Positions 1-64,000 of a stretch of DNA of 64,000 nucleotides are shown here, in pieces. Source of the DNA: Gimesia benthica. Lineage in GTDB: Bacteria; Planctomycetota; Planctomycetia; Planctomycetales; Planctomycetaceae. The translations under genes were made by a program, and so were the position numbers. Location: NCBI RefSeq assembly GCF_009720525.1, contig NZ_CP043930.1:1647501-1711500 (forward strand), given 5' to 3'. The notes below the pieces were generated by a model. It ran no database searches. It was not told the origin of the DNA and worked only from the letters and a program-made list of their open reading frames with translations. How positions within the stretch are numbered: position 1 is the stretch's first letter; each line of letters opens with the position of its first letter.

Positions 1-8
1 AGAGAGTT

Positions 9-36
9 ATTTTATCGTCGCCTCTCAGCGAGTCAA
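9..36 (-). promoter_or_regulatory. Tandem promoter, proximal copy
   Basis: Minus strand TTGACT (36-31), 16-base spacer, TAAAAT (14-9). It has the best -10 of the three. Its target lies beyond the left edge; an rRNA gene is the most natural candidate given the tRNA-Ile/tRNA-Ala pair upstream, but that gene is not visible here. Confidence 0.55.
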
Positions 37-158
37 CCGTCCGGGAGAAGTTTTTTGAAAAAGTTTTTCAACTCTCTTCGAACCGTTTTTGCCGCAAACT
101 GTTTTGCGACAACCACTTGCGGCCAACAACTTTTGTTAACTTCAAGTGAAGGAGCGGG

Positions 159-187
159 ATCTTAACCTTTTCAAAACTGCCCGTCAA
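159..187 (-). promoter_or_regulatory. Tandem promoter, middle copy
   Basis: Minus strand TTGACG (187-182), 17-base spacer, TAAGAT (164-159). The -35, spacer length and -10 match the copy at 310-338 although the spacer bases differ, as expected if only the promoter hexamers are constrained. Confidence 0.6.
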
Positions 188-309
188 CTCATGGAAACCA
201 AAATTTCCAAAAAGTGTTTCAAATCCCTTCGGACAGTTTTCGCCGCAAATCTCTTTGCGACAACCACTTACGCTTAACAACCTTTGCCAAACCCAAGTGA
301 AGGAGCGGG

Positions 310-338
310 ATCTTAACCATTCCGAAACCGCTCGTCAA
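310..338 (-). promoter_or_regulatory. Tandem promoter, distal copy
   Basis: On the minus strand TTGACG (338-333), a 17-base spacer and TAAGAT (315-310). It lies just downstream of tRNA-Ala and points to the left edge. The arrangement repeats in the next unit with the same spacing. Confidence 0.6.
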
Positions 339-433
339 CTCACGGGAACCAAAATTCCCAGAAAGTGTTTTAGAATTTTTAAGACCCGTTTTTTAAAACC
401 TCACAAGGTAAACGTGGTCCCCTAAAACACAAA

Positions 434-506
<73 letters not shown>

Positions 507-600
507 TCAAAAGACGCCGACAATAGTATTGCCGGCAAATCCCATTGCGGCAAATTAAATTTGCCAGACAAGCGGGATACCTCTTAGAGAGAGAAAAAAA

Positions 601-674
<74 letters not shown>

Positions 675-690
675 CAATAAGAGGACGCGT

Positions 691-719
691 ATTCTGTCTT
701 CTTATGTGTGTGCTGTAAA
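691..719 (-). promoter_or_regulatory. Putative promoter of the tRNA-Ile/tRNA-Ala unit
   Basis: Minus strand TTTACA (719-714), 17-base spacer, CAGAAT (696-691), placing the start just before the tRNA-Ile 5' end at 674. The match is moderate; no better candidate was seen. Confidence 0.4.
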
Positions 720-926
720 GTCACTTTCGGCACTACTTTTACAAAAAATCACTTTTTCTTCACCGTAGTCTGACACACCTATCTCCAGCGAGGTTCAGAG
801 CTTCCCTGCTGTTTTCTTTTTTTCCCGGAATCATCCAACGCCTTCTGCTCCCGGGGCGTAATGTTAGCAGAAGCGTTTAACAGAGAACTTCAACTGCAGA
901 AGCCATCAGAATAGAAAGCTCTGGCC

Positions 927-1298
927 ATGTGCTGCTCGCTGTTTAAAATCAGTTTATCGCTGCTGCTGGCAGCCAGCCTGATGTTTCCCGGCAGCTGGTG
1001 CTGTCAGGCTCTGGAACAGCATAATCTGCAGGCCGCTGTCCCCCCTACACCGGAACCCCTGACCCAGACAGGTCAGGACCAAAAGCCGGCAAGTACCACG
1101 GGCAGCCACCCACACTGTGATGAAACGCTCTTTGCTTCTACGGGTAAATCCCGCCTGTCCGTCAATTCTGCTCCGTTCGTGGGCAGCGAGACCATCGCTG
1201 CCGGCACGCACTCCGCCCAGGAATTGATTCCGGCTGGCCTGGATGCCCCCGTTTCCGCTCAACCTCTGCACCTGATGCATTGTGTCTGGCTCTGCTGA
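927..1298 (+). CDS. Small secreted protein of unknown function
   Basis: 123 residues. The first ~28 are a signal peptide (hydrophobic core LSLLLAASLMF ending near CQA). The rest is Pro/Thr/Ser-rich with a few Cys and His residues (PHCDET, HLMHCVWLC) and no domain I recognise. The ribosome-binding site before 927 is weak. It lies 79 bases upstream of another small exported Cys-containing protein, so the two may form a transcription unit ending at the strong terminator at 1732. An antisense ORF over the same bases is less likely because it lacks an export signal. Confidence 0.5.
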   Translation: MCCSLFKISLSLLLAASLMFPGSWCCQALEQHNLQAAVPPTPEPLTQTGQDQKPASTTGSHPHCDETLFASTGKSRLSVNSAPFVGSETIAAGTHSAQELIPAGLDAPVSAQPLHLMHCVWLC

Positions 1299-1377
1299 TC
1301 ATGGGAGTTCGCTTTCCGGCGACCCACGATTATCTCAACCAACACATATAAGACCATCAACTCAGAGGAGATCCGTC

Positions 1378-1686
1378 ATGTTGACCAAGATCTTTACCGC
1401 TACCGTATTGTCTGTCGGCGTAAGTATGTCTGCCACCGCGAGTACGCAGACCAGCACTCACCTGAAACAGAACTGCAATCCGCATCTGAAATCCTGTCAG
1501 GCTGGCTCGAATTGTTTCCAGACGCATGCCCTGCCCGACTGCTGCAAAACCAATCTGGCCTGTTGTGAGCAGGCCCTGCAACTCCGAACAGCTCAGAATA
1601 CATGGGTGGAAAGCCTAAACGCGACCCGATTACCGGGAAACGGATTTCTCATCGCGCGACCACTGGCCCACGGCCCACCCTGCTGA
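1378..1686 (+). CDS. Small Cys-rich exported protein
   Basis: 102 residues. The ATG at 1378 is preceded by a clear GAGGAG site, so I prefer it to the upstream in-frame start. Residues 1-18 form a signal peptide (TATVLSVGVSMSATAS). The mature part has eight Cys residues in a tight pattern (NCNPHLKSC, NCF, DCCK, ACCE, and a final C) with several His, as in small disulfide-rich or metal-binding periplasmic proteins. The family is not recognised. It is followed by a hairpin and a strong terminator. Confidence 0.65.
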   Translation: MLTKIFTATVLSVGVSMSATASTQTSTHLKQNCNPHLKSCQAGSNCFQTHALPDCCKTNLACCEQALQLRTAQNTWVESLNATRLPGNGFLIARPLAHGPPC

Positions 1687-1702
1687 AGCATTCTACCTCC
1701 TG

Positions 1703-1772
1703 AAAGATAGATCGTCTCTATCTTTGCACCGAAATCCCCTGCAGTTTTAAGCTTCCTGCAGGGGATTTTTTT
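1703..1772 (+). terminator. Hairpin plus Rho-independent terminator
   Basis: A perfect 9-bp hairpin (AAAGATAGA / TCTATCTTT, 1703-1725) is followed by a 13-bp stem (AAATCCCCTGCAG / CTGCAGGGGATTT, 1732-1768) and a T run. This ends the two small secreted genes. Confidence 0.85.
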
Positions 1773-1859
1773 ATGCCCTGCGGTTTGAGATTCCCCCACT
1801 GCTGCGCTACGATAGAACCGACATTTCCCCATGACGCTCCTCCTGAAAGAAGGTCAGCC

Positions 1860-4085
1860 ATGAAACGTTGGTCCGTTTGTCGTGTTCTGCTCCCCTTAAT
1901 CATTCTCTCTGGCAGCAGCCCCCTCTTCTTACAAGCAGAACCGATCCCGCGGGAATTACAACGCTGGCTCACCCCTCAAAACTGGCAGCGCGATACCGAC
2001 GGCCCGATCCTAAAACTGGGACGTCCAGGCACTTTCGACGATACACACATTTTTGCCCCCTGCGTAAGCCTGGAACAGGGAACCTATTCCCTCTGGTACT
2101 GTGGTTCGAGCGGTGCCGTGCAGGATCGAATGTTTGTTCTGGGACGGGCGGACAGCAATGACGGCATTCATTTCAACAAGAACCGGCAGAATCCGGTCTT
2201 TTCCTTCGGCGATGGCGAGCACTCCGTATTAACGCCAACCCTGCTCCGTTCAGCCAACGGCCAGACGCTGCATGAAAACGGGCGACTGCGGATGTGGTTC
2301 TCTGCGACAGACTTCCATGACGAAACCGCCCTGCACCAGTTATACGAAGCGGACAGCCTGAACGGATCGGATTGGAGCGAGGCGGGTTCTGATAATCTCA
2401 AACACGTTTACGCGCCGACCATTCTCAAAACCGGACGGACGTACCAGATGTGGTTTACCGACGTGTCGCAGGATCCCTGGTGCATCCGGCATGCGTCGAG
2501 TCTGGATGGAAGTAAGTGGCGGGTCTCTCCCGATCCGGTACTGGAACTCGATCAGAACTGGGAATCGGGGCGGCTGTTTTATCCGACGGTTCTCAGGCTG
2601 GGCGATGCTTACCTGATGTGGTACGGCAGTTACTGGACGGAGCGGGAGAATACGACCGCACTGGGATTCGCGGTGAGCATCGACGGACTCAACTGGTATA
2701 AGCATCCGCAAAACCCGGTGCTGCGTCCTGATCCTGAGCGTCCCTGGGAATCGCATTACGTCACCAGTCAGTCGGTGATGCAGCTGCCCGATGGCCGCTT
2801 TCGCATCTGGTACGCCAGCCGCAAGCAGCCCCCGTTTCTGAATAAATATTTCGCCATCAACACTGCACACTGGGCAGGTCCCGCGCAAGCAGAAACGAAA
2901 CCGCCGGCCCGTCCAGCGAAGGTCGCGTTCCCCGAATGGCAAGCGGAAAGCCAAGCCGAGCTCAAAGCGATGCTGGGGATTCCGGAACAGAAAGTCGCGC
3001 TGGAAAGCGAAAAGCGGGGTGAGCTGGAACGGGATGGCCTGGTCATCGAAAAATGGGTCTTCACCAGCGAACCAGGGTCAAAAATTCCTGCGGTCGTGTA
3101 TCGCCCCAAACAACTCAAAGCACCTGCGCCGGCGATTGTTTTGACCTACGGTCATGGGGGAAGCAAGAGCCAGTGGCAGTACAATTACGCGGCACAAGCC
3201 TATGCGAAAGCGGGGCTCGTCTGTCTGGCCATGGATCCGATTGGTGAAGAAGAGCGGCACATACAGGGACGACTGGGCACGCGGGCCCACGATCCGAAGT
3301 CTGTGCATGAGCGGGCCTGGAATGCCGGGCGTCCGATCATGGGGAAGCTGGTCTTCGACACGATGCGGGGGATCGATTTCCTGCAGGAACGGAAAGACGT
3401 CGATCCCAGTCGGATCGGCGTCGCGGGGAATTCTCTGGGCGGTGCCGTCGCGAGCTGGATGGCGGCACTGGAACCGCGAATCAAAATGGCAATCGTCTCC
3501 GGCTGGGCATATGACAATGTTACGCTGCGGAGCAAATATTGCACGAAAGTTCCCAATCAGCGGATGCGCGAACGGTTCACCTGGCCTGAGTTTCTGTCAC
3601 TGGCCGCCCCCAACTGTGCCGTTCTGGTGATGAACGGCGATGCTGACTGGATCATCGACTCCGACAACGACGGGACCGCCTGGCGCGGCACGCGGGCTGT
3701 CGTCGAGCAGGCCGGGCGAGTCTATGCCGACCAGGGAGCTGAGGGAAAGGTGAAGGCCTGGTTCGAAGCGGGAGGCGGTCATCGTCCCTATATGGCTCAT
3801 CCGGATGCCCTGCGCTGGATTCAGCAGCAACTGGGAACGCCTGCGCTGACTACGGAGCAGATCAAAACTATGCCAACCGTCAATTCCGGGCGCTGGTGTG
3901 ATGCGCAGCAGATCAAACTGGAGCGATTGTACGGCACCGACCTGCATCAGCGGGGTGCCACTCTGGCGGATTTTGGGCTGACGCTCACCGATCGCAGCCA
4001 GCTGGCGTGCCTCAAACCGGAGGAACGAGGCACACCTGCATTTACGCTGGAAGGCTGGCTGTCACAGATTGAACGTAACGAATAG
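1860..4085 (+). CDS. Secreted five-bladed propeller fused to alpha/beta-hydrolase (esterase)
   Basis: 741 residues from the ATG at 1860 (AAGG site upstream; residues 1-25 form a signal peptide). Residues ~40-345 carry five repeats with the W-Y/F signature of GH32/43/62-like propellers (SLWYCGS, RMWFSATD, QMWFTDVS, LMWYGSYW, RIWYASRK). Residues ~370-700 form an acetyl-xylan-esterase/dienelactone-hydrolase-like domain: nucleophile GNSLGG near 525, acid in NGDADW near 594, His in GGGHRP near 640. The fusion suggests recognition or trimming of a glycan plus removal of an ester substituent outside the cytoplasm. The neighbours are a deacetylase and a sialate esterase, consistent with polysaccharide use. 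The exact substrate is not deducible. Confidence 0.85.
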   Translation: MKRWSVCRVLLPLIILSGSSPLFLQAEPIPRELQRWLTPQNWQRDTDGPILKLGRPGTFDDTHIFAPCVSLEQGTYSLWYCGSSGAVQDRMFVLGRADSNDGIHFNKNRQNPVFSFGDGEHSVLTPTLLRSANGQTLHENGRLRMWFSATDFHDETALHQLYEADSLNGSDWSEAGSDNLKHVYAPTILKTGRTYQMWFTDVSQDPWCIRHASSLDGSKWRVSPDPVLELDQNWESGRLFYPTVLRLGDAYLMWYGSYWTERENTTALGFAVSIDGLNWYKHPQNPVLRPDPERPWESHYVTSQSVMQLPDGRFRIWYASRKQPPFLNKYFAINTAHWAGPAQAETKPPARPAKVAFPEWQAESQAELKAMLGIPEQKVALESEKRGELERDGLVIEKWVFTSEPGSKIPAVVYRPKQLKAPAPAIVLTYGHGGSKSQWQYNYAAQAYAKAGLVCLAMDPIGEEERHIQGRLGTRAHDPKSVHERAWNAGRPIMGKLVFDTMRGIDFLQERKDVDPSRIGVAGNSLGGAVASWMAALEPRIKMAIVSGWAYDNVTLRSKYCTKVPNQRMRERFTWPEFLSLAAPNCAVLVMNGDADWIIDSDNDGTAWRGTRAVVEQAGRVYADQGAEGKVKAWFEAGGGHRPYMAHPDALRWIQQQLGTPALTTEQIKTMPTVNSGRWCDAQQIKLERLYGTDLHQRGATLADFGLTLTDRSQLACLKPEERGTPAFTLEGWLSQIERNE

Positions 4086-4100
4086 CTGTGATTACGGCGG

Positions 4101-5045
4101 CTATTCGGCCTGAGCGAGTTTCTGCTTAGCCATCTCGTGGAACTCTTTCCAGGTGATGACTTCGATGCCCAGATCCTTGACCTCTTTGATGACCGCGGGG
4201 TCGGTAAACACGCGGCGGTCACCATCGCGGCGGGAGGAACTGTGGGTGATGTTCTGCAGTTCCTGGTTGTTAAATCCACAGTGAATGATGATCTGCGTGA
4301 CTCCCGGCTTGAGTTCGCGAATCTTTTCGAGGTAGGCCTGTTTCCGCTTTTCGTAGTCGGGTTCGCCATAAAACTGAACCAGTTCATCGAGCACGGGGAG
4401 CCCGTTCTTTTCCAGGACTTCCTTGAGCTGTTTGCCCTTCTCTGCGATCACGCCGTACTTTTTCGGATCGAGATTGTTCACAAACAGGACCGGCAGCTGA
4501 TATTCGATGCCCAGGTTGACGTACATTTCCAAGAGGTCAGGCCGACTGACGACTGCTCCCATGTGGGTATCCAGATGTGAGAGAGGGACGCCGAATTTGC
4601 GGGCCCGTTCGATCTGTGCCCGCAGTTCCTTCTCGGCATCTTTGACGTTCACATGCTGCATCACCTGTCCGACGTTGTCCCAGAGATAATTCTCTTCATC
4701 GAGCAGACTCGGTACCTGATCCCGCGAGGCGACCGGTCCCCAGCGGTAGTTTTTCCACTCGGAATTCAGCGTCAGGTGGATGCCGAAATCCTGTTCGGGG
4801 TTCTGTTTCGCGTAGGCAGCGAATTCTTTGAACCAGGGACAGGGTACCATTATGCTGGCCGAGGAGACGATGCCTTTCTGCATGCCTTCAATGGTGGCGA
4901 GGTTCACCGAGTGTGACATGCCGGCGTCATCGGCGTGAATGATAACGTAGCGTTTCTCGGAGGGCTTCTTGTTTTCCGCCTGAACCAGGGGGAGAAAACT
5001 ACAACTCAAGACCAGGAACCACAGCAGGGTCATTTTCCGTTTCAT
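4101..5045 (-). CDS. Secreted ChbG/HpnK (YdjC)-family carbohydrate deacetylase
   Basis: 314 residues with a signal peptide (residues 1-23, LLWFLVLSCSFLPLVQA). The family's metal site is visible: HADDAGMSHSVN near 36-47 (Asp-Asp) and HLDTHMG around 157, with HLTLNSEW between them. The family removes acetyl groups from N-acetylated oligosaccharides such as chitobiose; most members are cytoplasmic, so export is a planctomycete trait here. It is convergent with the propeller-esterase (15 bases apart) and divergent from the sialate esterase at 5200. Confidence 0.85.
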   Translation of the reverse strand: MKRKMTLLWFLVLSCSFLPLVQAENKKPSEKRYVIIHADDAGMSHSVNLATIEGMQKGIVSSASIMVPCPWFKEFAAYAKQNPEQDFGIHLTLNSEWKNYRWGPVASRDQVPSLLDEENYLWDNVGQVMQHVNVKDAEKELRAQIERARKFGVPLSHLDTHMGAVVSRPDLLEMYVNLGIEYQLPVLFVNNLDPKKYGVIAEKGKQLKEVLEKNGLPVLDELVQFYGEPDYEKRKQAYLEKIRELKPGVTQIIIHCGFNNQELQNITHSSSRRDGDRRVFTDPAVIKEVKDLGIEVITWKEFHEMAKQKLAQAE

Positions 5046-5199
5046 GAATCACCATACCAGTTTAGAAGAAATGAATTGAGAGATTTGCTGTCACGATTTG
5101 AATGGAATCGCTTGAAAATGCAGTCTATTCAGTTCAAGCTATAGAAGCAAACTGTTTGTTATGACTTCTCCAGTTTACTCATCCTGCAAGGAACCACAG

Positions 5200-6777
5200 A
5201 TGAATTGTACTTCCGCGAAACGACTTGCAGCTACAGTGCTTGCACTCAGCTGTCTGTATCTGATGAATCTCAACGAGGCGCAGGCCAAAATCAAACTGCC
5301 TGCCATTATTGGCGACCATATGGTCCTGCAGCAGGGTCAGAAGAACCCGCTCTGGGGCTGGGATGAACCCGGCACGAAAGTGACTGTTACCATTGATGGC
5401 CAGTCTCACACCGCTACCGCCGATGACAAAGGGAAATGGCAGGTGAACCTGGAACCACTGAAAGTCGGTGGTCCTTACGAAATCACCATCAAGGGAAGCG
5501 ACAGCGTTACCCTCAAAGACGTACTCGCCGGCGAAGTCTGGATCTGCTCCGGTCAGTCAAACATGGCCTGGTCTGTCTCAGCCGCGAATGACGCCGACCT
5601 GGAAATCATGACCGCCAACTATCCCAAAATCCGATTGATATCGGTTCCGCAGGTGGGAACACAGGAAGCCCAGGATGACTTTAACGGCAAGTGGGAAGCC
5701 TGCTCGCCCGCAACCGTACCGAATTTCTCTGCCGTCGGTTACTTCTTTGGTCGCCAGCTGTACCAGACTCTAAATGTCCCCATCGGGCTGATTGACAATG
5801 CCTGGGGTGGTTCTTCCGCCGAAGCGTGGGTCAACCGGAAGCGTCTCGAAGACGAACCTGCATTCAAAGCGATGCTGGAAAAATGGAAAAAAACGGAAGA
5901 GACCTACAATCACGACCAGGCTGTTGCCGCTTACAACAAACGGCTCGACCAGTGGAAAGCCGCTGCGAAGAACGCCAAAGCTGCCGGCAAGAATCCTCCC
6001 AACCGTCCCCGTGCTCCGCGGAACCCGCTGACCGGCAACCATCGTCCGGCCAACATTTACAACGGCGTACTGCATCCGACCATCGGTTACGGTATCAAGG
6101 GTGTGATCTGGTACCAGGGAGAATCGAATGCGAGCCGGGCTTACCAGTATCGTAAGCTGTTCCCCTTCATGATTCAGAACTGGCGTGATGAGTGGAAACA
6201 GGGCGATTTCCCCTTCTACTGGGTTCAGCTGGCTGACTTCCGTGCCGAAAAACCGGAACCGGCCGAGAGTGACTGGGCCGAACTGCGTGAAGCCCAGACC
6301 ATGACCATGAGCAAACTGCCGAACACCGGTGAAGCTGTGATTCTGAACCTGGGTGAAGCATCCGACATTCATCCCAAGAACAAACAGGATGTGGCCAAAC
6401 GCCTGGCCCGCTGGGCGCTGGCCAAAGATTACGGCGTTGATATCGTCCACCAGAGTCCGCAGTACAAATCGATGGAAGTCAAAGGCAACAAAGCCATCCT
6501 GACCTTCGATCATGTGGGCGGCGGACTGGATACATTCGACGTCACCACTCCCATCGGCTTCACCATCGCCGGTGAAGACAAGACGTTTGTCAAAGCCAAC
6601 GCCAAAATCGTGGGCAAAGACAAAATCGAAGTCTGGAGCGATGCGGTCGCCAAACCTGCTTCTGTCCGTTACGCCTGGGCCGATAACCCGGTCTGCAACG
6701 TACAGAACAAGGAAGGCCTGCCGCTGACCCCCTTCCGCACCGACGACTGGCAGGGTGTGACAGCCGGTAACGAGTAA
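5200..6777 (+). CDS. Sialate O-acetylesterase (SGNH hydrolase), secreted
   Basis: 525 residues from the ATG at 5200, chosen because AAGGA lies seven bases upstream and a signal peptide follows directly ([21 protein letters not shown]). An N-terminal beta-sandwich ([17 protein letters not shown]) precedes the SGNH domain: Ser in [11 protein letters not shown] near 117, WYQGESN near 305, and the SDIH catalytic Asp-His near 388. It removes O-acetyl groups from sialic acids or related acetylated sugars outside the cytoplasm. It is a single gene with its own terminator downstream. Confidence 0.93.
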
Positions 6778-6804
6778 TTCACTCAACTCTGTTTGAGACA
6801 GACG

Positions 6805-6838
6805 AAACGCCTCGGGATATTCTCCCGGGGCGTTTTTT
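6805..6838 (+). terminator. Rho-independent terminator
   Basis: Stem AACGCCTCGGGA / TCCCGGGGCGTT with a T7 tail, 28 bases after the sialate esterase stop codon. Confidence 0.85.
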
Positions 6839-6928
6839 TGTGGAATCATGCATCAATCCGGGGTTGTTTAAAACAATCGGGAACTCGACAATCTTGAAAG
6901 TTCCCAGATCTCAGAAACGGTTCCAGTT

Positions 6929-7369
6929 ATGCCCGAAGAACGAACAGATCAATACGTGGCCGTCGTGGTCAGAATTCCAGAAGACTACTTCTCAGATGAG
7001 GATGAGATCTGCCTGGAGGCAGCGACGTACGTTTGCACGTTGCTGGAAGAACACCTGATCCAGGACGGACATACTGTACCGGAATCGTATCAAGGGGGAT
7101 GTTCTGAGGATTGGGGCGTTTACTTCGAAACCGTGCTGGCTGATGAAAAAATCGAATACGGCATCATGTTCTTTCCGGAAGAAAAGGGAGCCGAACAGCG
7201 TTCGATCATGGTCCGCTACCTGCCCTGGCAGGGATTCTGGAAAAGTCTGTTCTTCAAACAACCTGACCTTGCGGCCGCGCATCCGCTGCATGAGTCAATG
7301 GAGCGATTCGGGAAGCAGTTCGAGTCATACCGAATGCTGACGCAATCCCAGCTTGACCAGGAATACTAG
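6929..7369 (+). CDS. Hypothetical cytoplasmic protein
   Basis: 146 residues, acidic, without a signal peptide or membrane segment. The composition is normal for a folded protein (a beta-rich start VAVVVRIPEDYF, then GVYFETVLADEKIEYGIMFFPEE). No family recognised. The ATG at 6929 has only a weak ribosome site. It is a single-gene unit between a terminator and a long gene-free stretch. Confidence 0.65.
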   Translation: MPEERTDQYVAVVVRIPEDYFSDEDEICLEAATYVCTLLEEHLIQDGHTVPESYQGGCSEDWGVYFETVLADEKIEYGIMFFPEEKGAEQRSIMVRYLPWQGFWKSLFFKQPDLAAAHPLHESMERFGKQFESYRMLTQSQLDQEY

Positions 7370-8300
7370 AGAGTGTTGCTTAATTCGAACGGCCCTATTT
7401 CCAACGCCTAATCCAGGCGAACGCCCTGTGGCTTATTCACCTTTACTGCTGTCAATGATTCAAAACATGATCAACAATTTATTCTTACCGAGGTGATGAC
7501 AACGTTCTCTGAATTTCGCTCGGAATGATAAGTTAACGTTGCCAAACTCACCGAGTCCCCTGCCCGCTTCTTCTTTCTCTGCGCGTGATCTGCTCGACGT
7601 TCACTGCTGCCTGATATTCAGCTCGCCCGGGCTGTGCCGACGGGTATTATTCCCGGTTTGTATCGCCAGGCAGCGTTTCTTGCTTCGGATGGCTTATACC
7701 AAAATCGTTTTAACCGGAGCTGACATCATGCGTCAGCTTTCGTTTCACCGTTGATGATGTTGGGGATTGTGTGGATCGGCACGGGGAGGTCAAGAGAAAA
7801 TGGAAGTTGAAATCGAGTTGAGTCATTCTGAATCTGCAGTGAGTTGCCTGCGAAATGCTCTGAAAGTGCTCCGAAATGATTTGAAATCTTACGAGACAAT
7901 GCGAAGTGGTGCCGTGTGTTCCGGTGAAAACAGTCGGAAATCGACCAGGATTCAGGTGCTGCTGCGTCACTTGTTCGTGAAATTCCAGTGCACGCATCAC
8001 CCGCCTCGCGCGCGAAGCACAATTGCACAACGATACGATTCGGAAACAGCGGATCAAGGTCAAACTGTTCAGCGAAATCGCCCGAAAGGGTGCGCGAAGA
8101 TCAGGTGGATATGGGAAGCAGTGAACTGGAGGGGATGCCTGACTCGTCGGTTTCCCACTCGAGGAGCGCAGTACGAATGCCGTATGAAGAATTCGTGTCA
8201 AATCGCTTTCACCGGGGCCAGGGTATGCGAAAACATGAATCAATTACCGCCAGGCGGGCAGAAACATGGGTTTGCCCCTACAACGGAGGGTTGAAACTTG
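7370..8300. other. Gene-free stretch of about 930 bases
   Basis: Only short overlapping ORFs occur on both strands, without ribosome sites or recognisable protein character. Near its right end (8256-8277) is an imperfect hairpin, GGGCA...TGCCC, in a context (GTAGGGGCAAACCCATGTTTCTGCCCGC-like when read on the minus strand) that resembles short dispersed palindromes. No RNA gene recognised. Confidence 0.5.
8256..8277. repeat. Short imperfect palindrome
   Basis: GGGCAGAAACATGGGTTTGCCC folds with a 5-bp GC stem plus internal pairs. It sits 23 bases beyond the corA stop codon and may be a weak terminator for corA or a dispersed intergenic palindrome. Confidence 0.4.
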
Positions 8301-9443
8301 TCACAACCACTTTTTCTTTTTGAAATAAATCAACAGCGCGACGGGGATGGTCACGAAGAAGACCCACAACGTGGGGTAGGCCCATTTCCATTTCAGCTCG
8401 GGCATGTATTCAAAGTTCATGCCGTAGATGCCGGCGATGAAAGTCAGCGGGATGAAAATCGAGGCAAAGACAGTCAGGATTTTCATCACTTCGTTCATTT
8501 TGTTACTGATACTGGAAACGTAAATATCCAGCAGCCCGGCGAGCATGTCGCGGTAGGAGTCGACCGATTCGTTGATGCGGAGCACGTGATCGTAGACATC
8601 GCGGAAATAGATGTCGACCTTCTCGCTGAACAGGACATGGTCCGAGCGGAGAATCGCGGCGACCAGTTCGCGCTGCGGCGAGGTCGCCCGGCGGATGTCA
8701 ATCAGTTCCCGCTTGAGATGCTGGATCGACGTCAGTGTGCAGGAATCAGGATCGTCGAGCAGTTCCTCTTCGATGGCATCGATCCGTTCGTCCATGGTAT
8801 CGAGCAGGACGAAGTTCTGGTCGACGATGGAATCGATGATGGCGTAGGTGAGATAGTCGGTCCCAAGGGACCGGATTTTCCCGGTCTGGTTGCGGATACG
8901 CTGAATCAGGGGAAGAAAGAGTTCGTCTTTCTGTTCCTTGAAAGTGAAGACGAAGTCATTCAGGACCAGGATGCTGATCTGTTCGTAGTTGACTTCGAAC
9001 TTATCGGGGGCAACGGACTCGTTAGCGACGGACTCATCTGCAACGGTCAGCCCTTTGAGGACGATGTAGAGATAGTCGTCGTATTCCTCGAACTTGGGAC
9101 GTTGGTGCGTGTTGAGGATGTCTTCCAGAACCAGCGGATGAATGTCGAAGTGCCTGCCGATGAGTTCGGTGACTTCTACATTCTTAAGACCTTCCAGGAG
9201 GACCCAGGTGATCGATTTTTTGTCCCGGAACTTAAGCAGATCCTCGACGGTTTCGACCACCGGTTCTTCCAGATCGCCGGGGGAATAGTCGACGACCGAG
9301 ATCCGGGTGTCTTCTTCATCAAAGTCTCCCACATGGACCAGCGATCCCGGGGGCATCCCCGCTTTTTTGGAGATTCCACTATAAGATTCCAGCATAACAC
9401 GTTCCCGTTGTACGCGGACCTTTTGTCCGGATTCCATAACCAT
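8301..9443 (-). CDS. corA: CorA-type magnesium/cobalt transporter
   Basis: 380 residues. The cytoplasmic N-terminal domain is followed by the long stalk helix and two C-terminal membrane segments. The first ends in the family signature GMN (YGMNFEYMPEL, near 343) and the second is TLWVFFVTIPVALLIYF, followed by a Lys-rich tail. CorA pentamers carry Mg2+ (and Co2+/Ni2+) through the inner membrane. The length is somewhat above the E. coli protein, as usual for the wider CorA group. It is a single gene. The start could also be the Met two codons on. Confidence 0.95.
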   Translation of the reverse strand: MVMESGQKVRVQRERVMLESYSGISKKAGMPPGSLVHVGDFDEEDTRISVVDYSPGDLEEPVVETVEDLLKFRDKKSITWVLLEGLKNVEVTELIGRHFDIHPLVLEDILNTHQRPKFEEYDDYLYIVLKGLTVADESVANESVAPDKFEVNYEQISILVLNDFVFTFKEQKDELFLPLIQRIRNQTGKIRSLGTDYLTYAIIDSIVDQNFVLLDTMDERIDAIEEELLDDPDSCTLTSIQHLKRELIDIRRATSPQRELVAAILRSDHVLFSEKVDIYFRDVYDHVLRINESVDSYRDMLAGLLDIYVSSISNKMNEVMKILTVFASIFIPLTFIAGIYGMNFEYMPELKWKWAYPTLWVFFVTIPVALLIYFKKKKWL

Positions 9444-9547
9444 TTGAAATGCACTTTATTTCTCGGGGACAGGATTGATTTCGTTCCCCTGGATTTTAAA
9501 GGATTCCGACTTTGATCGCGAGATTAAACCCTGATTTGCAACGCACA

Positions 9548-11107
9548 CTAGACTTCAAAGGAGTTGCCATCTTCCTGATAAACGACCCGATAGAGTTCCG
9601 TGCGGCGGTCGTGCCAGTTCTGGACACTGCCCGATTCGCGGTGACGTCTGAGCTGTTCGAAGTCGAGATCGTGGATAATCACGGTTTCGACATTGGGATT
9701 ACATTCCGCGGCGACGGCGTCGCGGGCGAACTCGACATCCGCGGGAGTAAAGATCCCGGACTGAGCGTAATGGATGTCTGCATTCTCCACGAAAGGTAGG
9801 TTGCCCGTGCAACCGGAAATGGCGACATACAGATGATTTTCCACGCAGCGTGCCTGGGCACAGTGTCTGACGCGGAGATAGCCGTGGCGGGTATCGGTGT
9901 TAAAGGGAACGAAGACGATCTGCGCCCCCTTCTGAGCCGCGATGCGGGTCAGTTCCGGGAACTCAATGTCGTAGCAGATCTGAATGGCGATCCTGCCACA
10001 GTCGGTGTCGAAGACTTCGACGCGGTCGCCGGGGCTCACGCCCCACCATTTGCGTTCGCTGGGGGTGATGTGAATTTTGTACTGCTTGCCGATCGAACCG
10101 TCTCTGCCGAACAGATAGGAGGTGTTATACAGCGTGCCATGCTCGACCACGAACTGCGAACCGCCGATGACGTTGACGTTGTATTTGACCGCCATCTCGG
10201 TGAAGAAATCGAGGTACTGGGGTGTAAATTCCGCCAGCCGACGGGCTGCCTGCCCGGGCCGCGTCGGTTCCACACAGGAGAGAAGTTGCGTAGTAAACAG
10301 TTCCGGAAAGAGAATAAAGTCGCATTTATAATCGGAGGCCGTATCAAGAAAGAACTCGCACTGCTGGGCGAACTCATCGAAGCCTTTGACAGAACGCATC
10401 TGGTACTGGACGACGCAGATACGGATCTGTTCCACCGTGCTGTGGAACTTGCGTTTGGCACCGGGGACGTAATCGAGGTTGGTCCAGTCGAGATAGGTCG
10501 CGTAGCCGCAGGATTCGGTATCGGAGGGCAGGTAATTGGGAATCAGCCCTTCCACGGAGAAGCCGTTGGCCAGCTGTGCGGTGAGAACCTGATCGTAAAT
10601 CGCCTTATCGACCACCTTTTCGATGTATTCGCGTGCCGAGAGGGTTTTGGCATAGTGGTGATAGCCGGGAATGCGACCGGCGATAATGATACGTGCCAGG
10701 TTCTTATTCCGACAGAGTTCCTTGCGGGCATCGTAGAGACGACGGGAAAGCTTCATGCCCCGGAATTCGGGATGGACCATAATTTCGATCCCGTAGAGCG
10801 TATCCCCCTTGGGATTGTGATTGCGGATATAGCCGTCATCGGCGACGGCTTTCCAGTTGTGCCATTCCAGTGCGGGATCATAGTCGAGGATCAGGCTCGA
10901 CGAAGAAGCGGCCAGCCGCCCGTCGATCTCGACGCAGAGTTGTCCCTCCGGGAAGGTTTTGAGCTGGCTCTCGATATGCTCGCATCCCCAGGTCTGCATG
11001 CCGGGAAAACACTGTTTTTCCATTTCCACCAGTTCGTCGAAGTCGTCCATCGTCAACTGGCGAACTTTGATTTTCCATTCAAACTGCTTCAGATCCAGGG
11101 GTTCCAT
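9548..11107 (-). CDS. GNAT acetyltransferase-nitrilase fusion (YhcX-like)
   Basis: 519 residues. Residues ~15-210 form a GNAT acetyltransferase domain ([17 protein letters not shown]; acetyl-CoA region around [16 protein letters not shown]). Residues ~226-505 form a carbon-nitrogen hydrolase with the Glu-Lys-Cys triad in order: [26 protein letters not shown]. The two-domain order is that of Bacillus YhcX and similar proteins of unknown substrate. Cytoplasmic. AGAAAGA upstream of the ATG supports the start. It is a single gene on the corA strand, 104 bases away. Confidence 0.92.
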
Positions 11108-11240
11108 GATGCATCTTTCTAAAATGTTCGGCGTCAGCTATTACGGCTCTATTATCTTCTCTGAACGCGATTTTGAACAGAGGCGTTTTTGTAGATTGCG
11201 GGAACAAGGCGTCAGAATTGAAATTGAAGGTGAAAGTCTG

Positions 11241-11714
11241 CTACGCATCGCTGAGATTCTGTGCGGACATCTGTGGATCAAACAGGGTTCTGATTTCAGA
11301 GTCCCGCAGCAGGATCAGCGTCCAGATCCCGAGGATGGTTCCCAGGGGAACGGAGACGCAGACCAGGGCAGCCCCGACCACACACCCGGTGAGGTGACGC
11401 GCCTGCAGAATCGAGACGCCGGTCAACAGGCAGATGACGGGATAAGCCCAGAGACAGATCTCCACGAGCGTAACCGCGGTCTGCATGATCGAGCGAAACC
11501 GGGCGGAGACCTGTTCCGTCGCCTGCTTCTGTGCGGGCCGTTCAATGATCTGCTGCATCCCCTCATTGATCGCGGAGATCATCGGGTACACAGCCAGCAG
11601 CAGAGTCAGATGCAGGACGCCCCAGAGGATCAGCAGCTTACCGGCCCGCTTGAGCCGCGTTTGTTTCTGTTCGTTCAAAAGAACCTCAAGAGTTTGATTT
11701 GCAGACAGATTCAC
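11241..11714 (-). CDS. Small integral membrane protein, tandem paralogue 3
   Basis: 157 residues with four predicted membrane segments (LLILWGVLHLTLLLAVYP, VEICLWAYPVICLLTGVSIL, CVVGAALVCVSVPLGTILG, WTLILL). The last helix pair carries a motif shared with the next two upstream genes: C-x-V-G followed ~12 residues later by PLGT-x-LGIW. The tail lacks the DFLD ending of the other two copies. Function unknown; the conserved PLGT helix probably packs in the membrane. Confidence 0.75.
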   Translation of the reverse strand: MNLSANQTLEVLLNEQKQTRLKRAGKLLILWGVLHLTLLLAVYPMISAINEGMQQIIERPAQKQATEQVSARFRSIMQTAVTLVEICLWAYPVICLLTGVSILQARHLTGCVVGAALVCVSVPLGTILGIWTLILLRDSEIRTLFDPQMSAQNLSDA

Positions 11715-11781
11715 AACGGGGGAATTATGGTCGACAGAGTTGTTCTGTCAATGTTCGTGCTGCCACAGAAGCAGAAATATT

Positions 11782-12222
11782 TCAATCGAGGAAGTCCGTT
11801 TCCCCCAGTTCGGTCTGTTCCTGGAACAGCTGTTTTGTGTTCCGGTTACAGAGTACGAACAACGCCCAGCCGCTGAGGATGGTCCCCAGAGGAAATGCAA
11901 TCAGCGTCACAATAGCCCCGACAATACAGGATCGATGACTGAACCGTTTCAAGATAAAAGCACCGGTCAGGAGACTGATTACCGTGAAGCCGATCGAGAA
12001 AATCAGCATGCCCAGCAGAAAGCTCTGCTGCACCGCACGCTGCTCTTTAAAGCCGTCATACGGTTTTCCATCGGGAGTGCGGAGATCTGCATTCGCGAGA
12101 GAGTTCGCGTTAACCTGCTCCTCAACCCGGCTCAAAAACACCAGGTTGAAGATCGAGAGCATCCCCAGGATCAGAAACAGGGTGCCAATCAGGTTGAGCT
12201 GGCTGGCCTTGGTCATGGGCAT
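11782..12222 (-). CDS. Small integral membrane protein, tandem paralogue 2
   Basis: 146 residues, four membrane segments, with the shared CIVGAIVTLIAFPLGTILSGW block and a conserved tail (LFQEQTELGETDFLD). Two residues in the loop between the first helices are charged (RVEEQVNANS). It is the middle member of three same-strand paralogues separated by short gaps (20 and 67 bases), most simply one operon. Confidence 0.75.
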   Translation of the reverse strand: MPMTKASQLNLIGTLFLILGMLSIFNLVFLSRVEEQVNANSLANADLRTPDGKPYDGFKEQRAVQQSFLLGMLIFSIGFTVISLLTGAFILKRFSHRSCIVGAIVTLIAFPLGTILSGWALFVLCNRNTKQLFQEQTELGETDFLD

Positions 12223-12242
12223 CAGAGGGATTCCTCAAACAT

Positions 12243-12698
12243 TCAGTCCAGAAAGTCGGAGTCGCCCAGATCGGTCCGCTCAGCAAACAGGGGACGGGTG
12301 TGCTTATCATACAGGGTCAGTAACGACCAGATTCCCAGAGCCGTCCCCAGCGGAAAGGAAATACAGATCAGAGCAGAACCGACGACGCAGAACGTGAAGT
12401 GCCTTCTACGGCGGATGTTGATGCCGGTTGCCAGCAGAAAACCACCTAAGACGAGAGATAAGACACCGACCAGGACGTACAGGACAATAAATGCAGACTG
12501 CATCTCCCGGAACATTTTCCGGGGATCGGGGCCCTCACGAGGACGCGGAAAATCCATATTCATGACAGATTGCATCATCATGAAGTGGACCGGAATAAAC
12601 AATACCATGAGCAGACTGAAGCCGGCCAGTACCATAAACAGGATACTGATGACATTGAGCTGTTTCTCAATCTTTTCGGTTTCAAGGGATCTCTGCAT
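12243..12698 (-). CDS. Small integral membrane protein, tandem paralogue 1
   Basis: 151 residues from the ATG at 12698, which has a GGAG site; the longer ORF start would add 24 polar residues with no ribosome site. Four membrane segments, shared block CVVGSALICISFPLGTALGIW, tail ADRTDLG-like (ERTDLGDSDFLD). A Met-rich loop (HFMMMQSVMNMDFPRPREGPD) lies between helices one and two. It is the first gene of the three-gene cluster. Confidence 0.75.
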   Translation of the reverse strand: MQRSLETEKIEKQLNVISILFMVLAGFSLLMVLFIPVHFMMMQSVMNMDFPRPREGPDPRKMFREMQSAFIVLYVLVGVLSLVLGGFLLATGINIRRRRHFTFCVVGSALICISFPLGTALGIWSLLTLYDKHTRPLFAERTDLGDSDFLD

Positions 12699-13329
12699 GG
12701 CGGCAATACTCCGGCAATCGGATGAACGTGGGGACCCTTTGATCTTAGTGGACCATTTCCGAGAGAGCAAATCCCAGTGTGAACATTGGATTGAGAAAGT
12801 GGATCGATATAGATTCTCTGGGCTTCATAGGACGGGTTTCAACCAGGCAAGTCCACCCCGAACTGGGCCGTCGTGCCCTGCCTGGCGATCTTGGAGGCTT
12901 CCCGTACGTAAGCGATTGTCCGAATTTGAATTAGGTATCACCGGCGGTTACCGGGTAAGACGGTCCCCAAAATTTTCCAGAAATTTCCAATTTTTTTCCG
13001 TTGCTTTTTAAACTTTGGAGTGTTTAATGTCGCGTCAGCTTGAAAAAGCAATCGCAACAGGCATTTTCTTTTCGTCCCGGCGCTCAGCTATTGGTCTCGC
13101 ACAGGCTCTGTTGATACGAGTTGCTGTTCCAACACAAATTTTGCGTTCTTATCGTGAGATTTACGAACTACACAGCATCATTCTGCGAGCCCCTCCAGGG
13201 CAGGTCCCTTTAGCCTTATTTCTGTCTCAAACCTGCTGCGTATACGTTTTCGGTACCTCCGGAAACAGGATAAGAATACAAGATTCTTGTTTTCCATTTC
13301 TTTCTTTTTATCCTTGTTCGGAGACGAAA
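12699..13329. other. 630-base intergenic region and DUF1559 leader
   Basis: Between the divergent membrane-protein operon and the prepilin-like gene. An ORF frame is open from 13015 into the next gene, but the prepilin leader must be N-terminal, so I treat 13015-13329 as leader sequence. No RNA family recognised; AT-rich around 12970-13020. Confidence 0.5.
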
Positions 13330-14268
<939 letters not shown>

Positions 14269-14294
14269 TTCACGACACGTGATGACAAGACGAT

Positions 14295-14327
14295 CCCGGT
14301 TTCCGCATCTGGCTGAAACCGGGTTTT
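14295..14327 (+). terminator. Terminator/attenuator between DUF1559 gene and lipoprotein gene
   Basis: Stem CCCGGTTTC / GAAACCGGG, an 11-base loop and TTTT. It lies in the 92-base gap, so it may reduce rather than abolish expression of the downstream partner. Confidence 0.7.
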
Positions 14328-14360
14328 GCAATATTACTCCAGCACAGGAATGCTATTTTA

Positions 14361-14888
14361 ATGTACCAGGAAACCAAACTGACGCTTCAGGCCGCACAGC
14401 CGAGGCGCGTTCTCACACTGTTATTCTTGACCGTCCCCCTGGTCTGCCTGGGATGCTCCCGGGGTGGGGATGACATCAAACTGGCCCCGGTCTCCGGGGT
14501 AGTGACGATGGACGGAAAACCGCTGACCAACGCCGTCGTGATTTTTTCACCGCAAAAGGGGAATCCCTCGTCAGGTCGCACTGACAGCTCCGGGAACTAC
14601 ACGCTGACATACCGTGATCAACTGAAGGGAGCCGTTCCAGGCCCTCACAGTATCACCATCATCACTGCCCCGCCGGAAAGCCCCCGCCAGTCTGAAGACT
14701 CTGGCGTTGCGGAAGTGATTCCCGTTGACACCTTTGCCAACTCCGATCAGGGGGTTCCCAAGCTGAAACTTCCCAAGGATACTTTCAAGAAAGATTCGAT
14801 TCCAGAACGGTATAACAGCAAATCCGAACTGAAAAAAGAGGTCGTCGAAGGCAAAAACAAGTTCGATTTTGAGCTGCAGTCCAAGTAG
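14361..14888 (+). CDS. Lipoprotein with transthyretin/carboxypeptidase-regulatory-like domain
   Basis: 175 residues. The signal peptide ends in a lipobox (VCLGC, Cys ~32). A beta-sandwich domain of the carboxypeptidase-regulatory type follows (VSGVVTMDGKPLTNAVVIFSP; TDSSGNYTLTY). The Lys-rich C-terminus has the family ending (IPERYNSKSELKKEVVEGKNKFDFEL). This protein follows DUF1559 genes throughout Planctomycetes, so a joint role at the cell surface is likely but unproven. Confidence 0.88.
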   Translation: MYQETKLTLQAAQPRRVLTLLFLTVPLVCLGCSRGGDDIKLAPVSGVVTMDGKPLTNAVVIFSPQKGNPSSGRTDSSGNYTLTYRDQLKGAVPGPHSITIITAPPESPRQSEDSGVAEVIPVDTFANSDQGVPKLKLPKDTFKKDSIPERYNSKSELKKEVVEGKNKFDFELQSK

Positions 14889-14936
14889 AGTTCCCCTGTA
14901 GCGGGAGACTGAATACGGTGATGCAAGACTGTTCGA

Positions 14937-16070
14937 CTATTCCGCTGCAGTCGCTTCGCCATTGCCTTCCGAGTGCTGGCGGAGCTGCTGTGCTTCGTCA
15001 GTGGGCTCTTCGACCACGAGGTTGGTCGAAAGCTCTTCAGCGACCTGTCCTTCCAGGCTGTCCACTTCAGAGCGGGAACGCCTGATCCGGGAGAGCCTGG
15101 TCTCGGGAGGCAGTTTGCCAAGGTGACAGACCGGCTCACCGGGGCTGATCGCGGGCAGCGTGGTCATCCCGATGACGACCGAATCGAAGGGTGCATACAG
15201 CATGCTGCGTTCGCGGCCCAGAATCGTAGTGTTGGTCGCCAGGGGCTGATCTTTTTCGACAATATCACCGGGCTTAACGTGAAACTTGAGGAAGCCTCCC
15301 CGCTCGGCACGGACCCAGCTGGCCTTATCGATGATGACCTGGTAATCGGGACTCTCATGTTCCCCTTCAAGCATTTCGAGATCGCGGAGCACGTTCTTCA
15401 CCCCTCGCACCGCCGACTCCACAATGCCCGGCTCGACCTTCCAGACCTCGCCCCCTTCCATGATGATGGTCGGACAGCCGATGGAACAGGCTTCACGTCG
15501 GAAAGCTCCCTGGGGTCCCTTGCCATTGATGATGACTTCGGAGCCAAATGCCTGGGCCAGCCGTCGAACTTCCTTATTGGAGAGGTCACCTCTAACGTTG
15601 GGATAGTTGGTTCGCCGCACCGACGCGGTGTGCAGGTCGATTCCATAGTCACTGCGAGAAACGATTTCGTCGAAGATGATCCGCGCCATGCGACTGGCCA
15701 GGCTGCCATTCGCGGAGCCGGGGAATGAACGGTTCAAGTCGCGTCGATCCGGAAGATAACGCGAGTGCCGGTCAAAGGCGAGCAGATTCAGTACGGGTAC
15801 GAAAATCACGGAGCCCCGCAGCAGATGCAATTCTGTATCCTGGATCAGATTACGGATCGCCCCGGTGCCGTTGATTTCATCGCCGTGCAGCGCAGCCGTC
15901 ACAAAGACTACCGGCCCGTCTTCCTTGGCGCGGCGGATATGAATAGGAATCTTTACATTCATACTGCTGTAGCTTTCGCTGACAGCCAGCTTCACATCAC
16001 GGGAAGTGCCGGGGGGAATCGGGTCGCCATTCCACTGGTCGATCGATTTACGCGGACGGATTTTCTTCAT
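14937..16070 (-). CDS. Succinylglutamate desuccinylase/aspartoacylase-family zinc hydrolase
   Basis: 377 residues, cytoplasmic. Zinc-carboxypeptidase-like core with ALHGDEINGTGAIRNL near 60-75 (metal His and Glu), DRRDLNRSFPG near 107, GIDLHTAS near 143 (third metal ligand) and EGGEVWKVE near 205. The C-terminal barrel is typical of AstE-like proteins. It lies 12 bases after the RimK-like ligase gene. The gene set suggests it removes or processes amino acid tags added by the ligase (inference); the standard AstE role in arginine breakdown is not supported by the neighbours. Confidence 0.88.
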   Translation of the reverse strand: MKKIRPRKSIDQWNGDPIPPGTSRDVKLAVSESYSSMNVKIPIHIRRAKEDGPVVFVTAALHGDEINGTGAIRNLIQDTELHLLRGSVIFVPVLNLLAFDRHSRYLPDRRDLNRSFPGSANGSLASRMARIIFDEIVSRSDYGIDLHTASVRRTNYPNVRGDLSNKEVRRLAQAFGSEVIINGKGPQGAFRREACSIGCPTIIMEGGEVWKVEPGIVESAVRGVKNVLRDLEMLEGEHESPDYQVIIDKASWVRAERGGFLKFHVKPGDIVEKDQPLATNTTILGRERSMLYAPFDSVVIGMTTLPAISPGEPVCHLGKLPPETRLSRIRRSRSEVDSLEGQVAEELSTNLVVEEPTDEAQQLRQHSEGNGEATAAE

Positions 16071-16082
16071 CTAACGTCAGCC

Positions 16083-17327
16083 TTATTCAGTGCCTGAGGC
16101 ATCGCTTGCTCCGTGCCCGGCTTCCGAGAGCACCTCTTCAGCCACCGGCAGATCCGGCAAATCCATGACTTTGGGCCGCCTCTTACGACGGGTTTTAGCA
16201 GGAATCAGATCCCGCATGAAGTCGAGTTTTCCAAAACAGAGCAGCCGGTCATTGGACTCCAGTACCCGATCTGAACGGGGGTTGGGGATCACCGTCGTCC
16301 CGCGATAGAGCGTCAGGACGTTGATATCCTTATCCCGCAGGCCCGAAGCCTGGATCGTCTTGCCCACATATTCAGAACCTTCGGGAATATAAATCTCGGT
16401 CACGCCATATCCACGACTGACGGTGAGCCGTTGCCTGAGATCGATTTCCGGGAAATCCACCTGGGCAGCGATGTAGTCAATGATCGCACCGGCGATATCC
16501 AGCTGGGTACATTTTTCGATCCCTTCCAGCCCCGGCGAGGAATTGACTTCCATGATCTGGGGACCGTCTTTGCCCTCAAGCATATCAACGCCGGCGACCT
16601 TCAGACCCATGATTTGAGAAGCCCGGACTGCGGTCTTACAATAGGTTTCATCGAGAACGACCGGTTCGGTCAGACCGCCACGGTGGACGTTGCTGCGGAA
16701 CTCCTGTCCCTGAGCGACACGCCGCATGGCAGCCACAACACGATCCCCGACCACAAACGCCCGGATATCGCGTCCCTTACTTTCCGCGACGAACTTCTGG
16801 ATCAGCACGTTCTGCTTCTGGTTCTGCAGCAGTTCGATGATAGCCTCCGCGGACTTCACGGATTCCGCCAGCAATACACCGATCCCCTGCGTTCCTTCCA
16901 GCAGTTTGATGACAACCGGTGCGCCCCCTACCCGTTCGATTGCGGGGAGCACATCTTTTTTATCGCGAACGAATGTCGTCTGCGGAATGCCGATCTGGTG
17001 TCGGCTGAGGATCTGCAGGCTACGGAGTTTATCGCGCGAATTGGTAATACCCGCCGAGGTGTTGGCACAGAAAATGTCCATCTGCTCGAACTGCCTGACG
17101 ACGGCGGTTCCGAAGTAGGTGATCGAGGCGCCGACACGTGGGAGGACCGCATCGTAATCGGAGATCGATTTCTGTCGAAAAAACAGGTCGGGTTCGGCCT
17201 GTTTGAGATCGATGGCAAATTTGAGTGTGTTGAGAACCTTGACTTTAAATCCGCGGTGTTCGGCAGCTTCGCGCAACCGCCGCGTACTGTAACATCTCGG
17301 GCTGCACGACAGGATTGCCAGTTTCAT
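16083..17327 (-). CDS. rimK: RimK-family ATP-grasp amino-acid ligase with C-terminal RCK_C/TrkA-C domain
   Basis: 414 residues; AAGGA seven bases before the ATG. Residues 1-290 match RimK: MKLAILSCSPRCYSTRRL, the pre-ATP-grasp domain (PRVGASITYFGTAVVRQFE), ATP-grasp residues VIKLLEGTQGIGV and the Mg site QIMEVNSSPGLEGIE. RimK adds glutamate residues to ribosomal protein S6 C-terminus. Residues ~300-375 are an added TrkA-C/RCK_C-like domain (GYGVTEIYIPEGSEYVGKTI, NVLTLYRG, ESNDRLLCFG), usually a ligand sensor, so activity may be controlled by a small molecule. Same operon as the protease upstream and the hydrolase downstream. Confidence 0.92.
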   Translation of the reverse strand: MKLAILSCSPRCYSTRRLREAAEHRGFKVKVLNTLKFAIDLKQAEPDLFFRQKSISDYDAVLPRVGASITYFGTAVVRQFEQMDIFCANTSAGITNSRDKLRSLQILSRHQIGIPQTTFVRDKKDVLPAIERVGGAPVVIKLLEGTQGIGVLLAESVKSAEAIIELLQNQKQNVLIQKFVAESKGRDIRAFVVGDRVVAAMRRVAQGQEFRSNVHRGGLTEPVVLDETYCKTAVRASQIMGLKVAGVDMLEGKDGPQIMEVNSSPGLEGIEKCTQLDIAGAIIDYIAAQVDFPEIDLRQRLTVSRGYGVTEIYIPEGSEYVGKTIQASGLRDKDINVLTLYRGTTVIPNPRSDRVLESNDRLLCFGKLDFMRDLIPAKTRRKRRPKVMDLPDLPVAEEVLSEAGHGASDASGTE

Positions 17328-17372
17328 GAGTTATCCTTTTCTAACCTGATTCTGCAGTGAATAAGGCTGCAC

Positions 17373-17855
17373 TCAGGTTCGTTTCTCTCGAGGAGGCTTA
17401 CCGCCATAGTAAGATTTACCCGCATCCACAAAAAAACGCTGACGGAACGCCTCGCGTCCGAGCAGCATTCGGAAGCCCATTTCATCCCGATTGGCCAGCG
17501 TCAGTTCCACGGGCCAGTTGAAGCCGAGAAGTTCGATATTGGTCACAATGACAGGTCGCATGGTTGCCTTGCCACTGGAACTGCGAACCGAGCGATATTC
17601 GAAGATGCGGGCCTCAGCTTCGACGACTTCGTGTGTCCGGCGCTGGACAGGGTGTACCTTGAAGCGAATCCATTCCTCCTGATCTCGCTCAAACCGATGC
17701 AGGTCATAAGCATGCAACGATGAGGAACGTGCTCCCGTATCAACTTTGGCTTTGATCAGGCCAATTCCCAGATCTGGAAGACTGATCCATTCACGCCAAC
17801 CGATGACTGCGGGATCAGATTTTTGTTTTTTCTTGCTCTGCAGTGTCTTCCTCAC
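17373..17855 (-). CDS. RimB-like retropepsin-type protease (ATP-dependent zinc protease family)
   Basis: 160 residues from a GTG at 17855 (GGAGG 11 bases upstream; no in-frame ATG). The pfam05618 fold is clear: GWREWISLPDLGIGLIKAKVDTGA with the D-T-G-A catalytic motif, RSSSLHA, RPVIVTNIELLGFNWPVELTLANR and MLLGREAF. In Pseudomonas the RimB protein of this family works with RimK on S6 tagging. First gene of the three-gene operon (45 bases before rimK). Cytoplasmic. Confidence 0.9.
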   Translation of the reverse strand: MRKTLQSKKKQKSDPAVIGWREWISLPDLGIGLIKAKVDTGARSSSLHAYDLHRFERDQEEWIRFKVHPVQRRTHEVVEAEARIFEYRSVRSSSGKATMRPVIVTNIELLGFNWPVELTLANRDEMGFRMLLGREAFRQRFFVDAGKSYYGGKPPREKRT

Positions 17856-18107
17856 TTCGCTGCATCGCCTCCATTGCGTTATTCAAGGGGTCAATATCGT
17901 TCGATTTTACAGGACTTTGAGTGTGATCGCCAGTAAAGCCGCCTGAATTCAGCGATTTCCGGCTTTGAATTTGTCTTTATTCACGAAAACGCTGGACAAA
18001 TCCGTTGGTGAATCTCGCGCTCTGATCCTCATAGTCTCTCTGAAGTGGCTAATCGAATTCGATGTGAAGGTCCGGTTCAGACAAGTTTCTGCAGACCGGC
18101 ACGAAAA

Positions 18108-18136
18108 CAGGCGATGCCCAAGGTGAACATCGCCTG
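18108..18136. terminator. Bidirectional terminator
   Basis: Stem CAGGCGATG / CATCGCCTG with an 11-base loop. T runs occur on both sides (TTTTTT at 18141-18146 on plus, TTTT at 18107-18104 on minus). On the minus strand it ends the PDZ-protein gene before the RimB operon. Confidence 0.8.
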
Positions 18137-18164
18137 TGAATTTTTTCGATTAAGCTTAATTCGC

Positions 18165-18923
18165 TTACTTATCAGAGAGGCTGCCTTCGAAGTCCATGGG
18201 CATCGAAGAGTTCAGCTTGGGAGCGTACTCATAAGGAGCCGCATACTGATACTGCATGGGTGCTTTGGGATTGGCAAGATATTCATCATCGTTACCAAAG
18301 TTGGCAGCATTCGGAAACTGGGGAGTGAAAGTCCGTGGAGGATTTCCACCAGCAGGAGCGTTGATCCGCTCGGCCCAACCCAGTGTCACATTGACTTTGC
18401 TGACAGCGCCTTTTTCTCCCACCTGGATTACAGAGAGGGTCACGTTCTGCCCCGGCTGTGCCTTGGCCAGAAGAGCGTTCAACTGACGTACGGAAGCCAG
18501 ACGATGCTTGCCGAACGAAAGAATGATGTCGTATTTCATCAGCCCTGCTTTGTCGGCAGGTGAGCCGGGAGCGACATGCATGATGACCACACCATACCCC
18601 GGATTGCCATCCAGGTTCGTTCCGACACCAGTCCACCAGTCGGGTGCACCATTTGTCAGATGAGCGGCCAGAGGACCGGAAGCATCTGTGGCAACAACCC
18701 CCAGGGTCGCTTTGTAATACTTCGAATAATGCTGATTCAATCGCGCTTTGTGTGCTTCACTCATCAGAGCAGCATACTTCTGGCGGGGAGACAGATTCGG
18801 ATCAATACTTTGGGGAGCAGCATTGGGAGCAGATTCCTGCGCCTGTGATTCGTAGTTCACGATCAAAAAGAGTGTGAGAAGACAAAGCAAGCCCTTGCTC
18901 GTTATAGACTTCTGCAGATTCAT
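18165..18923 (-). CDS. Secreted PDZ-domain protein
   Basis: 252 residues. Signal peptide 1-28 (GLLCLLTLFLIVNYESQAQ). A PDZ domain covers ~100-180 with the carboxylate-binding loop GYGVVIMHVAPGSPADKAGLMKYDIILSFG and VRQLNALLAKAQPGQNVTLSV. No protease domain is attached. The C-terminus is Pro/Tyr-rich (APMQYQYAAPYEYAPKL). It probably binds peptide C-termini of other exported proteins; the partner is unknown. Single gene, with a terminator directly downstream. Confidence 0.82.
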   Translation of the reverse strand: MNLQKSITSKGLLCLLTLFLIVNYESQAQESAPNAAPQSIDPNLSPRQKYAALMSEAHKARLNQHYSKYYKATLGVVATDASGPLAAHLTNGAPDWWTGVGTNLDGNPGYGVVIMHVAPGSPADKAGLMKYDIILSFGKHRLASVRQLNALLAKAQPGQNVTLSVIQVGEKGAVSKVNVTLGWAERINAPAGGNPPRTFTPQFPNAANFGNDDEYLANPKAPMQYQYAAPYEYAPKLNSSMPMDFEGSLSDK

Positions 18924-19054
18924 CTTGGTAACCCTTTATCTCAAAATATGTACGAGACACATGATATTTCTGATTGCTGAGCTTCTCGACCTGAGGGCAA
19001 TCAAACAATCGCCGCACTCAACGTATTTACCCTATCCTAGCTTACGCATATACC

Positions 19055-19082
19055 TTGTCAAACACGGATTCAGAAATATGAT
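19055..19082 (+). promoter_or_regulatory. Putative sigma-70 promoter of the sulfatase
   Basis: TTGTCA, 16-base spacer, TATGAT (each 5/6 to consensus) in the 317-base divergent gap (18924-19240) between the PDZ gene and the sulfatase. It would give a leader of about 150 bases. The rest of the gap shows nothing else. Confidence 0.45.
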
Positions 19083-19240
19083 GATTCCAGGCAACACTCA
19101 TTTATCCAGAAGTCCACTAACCGTAATTCCCCACGAATCGGCAACTGATTCTGGAAGCCAGCCCGAGGAGTGGTTAAGCTGAGAAAAGTCGGGATCCCGG
19201 CTTCCGAACATTCTTAAGACGCTCAACAGAAAGAATCATT

Positions 19241-20911
19241 ATGCCCTCTGCTCCCCTGGAACGAATTAGCCAGTCTCTGTTCGGCTTGACCTGTCTGCTG
19301 CTGACACTGCTGCTCCCCCTGGATCCTCTGTCCGCAGCCCAGCGGCCAAATATCCTGCTGATTGTTGCCGACGATCTGGGATATTCCGACCTTGGCTGCT
19401 TTGGTGGTGAAATTGAAACACCGCAACTCGACTCGCTGGCAAAAGAGGGGGTGCGGCTGACTCAGTTCTACAACACGGGACGCTGCTGTCCTTCTCGCGG
19501 ATCGATCATGACCGGGCAATACCCGCATCGCGTCGGACTGGGACACATGACTCGGAATCTGAATCAGCGTGGTTACCAGGGACATCTCGACGATCAGGCG
19601 ATCACGATCGCCCAGATTTTACAGCAGGGTGGCTACCGCACGTTTCTCTCTGGTAAGTGGCACCTCGGAACAGAAGATCCGACCAAGCACGGCTTTGAAG
19701 AATTTTATGGGACGCTGGTCAGCGCCAAAACGTTCTGGGACGTCGACCATTTCACCCGTCTCCCCGCGACCCGCGATACGCATACTTATCCTAAGGGAGA
19801 GTTCTACGGGACAGATGCCCTGGGAGACTATGCCATTGACTTCATGCGGATGGGGCGACGCAATCCCGATCAACCCTGGTTCCTCTACCTCGCTTTCAAC
19901 GCACCGCACTTCCCACTGCATGCCCCGAAAAAGGAAATCGAGAAATACGCAGATCGCTACCACATCGGCTGGGATCAGATCCGACAACAACGACTGACAC
20001 GTATGAAAAAGCTGGGGATCGTACCTGAAGAAACAAAACTCTCGCCGCGATCCCGTTACTGGGACTGGGGAGAGGCCGAAGCACGGGTCAACCCGGCCTG
20101 GGATTCACTGCCGACTGACCGCCGCGGGGATCTGGCACGCCGAATGGCAATCTTTGCTGCGATGGTCGACCGTCTGGATCAGAATGTGGGACGCGTCTTA
20201 ACCAGCCTGCGTCAGAACAACGAGTTGGAGAACACGTTGATCATCTTCACGTCAGATAACGGAGCCTGTGCAGAATGGGATCCGTTTGGCTTTGATATCC
20301 GTTCCAGTCGCAACAACACACTCTACTGGGGCGATCAGCTTGATCGCATGGGTGGCCTGGATACACATCACAGTGTCGGTTCCGGCTGGGCTAATGCCTC
20401 CAACACCCCCTGGCGTCTCTACAAGCATTATAATCACGAAGGAGGCATCGCCTCTCCAGGGATCGTCCACTGGCCTGCTGGTGTGAAGCAGTCCGGCAAA
20501 ATCATCGCCACGCCCGCACACATTATCGACATTGTCCCCACCCTGCTGGAGGCAGCCCAGGTCGCATATCCGGAAAGCTGGGATAATATACCGACGATTC
20601 CCCTGCCGGGACGCAGTCTGCTGCCGTTACTTCAGGGGGAACCTCAATCCGAACGGACACTCTACTTCGAACACCAGGGAAACCGGGCGATTCGCGAGGG
20701 ACGCTGGAAACTGGCCGCCACCCGGGGTGGACCCTGGGAACTGTATGATGTCTCCCGCGACCGGACCGAGCTGAACGATCTGGCGAAAGCGGAACCGGAA
20801 CGGGTTCAGCAACTTGCCCGAAAGTGGGATCAGTGGGCACAGGAAAACTTCGTACTCCCCTTCCCTCAGGATTACCGCATCGATTACCTGGCACCGCTAC
20901 AGAAACCGTAG
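19241..20911 (+). CDS. Secreted arylsulfatase (S1 family)
   Basis: 556 residues with a signal peptide (LFGLTCLLLTLLLPLDPLSAA). The type I sulfatase site is complete: NILLIVADDLGYSD (metal Asp-Asp), CCPSRGSIMTG with the Cys that becomes formylglycine (near residue 82), KWHLG, and FTSDNGACAEWDP. It hydrolyses sulfate esters, most likely on a sulfated polysaccharide, in the periplasm or outside. Activation needs a formylglycine-generating enzyme, not in this window. Single gene. The long sulfatase C-terminal region is present, so the gene is intact. Confidence 0.95.
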   Translation: MPSAPLERISQSLFGLTCLLLTLLLPLDPLSAAQRPNILLIVADDLGYSDLGCFGGEIETPQLDSLAKEGVRLTQFYNTGRCCPSRGSIMTGQYPHRVGLGHMTRNLNQRGYQGHLDDQAITIAQILQQGGYRTFLSGKWHLGTEDPTKHGFEEFYGTLVSAKTFWDVDHFTRLPATRDTHTYPKGEFYGTDALGDYAIDFMRMGRRNPDQPWFLYLAFNAPHFPLHAPKKEIEKYADRYHIGWDQIRQQRLTRMKKLGIVPEETKLSPRSRYWDWGEAEARVNPAWDSLPTDRRGDLARRMAIFAAMVDRLDQNVGRVLTSLRQNNELENTLIIFTSDNGACAEWDPFGFDIRSSRNNTLYWGDQLDRMGGLDTHHSVGSGWANASNTPWRLYKHYNHEGGIASPGIVHWPAGVKQSGKIIATPAHIIDIVPTLLEAAQVAYPESWDNIPTIPLPGRSLLPLLQGEPQSERTLYFEHQGNRAIREGRWKLAATRGGPWELYDVSRDRTELNDLAKAEPERVQQLARKWDQWAQENFVLPFPQDYRIDYLAPLQKP

Positions 20912-20936
20912 TCTTTCCCAATCCAGCGCATCAAAA

Positions 20937-20967
20937 AACCGAACTGGCCAGGTTGACCAGTTCGGTT
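20937..20967 (-). terminator. Rho-independent terminator of the Gly-rich gene
   Basis: Stem AACCGAACTGG / CCAGTTCGGTT with a T run on the minus strand (TTTTTTG). It lies 34 bases past the stop codon of the frame-restored version of the minus-strand gene (TAA at 21003-21001), which supports that longer frame. Confidence 0.8.
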
Positions 20968-21065
20968 GCAGGTTATTCATACAGAATCCAACATCGACAG
21001 TTAGTTCCCTGAAGTAGAGGTGCTGCTCCCGTCGGTGTTCTTATCTTTCTGATCCAGACGAACCA

Positions 21066-22766
21066 TCAGCCATTGCTCGGTCTTTTCCTTGCCAATGTGA
21101 ACCAGCAGGGGGCTTCGTCTTTGGTGAGATTATAGATCCCCGTGTCGTAGACCGTGTTTTTATCGTCGCCGACAGTCCAGGCTGCCCGCTGAGTCTTTTT
21201 ATCAACCGAGCCCTGAATCTGCTGTGTCTTCTTGGTCTTGGTATCGGTGAAATTCCCTCTCAGAATTCCATCCTTGTTCACAGCCAGTTCGACTACATTG
21301 TCCGACTTGGTTTCCCCCGTCGGTGAGAGTGCGAAGACCCCTAACGGCATCCATTTCCCCTGGTCACTGACGTCCGCAGAAGCACCGGCCTGAGCCAGTT
21401 GGCTGGCCTGCTGAGTGTACTCTTCAGCGGTTCCCACATCCTGATTATTGACGTAGACGCTGTTGTCCTGGTAGACCACGTTATTCCCGTAATCATAGTA
21501 GACCGGCTGCATGTTCGACCAGGCAAACCAGTCCATCATCGCCCCCCAGGTACAGACCGTCCAGGCGTAGCCAGCCGGCCAGCCGGGAGCATACCAGACA
21601 CCGGGGTGAGCAGCGTACCAGCCGGGATAATACATTCCCCAGCCATAAAAACCGCCACGAATCACAGCACCGTGATAGTAACGTGTCGAAGGAGGCACAT
21701 GCACGAAGCCGGCAGCATAACCGCCATTCGGTCCATGGACGATACCACCTGCGGTACCACCTCCGCCAGGACGACGGACAACACCGCCCGCGGCACCACC
21801 ACCATTGGGACCGACAACCCGGCCGCCTGCAGCGGAGCCGCCATCACGACCGACAACGCGCCCGCCAGCAGCACTGCCCCCATCGGGGCCAACGACTCTC
21901 CCGCCGGCCGCGGATGCTCCACCGGGGCCGACAACGCGACCGCCGGTAGCAGAACCACCATTGTTACCCGTAATGCTTCCGCCCGCGGCATGACCACCGT
22001 CAGGACCAATCGCTCCACCGCCTGAAATAGTATTTCCCCGCGGCCCGGTATAGCTGCCTTCACCGGCGATTCCACCATTTGGTCCGTGATAGACGTTACC
22101 GGAACCAGAGCCGTTAGCAATCGAGTTGTTCACAGTGTTGCGGCCGGTAAAGTCCTGCACCTGAGGATGCGAGTTGGTGACTGCGTTATGACCGGCGTCT
22201 GAAGGGAGCCCCAGAAAATTATCCAGGCCCTGACGCGTCGGTCGCTGATTGAAATTCATGTTACTCATATTGAGCGAACCATCGTTACGCAGACCACGGC
22301 CACCGTTCAATTGATTCAGGTTACCCCGGTTGAACTGTCCGTTGTTGAAGCGGTTCAGGTTATCGCCATTCATCCGGTCACCCGAACGGACCGAGTTCAT
22401 GAAATTAGAGTCGAAGCCGGTTTTATCGTTGAAGCGGCCAGGTTGATCGAAGCGACTTCCGTAATTCGAGAAGCGGCTGCCATCAAAATTACCGCCACCT
22501 AAATTGCCACCGCCAAAATTACCACCATTGAAGTTTCGACCGCCGCCCCCGAAATTGCCTCCACCGAAGTTACCGCCGCTGAAATTACGGGCACCTCCAC
22601 CAAAGCCGCCTCCGCCTCCGAAGCCACCACCTCCGCCGCCGCGAAAACCGCCTCCACCACCACCATGGAAACCACCGCCACCAAATCCGCGGGCCCAGGC
22701 AACCGACAGATCAGCCGACACGAAACTCAGGGCTGTAACTGCGATGAGACTGATAAAAATTCTCAT
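21066..22766 (-). CDS. Gly-rich secreted surface protein (planctomycete protocadherin-type family), apparent frameshift near the 3' end
   Basis: 567 codons as read, from the ATG at 22766 (GAGGATAA site; a TTG five codons earlier is less likely). Signal peptide, then a long Gly-rich stretch of GGGF/GGNFGGG type, then repeats of GGRVVGPDGGSAAG type (about 210-330). A folded C-terminal part (VYVNNQDVGTAEEYTQQASQLA ... GKWMPLGVFAL ... YDTGIYNLTKDEAP) follows. After KDEAP the reading frame turns into unlikely sequence and stops at 21066. With one more C in the C5 run at 21112-21108 it reads on through LLVHIGKEKTEQWLMVRLDQK to a TAA at 21001, in keeping with the family's usual ending. Anchoring or matrix role inferred only from composition. 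Confidence 0.85.
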   Translation of the reverse strand: MRIFISLIAVTALSFVSADLSVAWARGFGGGGFHGGGGGGFRGGGGGGFGGGGGFGGGARNFSGGNFGGGNFGGGGRNFNGGNFGGGNLGGGNFDGSRFSNYGSRFDQPGRFNDKTGFDSNFMNSVRSGDRMNGDNLNRFNNGQFNRGNLNQLNGGRGLRNDGSLNMSNMNFNQRPTRQGLDNFLGLPSDAGHNAVTNSHPQVQDFTGRNTVNNSIANGSGSGNVYHGPNGGIAGEGSYTGPRGNTISGGGAIGPDGGHAAGGSITGNNGGSATGGRVVGPGGASAAGGRVVGPDGGSAAGGRVVGRDGGSAAGGRVVGPNGGGAAGGVVRRPGGGGTAGGIVHGPNGGYAAGFVHVPPSTRYYHGAVIRGGFYGWGMYYPGWYAAHPGVWYAPGWPAGYAWTVCTWGAMMDWFAWSNMQPVYYDYGNNVVYQDNSVYVNNQDVGTAEEYTQQASQLAQAGASADVSDQGKWMPLGVFALSPTGETKSDNVVELAVNKDGILRGNFTDTKTKKTQQIQGSVDKKTQRAAWTVGDDKNTVYDTGIYNLTKDEAPCWFTLARKRPSNG

Positions 22767-22823
22767 ACCATTTATCCTCAACTAAAAAGTTTAATTGTCT
22801 TAAATCGAAGTGCCGTATCGAGC

Positions 22824-23804
22824 CTATTGTCGTCGGGAAACAACCTCGAGTGCATCGGGCAGTTCCGCACCATTCACTGTTCGATTCACAGATTGCCAGC
22901 GGCAGCCGTTTTTATCGATTTTGGTGATGACATTGTTGGCACTGGTCAGCATGCCGTCTGCAGTCACGCCCCGCGATTCAATCACCCATCCATTTTCCAC
23001 GGGAGCCCAGATTCCAATCGCATGACTGCCATCGGTGTTGAAGGTCCAGGACATGATGTCCCCCGTAAGCGGGTCCACGCCGATGATCTGAGTGCCCATC
23101 ACTTGCGGCTTATCGCCGGACAGGGTCTGTGCAGTAAAAGTGCGTTCGATAAATTTGTTGCCCGGCATCCAGCGATAGACGGTCTTGAGTGTCACCCCCA
23201 CATCCTCAGCTTCCCAGCTGCCGATGAGCCATTCCAGATCCTTCAGGTTGACCTGCGTCGCCGGGGGAATCAGATTCGATTCCTTCACGCTGACCATTTT
23301 CCACTTCCCATTCTGCCTGACGTGGGTCGCGGTATATTGACTGTAGTCTGTAGCCCCTTCGGGAACTGCCACCATGGTGCGGCCCTCTTCAATTGCCAGG
23401 TCATCACCGATCTGGCGAACGGAATCAACCGAGATCTGAATTTGTGCCTTTTGGTTCGCTTTGAAGTACGCTGCATATGCTTTCTGAATCGCCGGGCGGC
23501 CTACCAGTCGCATGCCGCTGGCTTCCACATATTCCCCTTCCGGTGCCCAGAAGGAAGCGACTTTCTCTGCATTCCCCGCGTCAAATGCTTTCTTGAACTC
23601 CACCGCGACTTTGCGAATGGCCTGTTCGGCCGCCGATGGTTTTGACCTGGTTTCAGCAGCGGGTGCTTTCTCAACAGCCTCCGCTTCACCAGAGACGAGG
23701 GTCCGCTGATATTGCGCAGACGATACAGAACAGTCCAGCAGCAGACCGGCAGATAACACAGAGAAAAAGAGCCCCCAGCGGGCCAGGTGCGGAGAGAGAT
23801 TCAT
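22824..23804 (-). CDS. Secreted protein with SnoaL/DUF4440-like NTF2 domain and a second beta domain
   Basis: 326 residues. Signal peptide ~1-30 (LLLDCSVSSAQ). Residues ~58-185 form an NTF2-like domain of the SgcJ/DUF4440 type (EQAIRKVAVEFKKAFDAGNAEKVASFWAPEGEYVEASG, KWKMVSVKESN). Residues ~195-320 form a DUF1579-like domain (LKDLEWLIGSWEAED, MPGNKFIERTF, VDPLTGDIMSWTFNTDGSHAIG). Such proteins bind small ligands; none is known. Not obviously co-transcribed with the Gly-rich gene (57 bases apart, same strand, so a unit is possible). Confidence 0.82.
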   Translation of the reverse strand: MNLSPHLARWGLFFSVLSAGLLLDCSVSSAQYQRTLVSGEAEAVEKAPAAETRSKPSAAEQAIRKVAVEFKKAFDAGNAEKVASFWAPEGEYVEASGMRLVGRPAIQKAYAAYFKANQKAQIQISVDSVRQIGDDLAIEEGRTMVAVPEGATDYSQYTATHVRQNGKWKMVSVKESNLIPPATQVNLKDLEWLIGSWEAEDVGVTLKTVYRWMPGNKFIERTFTAQTLSGDKPQVMGTQIIGVDPLTGDIMSWTFNTDGSHAIGIWAPVENGWVIESRGVTADGMLTSANNVITKIDKNGCRWQSVNRTVNGAELPDALEVVSRRQ

Positions 23805-24109
23805 CCTGATGTCTTTCAGAAAGGAGTTCGCGTTTGCTTAGATTGTGAGAGAGTTTACCCGCTGTTCAGCAACCAACAGCGCCTGGTTTTATTCTATTCC
23901 TGTCTATTCAATAATGCACGTATAATCTATGATCTCTTCGAGAAAATTCATGAGCCGTTCACTGTAACGGAGTAATTCTCTGACTCACTACGACCATGAC
24001 GCCAGGATAGATAAAAATATTCTCATCTGTCGTTCTGTCGAAAGGCCTTTAAGCCAAAAATTGACATTGTTCAGACCGTGATATCAGCCCCCGTGAATAA
24101 GACCCCTTG
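23805..24109. other. Divergent intergenic region
   Basis: 305 bases between the NTF2-like gene (minus) and mprF (plus). A perfect TATAAT occurs at 23921-23926 with only a poor -35 upstream. No other feature seen. Confidence 0.4.
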
Positions 24110-26677
24110 ATGCTGCATCGCCTTAAACAACTCGCTCCGTTGCTGGTGATTACCATCTTTGTGGGAGCCATCTGGCTGCTGGTCAGGGAGCTGAAACATT
24201 ACAACATCCACGATATCCGCTCGGCTGTGGAGCAGATTCCCGCCTGGCGACTCTGGGCAGCCGGGGGCTTGACAGTTCTCAATTACGTCTTGCTGATCGG
24301 TTATGACTACCTGGCAGTCCGGGCCATTCAGCATCCACTTTCTCTGGGGAAAATCTCGCTGGCTTCCTTTACCGGTTTTGTCACCAGCTACAATTTCGGC
24401 GCCCTGCTGGGAGGAACCTCGGTTCGCTATCGACTCTATTCCGCCTGGGGTCTGACGGCGATGGAAATCCTGCAGCTGATACTCATGCTGGGAACGACCT
24501 ACTGGGTCGGCGTGTTTGCGCTGGCCGGGGTCGTTTTTCTTTCCCGTCCTTTCCCGATCCCCGCATCGTTACACCTTCCCTTTTCCAGTGTTCAACCACT
24601 GGGAGGAATTTTACTGGCTGTTGCGATTGTTTATGCCTCGCTGACACTTATCCGCAAATCACCCATCCGGGTCAAAGGCATTGAACTACGTCTGCCCAGC
24701 ACCAGGATGACCTTATTACAGCTGGCCGTCTCGGCGGGAGACCTGCTACTGGTTGCCGCGATCGTGTATACCCTGCTCGCGCATAACCTCACCATTGGCT
24801 ACGGCGAGTTTCTGGGTATCTTCCTGATGGCAACAGTGACGGTGGTACTTTCCCATGTACCAGGAGGAGTCGGCGTCTTTGAACTGGTAATTCTCACACT
24901 CGTCGCCTCCCCTTCCTCGGCTCAAATCCTGGCGGGGTTACTGGTCTTTCGGGTGATTTACTACCTGATCCCCCTGTTTTTCGCCGTAATTTTAATGGGC
25001 CTTCATGAGCTCTCCCTCAATCGCGGCCTGGCACAACGTACGCTGCAGCAGGCGAATCGCTGGTCGGCGGCAATCGCCCCCCTGATTCTTTCCTGGTGCA
25101 CGCTGCTGGCGGGGGCAGTCCTGCTCTTTTCTGGTGCTACGCCCATCGTCACAGCCCGCCTGGGATACCTGCAGCAAACGCTCCCTCTGCCCCTGGTCGA
25201 GATTTCACACTTCCTGGGGAGCCTGATTGGTGCGGCCCTGCTGGTCCTGGCCCGGGGACTCCAGCGGCGACTCGATTCGGCCTGGTGGCTGATTACCGGC
25301 CTACTCAGCCTGGGGATCCTGGTCTCTCTGCTGAAAGGCTTCGACTATGAAGAAGCGATTCTGCTCGGCATCATTCTACTGGCCCTGCTCCTCAGCCGAC
25401 GACAGTATTATCGCAAGGGAACCCTGATTCACGACCGCTTCAGTCTTCCCTGGGCGGCTACCATCCTGAGCATCGTCCTCTGTTCCCTCTGGCTCGGACT
25501 GTTTGCCTATCGGAACATCGAATATTCCCACGAACTCTGGTGGGCGTTTACAATCAAGGGGGACGCTTCACGTTTTATGCGGGGCAGCATCGGCGCGATC
25601 TCAGTAGTGTTGCTCTTCTCCTTTGCGAAATTAACCTCCGCCCAGCGTCCCCAGGCACACCCGCCGACCACGGACGAACTGGCACTGGTCAGGCAACTCG
25701 TGACAGCTTCACCAGTCACGTCTACACGGCTGGCATTACTGGGAGATAAATCCCTGCTGTTCAATCCACAGCAGACGGCGTTCATTATGTATGGCATCCA
25801 GAAACGGTCCTGGATCAGCCTGGGAGATCCAGTCGGGGCCGAAGCGGACCGGGCCGAACTGGTCTGGCAGTTTCGCGAACTCGTGGACCTCTACGATGGC
25901 TGGCCCGTCTTCTACCAGATCAGACCGGAAAACCTCTCGATTTATCTCGACCAGGGACTGACCATCCTCAAACTGGGGGAAGAGGCACGGGTCCCTTTAA
26001 CCGAGTTTGAACTCTCCGGTGGTAAACGACGAAAGCTCCGTCAGGCGATCAATCACTGTGAACAGGCAGAATGTGAATTCACCATCATCCCCAGGGAGCA
26101 GGTTCCTGCCATCCTTCCGGAACTGAAGCGGATCTCTGATGACTGGCTGCAGTCTAAGAGTACGAAGGAAAAAGGGTTTTCCCTCGGTTACTTTGACGAA
26201 ACCTATCTGTCGCAGTTCCCGATTGCTGTAGTGAAACAACGGGGAACGATCATTGCTTTCACCAATATTCTGGAAGGCGCTGACAAAGAAGAACTCTCAG
26301 CCGATTTGATGCGTTACGATCAGACAGCGCCCCCGGGTGTGATGGAATATCTGTTTGTGAAACTGATGCTCTGGGGACAGACTGAAGGTTATGCCTGGTT
26401 CAATTTCGGCATGGCTCCCCTTTCCGGGATCGAAAGTCGTCCGCTGTCCCCCGTCTGGAACCGGACGGCAAACTTGATCTTCCGCTATGGCGATCATTTC
26501 TACCGCTTTGAAGGTCTGCGCAGCTACAAAGAAAAATTCGATCCGGTCTGGACTCCCAAGTACCTGGCAGCGCCCGGCGGACTGGCACTACCTCAGATAT
26601 TACGAGACCTGGTTGCCCTGATTAGTAAACCCCACACTGATTCGATCCGGAGATCGCACGATGGACCACTGGGATAA
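24110..26677 (+). CDS. mprF: MprF-type phosphatidylglycerol lysyltransferase/flippase
   Basis: 855 residues from the ATG at 24110 (a TTG directly before it is also possible; the ribosome site is weak). Residues 1-~530 have about 14 membrane segments with the flippase signature (SYNFGALLGGTSVRYRLY; LSHVPGGVGVFE). Residues ~540-840 form the DUF2156 double-GNAT catalytic domain (LALLGDKSLLFN, WISLGDPVG, KGFSLGYFDE, WFNFGMAPLSGIE, RFEGLRSYKEKFDPVWTPKYL). It transfers an amino acid from aminoacyl-tRNA to phosphatidylglycerol and flips the product, lowering surface charge against cationic peptides. Its end overlaps the start of the next gene by 17 bases. Confidence 0.93.
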   Translation: MLHRLKQLAPLLVITIFVGAIWLLVRELKHYNIHDIRSAVEQIPAWRLWAAGGLTVLNYVLLIGYDYLAVRAIQHPLSLGKISLASFTGFVTSYNFGALLGGTSVRYRLYSAWGLTAMEILQLILMLGTTYWVGVFALAGVVFLSRPFPIPASLHLPFSSVQPLGGILLAVAIVYASLTLIRKSPIRVKGIELRLPSTRMTLLQLAVSAGDLLLVAAIVYTLLAHNLTIGYGEFLGIFLMATVTVVLSHVPGGVGVFELVILTLVASPSSAQILAGLLVFRVIYYLIPLFFAVILMGLHELSLNRGLAQRTLQQANRWSAAIAPLILSWCTLLAGAVLLFSGATPIVTARLGYLQQTLPLPLVEISHFLGSLIGAALLVLARGLQRRLDSAWWLITGLLSLGILVSLLKGFDYEEAILLGIILLALLLSRRQYYRKGTLIHDRFSLPWAATILSIVLCSLWLGLFAYRNIEYSHELWWAFTIKGDASRFMRGSIGAISVVLLFSFAKLTSAQRPQAHPPTTDELALVRQLVTASPVTSTRLALLGDKSLLFNPQQTAFIMYGIQKRSWISLGDPVGAEADRAELVWQFRELVDLYDGWPVFYQIRPENLSIYLDQGLTILKLGEEARVPLTEFELSGGKRRKLRQAINHCEQAECEFTIIPREQVPAILPELKRISDDWLQSKSTKEKGFSLGYFDETYLSQFPIAVVKQRGTIIAFTNILEGADKEELSADLMRYDQTAPPGVMEYLFVKLMLWGQTEGYAWFNFGMAPLSGIESRPLSPVWNRTANLIFRYGDHFYRFEGLRSYKEKFDPVWTPKYLAAPGGLALPQILRDLVALISKPHTDSIRRSHDGPLG

Positions 26678-28727
26678 AAGAGAAGGCTCTCCCGTACATC
26701 TGGGAGAAACCTGGGTTCCTGCAGAGAACGCTTACAACTTCGCCATCTATTCGAAACACGCCGAACAGGTGAAGCTGCTGTTCTTCACCGAGGACAATCT
26801 GTTCGAACCGGTCTTCGAATTTGCGTTCGACTATCTGCGGAATAAGTCGGCTGAAATCTGGCACTGCCGGATTCCCAAAGAAAAGATCAAATCCGCAAAA
26901 TATTACGCCTACCAGATGGACGGCCCCTCGCCGGATGGCATATATGACTGGCATGCCTTTGATCCAGATAAGCTGCTGTTTGACCCCTATTCCCACAACC
27001 TTTTCTTCCCCCCCCTGTTTGATCGTCAGCGGGCCTGCCTGCCGGGCTCCAACATCGGACATGCCCCGCTCTCGGTATTACAGTCGATTGAGTGCGCCTT
27101 TAACTGGGATGACGACCAGCATATCCATCACACTTCTGACCTGGTCATCTACGAGATGCACGTCAAGGGGTTTACCATACGTGAGAACTCTGGAGTCTCG
27201 GCTGATGCCCGGGGGACGTTCGCGGGCGTGATTGAAAAAATCCCGTATCTGCTGGAACTGGGAGTGACCGCGGTTGAACTGATGCCCGTCTATCAGTTCG
27301 ACGACGACGATGGTAATTACTGGGGATACATGCCCCTGGGCTTCTTCGCTCCGCATGATGCGTACTGCAAATCAGACGACACCTGCGAACGCCACATCGA
27401 ATTTTGTGAAATGGTCAAAGCCCTGCACACGGCCGGCATCGAAGTCATTCTGGATGTGGTTTACAACCATACTGGCGAGGGAAACGAACAGGGCCCCACC
27501 TACAGTTTCAAAGGGATCGACAACACCACTTATTACACACTGACCAATAATCCCCAAGATCCGTTCGCCAATTATTCGGGATCGGGCAACACGCTGCATA
27601 CCGCCAACCGGGCCGTCCGCAAAATGATCGTCGACAGCATGCACTACTGGGTTAAGGAGATGCATGTAGACGGATTCCGTTTTGATCTGGCCAGCATCCT
27701 CACCCGCCGACTGGATGGAAGCATCGACGAATCGAACCCGACCACGATTGGACAGATTGGTTCAGACAACACCCTGACCGACCGCCGTTTCATCGCAGAA
27801 CCCTGGGATGCAACGGGAGAGTTTCAGCTCGGCTCCCGTTTTCCCGGTCATCGCTGGATGCAATGGAATGCCGCCTACCGAGATACCGTGCAACAGTTCG
27901 TGCGGGGGGATGCCGGAAAAGTCGCGGACCTCATGACTCGCATCTACGGCAGTTGTGACCTGTTTCCCGATGACTGCCTGCACGCCCTGCGACCTTATCA
28001 GAGCGTCAACTATATCACTTCGCATGACGGCTTCACCCTGTATGATCTGGTCTCGTATAACAGCAAACAGAACTGGGCCAACGGTCACAACAATACCGAT
28101 GGCACCAACGATTACAGCTGGAACAGCGGCTGGGAAGGCGGAGACGCACCTCCCGAAGTCGAACAGCTTAGAAAGCAGCAGGCCAAAAACCTGTTTGCGC
28201 TGTTGATGGTCTCTAACGGCTCGCCCATGTTTCGTATGGGTGACGAATTCCTGCAGACCCAGGGCGGCAACAACAACCCGTACAACCAAGACAACGAAAC
28301 GACCTGGCTCGACTGGGATCGACTCGAGACGCACCAGGATTTCTTTCGTTTCGTCAAACTGATGATCGCTTTCCGAAAACGGCACTCAACGGTCTGCCGT
28401 TCCCATTTCTGGAGAGAAGATGTAAAATGGTATGGAGTTACACGCTATGTCGATCTGACGCCTGCCGCGAAAACGCTGGCGTTCTGTCTGCATGGTCAGA
28501 GTGAAGCGGACGTCGATTTGTATGTCATGATCAATGCTGCCACCAACACCTGCATTTTTGGAATCCATGAAGGAACTCCCGGAGAATGGCAGCGAGTGGT
28601 CGACACGGCCCTGCCCAGCCCGGAAGATGTGCTGGAACCAGAGTCCCTGAAGCCGGTTTCCGCAGCAACCTACGATGTGCAGGCACGGTCGGTTGTGATT
28701 CTGATCAGGCAAAAGCGTATCTTATAA
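26661..28727 (+). CDS. glgX: Glycogen debranching enzyme (isoamylase/GlgX type, GH13)
   Basis: 688 residues. The ATG at 26661 lies inside mprF with its own GGAG site. An N-terminal CBM48 (LGETWVPAENAYNFAIYSKHAEQVKLLFF) precedes the GH13 barrel: DVVYNHTGEG, nucleophile Asp in DGFRFDLAS near 340, acid Glu in FIAEPWD near 378, transition-state Asp in TSHDGF near 454. It cleaves alpha-1,6 branches of glycogen. The loop between nucleophile and acid is like GlgX. Translational coupling to mprF is unusual, as the two have no known shared pathway. Confidence 0.93.
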   Translation: MDHWDKREGSPVHLGETWVPAENAYNFAIYSKHAEQVKLLFFTEDNLFEPVFEFAFDYLRNKSAEIWHCRIPKEKIKSAKYYAYQMDGPSPDGIYDWHAFDPDKLLFDPYSHNLFFPPLFDRQRACLPGSNIGHAPLSVLQSIECAFNWDDDQHIHHTSDLVIYEMHVKGFTIRENSGVSADARGTFAGVIEKIPYLLELGVTAVELMPVYQFDDDDGNYWGYMPLGFFAPHDAYCKSDDTCERHIEFCEMVKALHTAGIEVILDVVYNHTGEGNEQGPTYSFKGIDNTTYYTLTNNPQDPFANYSGSGNTLHTANRAVRKMIVDSMHYWVKEMHVDGFRFDLASILTRRLDGSIDESNPTTIGQIGSDNTLTDRRFIAEPWDATGEFQLGSRFPGHRWMQWNAAYRDTVQQFVRGDAGKVADLMTRIYGSCDLFPDDCLHALRPYQSVNYITSHDGFTLYDLVSYNSKQNWANGHNNTDGTNDYSWNSGWEGGDAPPEVEQLRKQQAKNLFALLMVSNGSPMFRMGDEFLQTQGGNNNPYNQDNETTWLDWDRLETHQDFFRFVKLMIAFRKRHSTVCRSHFWREDVKWYGVTRYVDLTPAAKTLAFCLHGQSEADVDLYVMINAATNTCIFGIHEGTPGEWQRVVDTALPSPEDVLEPESLKPVSAATYDVQARSVVILIRQKRIL

Positions 28728-28763
28728 ATAATCACTCTTCAGCTGCGAAAGACGAGACGAAAT

Positions 28764-28925
28764 ATGGAAGGTTATGCTCAAGTCATCGGCAGTCTGATGA
28801 TTCTCTTCGTCATTGTGATCATCTCCCGCCGAAGCTTTAAACGGAAACCAGTGTCAGATTCACAGCCCCCACAGAATCAGGCGATCGAACAACCGCCGTC
28901 AGATTCAGATCAAAACACAACTTAA
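28764..28925 (+). CDS. Small single-pass membrane protein (53 aa)
   Basis: 53 residues. After a short polar start (MEGYAQV) one membrane helix (IGSLMILFVIVIIS), a basic stop-transfer (RRSFKRK) and a Pro/Gln/Ser-rich tail. A purine-rich GAGACGA site precedes the ATG. It lies 36 bases after glgX and 61 before the monooxygenase gene on the same strand, so it may belong to their operon. Function unknown. The positive-inside pattern suggests a periplasmic N-terminus and cytoplasmic tail. Confidence 0.6.
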   Translation: MEGYAQVIGSLMILFVIVIISRRSFKRKPVSDSQPPQNQAIEQPPSDSDQNTT

Positions 28926-28986
28926 ATCTGCTTCGCGCTCAGTATTACCGCCAGGATGCAATTCTTTTTACAGTAGGTTACGGGCC

Positions 28987-30264
28987 ATGGATGAGTTTCA
29001 ACCACCGGCAAGCGGTGCTTCTATTACAACTCGCTGCTGTGTTGTAGGCGGAGGGCCAGCGGGATTATTTCTCGGCTATCTGCTGGGGCGGGCCGGCGTG
29101 GAAGTCATCGTACTGGAAAAACACAAAGACTTTCTGCGTGACTTTCGTGGCGACACCATTCATCCTTCTACACTGGAGCTGATGCATGAACTGGGCCTGC
29201 TCGATGAATTCCTGGGCATCGCGGACAAACACTTCGAATCTCTGAAACTCAATTTTGAAGGCCAGGATGTCGAAGGGCCTTACTTCACACACCTGCCGAC
29301 CCAATGCAAATTCATCACCTTTGCACCACAGTGGGATTTCCTGAATATGCTGGCCCGGCATGCCGCTGAATTCCCCAACTTCCAGGTACACATGCAGTCG
29401 AAAGCCACCGGTCTGATCTTTGACGGAGACCAGGTCGTGGGCGTCAAGGTGGAAGGAGTGAATGGAGAATATGAAATCAAAGCCGATCTTGTCGTCGGTG
29501 CCGACGGTCGAGGCTCGGACATGCGCCACGAAGCAGGTGTCGAAATCGTCGAAAAAGGAATTCCCATCGACGTACTCTGGTTCCGGGTCAGCAAAGCAGG
29601 CGAAGTCACCGACAACACACTGGCCCGCATTCGAGATGGGAGAATGTTAATCACCATCGACCGGGGAGACTACTTCCAGACCGGGATGATCATTCACAAA
29701 GGTTCCTTCGATGACTTGAAGCAGGAAGGCCTCGAAGCCTTTCGCAAACGGGTCGTCGATATACTGCCCGCCCTCTCTGATGGCATCAACGACATCGACT
29801 CGTGGGATAAGGTCCGTCTGCTGACCGTACAGCTGAATCATATTACCAACTGGGCTCGTCCGGGGCTGCTGTTCATTGGAGACGCAGCCCATGCGATGTC
29901 CCCTGTAGGAGGTGTTGGCGTCAATCTCGCAGTGCAGGATGCGGTCGCAGCAGCCAACATCCTGGCGGATCCGCTCTATAATGGAACCCTGACTCTGTCA
30001 GATCTGAAGCGGGTACAACAGCGGCGTGAACCACCGGCACTCCATATGCAGCGTCTGCAGGTCTTCGCACACCAACGACTGTTCGGTGGTAGCAGTGTCC
30101 CCGGTAAACCGATCTCAATTTCCTGGCCGTTACGGAAAATCGCCGGGCTGCTTGCCCCGATTCTCAGACGCAAAGCTGGAAAGATCATCGGACTCGGTTT
30201 ACTGCAGGAGCATATCGAATGCCCCAGTCGGGCCCCTCGCCCTGCAGAAGCGCCCGCGAAATGA
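28987..30264 (+). CDS. FAD-dependent aromatic-ring monooxygenase family protein
   Basis: 425 residues. The Rossmann FAD motif CCVVGGGPAGLFLGYLLGRAG is near 20-38 with ERhK-type Glu (VIVLEKH). RGDTIHPSTLELMHELGL follows, then the DG motif (LVVGADGRGSDMRHEAG) and the GD motif (FIGDAAHAMSPVGGVGVNLAVQDA) near 296, all diagnostic of the PHBH/UbiH class. It hydroxylates an aromatic or polyprenyl-aromatic substrate with O2 and NAD(P)H. The substrate is unknown. Cytoplasmic. Confidence 0.92.
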   Translation: MDEFQPPASGASITTRCCVVGGGPAGLFLGYLLGRAGVEVIVLEKHKDFLRDFRGDTIHPSTLELMHELGLLDEFLGIADKHFESLKLNFEGQDVEGPYFTHLPTQCKFITFAPQWDFLNMLARHAAEFPNFQVHMQSKATGLIFDGDQVVGVKVEGVNGEYEIKADLVVGADGRGSDMRHEAGVEIVEKGIPIDVLWFRVSKAGEVTDNTLARIRDGRMLITIDRGDYFQTGMIIHKGSFDDLKQEGLEAFRKRVVDILPALSDGINDIDSWDKVRLLTVQLNHITNWARPGLLFIGDAAHAMSPVGGVGVNLAVQDAVAAANILADPLYNGTLTLSDLKRVQQRREPPALHMQRLQVFAHQRLFGGSSVPGKPISISWPLRKIAGLLAPILRRKAGKIIGLGLLQEHIECPSRAPRPAEAPAK

Positions 30265-30376
30265 ACCGGTTCTACGGGAAGCTCTCTCGTAAAGAGAAAC
30301 TGCTGGAAACGGCATCGCCATGACTGCTACAATCGAGCAGTACACGATTGAAGTCCGTTTCCTGTGAAGGAGCAGC

Positions 30377-31393
30377 ATGTACTACTCGATTCTGCAGGCA
30401 TGCGTCTGCTGTCTCATTCTGAATCTCGCACTCTTATCGCCAGCCGGTGAAACCGCTCCCGATCCGGCTCGGGTTCGATCAGCCATTTCCCGTTCCATCC
30501 CCCTCATCGAAAAAGCAGCCGCCGGTTCAGCCCGTGAACGAACCTGTTTCACCTGTCATAATCAGGCCCTGGCCGTCCTGGTATTCAGTGAGGCACAGCC
30601 GCGGGGATTCAAAATTGATCAGACCATTTTTCAAAGACAGGTCGATCACACAGCAGCTGCCCTCAAGCGGGGGCTGGAAAAATATCAGGCGGGACAAGGT
30701 CAGGGAGGCGGTCCTGACATGGCCAGCTTCTCCCTCTGGACACTGGAGCTGGCAGGTAGGAAACCGGATGAAGTCACAGCAGCCGTCACCGGGTATCTGC
30801 TGGAACGCAACCGCTCCCGCGATCACTGGCTGCGTAATTCTACGCGGCCTCCGTCCATGTCCAGCGATACCAATACCAGCTATTTCGTGATCCGGGCACT
30901 GAGAAATTTTGGAACCAAGGAACAACAACCCCGGATCCAGGAACGTCTCGCTCAAAGCCGCGACTGGTTCCTGAAACTCAAACCGGCTTCCACCGAAGAA
31001 AGAGTCTTTCAGTTAAGAGCCTTCCTGGAATTAAGCGTTGAAGAGTCACAAATTCAAACGGCGGCCCGGGAACTGACACAGTTGCAGAATTCCGATGGGG
31101 GCTGGTCACAACTCCCCGAGATGACCAGCGACGCCTACGCGACAGGAACCGTGCTGGTGGCCCTTTTACGTTCGGGACAACGGAAGGCAAACGATGTGAG
31201 TATTCAACGCGGCATAAAATACCTGCTCGAGACTCAGCTCCCGGATGGCTCGTGGTATGTGAAATCGCGTGCCAATCCATTCCAGACTTACTTCGAAACC
31301 GGCTATCCGCACGGGAAAGACCAGTTCATCTCAGTCACTGCGGCCAGTTGGGCCACCGTTGCACTGCTACTGACTCTGCCGACCGATGAATAA
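30377..31393 (+). CDS. Exported protein with CxxCH motif and terpene-cyclase-like alpha-toroid repeats
   Basis: 338 residues; GAAGGAG seven bases before the ATG. Signal peptide 1-23. A single CFTCH heme-binding motif lies near residue 56. The remainder is made of helical repeats like squalene-hopene cyclase/prenyltransferase toroids with QW-like turns (QNSDGGWSQLPEMTSDAYATG; QLPDGSWYVKSRANPFQTYFETG; FISVTAASWATVALL). The catalytic DxDD of cyclases is not present. So it is probably a c-type cytochrome or binding protein on a toroid scaffold rather than a cyclase. Function unknown. Confidence 0.8.
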   Translation: MYYSILQACVCCLILNLALLSPAGETAPDPARVRSAISRSIPLIEKAAAGSARERTCFTCHNQALAVLVFSEAQPRGFKIDQTIFQRQVDHTAAALKRGLEKYQAGQGQGGGPDMASFSLWTLELAGRKPDEVTAAVTGYLLERNRSRDHWLRNSTRPPSMSSDTNTSYFVIRALRNFGTKEQQPRIQERLAQSRDWFLKLKPASTEERVFQLRAFLELSVEESQIQTAARELTQLQNSDGGWSQLPEMTSDAYATGTVLVALLRSGQRKANDVSIQRGIKYLLETQLPDGSWYVKSRANPFQTYFETGYPHGKDQFISVTAASWATVALLLTLPTDE

Positions 31394-31529
31394 TCTGTGA
31401 GAATCATCAGATTCGATTATGTCCGCGCGCTGCAATCTGTTATAACTCTGGGGAAGTTGCCACGAATGCAAGAGTTTATGACAGCGTCGCACTGTATTGC
31501 CAGCCAGATCATCAGGAGGATTCACGATC

Positions 31530-32378
31530 ATGTTTACCCGCATCTCAAACGGATGGGCGCTCTCAAAACAGAGTTTTCACGTCTTAATGCTGGATAAAGA
31601 ATTGCTGCTGTTTCCCATCATGAGTGGCATTTCCTGTCTGCTGGTACTGGCCAGCTTTGCCCTGCCTCTGTGGAACAGTAAATATGTTGATGTCATCATG
31701 AACGATCAACAGGCCCCACAGGATCCTGTCGCTTATGTGATTCTGTTTGCCTTCTATTTCGTAAATTACTTCGTGATGATCTTTTTCAACTCGGCCCTGA
31801 TGTCCTGTGCCATCATTCGACTGAAGGGGGGCAATCCAGGGATCGGCGATGGTTTTAATTCCGCCCTCAACCGCCTGCCGCAAATCGCCGGTTGGGCTCT
31901 GGTCAGTGCGACCGTAGGTTTCATCATCAAGATGATCGAGTCCCGCTCTGAGAGACTGGGACAGTTTGTCGCCGGCCTGCTCGGAATGGCCTGGTCGATT
32001 ACGACTTATTTCGTGATCCCCGTCCTGGTAGTCGAACGGAAAAACCCCTTTGAGTCAATTAAACGCTCTGTCGGAATTCTGCGCGAGACCTGGGGCGAAT
32101 CACTGGTCGCCAACTTCGGGATCGGCATGATCATGTTCCTGGTCATGATCCCGCTGATTGCAATGATTGTGGGTGGAGGCTTCTTAATCAGTTCAGGAAG
32201 TGTCGCCCTCGGTGGAGCTCTGATAGGAGTCGCCATTTTCGGTATTCTGCTGGCATCCCTGGTTTCCTCCGCCTGCCATTCGATCGTTATCGCAGCCATC
32301 TACCTCTACGCTGCAGAGGATGAAGTCCCGGAAGTTTTCGATCATGATCTGATCTCGCATGCCTTCGCTCAGAAATAG
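31530..32378 (+). CDS. DUF6159-type integral membrane protein
   Basis: 282 residues from the ATG at 31530, set by AGGAGG ten bases upstream. The N-terminus (RISNGWALSKQSFHVLMLDKELLLFP) followed by about six membrane segments matches the family that I recall as DUF6159. Gly/Ile-rich helices in the second half (MIVGGGFLISSGSVALGGALIGVAIFGILLA). Function unknown. Single gene. Confidence 0.82.
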   Translation: MFTRISNGWALSKQSFHVLMLDKELLLFPIMSGISCLLVLASFALPLWNSKYVDVIMNDQQAPQDPVAYVILFAFYFVNYFVMIFFNSALMSCAIIRLKGGNPGIGDGFNSALNRLPQIAGWALVSATVGFIIKMIESRSERLGQFVAGLLGMAWSITTYFVIPVLVVERKNPFESIKRSVGILRETWGESLVANFGIGMIMFLVMIPLIAMIVGGGFLISSGSVALGGALIGVAIFGILLASLVSSACHSIVIAAIYLYAAEDEVPEVFDHDLISHAFAQK

Positions 32379-32409
32379 AACCGATCGATGTATCTGAAGC
32401 AGATTCGAA

Positions 32410-33258
32410 TCAGGAACCCGAATCTGCTTCTCTCCAGATGCGACGGCACTCCAATGGATAATCGGTCAGCATGCCTTCCACTCCAGCCGCACGGATCTGA
32501 TTCCAGACTTTTGGATTCCGACGGGCCTCCCCTGCTCCACCAAAATTAAACAGCACCTGTTTGCCCTGCTGTTTGAGAGAGTCGACTTCTGACTTTTCGG
32601 GAACAAACGTCAGCAGAAAAACATCCAGTTTTCCCTCACTGAGACGAGCTTCCAGATTCTTCCGGCTGACATTTTGTCCAACGCGAAACTTTGGATTCAA
32701 CTTTTTCAGACGCTGACTCATATCAGCACTCTGATCGAAGCCAAAACAATCGCCGAACAGATCATACTTCTCCAGCAGTTGAATCAGTTTATGTTCGCCT
32801 TTCGGATTCAGCTGCTTGATGTTCAAGGCGATCACAGTCTCGCCCCGTTTGCGATCCCTGATCAGCTTCAGAGTCTCTTCCAGAGTGGGAATCCGTGTCT
32901 CTGCGAAAGCAGGATCAAACCACTTTCCAGCATCGAGCTGTTGAGCCTCGGCCCAGATGATGTCTCTGATGGAACGTTTGCCTCCGTCAGTTGTTCGCTG
33001 CAGACTGTCATCGTGAATGATGACCAGTTCTCCATCTTTTGTCGTTCGAATATCCAGTTCAATGCCCAGCCCGAGATCCAGGCACGTTGAAAACGCGGGG
33101 AGCGTATTTTCGGGAGCATGGCGCAGCAGCCCCCGATGCGCGATCAAGATTGGATCCCCTGCGAATAAAACCTCAGAGACGATGCTCAACGTACAGAGCA
33201 GACCGATTCCCATCTTTAGATAATTCAAAGCAACGCCCTTTCCGGATTCTGTTTTCAT
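32410..33258 (-). CDS. Exported glycerophosphodiester phosphodiesterase
   Basis: 282 residues from the ATG at 33258; the longer ORF would need a TTG. Signal peptide (LKMGIGLLCTLSIVSEVLFAG). GDPD core: PILIAHRGLLRHAPENTLPAF (catalytic His and Glu), LGIELDIRTTKDGELVIIHDDSLQRTTDG (metal Glu/Asp and second His). It hydrolyses glycerophosphodiesters to glycerol-3-phosphate and an alcohol, in the periplasm. The end of the gene is 31 bases from the convergent DUF6159 gene. Confidence 0.92.
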   Translation of the reverse strand: MKTESGKGVALNYLKMGIGLLCTLSIVSEVLFAGDPILIAHRGLLRHAPENTLPAFSTCLDLGLGIELDIRTTKDGELVIIHDDSLQRTTDGGKRSIRDIIWAEAQQLDAGKWFDPAFAETRIPTLEETLKLIRDRKRGETVIALNIKQLNPKGEHKLIQLLEKYDLFGDCFGFDQSADMSQRLKKLNPKFRVGQNVSRKNLEARLSEGKLDVFLLTFVPEKSEVDSLKQQGKQVLFNFGGAGEARRNPKVWNQIRAAGVEGMLTDYPLECRRIWREADSGS

Positions 33259-33398
33259 TCGGTTCTGAGTGAGACCAGACAACCAGTTTACATAGCCTTT
33301 CAGTTAAAATCAGCCTCCGGGATTAGAATCTGCTTGAACCAGCTTCGCTGGTCCCTTTATCATCGAAAGAGTTCACATCATTATCCGCCAGCTTTCGA

Positions 33399-35486
33399 AT
33401 GGTAAAACCCATGCCTTTGAGAATCTTTCTGCTGCTCCTGCTCTGTTTTACAACCAGCTTACTGCGGGCTGCCGAGACAACTTTTGAACTGAAAATGTCT
33501 GCGGTAGAGTACCAGCGTTTTGTTTCAGGTCTCGGGAAGCAGGATCTGGCTCTTGCTGAAGTCAGTGTTTTTCCAGGACAGCGATCCATCGAATTTGCAG
33601 CAATCGCCGTCCCCCGTGCTGGTCAGCGAGACTGGAAAGCGCATCACGGGCTGACGATCGGTCAGCTGAATCAGAAATTAGAAGAATATGCTGCAGATGG
33701 GTTTCAACCCATGGATATCAGCGGGTGTGAACTAAGAGGCTCTGCCCGTTATGCTGTCATCTGGGAAAAGGGGGCCGCTCCCGATTTCATTTTGAAACAT
33801 TCCCTCGATGATGCCGAGCTCAAGGAAACTCTGGAGACACTGAAAGAAAAGGGGTATAGTCCGCTTTCCCTGGATGGATTCGCTCTCCGCAATAAAGCCT
33901 CCCATGCGGGGATCTGGGTTAAACAGCAGGCAAACGCCTGGGAAGCAGAATGTAATGTCCCCGCAGACAGTTTTCCTCAGACCTACGACGAGTTTATAGC
34001 GCGTGGTTATCGCCTGGAAGAACTCTGCGGGTTCAGTATTGGTAACACTCCCTTTTACCATGCCCTCTGGTCCAAAGTTTCTGGCCCGATCTGGCAGGCA
34101 CGATTTCATTCTACTGCCAGTCAATTAGAGGAAGTCGACAAGCAACGCAGAACCGAGAATCTGGAGCTGTCTTATCTGGATGGCTACCAGGTAAACGGCA
34201 AGACTTTTTTCAACGCCATCTGGAGAAAACCGGAGCAGAGATCTCGCATGACTCCCTCACCGATCCGCTGGCAGACCGCCGCTGACATACCGGTCACCGG
34301 TCTGGAACAGCCGGAATTCGCTTCACTGGACCAGTCAATCAAAGAGTTCCTGCTCGAACACCATCCCCCGGGTGCATCTGTCGCGGTCAGCTATCGTGGT
34401 CGTCTCGTTTACGCTCGCGGTTTTGGTTACGCCGATGTTGAGCAAAAGAAAAAGGTCCAGCCAGACAGCCAGTTTCGGATTGCCAGCCTCTCCAAGCCTA
34501 TCACAGCCGTAGCCATCATGAAGCTCATCGAACAGGGAAAATTGCAGCTGGACACGAAGGTCTTTTCAGTCTTGAAAGATTACCAGAAGGAGCTGGCAGC
34601 TCCAGAAGTCGATTCGCGTCTGAAAGATATTACGATTCAGAATCTGCTGAATCATACAGGAGGCTGGGACCGGGATGCCTCCTTTGACCCCATGTTTCGT
34701 TCGGTTGCTTTCGCCAGACAACTGGGCAAGCAGCCTCCCGCTGAAGCGGACGATGTAATTCGCATCATGGTACAGAAACCGCTCGATTTTGCCCCTGGTG
34801 AAAAGTATGCCTACTCCAATTTTGGCTACTGCCTGCTGGGTCGAGTGATCGAAGAAGTAACGGGAAAGCCTTACGCAGAATATGTGCAGCAGACGATCTG
34901 CCAGCCACTGGGTATGAAACACACAGAGCTCGGCAGGACACTGCTCATCAACCGACGTCCCAATGAGGTCAAATATTACAGCGGCAATGTTGGTAGTACA
35001 GTCTATTCGAATAATACGCTCTCCGAAGTGCCGCGTCCGTATGGTGCCTGGTACCTGGAAGCAATGGACTCACACGGAGGCTGGATTTCTTCAGCCCCGG
35101 ACCTGGTACGCTTCGCAACTGCGTTCAACCTGCCGGATGAATGCCCGATCCTGCAGGCTCCTGCCCTTTCCCAGATGTTTGCCCGTCCTGAAGGGAGTGC
35201 GGGCTTCACAGAGGATGGCGTCCCCAAAGTTGCCTATTATGCCTGTGGTTGGATGGTGCGGCCGATCGACACAGCGGGCAATGCAAACCACTGGCATATG
35301 GGAGCCCTGGATGGCACTTCAACCTTACTCGTCAGACGACTGGATCGAATCAACTGGGCCATCCTATTCAATACCCACCAGGGTGCCGACCAGAAACGAC
35401 TATCAAACCTGATCGATGCCCCCATGCATCGCTGGATCAACCAGATCGAAAACTGGCCTGAAAAAGATCAGTTTCGAGAAGATTGA
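33399..35486 (+). CDS. Secreted beta-lactamase-fold serine hydrolase with four N-terminal tandem repeats
   Basis: 695 residues, signal peptide 1-24. Residues ~70-290 carry four ~55-residue repeats (HHGLTIGQLNQKLEEYAADGF... AVIWEKG; ...GYSPLSLDGF... GIWVKQ; ...GYRLEELCGF... ALWSKV; ...LSYLDGYQVNG... AIWRKP) of the bacterial tandem repeat type (BTRD1) seen in polyglycine hydrolases. The C-terminal class C beta-lactamase/D-aminopeptidase domain has all three motifs: SLSK near 364, YSN near 471, HMG near 633. It probably acts as a peptidase or esterase outside the cell; an antibiotic role is not implied. The start may be the Met at codon 5. Confidence 0.9.
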   Translation: MVKPMPLRIFLLLLLCFTTSLLRAAETTFELKMSAVEYQRFVSGLGKQDLALAEVSVFPGQRSIEFAAIAVPRAGQRDWKAHHGLTIGQLNQKLEEYAADGFQPMDISGCELRGSARYAVIWEKGAAPDFILKHSLDDAELKETLETLKEKGYSPLSLDGFALRNKASHAGIWVKQQANAWEAECNVPADSFPQTYDEFIARGYRLEELCGFSIGNTPFYHALWSKVSGPIWQARFHSTASQLEEVDKQRRTENLELSYLDGYQVNGKTFFNAIWRKPEQRSRMTPSPIRWQTAADIPVTGLEQPEFASLDQSIKEFLLEHHPPGASVAVSYRGRLVYARGFGYADVEQKKKVQPDSQFRIASLSKPITAVAIMKLIEQGKLQLDTKVFSVLKDYQKELAAPEVDSRLKDITIQNLLNHTGGWDRDASFDPMFRSVAFARQLGKQPPAEADDVIRIMVQKPLDFAPGEKYAYSNFGYCLLGRVIEEVTGKPYAEYVQQTICQPLGMKHTELGRTLLINRRPNEVKYYSGNVGSTVYSNNTLSEVPRPYGAWYLEAMDSHGGWISSAPDLVRFATAFNLPDECPILQAPALSQMFARPEGSAGFTEDGVPKVAYYACGWMVRPIDTAGNANHWHMGALDGTSTLLVRRLDRINWAILFNTHQGADQKRLSNLIDAPMHRWINQIENWPEKDQFRED

Positions 35487-35503
35487 ATCGCTTCGGTACA
35501 CCT

Positions 35504-36607
35504 CTATTTTTTGAGATGCCGATCAAAAAACTGGTAAGCGGTTTCACGCGTCGTGGGTGGAAAATCGTGCTGTGCCTCAGGGTATGTGGCCTGCAGATTC
35601 TCTGGGTGTCCTGATAACTGATAGACCGGTTGCGCAATCCGAATCACATCTTTCACCCCCGAGACCTCAAAATTACTGTCGCTCACAGGAGCACATGCCA
35701 GAAAAGCCCGCGGCGCAAAGCTGGCCACGATCTCGGTGAAATCAAAGGGAACCTGATTCGGATCATTCTGGTATTTACTGTTGATCAACGGCATATAGCG
35801 GTCACTGGTCCAGCCTTTCAGCTTTCCGCCGTAGTACTTATGGAAACGGGTGAAGCCACAGCTTGATACCAGGGCCTTGATACGAGTATCAAAGGCCGCG
35901 GTAAACATCGTATTATGCCCCCCCAGCGAATGTCCCACACAACCGATCTGATCCGCGTTGACATAATCCAGTGACTGCAACAGATCAATGGACCGCATAT
36001 TGTCATAGATCGCCTTCATGGTCCCACTACGGTATTCGGGATGCGCCTTGAAGTCATACGGATACTCACCGAACGAAGGGTAATCGGGGGCGAGTGTGAC
36101 ATAACCCCGCTCTGCCAGTTCGATCGCATACTTCAGATTGGGCAGTCCCCGAATCCCCGCCGGTTCCTCTTTTCCGATCTGCGAATTCGTCTGATGCAGG
36201 CAGAGAATGGCAGGCACTCGATGCTCGGCAGAGGCACCCGGAGGAATAAACAGATATGCTTTGACCCGCTGCTGCAGATCGTCGGTGTGATACGAGATTT
36301 TCAGTCGCTTCACCCTGCCCAGATCGGTCTCTTCCAGCACTTTCATCTCCTGGGGCACAGGTTGCTTCGGCTGGGGCACTTCGCCCATCACCGTCTGCAT
36401 ATTAGACAGGATGTGCTGTCTCCGAGTTTGCCAGTCGTTCCAGTTTTTGACCGACTGTTTCTCATTATTCTGATCCAGATAGTAAGACAGATCCAGGTGC
36501 TCCCGATAAACGGGAGCAGCCTGTTCTGTCTCAGACTGCTGTTCTGCCGCCTGTAACCCGGAGAGACATCCCCACAGACACATCATCCATCCACTTATCC
36601 GCAGCAT
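35504..36607 (-). CDS. Secreted alpha/beta-hydrolase (acetyl-xylan-esterase-like)
   Basis: 367 residues with a signal peptide (ISGWMMCLWGCLSGLQA). Nucleophile elbow GHSLGGHNTMF near 230, oxyanion region ILCLHQTN, YVTLAPDYPSFGEYPYDF, acid region APRAFLACAPVSD, catalytic His in EAQHDFP near 350. Typical of planctomycete dienelactone hydrolase/esterase proteins clustered with carbohydrate genes. It is convergent with the beta-lactamase-fold gene (17 bases apart). Confidence 0.88.
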   Translation of the reverse strand: MLRISGWMMCLWGCLSGLQAAEQQSETEQAAPVYREHLDLSYYLDQNNEKQSVKNWNDWQTRRQHILSNMQTVMGEVPQPKQPVPQEMKVLEETDLGRVKRLKISYHTDDLQQRVKAYLFIPPGASAEHRVPAILCLHQTNSQIGKEEPAGIRGLPNLKYAIELAERGYVTLAPDYPSFGEYPYDFKAHPEYRSGTMKAIYDNMRSIDLLQSLDYVNADQIGCVGHSLGGHNTMFTAAFDTRIKALVSSCGFTRFHKYYGGKLKGWTSDRYMPLINSKYQNDPNQVPFDFTEIVASFAPRAFLACAPVSDSNFEVSGVKDVIRIAQPVYQLSGHPENLQATYPEAQHDFPPTTRETAYQFFDRHLKK

Positions 36608-36667
36608 TTCTGATCCGCCTTTCTACAGAAGTTTCTCGCAGATTACATTTGCCATTGAAATAGACGA

Positions 36668-37918
36668 CTACTTGGATTCCGGCTTCACTGGCTCTGCAGC
36701 CGCTTCAAGAACATGTTCCACAATCGATTCTTTCAGCAGTTTGTGGTCTGATTCAACATCGATCAGCAGGTTATTCCCGAAGATCACATGGGTCGTTGGT
36801 TCGATCACTTCCACTGCCTTGGGACGCACTGAAGAGAACAGGTTGCCGGAAACAGTAATTCCCCGAGTCTTATCCAGTGTCAGACCAGCAGCTTTAAGGT
36901 CATTGGTGCGGCGTTTGACCATTCCTTTTCCAATGTAACTGTTGGAGAAGTTATTGCCTGTCACTGTAATCCGGCCGGACTGAGGACCAATCCACAATGC
37001 ATCTTCTGCGAGCAGTGTGAAGGTATTCGCACTCACAGCACAGCCATGCGCATCTTTGAGAATAATCCCTTTTCCGTTATGCGCGATCACGTTCGCAGAC
37101 ATCGTAATGCCGTAGCATTCCCGGTCGAGGATGATGGCACTCCCGTTACATTCTTCAATCATGTTGGCGCTGACAATAGAGCCATAGGTATTCTCAATGA
37201 TCACGCCATGCCGCAGGTGGTCATCCAGATTATTTCCGCTCATACACAGGTTAAAACCATCATCGCAGCGCAGGGCATCCTGGTTCTCTTCAAAGTGATT
37301 GGCTGAAACAACAATATCATGGCAGCCGAGCAGGTTCAGACCAACAGCCTTGTTGTATGTGATCAGACAGTCTGAAACGCGGGGATCTTCAAAACAGAAG
37401 TCCAGAAAGATCCCATCACCGCCGTGGTAGCTGCTGGTAACTCCATGGATATAGATTTCCTGCACCCACTTGGCATTGATACCCCGTCCACTCTTTTCAT
37501 TTCCGGTCACACGAAAGTTCTGCAACTGCACACGCCAGATACGGGGCTTCGGGTCTTTTTTCCCGTCAGGCAGTTTCATATCAGCCGGGGGATGGATCTG
37601 AATTGCATCCAGGCCCTCTTCATTCTTGTTATGGATATGCGTTGCTCCCCCTGCACCGACCAGAGTAAAATCTCCACTGGTAATCACAAGCGGTTTATCA
37701 ATTTCAAATTTACCGGGAGGCAGCATCACAATCCCCCCCTCAGCAGGAACCGCATCAATGGCTTCCTGAATTGTGGAGTAATTGATTGCGTGGATCACAG
37801 GTCGTGCACCAGCCAGTTTCGGCTCTGCCGCTCCTGCTGAAACCGGGCGATAATTCAGCTGAAAACTGAGTGTAAATGTCAGCATTAAAAACAGAACCAT
37901 TCGTTGTAAACTCATCAT
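36668..37918 (-). CDS. Secreted right-handed parallel beta-helix protein
   Basis: 416 residues from the ATG at 37918 (an AGAGG site); a further in-frame ATG 36 codons upstream lacks a ribosome site. Signal peptide (MVLFLMLTFTLSFQL). Repeated coils with SANxF/VSGNxF turns (IVVSANHFEEN, SIVSANMIEECN, ITMSANVIAHN, CAVSANTFTLL, ITVTGNNFSNS, ITVSGNLFSSV) show a pectate-lyase-like beta-helix with periplasmic copper-binding-type repeats. It starts with INYSTIQEAIDAVPAEGGIVMLPPG. A polysaccharide lyase or binding role is likely; the active site was not identified. Confidence 0.88.
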   Translation of the reverse strand: MMSLQRMVLFLMLTFTLSFQLNYRPVSAGAAEPKLAGARPVIHAINYSTIQEAIDAVPAEGGIVMLPPGKFEIDKPLVITSGDFTLVGAGGATHIHNKNEEGLDAIQIHPPADMKLPDGKKDPKPRIWRVQLQNFRVTGNEKSGRGINAKWVQEIYIHGVTSSYHGGDGIFLDFCFEDPRVSDCLITYNKAVGLNLLGCHDIVVSANHFEENQDALRCDDGFNLCMSGNNLDDHLRHGVIIENTYGSIVSANMIEECNGSAIILDRECYGITMSANVIAHNGKGIILKDAHGCAVSANTFTLLAEDALWIGPQSGRITVTGNNFSNSYIGKGMVKRRTNDLKAAGLTLDKTRGITVSGNLFSSVRPKAVEVIEPTTHVIFGNNLLIDVESDHKLLKESIVEHVLEAAAEPVKPESK

Positions 37919-38026
37919 GGCAGGCAGGACCTCTCTTGAACAGAAAAGCGGATTGCAGGACTGAGGACCCAAACGACAACGTTGATCCTCACGATCAGAT
38001 TGCAGGAAATCACTGAGAAAGCACAA

Positions 38027-38400
38027 CTTAACTTTCTTACGTAATTAGTACTATCTCAACGGAATCGACGAGGTTAGTCAAGCAGTAGAAGCCAGGCGGC
38101 GCTGAATTGATCTGTATTTAGGAGAGCCTGCTGCCCTGCTTTGAGCGTCAAGCATTATCTGTCACAATGACGAGATCCATTCTGAGTACCATCACCTGTG
38201 ATCGCGCCAGCGGCTTGTTTTTTATGCTGGGATTGCTAGAATGCGTTCCTGCGACAGTTGCAACCAGATCACATTTCAGTAACATAAACTGAGACAACAG
38301 GTTGCATCTGAATCATCACAGATACGACAGCCGGAAAGAGAAACTTTCCGTTTTTGTCAGTAACCTGTGTCGCGATTATCTGGTCTAATCCATCAGATCT
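38027..38400. other. Intergenic region before tRNA-Arg
   Basis: 374 bases. Near its end is a hairpin with T5 (CGGAAAG / CTTTCCG, 38332-38355), followed by a possible tRNA promoter (TTGTCA 38354-38359, 17 bases, TATCTG 38377-38382). Nothing else seen. Confidence 0.45.
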
Positions 38401-38474
38401 GCACCCGTAGCTCAACTGGATAGAGCACCGGTCTTCGGAACCGGGGGTTAGGGGTTCGAATCCCTTCGGGTGTA
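38401..38474 (+). tRNA. tRNA-Arg(TCG)
   Basis: Acceptor GCACCCG/CGGGTGT (first pair G-T), D-arm AGCTCAACTGGATAGAGC, anticodon stem CCGGT/ACCGG with loop CTTCGGA (anticodon TCG), T-arm with GGGTTCGAATCCC, discriminator A. No encoded CCA. A recombinase gene starts 141 bases downstream and the base composition changes here, so its 3' end is a likely integration site. Confidence 0.95.
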
Positions 38475-38478
38475 TATT

Positions 38479-38513
38479 AAACACGGCCTACATTTTTGTA
38501 AGCCGTGTTTTTT
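38479..38513 (+). terminator. tRNA-Arg terminator
   Basis: Stem AACACGGC / GCCGTGTT with a 14-base loop and T run, five bases after the tRNA end. Confidence 0.85.
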
Positions 38514-38554
38514 CACGTGCTTACAAAATTATCTACTCTTGGCCCCCCTCTCTG

Positions 38555-38598
38555 TGGCCGATAAAATGGCCGATAAAGCAACCTAAAGTGGCCGATAA
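38555..38598 (+). repeat. Three phased direct repeats before the recombinase
   Basis: TGGCCGATAA occurs exactly at 38555, 38567 and 38589 (spacing 12 and 22 bases, about one and two helical turns). It is 17 bases before the recombinase start codon, in the expected place for recombinase arm sites or an autoregulatory operator. Confidence 0.75.
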
Positions 38599-38615
38599 GC
38601 ACGCGAAAGGCAAAA

Positions 38616-40199
38616 ATGTCTGTTACCCGCAAAAAGGAAATGAAACCAGATTCAGCGGGTCGATATCGACCTCGCATCGGGTATATCGATTCCAAACGTC
38701 AAACTCAGAAACGCTTTAATCTGGGGACCTCAAAAATAGAGGCAGAAGCCAAGCGGGCTAGAATCCAATCCATATACGACCATCAATGCAAAAGATATGG
38801 GCAGGATTATTGGGACCAGATAGTCTTACAATTTGCCGAAGCCGTTGCTAAAGACCAGCCAGTTCATTGGACCGTTTTTTCCAATGACTCAACAAGCAAT
38901 GACTATGAAGCTGCGTTGGAAGTATCCATTCTCAATGAAATGTCTGAAACATATGGAGTCTCCATAAAGTTTGACGATGAGGAACAAATTCAATACGGCA
39001 AAAAAGTCTTACGAGAAATGCTTTCCGAAGATGTCCAAGAAGCAGTTTCAAATGTACTTTCTCGATACAAAAGTGAATTTGGGCCTCTCTCAGAGAAAAT
39101 TCGCCTGTCAGATGATCCACTTAAAACTGACTTTTCAAAACTCGAAGATGCAATACTCGCTTACATAACAAATATAGAAACCACAGGACAGAGACTCGAA
39201 AATGGCTCTCTGTCACTCGGCTCCCTCAATAGAGTTCGATTGATAAAACAAGTGAATGAACAGTTTGGACATTTAACTTTAGCAGAGCTATCACTCCAAC
39301 AGATTGACGAAATCGTCGGAATCTGGAGAAACCGTCCTCCCTCAAAATATCAGAATCGCTGCTCCATCGATCACGCCCAAGGTATCATCAAACAGATCTT
39401 TCGATTTTTGGATTGGCTTGATACATCTAAATACAGATGGGAAAAACCCAAAGGGGTCGACAAGATCAATCGCAAAGTGGTTGTGTTTCCGTCTGAGAAA
39501 CAAAATTCCGCTGTCACAATCGATACTTACACACCTACTCAGTTGGCGGAACTTATTAAAGAATGTGATGATTTCCAGAAAGCCATTATATTACTATGCC
39601 TTAATTGCTCGTTCGCTCATAGTGAAGTTGGCAGAGTTACTCTTGACAGATTCGTATTCGACACTCCCCATCCATACGCTGAAACACTAGGCATTGAATC
39701 AAGTAATCAAGATTCTTGGCTTCATTTCAATCGGCCCAAAACTGGCGTGTATGGTGAATGGTACTTGTGGCCTGAAACAGTCCGTTATGTAAAATTAGCG
39801 ATAGACAGAGCTCAAAAATTGGGGGCGAATCTCATTTGTGTCAATGGTCGTGGAAATCCCATGTATAACGAATCATGGAAAGCTCCACAGTCAGCCATCA
39901 ACACGTGGTGGAACGGTAAAGCGACCAAAAGTACAAGAAAAATTGGAGTAGTTACGAAAGTCGGAAGACGAATTGATAATTTTCCACGGTACCCCTTCAA
40001 GTCAATCAGAAAAACGGTCTCAAATGAACTTCGCAAAAAATTTGGTGGCGAAGTAGCGAGCCTAATGCTCTGTCATGGCAATCCAACGAACGATGATCTT
40101 CTTAACATTTACGCAGATCGTCCATTTGGATTACTGCATGACGCATTGAGAAAAATACACTCTCTCTATGAGCCAGTCTTTAAAGAACTGAAAACATAA
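38616..40199 (+). CDS. Divergent tyrosine recombinase/integrase
   Basis: 527 residues. A basic N-terminus (RKKEMKPDSAGRYRPRIGYIDSKRQTQKRF), a long helical core-binding part and a catalytic-like C-terminus. The box II region reads PFKSIRKTVSNEL with the second Arg but no His in the usual HxxR position. CHGNPTNDDLLNIYADRP supplies a His-Gly and the likely nucleophile Tyr. In the box I place (LNCSFAHSEVGRVTL) the usual Arg is replaced by Ala/His, so it may use another residue or be catalytically altered. AAAGG precedes the ATG. Its position next to tRNA-Arg suggests it integrates (or did integrate) the island. Confidence 0.78.
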   Translation: MSVTRKKEMKPDSAGRYRPRIGYIDSKRQTQKRFNLGTSKIEAEAKRARIQSIYDHQCKRYGQDYWDQIVLQFAEAVAKDQPVHWTVFSNDSTSNDYEAALEVSILNEMSETYGVSIKFDDEEQIQYGKKVLREMLSEDVQEAVSNVLSRYKSEFGPLSEKIRLSDDPLKTDFSKLEDAILAYITNIETTGQRLENGSLSLGSLNRVRLIKQVNEQFGHLTLAELSLQQIDEIVGIWRNRPPSKYQNRCSIDHAQGIIKQIFRFLDWLDTSKYRWEKPKGVDKINRKVVVFPSEKQNSAVTIDTYTPTQLAELIKECDDFQKAIILLCLNCSFAHSEVGRVTLDRFVFDTPHPYAETLGIESSNQDSWLHFNRPKTGVYGEWYLWPETVRYVKLAIDRAQKLGANLICVNGRGNPMYNESWKAPQSAINTWWNGKATKSTRKIGVVTKVGRRIDNFPRYPFKSIRKTVSNELRKKFGGEVASLMLCHGNPTNDDLLNIYADRPFGLLHDALRKIHSLYEPVFKELKT

Positions 40200-40916
40200 T
40201 TATCTCTCTTGAGGTCGTGATCGAAGATTTGATAGAGAGAAATTCCCCTCATTGGAGTGGATTGTAGTCTAACTCGACTGTAATATAAGTACAGTGCTTC
40301 GTCTTTAGATCGAAGCCCAACTTACAAAACTATTAGGAGATATTTAGACGGCCTCTTGAGGCCATATTTTGACAATTTGATACGACGTGCGAACGTCAGT
40401 TCTGCTTCTCTCGAAACGACCAACCTGAACCACTATGTGGTTCCTTCAATACAAGAGGCAGTACTTGGACGAACGCTCCCCGAACGGGGGGCGTCGGCCT
40501 TGTGCTGTTCTTGTATACCCCTTGGTCGGGGTCGAGAGAGCGGTCTTGGTTTGACGCTCCCTCTTTTCTTGTCGTTGCTGACACCCGAAAGAGATGCTGA
40601 GACGATTTATCGCACAGTAATTTCTTCTAAAGGGTCACCGCAGATGGCAAAATCACTCACGCAAAGAATGGCACTCGTCCACTTCTTCTCCTCCCTGCTC
40701 TTCCTGCTTCCACTCCACAATCTTAAATCCACAGTCGACTCTCCAGTCACATTCATCTCTCTACAACTTTCAGTTATTGATGATGGTAGCTGCACGCCCA
40801 CGGTGCATAACCGGGAGCTCTCCGCATTTCATAAAGCGACATCCGAGTAGATGGTACTTCTTGGTTTGACCTCACGTTTCGGATTAAAAACTTCTTGAAT
40901 GATTAAGGTGATAGCA
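40200..40916. other. 717-base non-coding stretch with structured element
   Basis: It lies between the recombinase and the GYF operon. It contains a 14-bp palindrome GGCCTCTTGAGGCC (40350-40363) followed by ATATTTT, perhaps the recombinase terminator, and the long hairpin at 40450-40515. A 164-residue ORF here (40356-40850) has no ribosome site and unlikely composition; I do not call it. Confidence 0.55.
40450..40532. ncRNA. Candidate structured RNA or cruciform
   Basis: Nested stems: TACAAGA/TCTTGTA (40450-40456 with 40509-40515), CAGTAC/GTGCTG (40459-40464 with 40502-40507) and a GC-rich tip CGCTCCCC/GGGGGGCG (40474-40481 with 40486-40493, one G-T pair) closed by a GAAC loop. A second hairpin ACCCC/GGGGT follows (40517-40532). 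It is far more GC-rich than its surroundings. It could be an ncRNA, an attenuator for the GYF operon, or a DNA structure. No family recognised. Confidence 0.4.
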
Positions 40917-41783
40917 ATGGCACGTGAATGGTATTTCAGCCAAGGGAGTGAGCGTCAAGGACCAATCGATTCTGCAACATTAAAGCAGTTAGCTTCCACT
41001 GGAAAAATCCAACCAGAGACTCTCGTGTGGCGAGCGGGTATGCAAAATTGGGTTAAAGCCAAAACTATCAAATCACTGTTTCGTTCTATTCCACCTTTAC
41101 CTGATGCACAAGAAGTCAGGTTTGATGATCATGAGTCACAGGGTGCATCTCAAAGGCAAAACGAAAAGCATGGAATCTTCGATACGTTCTCAGCTATCAG
41201 CCCTCGCAGAAAAATACTGTGGTTGTTCTGTGGGAGCTCAGGGGCATTTTTCATCGCCTGCTGTGGTCTTTGTGGGATTGCAGGTCTTATCACTGAGAGA
41301 TCATCTAATTCAAGCATTTCATCTAACGCAACTTCTGGAGGTGATTATGCTGAGAATGAACCGTCCCCTGAGAATAAAGACGAGACACCCTCTGAGGATC
41401 AAATGGTGCAGTTGATAGCAGAGTTTGCAATTCTTACGTCCGGGAACGTTAGCAATATGCAAGAAGCAAATGAAACCAGAAACCGTCAGAAATGGATTGA
41501 TGGATGGAGCAAAACTTCTCCAGAAGATTTTCAGCTTCGAATGCGTTCTTTGGCAAAGGAACTTGGTGCAGATAAGTATGAACACAGCCGTCATCTGTTA
41601 GAAATCGAACCTACTTCCACTAAGGAAACAGTCGTTGAAGGTACTCCGGCTCGTATTATCGTTTACGGCCCATGGAGTGCCAAAGTTACGATCTTCTTCA
41701 TTGGACACCAAGGCCGCTATCGTCTTTACATGGCGACAGTCGGTGACAAGCAATATACAACTGTTGGCATTTCAGAAGGGTGA
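40917..41783 (+). CDS. GYF_2-domain membrane protein with unknown ectodomain
   Basis: 288 residues from the ATG at 40917 (AAGG upstream); an ATG six codons earlier is possible. Residues ~1-55 form a GYF_2 domain (EWYFSQGSERQGPIDSATLKQLASTGKIQPETLVWRAGMQNWVKA). One membrane helix (LFCGSSGAFFIACCGLCGIAGLI) is near 105-130. An acidic linker and a ~130-residue domain without known relatives follow. First of three consecutive GYF_2-TM proteins. GYF_2 domains are thought to bind peptides in the cytoplasm, with the variable part outside. Confidence 0.8.
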   Translation: MAREWYFSQGSERQGPIDSATLKQLASTGKIQPETLVWRAGMQNWVKAKTIKSLFRSIPPLPDAQEVRFDDHESQGASQRQNEKHGIFDTFSAISPRRKILWLFCGSSGAFFIACCGLCGIAGLITERSSNSSISSNATSGGDYAENEPSPENKDETPSEDQMVQLIAEFAILTSGNVSNMQEANETRNRQKWIDGWSKTSPEDFQLRMRSLAKELGADKYEHSRHLLEIEPTSTKETVVEGTPARIIVYGPWSAKVTIFFIGHQGRYRLYMATVGDKQYTTVGISEG

Positions 41784-41794
41784 AATCAAAGGTC

Positions 41795-43405
41795 ATGAGT
41801 AAGATGTGGTTTATCATCAAAAATGGCATTGAGGTCGGTCCGTTATCCAACCGGCAGCTTCGTGAATTGGCTTTAACTAAACGTCTTTTACCCAGTGACG
41901 TCATTAGAGCTTCTGATTCTGTAGATGTTTTGCGTGCTGATTCGCTCAATGGTCTGTTCCAGCCGGACACGAAGACCAGCCGTCCAACGCCTCCTCCGCC
42001 CCCGTTGCCTCAATCCGAACCATCCACTCCAAGGAATCCATTATTTTCTGTGTCACCGTTCATGGTTGCGATGATCGGTCTCGGGTTGTTGACGGTATCC
42101 ACGGTTTTTGCAGTCATTGAACACAACTCTTCACCGCAAACAGCAATAGCCATCCAGCAAGGCGATGACGTGTTGGATGGAGAAAAGGATGATGAATTCA
42201 TTGCTGGGAACAATGCAGTCAACACGCCACCTTCGGTCTCTGATCTCCAAGAGCAGGATTCCTCAAAACATCAAACAAAGAATTCTGATACACAGAACAC
42301 CGCTCCCAAAGTTGCTAATAAAAGGTCGCGTGCTACAGGTAGTGAACCTTACCAATTGGATGGAATAGAAAACCTGACAATTCAAGTTCACAATGATGCC
42401 ATCTCTGCAGAGTGGCTGGGAAGACTTTGGGAGGAGCGAATCGAATATGAATCAGTTGCGTTTTCCCCAGATGGCGAGATTCTGGCAGCAGCAGGTGCTC
42501 TTCGTCATGGACTTGTCCATTGGGAAGGTGTGATTTTATTGGCCGAGGCTGCCACAGGTCGAACGATAGTGGCGATGCGTAAGGTACATGATCGGCCTGT
42601 TATTTCGATGGCGTTTTCTCCTGATAGCCAGATGCTGGCGAGTGGTAGCAATGATGGCGTAGTGAAAATCTGGAAACATGATCCACCGAACGAAGTCTCC
42701 AAAATGGTGTTCACTCACCCGATTTCCGGTCTTGGGCGTGCCCCAGATCGACCTGAGCGATTGTTTTGGACTGGAAACGGAACAGGGCTGATTGCTACAG
42801 GTGGCGTCGACTCTTCTCCCCCACTTTATGGCAGTATTGTCCGATGGGATTCAGCAGGATGGAACGAAACGTATGCGTTACGTCTTGAAGGAAGAGTGAC
42901 TTCTGCGGGCCTCACCCGAAATAACGAAATCATTACAGCGTCCACATATGGCATCGACATGTGGAATGCTGATACCGGTAAACCAGCAATATTCACTACT
43001 GATTCAGAGTTGCTTAAACGGGACGAGTATCCTCATGGCAAAGGTTCTAACTGTCTGGTTTCATCATCCGAGGATGGAGCAGTCATTGTTGCTCGCCCAT
43101 TCGGAGGCAAGCGTGGTCAATTAAATGTCTATCGCAATAATTCACGACTCACAACGATTCGAGTTGGAGAAGAAGCGGATAGGGCGGTTGTTTCTTCGAC
43201 CGGCAATATGGTAGCCACCTACAGCCATGGCTCAGATGTCGTGATCTGGGACACTGCGACGGGGGCTAAGTTAGTGACGATTTCAGGGATTCGTCAATAC
43301 CTCTCAGCAATGACATTCTCACCTGATGACCAGATGCTTGCGATCTCACTTTCCGGTGGGGATAACGTGGGTCGCCTCCTTGTTTTGCGAGTGAAACAAA
43401 AATGA
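41795..43405 (+). CDS. GYF_2-domain membrane protein with WD40 propeller
   Basis: 536 residues from the ATG at 41795; a GTG at 41780 overlapping the previous stop (GTGA) would add five residues. GYF_2 domain ~1-50 (MWFIIKNGIEVGPLSNRQLRELAL), Pro-rich linker, one membrane helix (FMVAMIGLGLLTVSTVFAVI), Ser/Asn-rich spacer, and from ~205 on a WD40-type beta-propeller (VAFSPDGEILAAAG, MAFSPDSQMLASGSNDGVVKIW, MTFSPDDQMLAISLSGG). The propeller probably binds a protein outside the cytoplasmic membrane. Translationally coupled to both neighbours. Confidence 0.85.
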   Translation: MSKMWFIIKNGIEVGPLSNRQLRELALTKRLLPSDVIRASDSVDVLRADSLNGLFQPDTKTSRPTPPPPPLPQSEPSTPRNPLFSVSPFMVAMIGLGLLTVSTVFAVIEHNSSPQTAIAIQQGDDVLDGEKDDEFIAGNNAVNTPPSVSDLQEQDSSKHQTKNSDTQNTAPKVANKRSRATGSEPYQLDGIENLTIQVHNDAISAEWLGRLWEERIEYESVAFSPDGEILAAAGALRHGLVHWEGVILLAEAATGRTIVAMRKVHDRPVISMAFSPDSQMLASGSNDGVVKIWKHDPPNEVSKMVFTHPISGLGRAPDRPERLFWTGNGTGLIATGGVDSSPPLYGSIVRWDSAGWNETYALRLEGRVTSAGLTRNNEIITASTYGIDMWNADTGKPAIFTTDSELLKRDEYPHGKGSNCLVSSSEDGAVIVARPFGGKRGQLNVYRNNSRLTTIRVGEEADRAVVSSTGNMVATYSHGSDVVIWDTATGAKLVTISGIRQYLSAMTFSPDDQMLAISLSGGDNVGRLLVLRVKQK

Positions 43406-44418
43406 AAGTACCGGTGCACTTCTATATTTCAGCGGGTGGTGTGGGCTTTGGTCCTTTCAGCAGCGAACAACTCACGCAATTCGTTTTAGCCGGGATCGTA
43501 GATGAAGATAACCTCGTGTGGCGAAAAGGTGACGAGACTTCGCAGCGAGCAGCCACTGTGCTCGATGAGAAGTTCACGGTTTCTGCTATCGAAGATGAAC
43601 TAGCTCCTTCGTTGGCTGCAACAGGTTTAATGTGGGGTATTGCTTTTGCGATCTGGTTGGCGGCTGCCGGAATCTTTGCATATGCCGTCAGCGGTCGATT
43701 TTTGGATCAGCAGTTTGCGACATCCGATGGGAGTAGAGAATCCCTCAAGGATGATCAGCATACCACCAATGGAAACTCGAAACCGGAATTGAAGTCTCCT
43801 GCGATATCGAACGGCAAGCAAAAAGTCATTCTTCCCCAACCAATCTTTTCTCTGACATTTGATGATGATGTGATTCCTGCAAACCGCATTACAGAAAGTG
43901 GTGCAAGACTTGTTAATGGAAAGATCGGTAAAGCTATTGAGTTCGATGGCAGGAACTTTATCGAAACCCAGTGCACTTTGCCGTCTGGAAACTCCCCCCG
44001 CACATTGACTGCATGGATTCAGAATTCAGGAGATTCACGGATTATGAATTCTCATGCCATCGCATGTGGCAGCGATGTTGAGGGAAAGCGAGTCTGGGGC
44101 ATATATCATGCGAATGGAAATTGGGCGACGTATGGCTGGGGACACTATTTGGAAGCGAACACTCATGTGGATCGTGAGTGGCATTTTCACTGCATTTCAT
44201 TTGATGGCGAAAATGTCGTTTATTATGTCGATGGTGAAAATGTAGGTGAGAAAAAAGCAAAACTGGATACAACTGCTGGTCCTATGATTCTTGGGACTTA
44301 TGCCAATCGGGCGATGGGCTTCTGTTTCAAAGGGCTCATTGATGAAGTGAAAGTCTATGATGTTGCACTTGATAAACAGCAAGTCGAAGAGCTTTATGGG
44401 AGCTACCGTCATAAATGA
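43402..44418 (+). CDS. GYF_2-domain membrane protein with LamG/concanavalin-like domain
   Basis: 338 residues; its ATG overlaps the previous stop codon (ATGA). GYF_2 domain ~5-55 (HFYISAGGVGFGPFSSEQLTQFVLAGIVDEDNLVWRKGD), one membrane helix (LMWGIAFAIWLAAAGIFAYAV), then from ~150 a LamG/pentraxin-like jelly roll (FSLTFDDDVIPAN, IGKAIEFDGRNFIETQ, REWHFHCISFDGENVVYYVDGE, GLIDEVKVYDVALDKQQVEELY), a carbohydrate-binding fold. Third member of the trio. Confidence 0.87.
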   Translation: MKVPVHFYISAGGVGFGPFSSEQLTQFVLAGIVDEDNLVWRKGDETSQRAATVLDEKFTVSAIEDELAPSLAATGLMWGIAFAIWLAAAGIFAYAVSGRFLDQQFATSDGSRESLKDDQHTTNGNSKPELKSPAISNGKQKVILPQPIFSLTFDDDVIPANRITESGARLVNGKIGKAIEFDGRNFIETQCTLPSGNSPRTLTAWIQNSGDSRIMNSHAIACGSDVEGKRVWGIYHANGNWATYGWGHYLEANTHVDREWHFHCISFDGENVVYYVDGENVGEKKAKLDTTAGPMILGTYANRAMGFCFKGLIDEVKVYDVALDKQQVEELYGSYRHK

Positions 44419-44507
44419 CACCCGCAATCATCTTTAGATATGAGATTCATCAAAATGAACTGACTTTGATGAGTGCTATCAAACAGTCTTCAATCTGAGG
44501 TCTTAGA

Positions 44508-45053
44508 ATGAGCGGACAACCAAGAACTTCAAAGACGACAATCATCGCCAGAATCCTCGCTTTGGGAGCATCACTCGGTACGACTTTTTTCTACGTTCTT
44601 GCAGCATTAGGAATGAGTGCAGCCATTGGTCCAATCTGGATCGGTGCTGTGATCGGCATCAGTCTTTTTGTGTTCGTTATGTGGGCGATCATTCGATTTT
44701 TAGGATGGGTCATGTCTGGCGATGATCCCAGCTATCAACAATACATCGCTGAGGGTGGCGATCCATATTTTGATGGGCTGCCTCCTCCCTTTAACACAGA
44801 CTCTTGGACGCAACGCGTAGGCGGACTTAGCGAGCCTGACACCGACTTTGTTCCGCCAGACAATTGGGAATTCCAATGCCTGAAATGCGGAGCACGGAGA
44901 GAGCATCAAATCGATATCTGCTGGAATTGTGGACACGGAAACGATGTGCGGCAGTGTCATGGCTGCGGAATGCTTGTGAAAGAACCCAGTTTTGGTGCGT
45001 TCGAAACTACAGGTGTGATTTGTCCTGAGTGTGGAACAATTCTTAAATCCTGA
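44508..45053 (+). CDS. Two-TM protein with C-terminal double zinc ribbon
   Basis: 181 residues; GAGG eight bases before the ATG. Two N-terminal membrane helices (ILALGASLGTTFFYVLAALGM and WIGAVIGISLFVFVMWAIIRFL) are followed by a cytoplasmic tail with four CxxC knuckles (CLKCG, CWNCG, CHGCG, CPECG) forming two zinc ribbons. It is 89 bases after the GYF trio on the same strand and is probably co-transcribed. It may relay a signal or bind nucleic acid or protein at the membrane; this is inference. Confidence 0.8.
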   Translation: MSGQPRTSKTTIIARILALGASLGTTFFYVLAALGMSAAIGPIWIGAVIGISLFVFVMWAIIRFLGWVMSGDDPSYQQYIAEGGDPYFDGLPPPFNTDSWTQRVGGLSEPDTDFVPPDNWEFQCLKCGARREHQIDICWNCGHGNDVRQCHGCGMLVKEPSFGAFETTGVICPECGTILKS

Positions 45054-45078
45054 ACTTAGCAGAAAAGGATGGAATGAT

Positions 45079-46545
45079 ATGAATAAAATGTCAGCTTGCT
45101 CGTTAGCCTTTCTGGTACTTTCTCTTGCTACTGGGCGGCAAGCGTTTTCGCAAAAGGTGTTTTCTAATTGGCCAAGACCCTCCGAAATCAAAGTAAGGTT
45201 AGGAGCACAATCTGTCGGTATTCCACCGGGACGACTACCCGGACATGGATATCCCGACATGCCAATTTCAGTGGTGGCTAAACAGCCTCTCAAGTTTTTA
45301 ATGGTATGTGGAAATGATACCTATTTGTGGAGTGGCAGGACTCTGGGGCAATCTACGCCTGTTGCAAAAGTTCTATCACCGGGGAGATCTGGAAGCCTAG
45401 ATAATAATTATGCAGGCATTTCTTCTGTTTTTCATGACAAGAATAACAATAGGATTATTGCGTTTTATCATGCTGAGGATAGTGAAGGAATCGGTAAGGT
45501 TGGTATCAACGGAGTCCAAGGATTTTACGGTAGGATTTGTGTTGCAGAGTCTCCTGTTGGCAATTTGAATTTTAATAAAATCGGTGCAGCAATTACTGCC
45601 GACCAACCCAAAAAACTGCGAGCTTGGGAGACAGAAGGTGGGCCTAAAGCCGCGTGGTTTGCCCAAGGAGTCGGTGATCCAACTGTGTGTGTTGATTCAA
45701 CAGGGCAATATTTACTTTGCGTATATAATGAATTGAGCAACAGGCTCAAAGCTGGAAGAGGAGTCCAATTATGTATTGCACGCTCTCCTGTTGGCTCTGG
45801 TGGCAGGCCGGGATCATGGAAAAAGTTCTATCGTGGTTCATTTAAAACTCAAGGTATTGGAGGGCATGATACTCCTGTGATCTCCGCCGCTCCCAAAGGT
45901 GACGCGATCAGTCCGCATATACAGTATGTTTCAGAATGGAATAGATACCTTCTTGTTTTTTCGGTTGGAATATTTTCCGAAATAAATGGAAATCCTCCAA
46001 GAGTTTCAGAGAGTGGCGTTTATATCTCGACTTCAAAAAATGCAACTGACTGGACGAAACCAATACAGATCAAAAGGATCTTCGCTATCTTTATCAATGG
46101 TCAAGAATGCTTGATGCATCCCTTTCTGGTCATAGATCAAGTTAAAGATGATGAAATTACCGGCCAGTTGATGTATCGCTACACTCATCTATGGCCGAGA
46201 GAGCAAGGATATCTGGCATCGACACCAATTCATATTTCAATGAATTCCCAAACAGGTTCTCAAAGTAGTCGCTCGTCAATGAAAAGACGAGAGTCGAAAC
46301 CCAATAAACCTCTGAGGCAAAAACTGGCAGATACGAAATGGAAAAATGATTACCAAGGTGATTTCCACTGGAAGAAAGACGGTCGTCTTTTATTGAGAGG
46401 TGTAGAAAGAAAGTGGAAGGTCATTGGTCCAAACCGAGTAAGAGTTTTCTTTGATAAGCACACCAATGATCTTATTTTCAATGATGATTTAACCAGTTTC
46501 AAACAAATAAACGGCAAAGAAACTATATCTGGAAAGCGGCAGTAA
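45079..46545 (+). CDS. Secreted five-bladed propeller protein
   Basis: 488 residues from the ATG at 45079 (AAGGA nine bases upstream). Signal peptide (ACSLAFLVLSLATGRQAFS). Residues ~45-400 have GH32/43-like propeller features (NRIIAFYHAEDSEG, GRICVAESPVGNLNF, GDPTVCVDSTGQYLLCVYNE, QLCIARSPVG, YLLVFSVGIFSE). The C-terminal ~75 residues form a small beta domain (LADTKWKNDYQGDFHWKKDGRLLLRG...) of a type found in planctomycete secreted proteins. Hydrolase or binding role unresolved. Last gene of the GYF unit. Confidence 0.75.
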   Translation: MNKMSACSLAFLVLSLATGRQAFSQKVFSNWPRPSEIKVRLGAQSVGIPPGRLPGHGYPDMPISVVAKQPLKFLMVCGNDTYLWSGRTLGQSTPVAKVLSPGRSGSLDNNYAGISSVFHDKNNNRIIAFYHAEDSEGIGKVGINGVQGFYGRICVAESPVGNLNFNKIGAAITADQPKKLRAWETEGGPKAAWFAQGVGDPTVCVDSTGQYLLCVYNELSNRLKAGRGVQLCIARSPVGSGGRPGSWKKFYRGSFKTQGIGGHDTPVISAAPKGDAISPHIQYVSEWNRYLLVFSVGIFSEINGNPPRVSESGVYISTSKNATDWTKPIQIKRIFAIFINGQECLMHPFLVIDQVKDDEITGQLMYRYTHLWPREQGYLASTPIHISMNSQTGSQSSRSSMKRRESKPNKPLRQKLADTKWKNDYQGDFHWKKDGRLLLRGVERKWKVIGPNRVRVFFDKHTNDLIFNDDLTSFKQINGKETISGKRQ

Positions 46546-46891
46546 TTGATAAGTCGGAAAACCAATAGAATTAGTATAAAATTCCAATCGCCGGTATTTA
46601 CAGCCCCGCCCGTCTCAAAAACTTTTCAGGATAATTTTCCCAGTATCAGCCCATAAGAAAATCCAATTTTTGCAACCAGCTTCGCATAGACAAATCTTTG
46701 TCCGATGAACGTCATATAAGACAGGTAGGGGGTTTAGTCCTATATAAGTGCCCACCGGGGGTTACTTTTTCACATAAACTATCCAACAATTCGCTTAAAC
46801 AATTTTTGTAAACCAACACCCCATCTGAGCTGAATCTGATGCATGATTCAGCTCAGATGAAAAACACAACTGGATCGCAGGTGTCTCAATC
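46546..46891. other. Intergenic region with large inverted repeat
   Basis: 346 bases between the convergent propeller gene and the second recombinase; it holds the 15-8-15 inverted repeat at 46822 and otherwise no gene. Confidence 0.6.
46822..46859. repeat. Perfect 15-bp inverted repeat with 8-bp spacer next to recombinase
   Basis: CATCTGAGCTGAATC, spacer TGATGCAT, GATTCAGCTCAGATG. No T run follows on either strand, so it is a poor terminator. The arm-spacer-arm design is that of tyrosine-recombinase core sites (lox-like). It lies 32 bases past the recombinase stop codon. Confidence 0.8.
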
Positions 46892-47632
46892 TCAGAGGTC
46901 GACCTGTCGCATCGTCTGCTGATACTTCTCTTCCAGTTGTTTATCGAGAGCTACGTGCTGGTAGATGCTGAGAGTTTCCCGGCGTGCGTGGCCAGTAATC
47001 AGTTGTAGTTCAGCGTCTGCCAATCCTGAGTGCTTGGTGAGCCAAGTGATTGCTTGGTGTCGGAACGTGTGAGGTGTGGCTTTAACCCCAGCTTCCTCAG
47101 CATATTGTTTCACGATCTGTTGAACACGACGGGTTGAAAACTTGGATGCCCGTTTCGTCTGGAACAACCAGCGGTTTGTAGGGCGGTTGGCTATGTGAGT
47201 TTTCAGGGCTGTGGCGAACGTCTTCCCGAACAGAACATACCTGTCCTTACTCCCCTTCCCCTGTTCGACGAAGATCTTACAGTTCTCCAGATCGACATCA
47301 GATACTTTGATGCCACACAATTCTGATACACGAACACCAGTGTAGAACAGAAGACGTAACATCAAGGCGTGCTGTATATCCTCGGCCCGATCTACGATCT
47401 GGTAAAAATGTCTGAATTCCTCTGCCGTCAGTACGCGGGGAAGTTTCCGCCCTTTCTTCTTTGGCTTGAGCTCACACTGCTCACGAACACGGCGACTGAC
47501 ATATCGCCAGTCCTCATAATCCAGACCAGCTTTTCGAACGATCCGGACAACCTGTGAGACAAGCTTTGATTTCGCTTTTTCGTTTTGTGATACGCAAGAC
47601 GTACGTTTTTGATCGGATTTATGGTTGCCCAT
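46892..47632 (-). CDS. Canonical tyrosine recombinase (phage integrase family)
   Basis: 246 residues, shorter than typical (~300), with only a partial core-binding domain. All catalytic residues are present: Arg in YTGVRVSEL, Lys-containing beta hairpin (VEQGKGSKDRYVLF), His-x-x-Arg in PHTFRHQAITW, His in ITGHARRET, and the nucleophile Tyr in LSIYQHV. It performs site-specific DNA exchange. It differs strongly from the 527-residue recombinase at 38616, so the region may hold two elements or the gene may serve an internal inversion/excision site such as the adjacent inverted repeat. Confidence 0.92.
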   Translation of the reverse strand: MGNHKSDQKRTSCVSQNEKAKSKLVSQVVRIVRKAGLDYEDWRYVSRRVREQCELKPKKKGRKLPRVLTAEEFRHFYQIVDRAEDIQHALMLRLLFYTGVRVSELCGIKVSDVDLENCKIFVEQGKGSKDRYVLFGKTFATALKTHIANRPTNRWLFQTKRASKFSTRRVQQIVKQYAEEAGVKATPHTFRHQAITWLTKHSGLADAELQLITGHARRETLSIYQHVALDKQLEEKYQQTMRQVDL

Positions 47633-47811
47633 GGTATGATTTCCCCTGTTTAATTTCGTGATCTGCCTATTATGCGAAATTGCACGTTTTCACTTCGCCT
47701 TGAATACATCTCTCTTCCGGGTGTCGCTAATCTGAAATAGACTCAGTAAAATCATCTTCTGGTGTCGTCATGTGGTAATTCCCAATCAGAAATGGGTAAA
47801 AGGAAAGATAA

Positions 47812-48332
47812 ATGGATCAGGAAACGTGGCAGAAATCCGAAGAATTAATTTATGAGATCGAAGATTCTCTGGATGAGTTACTGGATTCGCCTGAACTGGA
47901 GGGACTGCGGTCCAAGCTGTCTGAGTTGGGAAGGCGATTGGGAGAAAGATATAGCGTCGGACTGAATTGTGTTGTGGATATAATGGATTGGGAGAAAAAT
48001 CAAAGTCTGCCATTATTGAATACTGGAATCGCAACTAATGATACTGGAGATACGAGTCGAACTTGGAATTCTGCTTCGTTTCAAAGGTATGTGGTCAATG
48101 GAGAGATTAAGGTTGTCCCACATGATCACTGCCCCAGTTGCTGGGGGATTGGTTATTCAAGACGGAAATTCCGACATGTCCTGAATGTAGCATTGAACTG
48201 GGGAAGGAATGCAAGATCCTGCTCGATTCAGATGAGTGTCCCCACTGTGAGAAAGGGAAACTGTCGATGAATGATGCTCAATGTGATAAGTGTGGGTTTT
48301 CAATCGATCCTAAGTTTGTTGTGTGGGGTTGA
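47812..48332 (+). CDS. Zinc-ribbon protein, apparent one-base frameshift
   Basis: The first frame (from 47812) reads a coiled, acidic start (WQKSEELIYEIEDSLDELL) and reaches HDHCPSCWG, then runs on in non-protein-like sequence to 48270. Moving one base at the G5 run (48143-48147) continues as DWLFKTEIPTCPECSIELG, then CPHC and CDKCGFSIDPKFVVWG to a TGA at 48332. The restored protein (~174 residues) has four CxxC pairs, i.e. two zinc ribbons. Either the read lacks one G or the gene is newly broken. Function unknown; possibly nucleic-acid binding. GGAAAG lies before the ATG. Confidence 0.7.
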
Positions 48333-48430
48333 GTTCAATTCGAAGCAATCGACACAGACTTTTACTGCTGAGTAAGATGAGGACCTGAGAATATTCATCT
48401 TTCTTAATTGGTACGTGTGAGGACTGAGAA

Positions 48431-48802
48431 ATGAAAAAATTCTTAGGCTTGTCACCTGAAAATCAAGTGCTTCGAGCAACTGTTGCAATATTATTGCTTA
48501 TGGTTTCTTGTTGGTCGATTCTAGGTGTAACTATATTGACAAGTCTTGATATCCTTCTCTCAAATTCACCAATGCAGAATTTGAATAACGATAGCTACTT
48601 ACTGATCCTCGCGTATGCTTTTACCATGTCGATGGTTCTTCTCATTACGATAATTGATCTCTTGTCCATGAAAAAATTTAAGGATGCATTACCGCAGTTG
48701 ATTGCAATTATCTTTCTTAATTCATTGGCTATAATTGCTTATTGGGTTTATCAGTTAGTAAACGCTTTAAAACATTTAAATGATACTGCAGATAATAATT
48801 GA
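48431..48802 (+). CDS. Small three-TM membrane protein
   Basis: 123 residues with three or four membrane helices (ATVAILLLMVSCWSILGVTIL, YLLILAYAFTMSMVLLITIID, LIAIIFLNSLAIIAYWVYQLV). No family recognised. It follows the zinc-ribbon gene by 98 bases and could be its partner. Confidence 0.65.
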   Translation: MKKFLGLSPENQVLRATVAILLLMVSCWSILGVTILTSLDILLSNSPMQNLNNDSYLLILAYAFTMSMVLLITIIDLLSMKKFKDALPQLIAIIFLNSLAIIAYWVYQLVNALKHLNDTADNN

Positions 48803-49155
48803 GAAGATGAAGAGGTGACGGATGAGCGATGTGGACCTGAGTTATTAAGACCACAGCCATTTTGGCGATCAATGTTGAGACTGAAAAGCCAACAAAACAA
48901 GGGGTTTCAGAGCAGAGAATCCGAAGAACTCTACTTGTCACATTGACAGGTTGAATTCGGGTGTCTTTCCCTCAGATTCTCATCTGACGCCGAATACCTT
49001 TTCCATAGTAGGTTCTCTTGGGAAAACGAAGGGGATTGCATTTAACTATGGCCCGGATTTTTGGTCTTCGTTTTTTACTGTTCACATTCAGATCTCCCGT
49101 AAATTAATAGATGGTGTCCGGGAGTCCTCCGTGACTCCCAGACACATGTCGATGA
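48803..49155. other. Intergenic region
   Basis: 353 bases with no gene. It holds one near-copy of the octamer discussed below (GGGTGTCT at 48959) with no start codon at the usual distance, and a hairpin GTGTC-GGGAGTC / GACTCCC-GACAC (49114-49145) that may end the minus-strand gene starting at 49401. Confidence 0.55.
49114..49145 (-). terminator. Probable terminator hairpin
   Basis: Interrupted stem GTGTC.GGGAGTC / GACTCCC.GACAC directly after the stop codon at 49156 of the minus-strand gene. No T run, so termination strength is uncertain. Confidence 0.5.
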
Positions 49156-49401
49156 TTACTCTGGTTCGAAACCGAAGTAAAACCGGGGACTGTGTTGAAA
49201 AAACACGGTCCCCTTCTGAGAATTAGAACGACAGCGAACAATACAGCATGGACTACAAAATCCCAACACTTCGAATTCCTGCTGGAGTTCTGTGGTGTCC
49301 CAGACCTGTCCGTGCTTCGCTTCGAGATATTCTCGACTTCCCTCAACCGCGTTGATGTTTCGTGTCATTTCCCGACGAATGGATTCTGTTCGATCAGTCA
49401 T
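49156..49401 (-). CDS. Small conserved protein of planctomycete accessory regions
   Basis: 81 residues from the ATG at 49401 (AGGAG seven bases upstream). The sequence (MTDRTESIRREMTRNINAVEGSR..., then GQVWDTTELQQEFEVLGF and a C-terminal KGTVFFQHSPRFYFGF) fits a family I recall from planctomycete genomes with the ending FQHSPRFYF. Function unknown. Preceded at 46 bases by TGACACCC (minus strand 49455-49448). Confidence 0.8.
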   Translation of the reverse strand: MTDRTESIRREMTRNINAVEGSREYLEAKHGQVWDTTELQQEFEVLGFCSPCCIVRCRSNSQKGTVFFQHSPRFYFGFEPE

Positions 49402-49579
49402 TAACATCTCCTGAAAAAGTGAAAAGCGTTTGTTTCAGAGTTCATGCGGGTGTCATTTCATTTCGTGAGACCTTGAGACTTACGTTGACGCCTCTTTTTC
49501 AGTCTTTCTTGGTGGCGGAATCTCATCTGAGATCGCTGTTTGATAGGTCCAGCCCATATCGCTCTCCCCTTAGAAAGAA

Positions 49580-49620
49580 AAAGCTGATGCAAGAATCACT
49601 AAGATTCTCACACCAGCTTT
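49580..49620 (-). terminator. Terminator of the acidic small protein gene
   Basis: On the minus strand AAAGCTGgTG.AGAATC / GATTCT..CAGCTTT followed by TTTTCTTTC, 30 bases after the stop at 49650. It separates this gene from the next, which therefore needs its own promoter. Confidence 0.7.
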
Positions 49621-49649
49621 GTGGGTATCTGGTTTCTGGAAATCAGGGT

Positions 49650-49865
49650 TTAGAATTCGTCATCTCCGAAATAGCCGAAATATTCATCTGCCTGCTCGAA
49701 ATCTTCCAATTCCTGTTGCTGCAGAATTTCATCCCACGGCTCGTCATACGGATATTCTCCGTCGTTCTTTTGGGCGAACTCGTCAGCCGCCTGCTCGTCG
49801 AGCATATCTCCGTATCCGAAGCTCAGATGTCCCTCCATAAACTGATCCAAGTTGCCATCCATCAT
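49650..49865 (-). CDS. Small acidic protein
   Basis: 71 residues, very acidic and aromatic (DEQAADEFAQKNDGEYPYDEPWDEILQ..., ends GYFGDDEF). GGGAG precedes the double ATG. No family recognised; DNA-mimic or chaperone-like small proteins of mobile elements look similar, but this is only a composition argument. The octamer TGACACCC ends 46 bases upstream of the start. Confidence 0.7.
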   Translation of the reverse strand: MMDGNLDQFMEGHLSFGYGDMLDEQAADEFAQKNDGEYPYDEPWDEILQQQELEDFEQADEYFGYFGDDEF

Positions 49866-49922
49866 GTGTTTCTCCCGATAAGAATATTGATGCTGTTAAC
49901 ACAGTGATTGAGGGTGTCAGAA

Positions 49923-50210
49923 TCAGTATTCTTCTGGCAGGAAAATGGTTGTGGCTGATCGGTCAGCTTCCGTAATTACCCAGATCTTAGTGTCGTCATT
50001 GAGATGGTAGACTGAGAAAATCCGGTCGCCGTCTTTAAGGGCTTGTTCATTGGTCTGGCGATCTTCTTCGCACAACACGCTCCAGTCCCCATGCTGATGT
50101 CTCTTGAAAAACTCAAGCGGGGACTGATTGTTTTTCTGGAGTGCATCGAGAGCACCATGCGTAGATACGGTTCGACCGAGTTGGAAGAGAGGTTTACTTT
50201 TTTGGATCAT
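49923..50210 (-). CDS. Small plasmid-type protein of unknown function
   Basis: 95 residues. Matches a family that I recall from plasmids and integrative elements: LGRTVSTHGALDALQKNNQSP, HQHGDWSVLCEEDRQTNEQALKDGDRIFSVYHL, KIWVITEADRSATTIFLPEEY. Function unknown despite wide spread. AAGGA before the ATG; octamer 48 bases upstream of the start. Confidence 0.85.
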   Translation of the reverse strand: MIQKSKPLFQLGRTVSTHGALDALQKNNQSPLEFFKRHQHGDWSVLCEEDRQTNEQALKDGDRIFSVYHLNDDTKIWVITEADRSATTIFLPEEY

Positions 50211-51184
50211 CTCGTTTCCTTCAAAAATGATTGTTGGTTACTCGAACAATCTTCTGATGGGTGTCAGATATGATTCAGTTGCAGTCATGCTACAGGGGCA
50301 TGAAGAGATGTGGTGCCAGTTCATGCAGGACCTGATCTGTTTGATTGAGAAGATCTGGAGAATTATGGTCCAAAACAAAATTTTGTGTCCAAAAATCACA
50401 GACTGGCACTCTTATATATTGCCATTCCCGAAAACAGGGAAATTTGATAGACTACGATCACTTTGAATTACTAAGACATACCGTGCATTACCATGATTTA
50501 CGACGCATTACCTTCGCTGAGGTAAATAAATTATTGCCGTTTGGTTACGGCCTCTTGCACGGGCTGATGTGAAAAGATCATGCAAAAAAGTCTTAGGACA
50601 AAAGATGGCCGCAGGGATCACGCTGATTCCAGTCAAAGTGTGTTAAATCCTCCACACTTTAAGTAGTCTGAGTCTGAAATGGAAAGTTTTCCCTATAAGG
50701 GTTTTCTCCGGGCAACGGACTGGTACTTGATCCAGTATAAACGCCTACGTCCCGGTCGATATATACACTCTAAAAACTGCCTGTAATTAAGATGATGTCA
50801 GTAGGTTTTGATTAAGTTGTACTACTGGTGACTGCTTTTAATTGATGAAACAAACAATAATGAAAAGCGAAATCCCTAAAGAACTACACATAAAGGGAAA
50901 TGAAGAATCATGGAATAAGCATTACTTCCAATTACTTCAAAATCCCTTGTGTGTGGTAGGGATGGCGTTTTAAATATTGCTTTATAAATAGCCTCTTTTT
51001 GTTGTCTTTTGAAACAACATTTCCCTGAGACAACATGAACATTTACCAGACAACAATAAAACACATTTGAAACGCTCTGTATGCCCCCAGATTTAAATGT
51101 CTTTATTCAGAGTATTGAAACCATTCCACAATAGATAACCATTTATTGTGTTTTGAATGTTGTCTTCTGCTCCCCTTTCATGTG
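50211..51184. other. Gene-free ~970-base gap inside the mobile gene block
   Basis: AT-rich. Contains a hairpin AAAGTGTG / CACACTTT (50635-50660), the palindrome CCCTATAAGGG near 50695, and four AGACAACA octamers (51000-51165, two in each direction). No ORF has a ribosome site. It could be a control or replication region. Confidence 0.5.
51000..51165. repeat. Four AGACAACA repeats (two direct, two inverted)
   Basis: TGTTGTCT at 51000-51007 and 51158-51165; AGACAACA at 51028-51035 and 51048-51055. The exact 8-mer four times in 166 bases is well above chance. It resembles a binding-site cluster near the 3' end of the 51185 gene. Confidence 0.6.
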
Positions 51185-51493
51185 TCAGATGGGAATCACT
51201 TCATATTCAGCTGCTTCTCCATTAGCCAGTTTTTCAATGGCCCCAAAGGCTTTAGTTTCTCTGTCTGCTGTCATCCTGCACAGACTGGAAATCTTACTGG
51301 CGAAACAGATCGTGACTGGATGATTGTTGATTTCATCCCCTGACATTCCAGTTTCTCGCATGGCCTTGAGGTGTCTGTGAAGAGATCCCACAACAGCGAT
51401 GAGATTGACTGCATCCTGAACTGCAATGGCATCGCTGGCAGCTTTTTGAAGACGCTCATTATTGCCGTCTGATATGGCGAGTTGATTAAGCAT
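51185..51493 (-). CDS. Hypothetical protein of the ArdC/ATPase block
   Basis: 102 residues from the ATG at 51493 (AAGGAG seven bases before). A GTG at 51544 in the same frame overlapping the ATPase stop codon would add 17 residues. Mostly helical (ISDGNNERLQKAASDAIAVQDAVNLIAVVGSLHRHLKAMRETG), ends AAEYEVIPI. No family recognised. It follows the ATPase gene, preceded by a variant octamer (TGACACCT) 42 bases before the start. Confidence 0.75.
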   Translation of the reverse strand: MLNQLAISDGNNERLQKAASDAIAVQDAVNLIAVVGSLHRHLKAMRETGMSGDEINNHPVTICFASKISSLCRMTADRETKAFGAIEKLANGEAAEYEVIPI

Positions 51494-51540
51494 TTTATGC
51501 TCCTTGCTGGAGATGTGTGGTAATGGTTTGAAGGCAGGTG

Positions 51541-52446
51541 TCACTCGGATTCTTCCGTCTGTTCTTTGAAACGAGCTAACACTCGATAAAACGATGCCCT
51601 GCTCTTAGTCGTTTTCTCCATATAATACTGACACTGCTCCAAGGGCTGATCGGGATATTTACGCAGAGCAATTTGAAGAATCCGAAAATCTCTCTCTCTA
51701 TTTGAAATTCTCTTTGTTGCTGAGGCTGGTCTGCCAAGTGTTTGAAGCTGGGCATTCAGAACAGGCCGCCAATCAGTCCCTTCCACCGTACAGAATTTGT
51801 AGATACGAATGGCCGGTGTCAGTAATCGCATTGAGAGTTGCTTTTCACTTCCCTGTTCTTCAATGTAATCGATTATTTCGGCAGCAGCCTCTGGAGGGCA
51901 TCCGGGATATCCATCGGTAGCCATTACCCGAAATTGTTCGATTATCTCCTGATTGCTGAGGTCCAGTCTATAAACCAGACAACGACTCAAGACTGCATCA
52001 AACATCGGATTCTTTTTAGGAATCTGATTGGCACAGAAAATGAAACGTGACGTGGTTTCGAAACGTGTCGGAAGATCGTCCGGTAATTGTGAACTATTGT
52101 AAGTAACAATTCGATTTGGCTGACCATATAGAGCACTTCGCAGAATGCCTAATGCACTGGCACTCGTGTAAAGAGAGTCGCAGTCATCAAAAAACAAAAC
52201 GGCATCATTGTTTCTATTTTCATACAGCACGCGATAGAGTTGAAGAGTCGTACAATGACTATTGAAAAGCACCATGTCCTGACCTTCCTCCTCAAGCGTT
52301 CGTGTGATTGTATATGACTTTCCAGTTCCGCCATTTGAAATAATAAAGATGCTGTGATACTGAAATTGGGAAATCATTTTTATCATGTTTTTTAATGTTT
52401 GTTGCTTCTTTTCGAGGCGTGTCAAGGAGCGATTAATCGATTCCAT
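51541..52446 (-). CDS. AAA+ ATPase of phage/plasmid type
   Basis: 301 residues. Walker A SNGGTGKSYT near 38-47, Walker B VLFFDDCDS near 83-91, sensor-like FIFCANQIP and Arg-finger region VLSRCLVYRLDL. The C-terminal part contains a helical domain with a possible winged helix (DFRILQIALRKYPDQPLEQCQYYMEKTTKSRASFYRVLARF). Probably a DNA-metabolism or loading ATPase of the mobile element. AAAGGA precedes the ATG. Confidence 0.85.
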   Translation of the reverse strand: MESINRSLTRLEKKQQTLKNMIKMISQFQYHSIFIISNGGTGKSYTITRTLEEEGQDMVLFNSHCTTLQLYRVLYENRNNDAVLFFDDCDSLYTSASALGILRSALYGQPNRIVTYNSSQLPDDLPTRFETTSRFIFCANQIPKKNPMFDAVLSRCLVYRLDLSNQEIIEQFRVMATDGYPGCPPEAAAEIIDYIEEQGSEKQLSMRLLTPAIRIYKFCTVEGTDWRPVLNAQLQTLGRPASATKRISNRERDFRILQIALRKYPDQPLEQCQYYMEKTTKSRASFYRVLARFKEQTEESE

Positions 52447-52488
52447 TTTTCTATCCTTTCACAATAATTGCGGGTGTCATTTTTAAAG

Positions 52489-52574
52489 GATCGCCGCCCT
52501 GATCTGGCATTGTCAGTGGTCTTCAATCCGAACTGAAAGACCACTGAGATCTGTAATGATCAGTGACGGCGATC
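52489..52574. repeat. Nested three-arm inverted repeat between ArdC and ATPase genes
   Basis: Arms, outer to inner: GATCGCCG/CGGCGATC (52489-52496 with 52567-52574), CTGATC/GATCAG (52499-52504 with 52558-52563), TCAGTGGTCTT/AAGACCACTGA (52513-52523 with 52537-52547). 25 paired bases in total around a 13-base loop. Flanked on both sides by the TGACACCC octamer (52472 and 52586). It could be a terminator, processing site or RNA element. Confidence 0.8.
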
Positions 52575-52590
52575 ACTCCAATTGCGGGTG

Positions 52591-53484
52591 TCAGCCAGCG
52601 ACTTCGACAGGCTTTTTGCTGAATGACATGATGTAGTCAGCAGCCTTAGAGGCTTGTGAAGAAGCTTGAAAGATGAATGACGAATCCTGCTTCATTCTTT
52701 GAAGCCATCCATTGAGGTATGCGTGGTGGTTTTCTTCATTGGTGGGAATTCCAAGTTCTGAGCAGAGATAGCACGCTCCGATCTCCGCGATCAATTCGCC
52801 CAGTGCATATCCACCACTCTTTCGATCCCAATTGAGACGGTTGGTATGTTCTGCCCAGTGCACAAGTTCATGCAGCACCGTGTCATAGTATCCCGATCCT
52901 GAAAACTGATCTCGATTTGGAACTTGGATATAGTCTTGTGCGAGATCGTAAAAAGCTTGGTTGCCACCGTGTCGAATATCAGCTCCGGTTGCTTCGATCA
53001 GGGCGTCAGCTTCATCAAAAGTGTTACTGACCTCATTACGGGTGTCAGTTTTGAATCCGACACGAAGATAATCCAGATGATCTCCCTCAACTTGATCAAC
53101 ACAGAAGACGGTATAGGTCCTAAGCAGGAAATATGTCTCCTCTTCGTCGTGGCCCTTTTTCTTTGTTACCGCTTTGCAGAAAACGATCTTGGTGCCCCAC
53201 TGACCTTTTGATACACGCGAAGGCCGTCGCATGATTTTGCCACCGAGCTGTTCCCATTGCCTGAACGTCCCCCAATACCGAGATTGAAATCCATGACGCT
53301 CGCTGGCGAGCCCCAAAAGAAGTGGATTAACTCCTGTGTATAATTCACCGGAGACTATATTTTTTCCCATCCCACTGTTGCGATCACGGGACCACGGTTT
53401 TCGCCACGGCAGAAGCGAGCCACTCTCTAAAGCGGTAATGATTTGATTCGTGATTTCTTCGCGAATTTTCTGATTGTTTGACAC
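52591..53484 (-). CDS. ArdC-like antirestriction protein (ssDNA-binding N-domain plus zincin)
   Basis: 297 residues from a GTG at 53484 (AAGGAG 11 bases upstream). The N-terminal ssDNA-binding domain has the family marks (ITNQIITALESGSLLPWRKPW, YTGVNPLLLGLASERHGF, YWGTFRQWEQLGGKI, GQWGTKIVFCKAVTKK). The C-terminal zinc metallopeptidase-like domain has HELVHWAEH near 210 and YALGELIAEIGACYLCSELGI. ArdC proteins protect incoming plasmid DNA from restriction. First gene of the minus-strand block. Confidence 0.93.
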   Translation of the reverse strand: MSNNQKIREEITNQIITALESGSLLPWRKPWSRDRNSGMGKNIVSGELYTGVNPLLLGLASERHGFQSRYWGTFRQWEQLGGKIMRRPSRVSKGQWGTKIVFCKAVTKKKGHDEEETYFLLRTYTVFCVDQVEGDHLDYLRVGFKTDTRNEVSNTFDEADALIEATGADIRHGGNQAFYDLAQDYIQVPNRDQFSGSGYYDTVLHELVHWAEHTNRLNWDRKSGGYALGELIAEIGACYLCSELGIPTNEENHHAYLNGWLQRMKQDSSFIFQASSQASKAADYIMSFSKKPVEVAG

Positions 53485-54206
53485 TAGTAGCCGTCTCCTT
53501 ATGAGGTTGATTGGACGGCGTACTTAAGGGTGTCAACCAGAATTACTTGGCGTAGAAGCGATTATCAGCGAGAAATGATACAATGCTCTGAAAATTGAGA
53601 ATTCAGAAGGTGAGACGGAAGAAAATGAGACCGATTTTTGCCAAATGTTTACAGAGGAATGTCTTTATTTCAGCTAGAAATAGCGTGTTTTATGAAATCC
53701 GAATGAGCTCAGTCTCAAATCTCAATGAAATTCAGCAATGTAAATACACAGACTCATTTCAGGCGAGACACCCAACAATAATTCATTCCTTATACAGGAT
53801 GAACACGAATTATTACGAATGAACGAGCGGGAATAATTTTTTGGAATATTCCTTAACTCAAGCAACCTGCATTCCAACATTCGTAATGAACCAGACACAA
53901 CATTATTTAATCATGAATGCAACATTTGGATCATCCAATATTGTATTTCGATTGCTCATGAAATCTGTGATGGGGAAAAAATGATTTCTGAAATTTTTGC
54001 TTCGAAACAATTTTGGGCCAGAAAACGGGAGTTGATTAAATTACCCAAATGTTGTTTTAAGATTCCCCGGACTTTTGGGCCGAAAGAAATAATTTGGCAC
54101 TTTAATCTGCGGCACAGAATCATTTCATCCCACAAAAAAATCCCGGTAGAGTACAATGCTCTACCGGGAAGTCATTAACTGGTGACAGACTAGGATCTGC
54201 ACCATT
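53485..54206. other. Gene-free region before the ArdC block
   Basis: 722 bases, AT-rich. It should hold the promoter of the ArdC gene. Short ORFs here lack ribosome sites. TTTTGGGCC occurs twice (near 54011 and 54073). Confidence 0.5.
54142..54168 (-). terminator. Rho-independent terminator
   Basis: Stem CCCGGTAGAG / CTCTACCGGG, 7-base loop, T7 on the minus strand (54140-54134). It ends the minus-strand gene whose stop lies at 54207. Confidence 0.9.
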
Positions 54207-55025
54207 TTATAATTCTTCTGTCTTGTCATATCCCATCTGAGATGCGGTCTTATCAAGTGTATTCCATCCTGCAGACAACATCGCCTCTGATACATCTTCA
54301 GTTGATTTGCTCAATAATTCTGCTGCCTGTTCTTCAGAAATATTGTATCTCGATGCGATATCAGATAACTCGAAACTAAATGATAAGGACTGGCACTCAT
54401 CGATTGGGAAAAACTGTGATTTTATTAGCCAAGCCAAATCAGCATATGAGTCGCCTTCCGAAAGCAGAAGATATTTATGCGGATCTGGCAACTCATGTTT
54501 TCCACCATACAGAATACCGGCTTCAATCAATTTTTCGGAATCCAGCTCTATAATATTTCCTTCTTCTGGCTCAATGACTACAGATTTGATGTTAAGTCCC
54601 TTGTTGGCTCGATCCCATAACAAATCAAGTCCTTCAAATAAACACGGTGGGCATTCCCCATCGACTGCGTTTTGAAAGCACTCTAATAGACCCTTAAATT
54701 CGCAATCATCTTCGGGTTCTATTTCCAACACGGTTTGAGCGATTTGTTTAAGCCAAAAGTCACTATTCTCAATGATTGGCTGCAACAATTCTGCAGTTAT
54801 TTCAGGATGATCACTCAAGAGATCCTTGAGAGCGTCAGCAGCTACTTCAGTCGCTGTATGATTCCATTTATGACAAGTCCACCAGGCAACCTCTTCTCTG
54901 GGTTGGCTGTCTATATCCAATAAATCCTTCATTTCTTTCTCCATAGTATTTTTTGTTAATCCACAGCAGCAATCTGACAAAAGATAGTGCTGAGTTAAAT
55001 TCCCGCTCGGAAGTAAATCGATCAT
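54207..55025 (-). CDS. Hypothetical cytoplasmic protein
   Basis: 272 residues, acidic. The first ~27 residues are Cys-rich (SDCCCGLTK) and the Met at 28 could be the true start. Helical repeats follow (EVAADALKDLLSDHPEITAELLQPIIENSDFWLKQIAQTVLEIEP), then a section rich in Asp/Glu and a C-terminal helical part (ISEEQAAELLSKSTEDVSEAML). No family recognised. It has a strong terminator. It could be an orphan immunity-type protein, but nothing shows this. Confidence 0.7.
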   Translation of the reverse strand: MIDLLPSGNLTQHYLLSDCCCGLTKNTMEKEMKDLLDIDSQPREEVAWWTCHKWNHTATEVAADALKDLLSDHPEITAELLQPIIENSDFWLKQIAQTVLEIEPEDDCEFKGLLECFQNAVDGECPPCLFEGLDLLWDRANKGLNIKSVVIEPEEGNIIELDSEKLIEAGILYGGKHELPDPHKYLLLSEGDSYADLAWLIKSQFFPIDECQSLSFSFELSDIASRYNISEEQAAELLSKSTEDVSEAMLSAGWNTLDKTASQMGYDKTEEL

Positions 55026-55270
55026 CCAAATATTGATGGATAGTCAAATACGATATCGAGTAGCTTGAAAGTCGCCCAAAACGATTAAGCGAATCTGAAA
55101 TTATCAGATTTCAAAAGAGGTGCCTAGGAGAGTTGAAGAGTATCTTGAGCCGTTAATTTAGCTCAGGATGTTTCAGAGAAAATGGTTTTGGGGCCAAAAA
55201 TCGGCAACGGTGAATTTAGATTTATCGAAGAGTATCAAACTGCTGCGAGACTATCCGTATATACGCAGTT

Positions 55271-56638
55271 TCATTGATTGAAATTCAGTGTGAACGAACC
55301 AAATCGTTCTGGTTCTCGACCTGAATCTTCCCAGCCGTAAGCATACATCCCAATGTGCCACAGGCGAACAGTTGTATCTGCCATGATTTGAAAGCCACAG
55401 TCCCGTGCTCGCTGCGAGAATGAATAATCCTCTGCTAAGTAATCATAGCCATCATCACGCTGGTAAAGCATCGGGTGGAAAAAGGGAATCATAGTCTCCC
55501 CAAAACGCTCATTGCACATTGGAAGTTTCAGTTCTTCCTGAATCTTGCGGTAGGCATCCCGGCGGATATGGAGAAAACCAGTTCCCGCATACAGGATTTC
55601 TATCAGACCCCCGCCCTCTCCAAAAGTCATCTTTGGTGTGCCCGGCAGCACATGGCAGGCCAGTTCCCGTTTTCCTTTTTTAGGATAGATACCACAGGAA
55701 ATTGGCAGGTTATGTTTTCGCAGTTTCTCGATGGCATCGGGAAAGAATCCAACATCAGAATCGATCCACATCGTTTCTTCAAAGCCATCTTTCAGAGCAT
55801 TTGTGGCCATTTGATTGCGTCCCTGATCGATGGCAGCGTACCCACGAACACGACGCACGGCATAACCTCGTCGTTCCAGTTCCTTCAGGGACTGTTCGCA
55901 TTGAGGAACAATGCTCCCCGTGTAAGGCACAAGTATAACGCATTTTCGTGGGTCCATCGGATGAGCAGAAGCACGATTTCCCACTGGTTGTGTTGGAATC
56001 TGCCCCGATTTGTGTGTATGGTGCCCAGCTTGATTGACTTGCTGGTCATTGGGGATTCCGACAAAAGATAATAGCTCACTGACTCCAGCCTCATCATTCA
56101 ATTGTTCCATCTCGACAATTCGGAGATGATCCGGAAATTCTTTGGCGAGTATTTCTGCCCGCTCGTTGTATTCATCCCAGTACCGTGCGATACCTGATTC
56201 CCTGCTCTGGATGTCGTATTTGGGGAAAATACGAGACCAGTTGGGTTCGTAATGCCATCCCGGTGGAAGATCTTTAGCCCAATGGTTTGTGGGAAGAGGA
56301 TGGACCAGATCCAGCCAGCGGCAGAAACTCTTAACGACGGCATCTTTATCTCGTTTTAGACAGATGATGCGAACGTCGGGCTCTGCTTTAATGATTTCTT
56401 CTGTGTAGGGAAGGTAGAAGGATGCGATGTCACCTATAAATTCAGCATTCCGTTTCCGCCGCATTCGGGCAAAACGTTTGGCAATGATGCCGCTGTTGTG
56501 TTCATGATCCCACGGAAGCAAAGGGGCTTCTTCATGGGTGACATACGTGTTCGGTTGAACGTTTAGGATTTCTGCCAGAGAAAGCGTTCCACACCGTCCT
56601 GTTCCCATGCCGAGGATGATCTTAGATGTTTGTGTCAT
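55271..56638 (-). CDS. Sulfotransferase-glycosyltransferase fusion
   Basis: 455 residues. N-terminal half: sulfotransferase fold with the 5'-PAPS loop GTGRCGTLSL (residues 12-21) and a 3'-phosphate region around VRIICLKRDKDAVVKSFCRWL. C-terminal half (from ~230): GT-A glycosyltransferase-like, VILVPYTGSIVPQCEQSLKELERRG, NQMATNALKDGFEETMWIDSDVGFF with DSD as the metal-binding DxD, and AGTGFLHIRRDAYRKI. It could add and sulfate a sugar on a cell-surface glycan. The fusion is unusual; a joining of two genes is possible, but no break in the frame is visible. Intact. Confidence 0.83.
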   Translation of the reverse strand: MTQTSKIILGMGTGRCGTLSLAEILNVQPNTYVTHEEAPLLPWDHEHNSGIIAKRFARMRRKRNAEFIGDIASFYLPYTEEIIKAEPDVRIICLKRDKDAVVKSFCRWLDLVHPLPTNHWAKDLPPGWHYEPNWSRIFPKYDIQSRESGIARYWDEYNERAEILAKEFPDHLRIVEMEQLNDEAGVSELLSFVGIPNDQQVNQAGHHTHKSGQIPTQPVGNRASAHPMDPRKCVILVPYTGSIVPQCEQSLKELERRGYAVRRVRGYAAIDQGRNQMATNALKDGFEETMWIDSDVGFFPDAIEKLRKHNLPISCGIYPKKGKRELACHVLPGTPKMTFGEGGGLIEILYAGTGFLHIRRDAYRKIQEELKLPMCNERFGETMIPFFHPMLYQRDDGYDYLAEDYSFSQRARDCGFQIMADTTVRLWHIGMYAYGWEDSGREPERFGSFTLNFNQ

Positions 56639-56731
56639 TGATTTTATTTTTTAATGTGTTTTGTTGAAATGTGCCAGCTCTAATCTATCCTGACAAGCAT
56701 TAAACGGCATTCCTTGAATAGGGGGCAGTTT

Positions 56732-57113
56732 ATGAAACATGCGAACTTTTTTCTTGTTATTATTTTGTGCGTTTTTTTACGTGCTACGCATACAGGACAG
56801 CTAGTTCCACTGAGCAGTATCAAAGGGCAATGGAGTGGTAAGGCTCCAGATGGAACCGAGATTTCTTATACTTTTACAAAGGGGCTTGTCGGGAAATACA
56901 GAATTACGGTTGCAAAACCTTACACCAAAATTGATGTCGAATAACTTCGAGCATCCAACTTTCAAAAACTTTACCTAGTAGGGGATTATCGAAAATATAG
57001 ACAGGCAACGTTTTCGCGTTGAAGCAGTTCCGAGTCATCCGATTAGACAAAGTAAACGCCTTGGCAAATTCTCGAAGGCTGCTGTCGTCTTTGCAAAAGT
57101 GAAAGAGAACTAA
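56732..57113 (+). pseudogene. Decayed secreted protein gene
   Basis: The open part (56732-56944) encodes a signal peptide and the start of a small beta domain (SIKGQWSGKAPDGTEISYTFTKG). The continuation is recognisable after a frame change near 56940: NNFEHPTFKNFT, two adjacent stop codons (TAG TAG), GIIENIDRQRFRVEAVPSHPI, then FSKAAVVFAKVKEN and a TAA at 57113. One frameshift and two nonsense codons show decay rather than an assembly slip. Confidence 0.65.
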
Positions 57114-57256
57114 TGTCGGTTATTTCAGACAAATCCTCTCTCTATGCTGAAATGTCTTAGGGCACATCTTTATGTAGATGTTAATTGTTTTAAAAGGAAG
57201 TGAGGGGGAACTTTGTTATTTTCCAACCCTGATTCCCAATTATCGAATAATCTCAG

Positions 57257-57568
57257 CTACGTTACTAAGCTGATTTTCGTACCAATAGGGATCTCTTTTT
57301 CTGTATACTCCTCGGGTAGCACCAGTATGATCCCAAAAGCCTCCAGTTCTTCCAGGTTCTTAACGGCGTCAGGTACTCGCATATAATAATCCGCAATCTT
57401 GGTGATTCTGGTTTCGCCATCAGGAAATATCAGTTGTATCTCCGTTCCCTGAATGATCTGACCGATTTCAGGGTTTGAGATAACTGAGCGTGGAATTCCT
57501 GGTAATATTCCAAGTTGATTTTTGTTGTTGTAGTGATAGTCTTCTACAGTATATAGTTCGATGGACAT
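57257..57568 (-). CDS. Small beta-rich hypothetical protein
   Basis: 103 residues (LYTVEDYHYNNKNQLGILPGIPRSVI, GTEIQLIFPDGETRITKIADYYMRV, ILVLPEEYTEKEIPIGTKISLV). It looks like a beta-barrel protein of a type I recall from planctomycete accessory regions, often next to large secreted toxins. Function unknown. It lies 87 bases downstream of the immunity candidate on the same strand. Confidence 0.7.
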   Translation of the reverse strand: MSIELYTVEDYHYNNKNQLGILPGIPRSVISNPEIGQIIQGTEIQLIFPDGETRITKIADYYMRVPDAVKNLEELEAFGIILVLPEEYTEKEIPIGTKISLVT

Positions 57569-57655
57569 TCAAGTACCAAGTGAAATAATTGTAATGCTTT
57601 AGAATCGATGAAAACTATTATGGGGTCCAAATTGCTATTTATTCAATAATGAGAC

Positions 57656-58144
57656 TCATTGTCGAAAATCCTCTGCCACTTCGACCACATCCAGATTATC
57701 GTGCTTTGCTGCTCGATCTAATAAACGGTTCAATAGCCCATCATCTAATTCATAATATAATTCTGCAAATCTCCTATAATACTCATCGGGTTCTGTCTTT
57801 ACATATGCATCGTTTTCATCGGTTAGGATTTGATCGACAATCGGCTCAATGTGTTCAATCACCCATTTTCGAGGCATTGTTTTGATTACAGCACGATTTA
57901 GGGCAATGGATCTGTGTGCAACAGATGCTAGCTTAACAAGCGTTTCGAATAGTTCTTTTTTTAAATCATCATTTTGTGACAAAAGAAGAATTGATAACGT
58001 GAGGCCGTGTTCTGTCTGTAACCCATATCGACTAACTTCCAACTGATCTTCTAGTGCATTCCATTCAGCCAAGATCACTGACATCGCACTCTGATGCAAA
58101 GACTTAATTCTCGCCCAGCGTTCTTTGTCGGTGTTACTTATCAT
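57656..58144 (-). CDS. Immunity-protein candidate
   Basis: 162 residues from the ATG at 58144; a GTG at 58174 (GTGA overlap with the stop of the giant gene) would add ten. All-helical, acidic, no signal peptide, no known family (WARIKSLHQSAMSVILAEWNALEDQL, KELFETLVKLASVAHRSIALNRAVI). Position directly after the toxin-like C-terminus is that of cognate immunity genes in polymorphic toxin systems. Assignment rests on position and size only. Confidence 0.65.
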   Translation of the reverse strand: MISNTDKERWARIKSLHQSAMSVILAEWNALEDQLEVSRYGLQTEHGLTLSILLLSQNDDLKKELFETLVKLASVAHRSIALNRAVIKTMPRKWVIEHIEPIVDQILTDENDAYVKTEPDEYYRRFAELYYELDDGLLNRLLDRAAKHDNLDVVEVAEDFRQ

Positions 58145-58170
58145 TAATTTTATCCCACAATGAATAATGA

Positions 58171-61100
58171 TCACTTTTTCTTAACATAATCCCACGGTAT
58201 TTTTCGGTAAAGATCGATATATTCTTGGATTGTCATTGGCCGATCTGGATGTATCGTATGATGTGTTGGAAACCGATCAGGTGGTCCACCTAAATCGGAT
58301 CCATCAGGCGTAACCACGAGTCCTGACGGAAGCTCAGTTCCTTCGTCAATTTTCCAATAGTGACCGGTTAACGGAGCTGTGTCAGGGTTTCCAAATGCTG
58401 AATTTCCTTTTGGCCATTCACCAGGCTGAGGCAATGGGTAATCAGAATCTAAAGGTGTGTCGGGGGGAAGTCCAAGGTCCGTATCTAACCTAATATCCTT
58501 GGGATGATTTTCCGTTTTCGGCGATCTACCAAATGCGTGTAGCTTTGTTGGTGCCTTATCTAAGGGCTCGTTTACTTTGTTTTCCAACTCTTCTAATTGG
58601 TCAGCATCCGCTTCATCCGGTCCACTGTCACCATCGTCTCCATCTTGATTAGCAGCTTCAATGAATCCTGCAACGATAATAGTAAACGGAAGATAATCTC
58701 TAATTGCCTGAATAAAGTTATTAGCCTGCTGATTTGCATTTGGCAACTGTTTCTGCTGCCTTTGTTGGCCTATTACCTTATTGACGTGATCAGCTCCTCC
58801 TTCAATCAGAATTTCCTGTGCTTCCTCAGGTAACTGGTTAACCTCGTTCGGATCAAGCGGCAAGGCAATCCCTCTCGCCCTCACCGGTTCAGGGGGAGCA
58901 TCTTGCATCACCTGGTTATGTAATGCATTACCTTCAATCTCTTCTAAAGCTGTAGATGTCACGATACCAAGAGGCCCTGTGACATGAAGAGCCTGATGAG
59001 CCACACCAGCACTAGCTGCATACGATTCCCCTCCCGCATTAAGTGCATCCTGGTAGATTTCGTCGGGAGCATTGAAATCACCAGTATAGAGCCATCTGTA
59101 CAAATTGCCCGGATGATACCACGTGGGATGTCCTCCCGGCTGCAATCCAGGATTTGGTGGAGGAGGAGCTTCAACAAACCCTAAGGGTTCTGTTTCCATC
59201 TCGGTAGTACCACCGGATGACGTCTCTCCACTTCCAGAACTGGAAGAGCTACCTGATGAACTACCTGAACCAGAAGAGGAAGTCGATCCGGAACCGCTGT
59301 TTGAAGTTTCTCCGCTTGTGGAGCCTGAGCCAGTACCCGACCCTGAGGTAATGTCCGAAGTTAAACCAGCCCCCGAAGAAGATCCACTTCCAGAGGTTGT
59401 TCCCTGCAAGTTGTCAATCCATTCCTGAACCTCAACTACGATAGAACCAAGGGGGATGCCGAAATCTAAATAGAGACCGTTAGCATAATAGTATGCCTCT
59501 CCTACAAAATCGAAAGCATTTTGGTACTGATTACCATCCAGATAGTAATCAGGATCACCGCTATTGTTCGTTACATTGTCGAGATGGTCTTGTGCAGTTT
59601 TGATCTGTGCATCACGGTCAAGAGCTGCCCTTTGCTTGCCAAGAGCCGCAGACACATTGGCCGTTCCGATCCTAAAACTGGTCCAGAGAGAGATAAAAGC
59701 ATTATCCCAGTCTGCATTTGCGGATGCCATTGCATTTGCAAGACCCTCGTCTGCTGCAATCTTCGCCCCCCAAAGATCTGCAGAAGCATCTTTCAAACCA
59801 TTAGAATAATTTCTTCCCGAATTTGCCGTAGACTGAGCGTAGGTGTTACTTGCTCCAGAAAGTCCTCCTGTCGCCCCTGATACTGTCCCGATGAGTGAGA
59901 TACCAAAACTTGTCTGGATACTGTTAACTGTATTCCCGTATGTGATATTAGCATTGGAGATCGCAGATTCGTATTGTTCGCCCTCATATGTATCGGCAAT
60001 TTGATTTGGAGTGGCATTGGAATTTTCTCGTCGATAGGCATACCACGATGTTGATTCGGCATTCAAAAGTGCTCCCCAACTATTGTTTTCAGCCTGGAGC
60101 CAAGCTAAGCCTGCGTTACTGTTTGCAATCGTTAAATTCGCATCATTCGAAGCTTGCGTTGTGACAAAGCCTGATACTGCTGCTGTTATATCAATCATAT
60201 AATCAACATCAGCATCAGTTAATGCTTTACCATAGGCCGCATTCAGTGATGCAAGTCTGCTGTCGAGTGATGCCGTCGCGGTGTTAACCGCAATGTCATA
60301 GTCTTTTTCAGCATTCCGGACTGCGATATCGTGTTCTTTATCGGCGTTTGTTGTTTCAGTATAAAATGCCAACCATGCATCCCATTCTGCGACAACATAA
60401 GTATATTTGGCATTTGCATATTTAGTTTGTAAGTCCATATTGATCGTTGCGATCGTAACTGCCAAATCATGTTGTTTAGCTGTAGCAAGGTCCGGTCCAC
60501 CGGGAACTTCATAGATTCCATCACCATCTAAGTCTTCCCCACTATATCCATGTGGGTACGGTTCATTTTCATACCAGTCCTGATAAGCATAAATTGCCTG
60601 TTCCATTAAATTTTTTGCGTCAAGTGCTGCCTGGACTACCGTCGTCTCATAAGCTCCCCAGGCAGCATTCACAGTGCTGATATAAGTTTTACCAGCAGCT
60701 ACAGACCGTGTGACCCATGCCGTTTCGGCTTGTGTCACAGTTGAATTGTATGTTGTAACTGCCGAATCTCTCTGGTCAACAAAGTCACTAAATGCTTGGA
60801 ACGTTCCAGAAACATAACTGATGATTGCCGTCCCAACCGAATTTGCATAAGTGTCTTCTGATGCACTGATAGAATCTACATAACCATTGATATTATTTGA
60901 AGTGGAATCAATCCAAGTAGTTGCTGCAGCCGTCACTGCAGAATCGAATGCATCGCTTGCGGCAATCAAATTAGAATTGTAATCAATCCATGCATTGACA
61001 CTCCCATCTACGTATGTGTTACCAGTTGAATTTGAAGAGAGTGTTCCATCAGCAGAAACCGTGACCAGACTTCCAAAGGGCGAAGCGGTCGAACTACTTC

Positions 61101-64000
61101 CGGAACCAGATCCGCTATTAGAACTCGATCCACTGGTGGAGCTGGAACCGCTTGAAGAGCTAGATGAACTTCCAGATGTGGATCCACTCGTCGAGGATGA
61201 GTTGCTACCGGAAGCGGAACCAGAGGCACTTCCGGAAGTAGAACTACTTGATGATGAAGATCCACTACCAGAGGTAGAAGACGAACTGGAAGTGCTACCC
61301 GAAGTTGAACTGGATGAACTTCCAGACGACGAGCCTGAACCGCTCGTATTGTTCAGATAGGCAGCCACGGATGGATAGTCAAGATTAGCTTGTGCAACGG
61401 CAGCATTGTATGCATTTGCTGCTGCAGCGAGATCTGAAATAGCCTGCTGTTTATCTGCGTCTATCTGATTACTTGTATTGGATATGATTGTATCTACTGC
61501 GGTGTTGAAAACATTTTCAGCTGCAGCAATTTCTGTTTCGTAAGCACTTAGCAAATTTGAAAAAGTTGTGTTGTAGTCAGATACCGCAGCGTCAATCTGT
61601 GTTTCGTGTTCACTATTCGCAGTGGTGGCAGCTTGGTTCCACGCATTTGACGCAGCTTCTGCCCCTGAGTTAAATGCATCAATTAAATCTACATATGGAT
61701 CTTCTCCCGATGCCGAACCACTTGCTGATCCTGAACCACTAGACGAACCTGATCCACTATTCGATCCAGAACTCGAACCACTACCCGAATTTGATCCACT
61801 GGAAGAGCCAGAGCCGCTTCCTGAGCTGGAAGTGCCACCGCTTGAAGAACCACTCCCCCCTGACGAAGATCCGCTTGACGAAGCTGAACCAGATGAACTT
61901 CCAGATGTTGATCCACTCGTAGAGCCTGAGCCGTCTGTTGAGCTGGAGGAGCTACCCGAAGTAGAACCGCTTGTTGAAGCCGATCCACTAGTAGATGTTG
62001 AAGCAGAACTGGATGTGCTCCCCGATGTGGAACCACTGGTTGAAGAAGAACTACTTCCAGAGGAAGAGCTGCTGCCGGAAGTGGAGGCTGAACCAGACGT
62101 ACTACCCGATGTGGAACCACTTACGGAACTAGACCCACTCGTAGAACTGGAAGAACTACCCGATGTTGAGCTACTTCCAGACGTGGAGGAACTAGCAGAA
62201 GAGGAGCCACTCGATGACGACGAACCGCTCCCAGAGCTGGATGCTGAACTGGAAGTAGAGCTGCTCGATGATGATGATCCACTGCCAGAAGTAGAAGACG
62301 AGCCAGACGTACTGCCCGATGTAGAACCGCTGGTCGAACTCGATCCGCTGGATGAGCTTGAAGAACTTCCAGAAGTGGAGCTACTACCTGATGTCGATGA
62401 AGATCCAGATGTGCTGCCACTGGTTGAAGAAGATCCACTTGTGGATGACGAACTACTTCCAGACGTGGACGAACTTCCGGTAGATGAGCCACTGGTCGAG
62501 GATGAACCGCTTCCAGAACCAGACGTGCTGCCAGAGGTTGAACCACTCGTTGAAGAAGAACTGCTTCCAGATCCACTACCTGAACCTGAGCTGTTATTAT
62601 GCGACTCATTTTCGACATCATCAATAGTTACCTGAGTCCAGATAGTTGTACTGTTCCCATTGGTATCGCTTGCCTGAACTGCAAAGAGATCGAAACTGCT
62701 GGTTTCATAATCAAGGGCTGCCAGCAAGGTGACAACACCGGTTGTGGCATCGATACCAAACGTATCTCCACCGTAGGTGATTGTATATGTAATAGCATCG
62801 CCTTGAGCATCAGTTGCTTGCATGACGCCAATCTGTGTACCTACAGCAGCATCCTCAGACACAGTCAGGTAGTTGGTTGTTTTACCAAACTGCGGAGCAT
62901 CCTGAATCTGTTCCACAACAACATCAACTTGAGCATTTGATATATTTCCATCCGTATCGATTGCTTGTACAGAGAAGACAAGATACATGGCGGTTGCATA
63001 ATCCAGTTCAGCGATTAAGGTTACTTCACCAGTCGAAGAATCAATGGAAAACGTTTCTGTTCCTGATGTTAGACTGAAAGTAATGACTTGATCCTGAGCA
63101 TCGGTGGCCTCAACTTTTCCGATAACAGTGCCCACTGCCGTATCTTCCGACACTTTCCAGTAGTAATAGCCTTCTCCCTGATAGTTCGTGCTGAACTGGG
63201 GAGCTTCCTCTTCAACAAAGCCTGAACCACTGGAAGAACTACTTCCGCTGCCTGATGAACCACCGGACATCGTTGAACTTCCCGATCCTGAGCTGCTACC
63301 AGAAGAAGAGCCGCCAGAACTGGAACTACTACCTGATGTGGATGAAGAACCGCTGCCCGAAGATGACCCGCTGGTCGATGAGGAACTGCCACCTGACGAT
63401 GAACTTCCGCCGGAACCGCTTGAAGAACTGCTTCCTGATGTTGACCCACTGGTTGAGCTGCTTGATGAAGACGATCCGCTGGTGGAAGACGAGCTACTGC
63501 CAGAAGTCGATGATGATCCGCTCCCAGATGACTCAGATACGTTTTCAACAAAAATGTTCCCCCAAGTTGTTGAGGAATTTCCATTAACATCTGTGGCACT
63601 CACTTCGAATGTGGCGACAGCACTTACTTCGTAGTCGAGAGCTGCGATCAGCGTCACATCTCCAGTGGCGGAATCAATAGAAAAAGTTTGAGTACCGGAT
63701 ATTAGTGCGTATGTAACGGAATCGCCTTGAGGATCGATTGCTGATACGGTTCCAATAACAGATCCAATGGCAGTATTTTCAGCAACATTCCACGAATATC
63801 CCATTCTGTTGTCTGTGAATTCAGGGACCTCATTTACGTCGGTTATAAGTACGTAGACCGAAGATGAAGCAATATTCCCGTTAGAATCTGTTGCACTAAC
63901 TTGAAACGAAGCAGATTGACTGGTTTCATAATCCAGAGCAGCAACCAATGTTACAGCTCCAGTAGTGGAATCGATCGAAAAAGTATTCGTCCCGGAAGTC
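58171..64000 (-). CDS. Giant cadherin/Ser-Gly surface protein with toxin-like C-terminus (5' end outside window)
   Basis: At least 1,942 residues. The frame is open to the window edge (upstream codons continue TSGTNTFSIDSTTGAVTLV), so the Met at 63948 is internal. Order: cadherin-like domains (about 1.5 before 63540, two more at 63220-62600; signature DxNGN, VxEdtAvGtxIGxVxAtDxqGD), Ser/Gly linkers, Ala-rich helical region (61700-59420, broken by another linker), linker, a Pro-rich part, a short hydrophobic stretch (YLPFTIIVAGFIEAA), acidic linker, C-terminus. The last ~60 residues (GTELPSGLVVTPDG ... THHTIHPDRPMTIQEYIDLY) resemble the Tse2 ADP-ribosyltransferase toxin C-terminus, as I recall it. 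Probably a contact or secreted polymorphic toxin; immunity candidates follow. Confidence 0.82.
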   Translation of the reverse strand, partial: TSGTNTFSIDSTTGAVTLVAALDYETSQSASFQVSATDSNGNIASSSVYVLITDVNEVPEFTDNRMGYSWNVAENTAIGSVIGTVSAIDPQGDSVTYALISGTQTFSIDSATGDVTLIAALDYEVSAVATFEVSATDVNGNSSTTWGNIFVENVSESSGSGSSSTSGSSSSSTSGSSSSSSSTSGSTSGSSSSSGSGGSSSSGGSSSSTSGSSSGSGSSSTSGSSSSSGGSSSGSSSGSGSSTMSGGSSGSGSSSSSGSGFVEEEAPQFSTNYQGEGYYYWKVSEDTAVGTVIGKVEATDAQDQVITFSLTSGTETFSIDSSTGEVTLIAELDYATAMYLVFSVQAIDTDGNISNAQVDVVVEQIQDAPQFGKTTNYLTVSEDAAVGTQIGVMQATDAQGDAITYTITYGGDTFGIDATTGVVTLLAALDYETSSFDLFAVQASDTNGNSTTIWTQVTIDDVENESHNNSSGSGSGSGSSSSSTSGSTSGSTSGSGSGSSSTSGSSTGSSSTSGSSSSSTSGSSSTSGSTSGSSSTSGSSSTSGSSSSSSSGSSSTSGSTSGSTSGSSSTSGSGSSSSSSSTSSSASSSGSGSSSSSGSSSASSSTSGSSSTSGSSSSSTSGSSSVSGSTSGSTSGSASTSGSSSSSGSSSSSTSGSTSGSTSSSASTSTSGSASTSGSTSGSSSSSTDGSGSTSGSTSGSSSGSASSSGSSSGGSGSSSGGTSSSGSGSGSSSGSNSGSGSSSGSNSGSGSSSGSGSASGSASGEDPYVDLIDAFNSGAEAASNAWNQAATTANSEHETQIDAAVSDYNTTFSNLLSAYETEIAAAENVFNTAVDTIISNTSNQIDADKQQAISDLAAAANAYNAAVAQANLDYPSVAAYLNNTSGSGSSSGSSSSSTSGSTSSSSSTSGSGSSSSSSSTSGSASGSASGSNSSSTSGSTSGSSSSSSSGSSSTSGSSSNSGSGSGSSSTASPFGSLVTVSADGTLSSNSTGNTYVDGSVNAWIDYNSNLIAASDAFDSAVTAAATTWIDSTSNNINGYVDSISASEDTYANSVGTAIISYVSGTFQAFSDFVDQRDSAVTTYNSTVTQAETAWVTRSVAAGKTYISTVNAAWGAYETTVVQAALDAKNLMEQAIYAYQDWYENEPYPHGYSGEDLDGDGIYEVPGGPDLATAKQHDLAVTIATINMDLQTKYANAKYTYVVAEWDAWLAFYTETTNADKEHDIAVRNAEKDYDIAVNTATASLDSRLASLNAAYGKALTDADVDYMIDITAAVSGFVTTQASNDANLTIANSNAGLAWLQAENNSWGALLNAESTSWYAYRRENSNATPNQIADTYEGEQYESAISNANITYGNTVNSIQTSFGISLIGTVSGATGGLSGASNTYAQSTANSGRNYSNGLKDASADLWGAKIAADEGLANAMASANADWDNAFISLWTSFRIGTANVSAALGKQRAALDRDAQIKTAQDHLDNVTNNSGDPDYYLDGNQYQNAFDFVGEAYYYANGLYLDFGIPLGSIVVEVQEWIDNLQGTTSGSGSSSGAGLTSDITSGSGTGSGSTSGETSNSGSGSTSSSGSGSSSGSSSSSGSGETSSGGTTEMETEPLGFVEAPPPPNPGLQPGGHPTWYHPGNLYRWLYTGDFNAPDEIYQDALNAGGESYAASAGVAHQALHVTGPLGIVTSTALEEIEGNALHNQVMQDAPPEPVRARGIALPLDPNEVNQLPEEAQEILIEGGADHVNKVIGQQRQQKQLPNANQQANNFIQAIRDYLPFTIIVAGFIEAANQDGDDGDSGPDEADADQLEELENKVNEPLDKAPTKLHAFGRSPKTENHPKDIRLDTDLGLPPDTPLDSDYPLPQPGEWPKGNSAFGNPDTAPLTGHYWKIDEGTELPSGLVVTPDGSDLGGPPDRFPTHHTIHPDRPMTIQEYIDLYRKIPWDYVKKK
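61730..62600 (-). repeat. Ser/Gly-codon low-complexity DNA repeat (main linker)
   Basis: Degenerate repeats of Ser-Gly-Ser-Thr-Ser-Gly codons, ~290 residues long, with synonymous codons varied so the DNA is less uniform than the protein. Related blocks at about 63220-63530, 61085-61345 and 59190-59400. They encode flexible linkers that could slip during replication and could be glycosylated. Confidence 0.85.

Follow-up and report, generated by a model that had tools for sequence, protein, structure and literature searches.

In ardC-bearing planctomycete elements, nearly every gene was found behind a short word that is the element's own, an arrangement that looks like a private gene-expression code. 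A word could be called in 24 loci of planctomycete elements. It stood some 47 nt ahead of start codons, was constant within an element, differed between elements and was mostly followed at a fixed distance by a pyrimidine-purine step. We regard it as close to an even chance that word and step together form a compact promoter, repeated for each gene across the element, with a specificity factor of the element's own as its reader.

The word in the window and in other elements

The window, that is, the whole 64-kb stretch of DNA analysed, was examined together with related loci. The seven exact copies of the octamer TGACACCC reported for the ArdC block (49448-53535) in the preliminary description were confirmed. 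All are on its minus strand, with the near-copy TGACACCT at 51536-51543 alongside them, and its plus strand had none. The assertion that chance predicts fewer than one copy also stood, as the expectation for the block was about 0.04 from a background sample of 20 stretches of the same chromosome (760,040 bases with both strands counted), in which the octamer occurred eight times and a start codon lay 38-51 nt downstream in 0/8. The whole window held nine exact copies against a shuffle mean of 2.3, a number reached in 0/100 shuffles, including two on the plus strand beyond the ArdC block, at 40579 and 44416. One word serves also the facing block on the opposite strand; this block, the change of word between elements and the fixed step had been missed earlier.

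Gaps from the octamer end to the start codon of six genes were 46, 46, 48, 42, 25 and 43 nt, and the TGA within the word doubled as stop codon for ardC (52591-52593) and for the AAA gene (51541-51543), both as first described. The broader statement that the octamer precedes every gene stood for these six genes and failed for the copy at 53040, which lies inside ardC and is probably due to chance, and for that at 52586, which precedes a non-coding stretch. The terminator proposed between genes was located as an intrinsic-terminator-like hairpin at 49620-49580. The true core of the window word is GACACC, and two extra sites (49113-49118 and 48960-48965) had therefore been overlooked by the octamer search. 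Features of the block and its surroundings are collected in the table.

Table. Features of the ArdC block and its surroundings, with positions in the window
Feature	Position	Strand	Remarks
Word before ardC, TTGACACCCTTAAG	53528..53535	-	predicted 5' end 53516 (+15; step 53517/53516)
ardC, GTG start; ArdC N and zincin domains	52591..53484	-	PF08401 1.3e-31, PF18818 7.2e-39
Word on ardC stop codon, then hairpin-rich non-coding stretch, no gene	52586..52593	-	step TG present
Word before AAA gene, short leader	52472..52479	-	predicted 5' end 52460; step TG present
AAA-like ATPase gene, 301 aa	51541..52446	-	named from motifs and phrog_1250 (function unknown)
Word TGACACCT on AAA stop codon, before P3	51536..51543	-	predicted 5' end 51524
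P3, 102 aa, without family	51185..51493	-	
Word before P4	50259..50266	-	predicted 5' end 50247
P4, 95 aa	49923..50210	-	relative in 20/24 word-bearing loci
Word before P5	49912..49919	-	predicted 5' end 49900
P5, 71 aa, acidic	49650..49865	-	
Decayed word GATACCC before remnant of 143-aa 'MGW' gene	49623..49629	-	GACACC intact in L024, L038, L055, L109
Intrinsic-terminator-like hairpin, 18 pairs, inside MGW leader	49580..49620	-	similar hairpins in L024, L038, L055, L109
Word before P6	49448..49455	-	predicted 5' end 49436
P6, 81 aa	49156..49401	-	relative in 16/24 word-bearing loci
Core GACACC before small basic ORF	49113..49118	-	
Small basic ORF, 37 aa (...RTYYGKGIRRQMRI)	48972..49085	-	similar ORF in L021, L038, L055
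Core GACACC directly past small basic ORF, then hairpin	48960..48965	-	
Facing-strand word, 59 nt before possible 68-aa ORF	40579..40586	+	
Word on stop codon of 43402-44418, 84 nt before 44508	44416..44423	+	
Tyrosine integrase between the two blocks	46892..47632	-	PF00589 7e-37

The predicted structure of P6 (mean pLDDT 79.5) matched nothing in the PDB at an E value of 0.001 or below, and relatives of the AAA protein were not found in viral contigs. The 3' end of the tRNA at 38401 was considered as an attachment site and the window held no repeat of this tRNA longer than 14 nt, while Rfam models run against the window, L022, L103 and L055 matched only three tRNAs, all in the window.

Versions of the word by element included AGGACACCGGCAAG, CGGACACCAACTAC, ACACCTGTTAG, CATACCCACTAC and GAGGCACCCCCTAG among others, with a skeleton RYACC-NNYNAG whose positions -2 to +2 were partly set by choice because the word regexes were picked by eye from k-mer tables. 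In total 139 leaders in the 24 loci had a start codon 36-54 nt past ACC; as a control, a start codon lay 38-51 nt downstream at 3.5% of random positions. The first gene of a block was also preceded by the word (ardC in 22/23), and genes on opposite strands of one element carried that element's same word. Different words were present where one genome held two elements, as in G119 (L021, L022), G449 (L055, L103) and G489 (L041, L108). The word recurred in relatives at the same place and was not spread along the chromosome, so the association with gene starts in the preliminary description withstood the check proposed for it. The alternative of tiny leader ORFs beginning NTG-ACA-CCC did not hold, as most other words lack the NTG (AGGACACC, CGGACACC, ACACCTGTTAG, GAGGCACC) and keep position and spacing.

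No word was called in L023, L029-L034, L037, L042, L057 and L058, nor in L100, L102, L104 and L105, which bear ArdC and lacked a clear word. The sequence of L039 was incomplete, and L035, L062 and L108 were repeats of elements counted already. The weakest words were those of L097, L098, L099 and L106 (1-4 leaders each at 36-54 nt). L040 carried 65 GACACC cores on a single strand in 20.9 kb and was left out of the step, pairing and pooled-base counts because these cores were mostly intragenic. Some words had no downstream gene, with hairpins following the words at certain junctions.

Words at gene junctions, often on a stop codon, and the many cores on one strand of L040 would be accommodated by a recombination site copied with each gene added. 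This origin is very improbable, as the serine recombinases of L021, L027 and L036 were 77-80% identical yet accompanied by three different words, word distance correlated at only 0.26 with recombinase distance and 0.09 with that of the integrase, and homologous genes held their order while the words differed.

A fixed step downstream of the word

The pyrimidine-purine step was located exactly 11 nt past ACC (+14/+15) in 97 of 117 leaders compared with 39 of 180 chromosomal GACACC sites, and the earlier view that bases downstream are unrelated was wrong in this respect. After removal of similar leaders the step was present in 41/53 against a background of 0.24. The step was missing at +14 in the other 20 of the 117 leaders, including 4/6 in L026 and 3/4 in L106. 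The 11-nt spacing was kept in short AAA leaders (5/5) and in long ones into which a hairpin is inserted (5/6), placing the variable part 3' of the step. Since this spacing was constant and the start-codon gap ranged over 25-68 nt, word and step form the unit, and not word and start codon.

The same variation bears on the possibility that the word is a 5' UTR signal recruiting a translation factor or RNA-binding protein, the role that has been suggested for the cluster K start-associated sequences. A near-constant start-codon distance of about 47 nt, an A/C-rich leader and the conservation of base-paired arms in ardC leaders are consistent with such a signal; we nevertheless consider it decidedly unlikely, as the start-codon distance varies where the word-step spacing does not, no conserved complement of the word was found in the 17 elements searched, and the word was not selected for being unpaired.

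TATAAT-like -10 hexamers were counted in 123 leaders where a start at +15 would place them, or 16-18 nt past the word. One was found at +3 and 0, 2 and 1 at +19, +20 and +21, where 2.1 were expected per offset, in agreement with the earlier remark that no -10 box follows; maxima were elsewhere, with nine at +22 and eight each at -15 and -28. A sigma-70 promoter with the word as its -35 was ruled out by the absence of a -10 at the expected offsets. An ECF -35/-10 pair formed by the word and a CGTC-like step was rejected since the spacing of about 11 nt is too short, ECF spacings usually being 15-17.

Under the promoter reading, the word would be a recognition element of about 14 bp with ACC at its fixed core, and RNA would start at the purine of the step, 15 nt past the A of ACC. 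The resulting 5' UTR would be about 34 nt long and A/C-rich with the Shine-Dalgarno at its end. The stretch from the end of the word to the step was 6 nt and was not AT-rich; melting regions usually are. The distance of 6 nt agrees with that in the phiEco32 gp36 single-element promoters, whose RNA begins 6-8 bp downstream of the element (PMC8948821). The words and readers of different elements may have diverged together, so that two elements could share a cell without necessarily cross-talking. The first suggestion of a promoter core used by an element-encoded regulator, or of a 5' UTR signal, thus belonged to the right family of answers, with the regulator a putative one.

Pairing within the leader RNA

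The leader part upstream of the step tended to pair with the Shine-Dalgarno, whose freedom was 0.454 with its own upstream part and 0.503 with swapped parts (p 0.002, 125 leaders); with similar leaders removed (53 left) p was 0.12, with 12 lower and 4 higher. The excess pairing stopped at about +16. If the promoter reading holds, this leader part may mask the Shine-Dalgarno by pairing or supply the missing part of a terminator, by which RNA reading through from the preceding gene would be muted and own transcripts left open. In the P6 leader of L096 the hairpin begins at +14, and its own transcripts would therefore retain the hairpin. The expectation of a hairpin in every leader was partly borne out (mean stem 4.84 versus 4.14 shuffled; 87 leaders, L040's 11 excluded). 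Long-range leader pairing stood at 1/2000 permutations for 125 leaders and 265/5000 for 64 non-similar leaders, and was strong mainly in ardC leaders. Pairing of the word with its own leader was raised in L036 (5.5 versus 4.15) and a few others and was not general.

Pairing that ends at the step, a constant step position, the L096 hairpin starting there and words at junctions that precede hairpins and not genes would also be expected if a nuclease recognised the word in polycistronic RNA and cut at the step, freeing each Shine-Dalgarno. Such processing appears unlikely, as the first genes of blocks were word-preceded too, the terminator in MGW leaders would halt upstream RNA ahead of the gene, and the accessibility of the word in RNA was no higher than expected (unpairedness 0.502 versus 0.521 with shuffled flanks, p 0.19).

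Since shuffling the flanks left the word no less unpaired, it is no more likely to be recognised as RNA than as DNA. This leaves room for a stoperator-like operator, on which an element-encoded repressor would silence genes during chromosomal residence, its specificity diverging like phage immunity. The word was asymmetric, repeated, element-specific and oriented with transcription in a single direction, like mycobacteriophage stoperators (PMC6550527). Alone, however, an operator explains neither the step fixed at 11 nt nor the set start-codon distance, and no family of repressors was found to be shared by the elements; we view it as rather unlikely.

An antisense copy of the word was sought in 17 elements. 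Five had no match of at least 8 nt in the stretch searched and the remainder had 1-4 each at no common place; a guide RNA was unsupported, as there was no conserved antisense copy in these elements.

Candidate readers and known systems

No sigma factor, RNA polymerase or common DNA-binding regulator was recognised among the block proteins scanned, which covered part of the ORFs, and no sigma factor was recognised by eye among families common to at least three elements. A sigma-like ORF in L061 was rejected as reader because a search around the other 30 loci found no relative. ArdC was the only family in 23/24 loci and is itself the boldest candidate reader. Word distance correlated with ArdC distance at 0.55 (n=23, 0/500 permutations), and also with P6 (0.59, n=16), P5 (0.83, n=11), P3 (0.59, n=8) and MGW (0.52, n=14); weaker values were obtained for P4 (0.32) and AAA (0.31), besides the recombinase and integrase above. 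Shared ancestry explains much of these correlations. It is conceivable, though doubtful, that the elements use an orthogonal transcription code in which a factor of unrecognised kind diverges with the word, with no cross-talk in a shared cell.

If the code is real, a private form of expression so far known from phages would extend to an entire class of mobile elements in bacteria, the sharing of a cell by several of them would be explained, and orthogonal gene-expression parts for planctomycetes would become available. More than ten natural word versions make reader and word separable through comparison. The word is also a simple handle to find and delimit elements in genomes, by calling it and tracing it along both strands.

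The arrangement resembles phage sigma promoters such as those of phiEco32 gp36, in which one short element precedes many genes of one genetic element and specificity differs between related phages (PMC8948821). Compared with that description, the word sequence is unrelated, no sigma factor was recognised, the hosts are integrated planctomycete elements and the start is predicted. In cluster A mycobacteriophages each genome has many stoperators, 13-bp asymmetric sites that run along transcription and whose consensus tracks the repressor (PMC6550527); the words share an asymmetric 13-14 bp form, many copies along transcription and a consensus private to element groups, but differ from the sites described there in sequence, in their set start-codon distance and in the second fixed step, and no repressor was found here. 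The cluster K start-associated sequence GGGATAGGAGCCC is likewise a 13-bp asymmetric repeat in one orientation before non-structural genes, sometimes with a stop codon inside, yet it lies 3-7 bp before the start and includes the Shine-Dalgarno (PMC3203893), whereas the words have a different sequence, stand about 47 nt upstream and lack it. T4 late promoters may lie within leader hairpins, as for I-TevI, where long transcripts hide the ribosome site and transcripts from the near promoter begin within the hairpin and leave it open (PMC2988022); here the hidden site is predicted and was clear in a minority of leaders. Shared upstream sequences of the establishment genes in plasmids of the pLS20 family also precede operons that include ardC (PMC8708921), whereas the words described here precede nearly every gene.

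Octamer copies in the window and the chromosome

Seven exact copies of the octamer TGACACCC lie in the ArdC block (genes ardC, AAA, P3-P6 and a remnant of MGW, a 143-aa gene family), all on the minus strand and none on the plus strand. These copies were confirmed where first described, and the gaps reported to six start codons were correct. A near copy, TGACACCT, precedes P3, and the copy within ardC is probably a chance occurrence. The 64-kb window held nine exact copies against a shuffle mean of 2.3, and 0 of 100 shuffles reached nine. A sample of twenty stretches from this chromosome (760,040 bases over both strands) contained 8 copies of the octamer and 180 of its core GACACC, with a start codon 38-51 nt further on in 0/8 and 4/180 cases. 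Searching the whole 8.03-Mb genome for octamer, Shine-Dalgarno and ATG combined gave 15 rows, four of them (three sites) in the block and the others scattered, and five rows with the pattern read backward as a control.

Element-specific words in related loci

Of 120 family genomes, 13 carried a relative of AAA, as did 8 of 392 genomes of the phylum at E 1e-20; the genome collection gave 8 loci and viral contigs none. For ArdC, the count of family genomes with a relative was 39 of 170. When the flanks of these loci (L-numbers) were widened, the most frequent 8-mers in surplus on the gene strand were versions of one word varying by element, such as GACACCGG on the L022 plus strand with 14 copies against 0.19 expected. 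A word was called in 24 loci and was not callable in 15 further loci with wide flanks. The motif search in relatives proposed in the preliminary description recovered variants of the word, with a start codon 36-54 nt after ACC in 139 leaders (the stretch from word to start codon) of the 24 loci; 3.5% of random positions (n=4,800) had a start codon at 38-51 nt. The majority skeleton of 133 pooled leaders was R-Y-ACC-N-N-Y-N-A-G.

Genomes carrying two elements with differing words were G119 (L021, L022), G449 (L055, L103) and G489 (L041, L108), and therefore a host factor alone cannot explain flanking letters that are constant in each element yet unlike between two elements sharing a cell. At the far end of the island in G119 and G489, GYF-domain and zinc-ribbon genes on the other strand also follow the element's word, and the window plus strand carries the octamer as well. 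The word therefore marks genes on either strand of the element and always points the way the gene is read. Of 17 genomes in the genus, 7 contained a 14-letter form, clustered in G038, G119, G488 and G489 and as one or two scattered copies in each of the remaining three.

Other repeats were seen in these loci. The word was doubled, with copies 65-66 bp apart, ahead of the first ardC in L026, L022, L027, L041 and L060. Six copies of CGGACCAT (0.26 expected) on the gene strand of L102 (G489:C37), near an ArdC relative, may be another, shorter word.

Words and other features of the block and related loci
Feature	Locus	Position	Strand	Remark
TGACACCC	window, L021, L024, L038, L055		gene strand	surplus 8-mer
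AGGACACCGGCAAG	L022, L027, L041, L060		gene strand	surplus 8-mer
CGGACACCAACTAC	L025		gene strand	surplus 8-mer
GAGGACACCGGCCAG	L026		gene strand	surplus 8-mer
ACACCTGTTAG	L036		gene strand	surplus 8-mer
ACACCCGCAA	L056		gene strand	surplus 8-mer
CATACCCACTAC	L096		gene strand	surplus 8-mer
GTTGTACCTGT	L099		gene strand	surplus 8-mer
GAGGCACCCCCTAG	L101, L103		gene strand	surplus 8-mer
CCAGTGTACCC	L107		gene strand	surplus 8-mer
TGACACCC copy	window	44416	+	on GYF gene stop codon
TGACACCC copy	window	40579	+	
TGACACCC copy	window	53040		within ardC
AAA gene	window	51541-52446		
Basic ORF, 37 aa	window	48972-49085	-	conserved; RTYYGKG motif; also L021, L038, L055; own GACACC upstream
Hairpin-rich non-coding stretch 3' of ardC	window	52490-52586	-	
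Same	L022	7905		
Same	L025	7876		
Same	L056	7227		
Same	L101	9989		
GGGTGCTA repeats	L037	4898-4950, 12785-12815		22-23 bp spacing; AAA-bearing locus without word

A step downstream of the word and the predicted RNA start

Most leaders (97 of 117) had a pyrimidine-purine step at exactly 11 nt after ACC, the frequency at most other offsets being about 25%; once leaders more than 70% alike were removed, 41 of 53 had it (background 0.24, p 6e-16). The step was present at 39 of 180 chromosomal GACACC copies and at 51% of 76 word sites without a start codon at 36-54 nt, a set that includes chance intragenic matches. The step was kept in all five short AAA leaders (gap 25-27; window, L021, L038, L055, L109) and in five of six leaders stretched to 61-68 nt by a hairpin, so word and step are a unit and the variable part runs from step to start codon. 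Leaders are A/C-rich and G- and T-poor 3' of the step. RNA starting at its purine would have a 5' UTR of 33.8 +/- 3.5 nt (139 leaders).

The absence of a -10 box, noted in the preliminary description, was borne out: no sigma-70 -10 stood at the position required by transcription beginning at the step or by a -35 role of the word. PMC8948821 describes single-element promoters of the phiEco32 sigma with the RNA start 6-8 bp downstream, which the word-to-step geometry here (six nt) matches. In 22 of 23 loci the word stood ahead of the block's opening gene, ardC, a placement more in keeping with a promoter than with a cut between cistrons, and it was not kept unpaired in RNA.

Pairing of the Shine-Dalgarno bears on the predicted start. 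Its unpaired value across 125 leaders was 0.454 with the leader's own upstream part versus 0.503 with those of other elements (p 0.002), shifts greater than 0.15 being downward in 30 leaders and upward in 7; with similar leaders removed the effect had the same sign and was not significant (p 0.12). The surplus pairing spans about +1 to +16 and is absent by +18. RNA destined for translation would begin at the step and so escape pairing by the upstream part, and this hiding follows the logic of T4 I-TevI as given in PMC2988022. MGW leaders of the window, L024, L038, L055 and L109 contain a terminator-like hairpin with its 5' arm starting upstream of the step, which would halt RNA from the preceding gene and be broken in RNA begun at the step. 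Against a start at the step that frees a hidden site, the hairpin in the L096 P6 leader starts at the step and would remain.

Further structures were observed around ardC. A hairpin surrounds the Shine-Dalgarno of its leader in the window, L021, L022, L025, L026, L027, L028, L055, L056, L101 and L103, with arms that vary yet stay complementary (CCGTC/GACGG, CGTCGT/ACGACG, GAGCGTC/GACGCTC), and self-control by ArdC is possible. TCTCAT / ATTCTCATGCGA box repeats 5' of ardC in L022, L027, L036, L040, L041, L056, L060 and L096 are common to elements whose words differ and are taken as a control region distinct from the word. In several elements the hairpin-rich stretch 3' of ardC, possibly a small RNA, opens with CGTCCTGATCGGGAC or CGTTCCGATCGGGAC at the step.

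Candidate readers of the word and known systems

ArdC was the sole family present in 23 of 24 word loci, a count partly built in by searches seeded from AAA and ArdC, and four ArdC loci had no clear word. According to PMC7213743, the ArdC of R388 shows no sequence preference in its binding of single-stranded DNA. Word distance correlated more with the distances of ArdC, P5, P6, P3 and MGW than with those of AAA, P4 and the recombinase. The window AAA is 66% identical to that of L025, 63% to L026 and 48% to L021, and the window shares its word with L021 and not with L025 or L026; AAA relatedness thus disagrees with word sharing and AAA is unlikely to be the reader. A recombinase common to L021, L027 and L036 at 77-80% identity accompanies three different words. 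L037 and L042, with AAA and P4 and with ArdC, P5, P6 and MGW absent by tblastn, had no such word. No sigma factor or common regulator was recognised among the proteins scanned and the shared families.

The window AAA gene carries a leader and word of the L021 type despite these identities and looks to have been exchanged.

No description of the word turned up among the open-licence papers listed on ArdC in planctomycetes or genomic islands, on conserved short motifs ahead of individual genes of integrative elements, and on planctomycete promoters. Among known kinds, phage sigma promoters, stoperators and start-associated sequences come nearest, and all of them have some features of the word without others.
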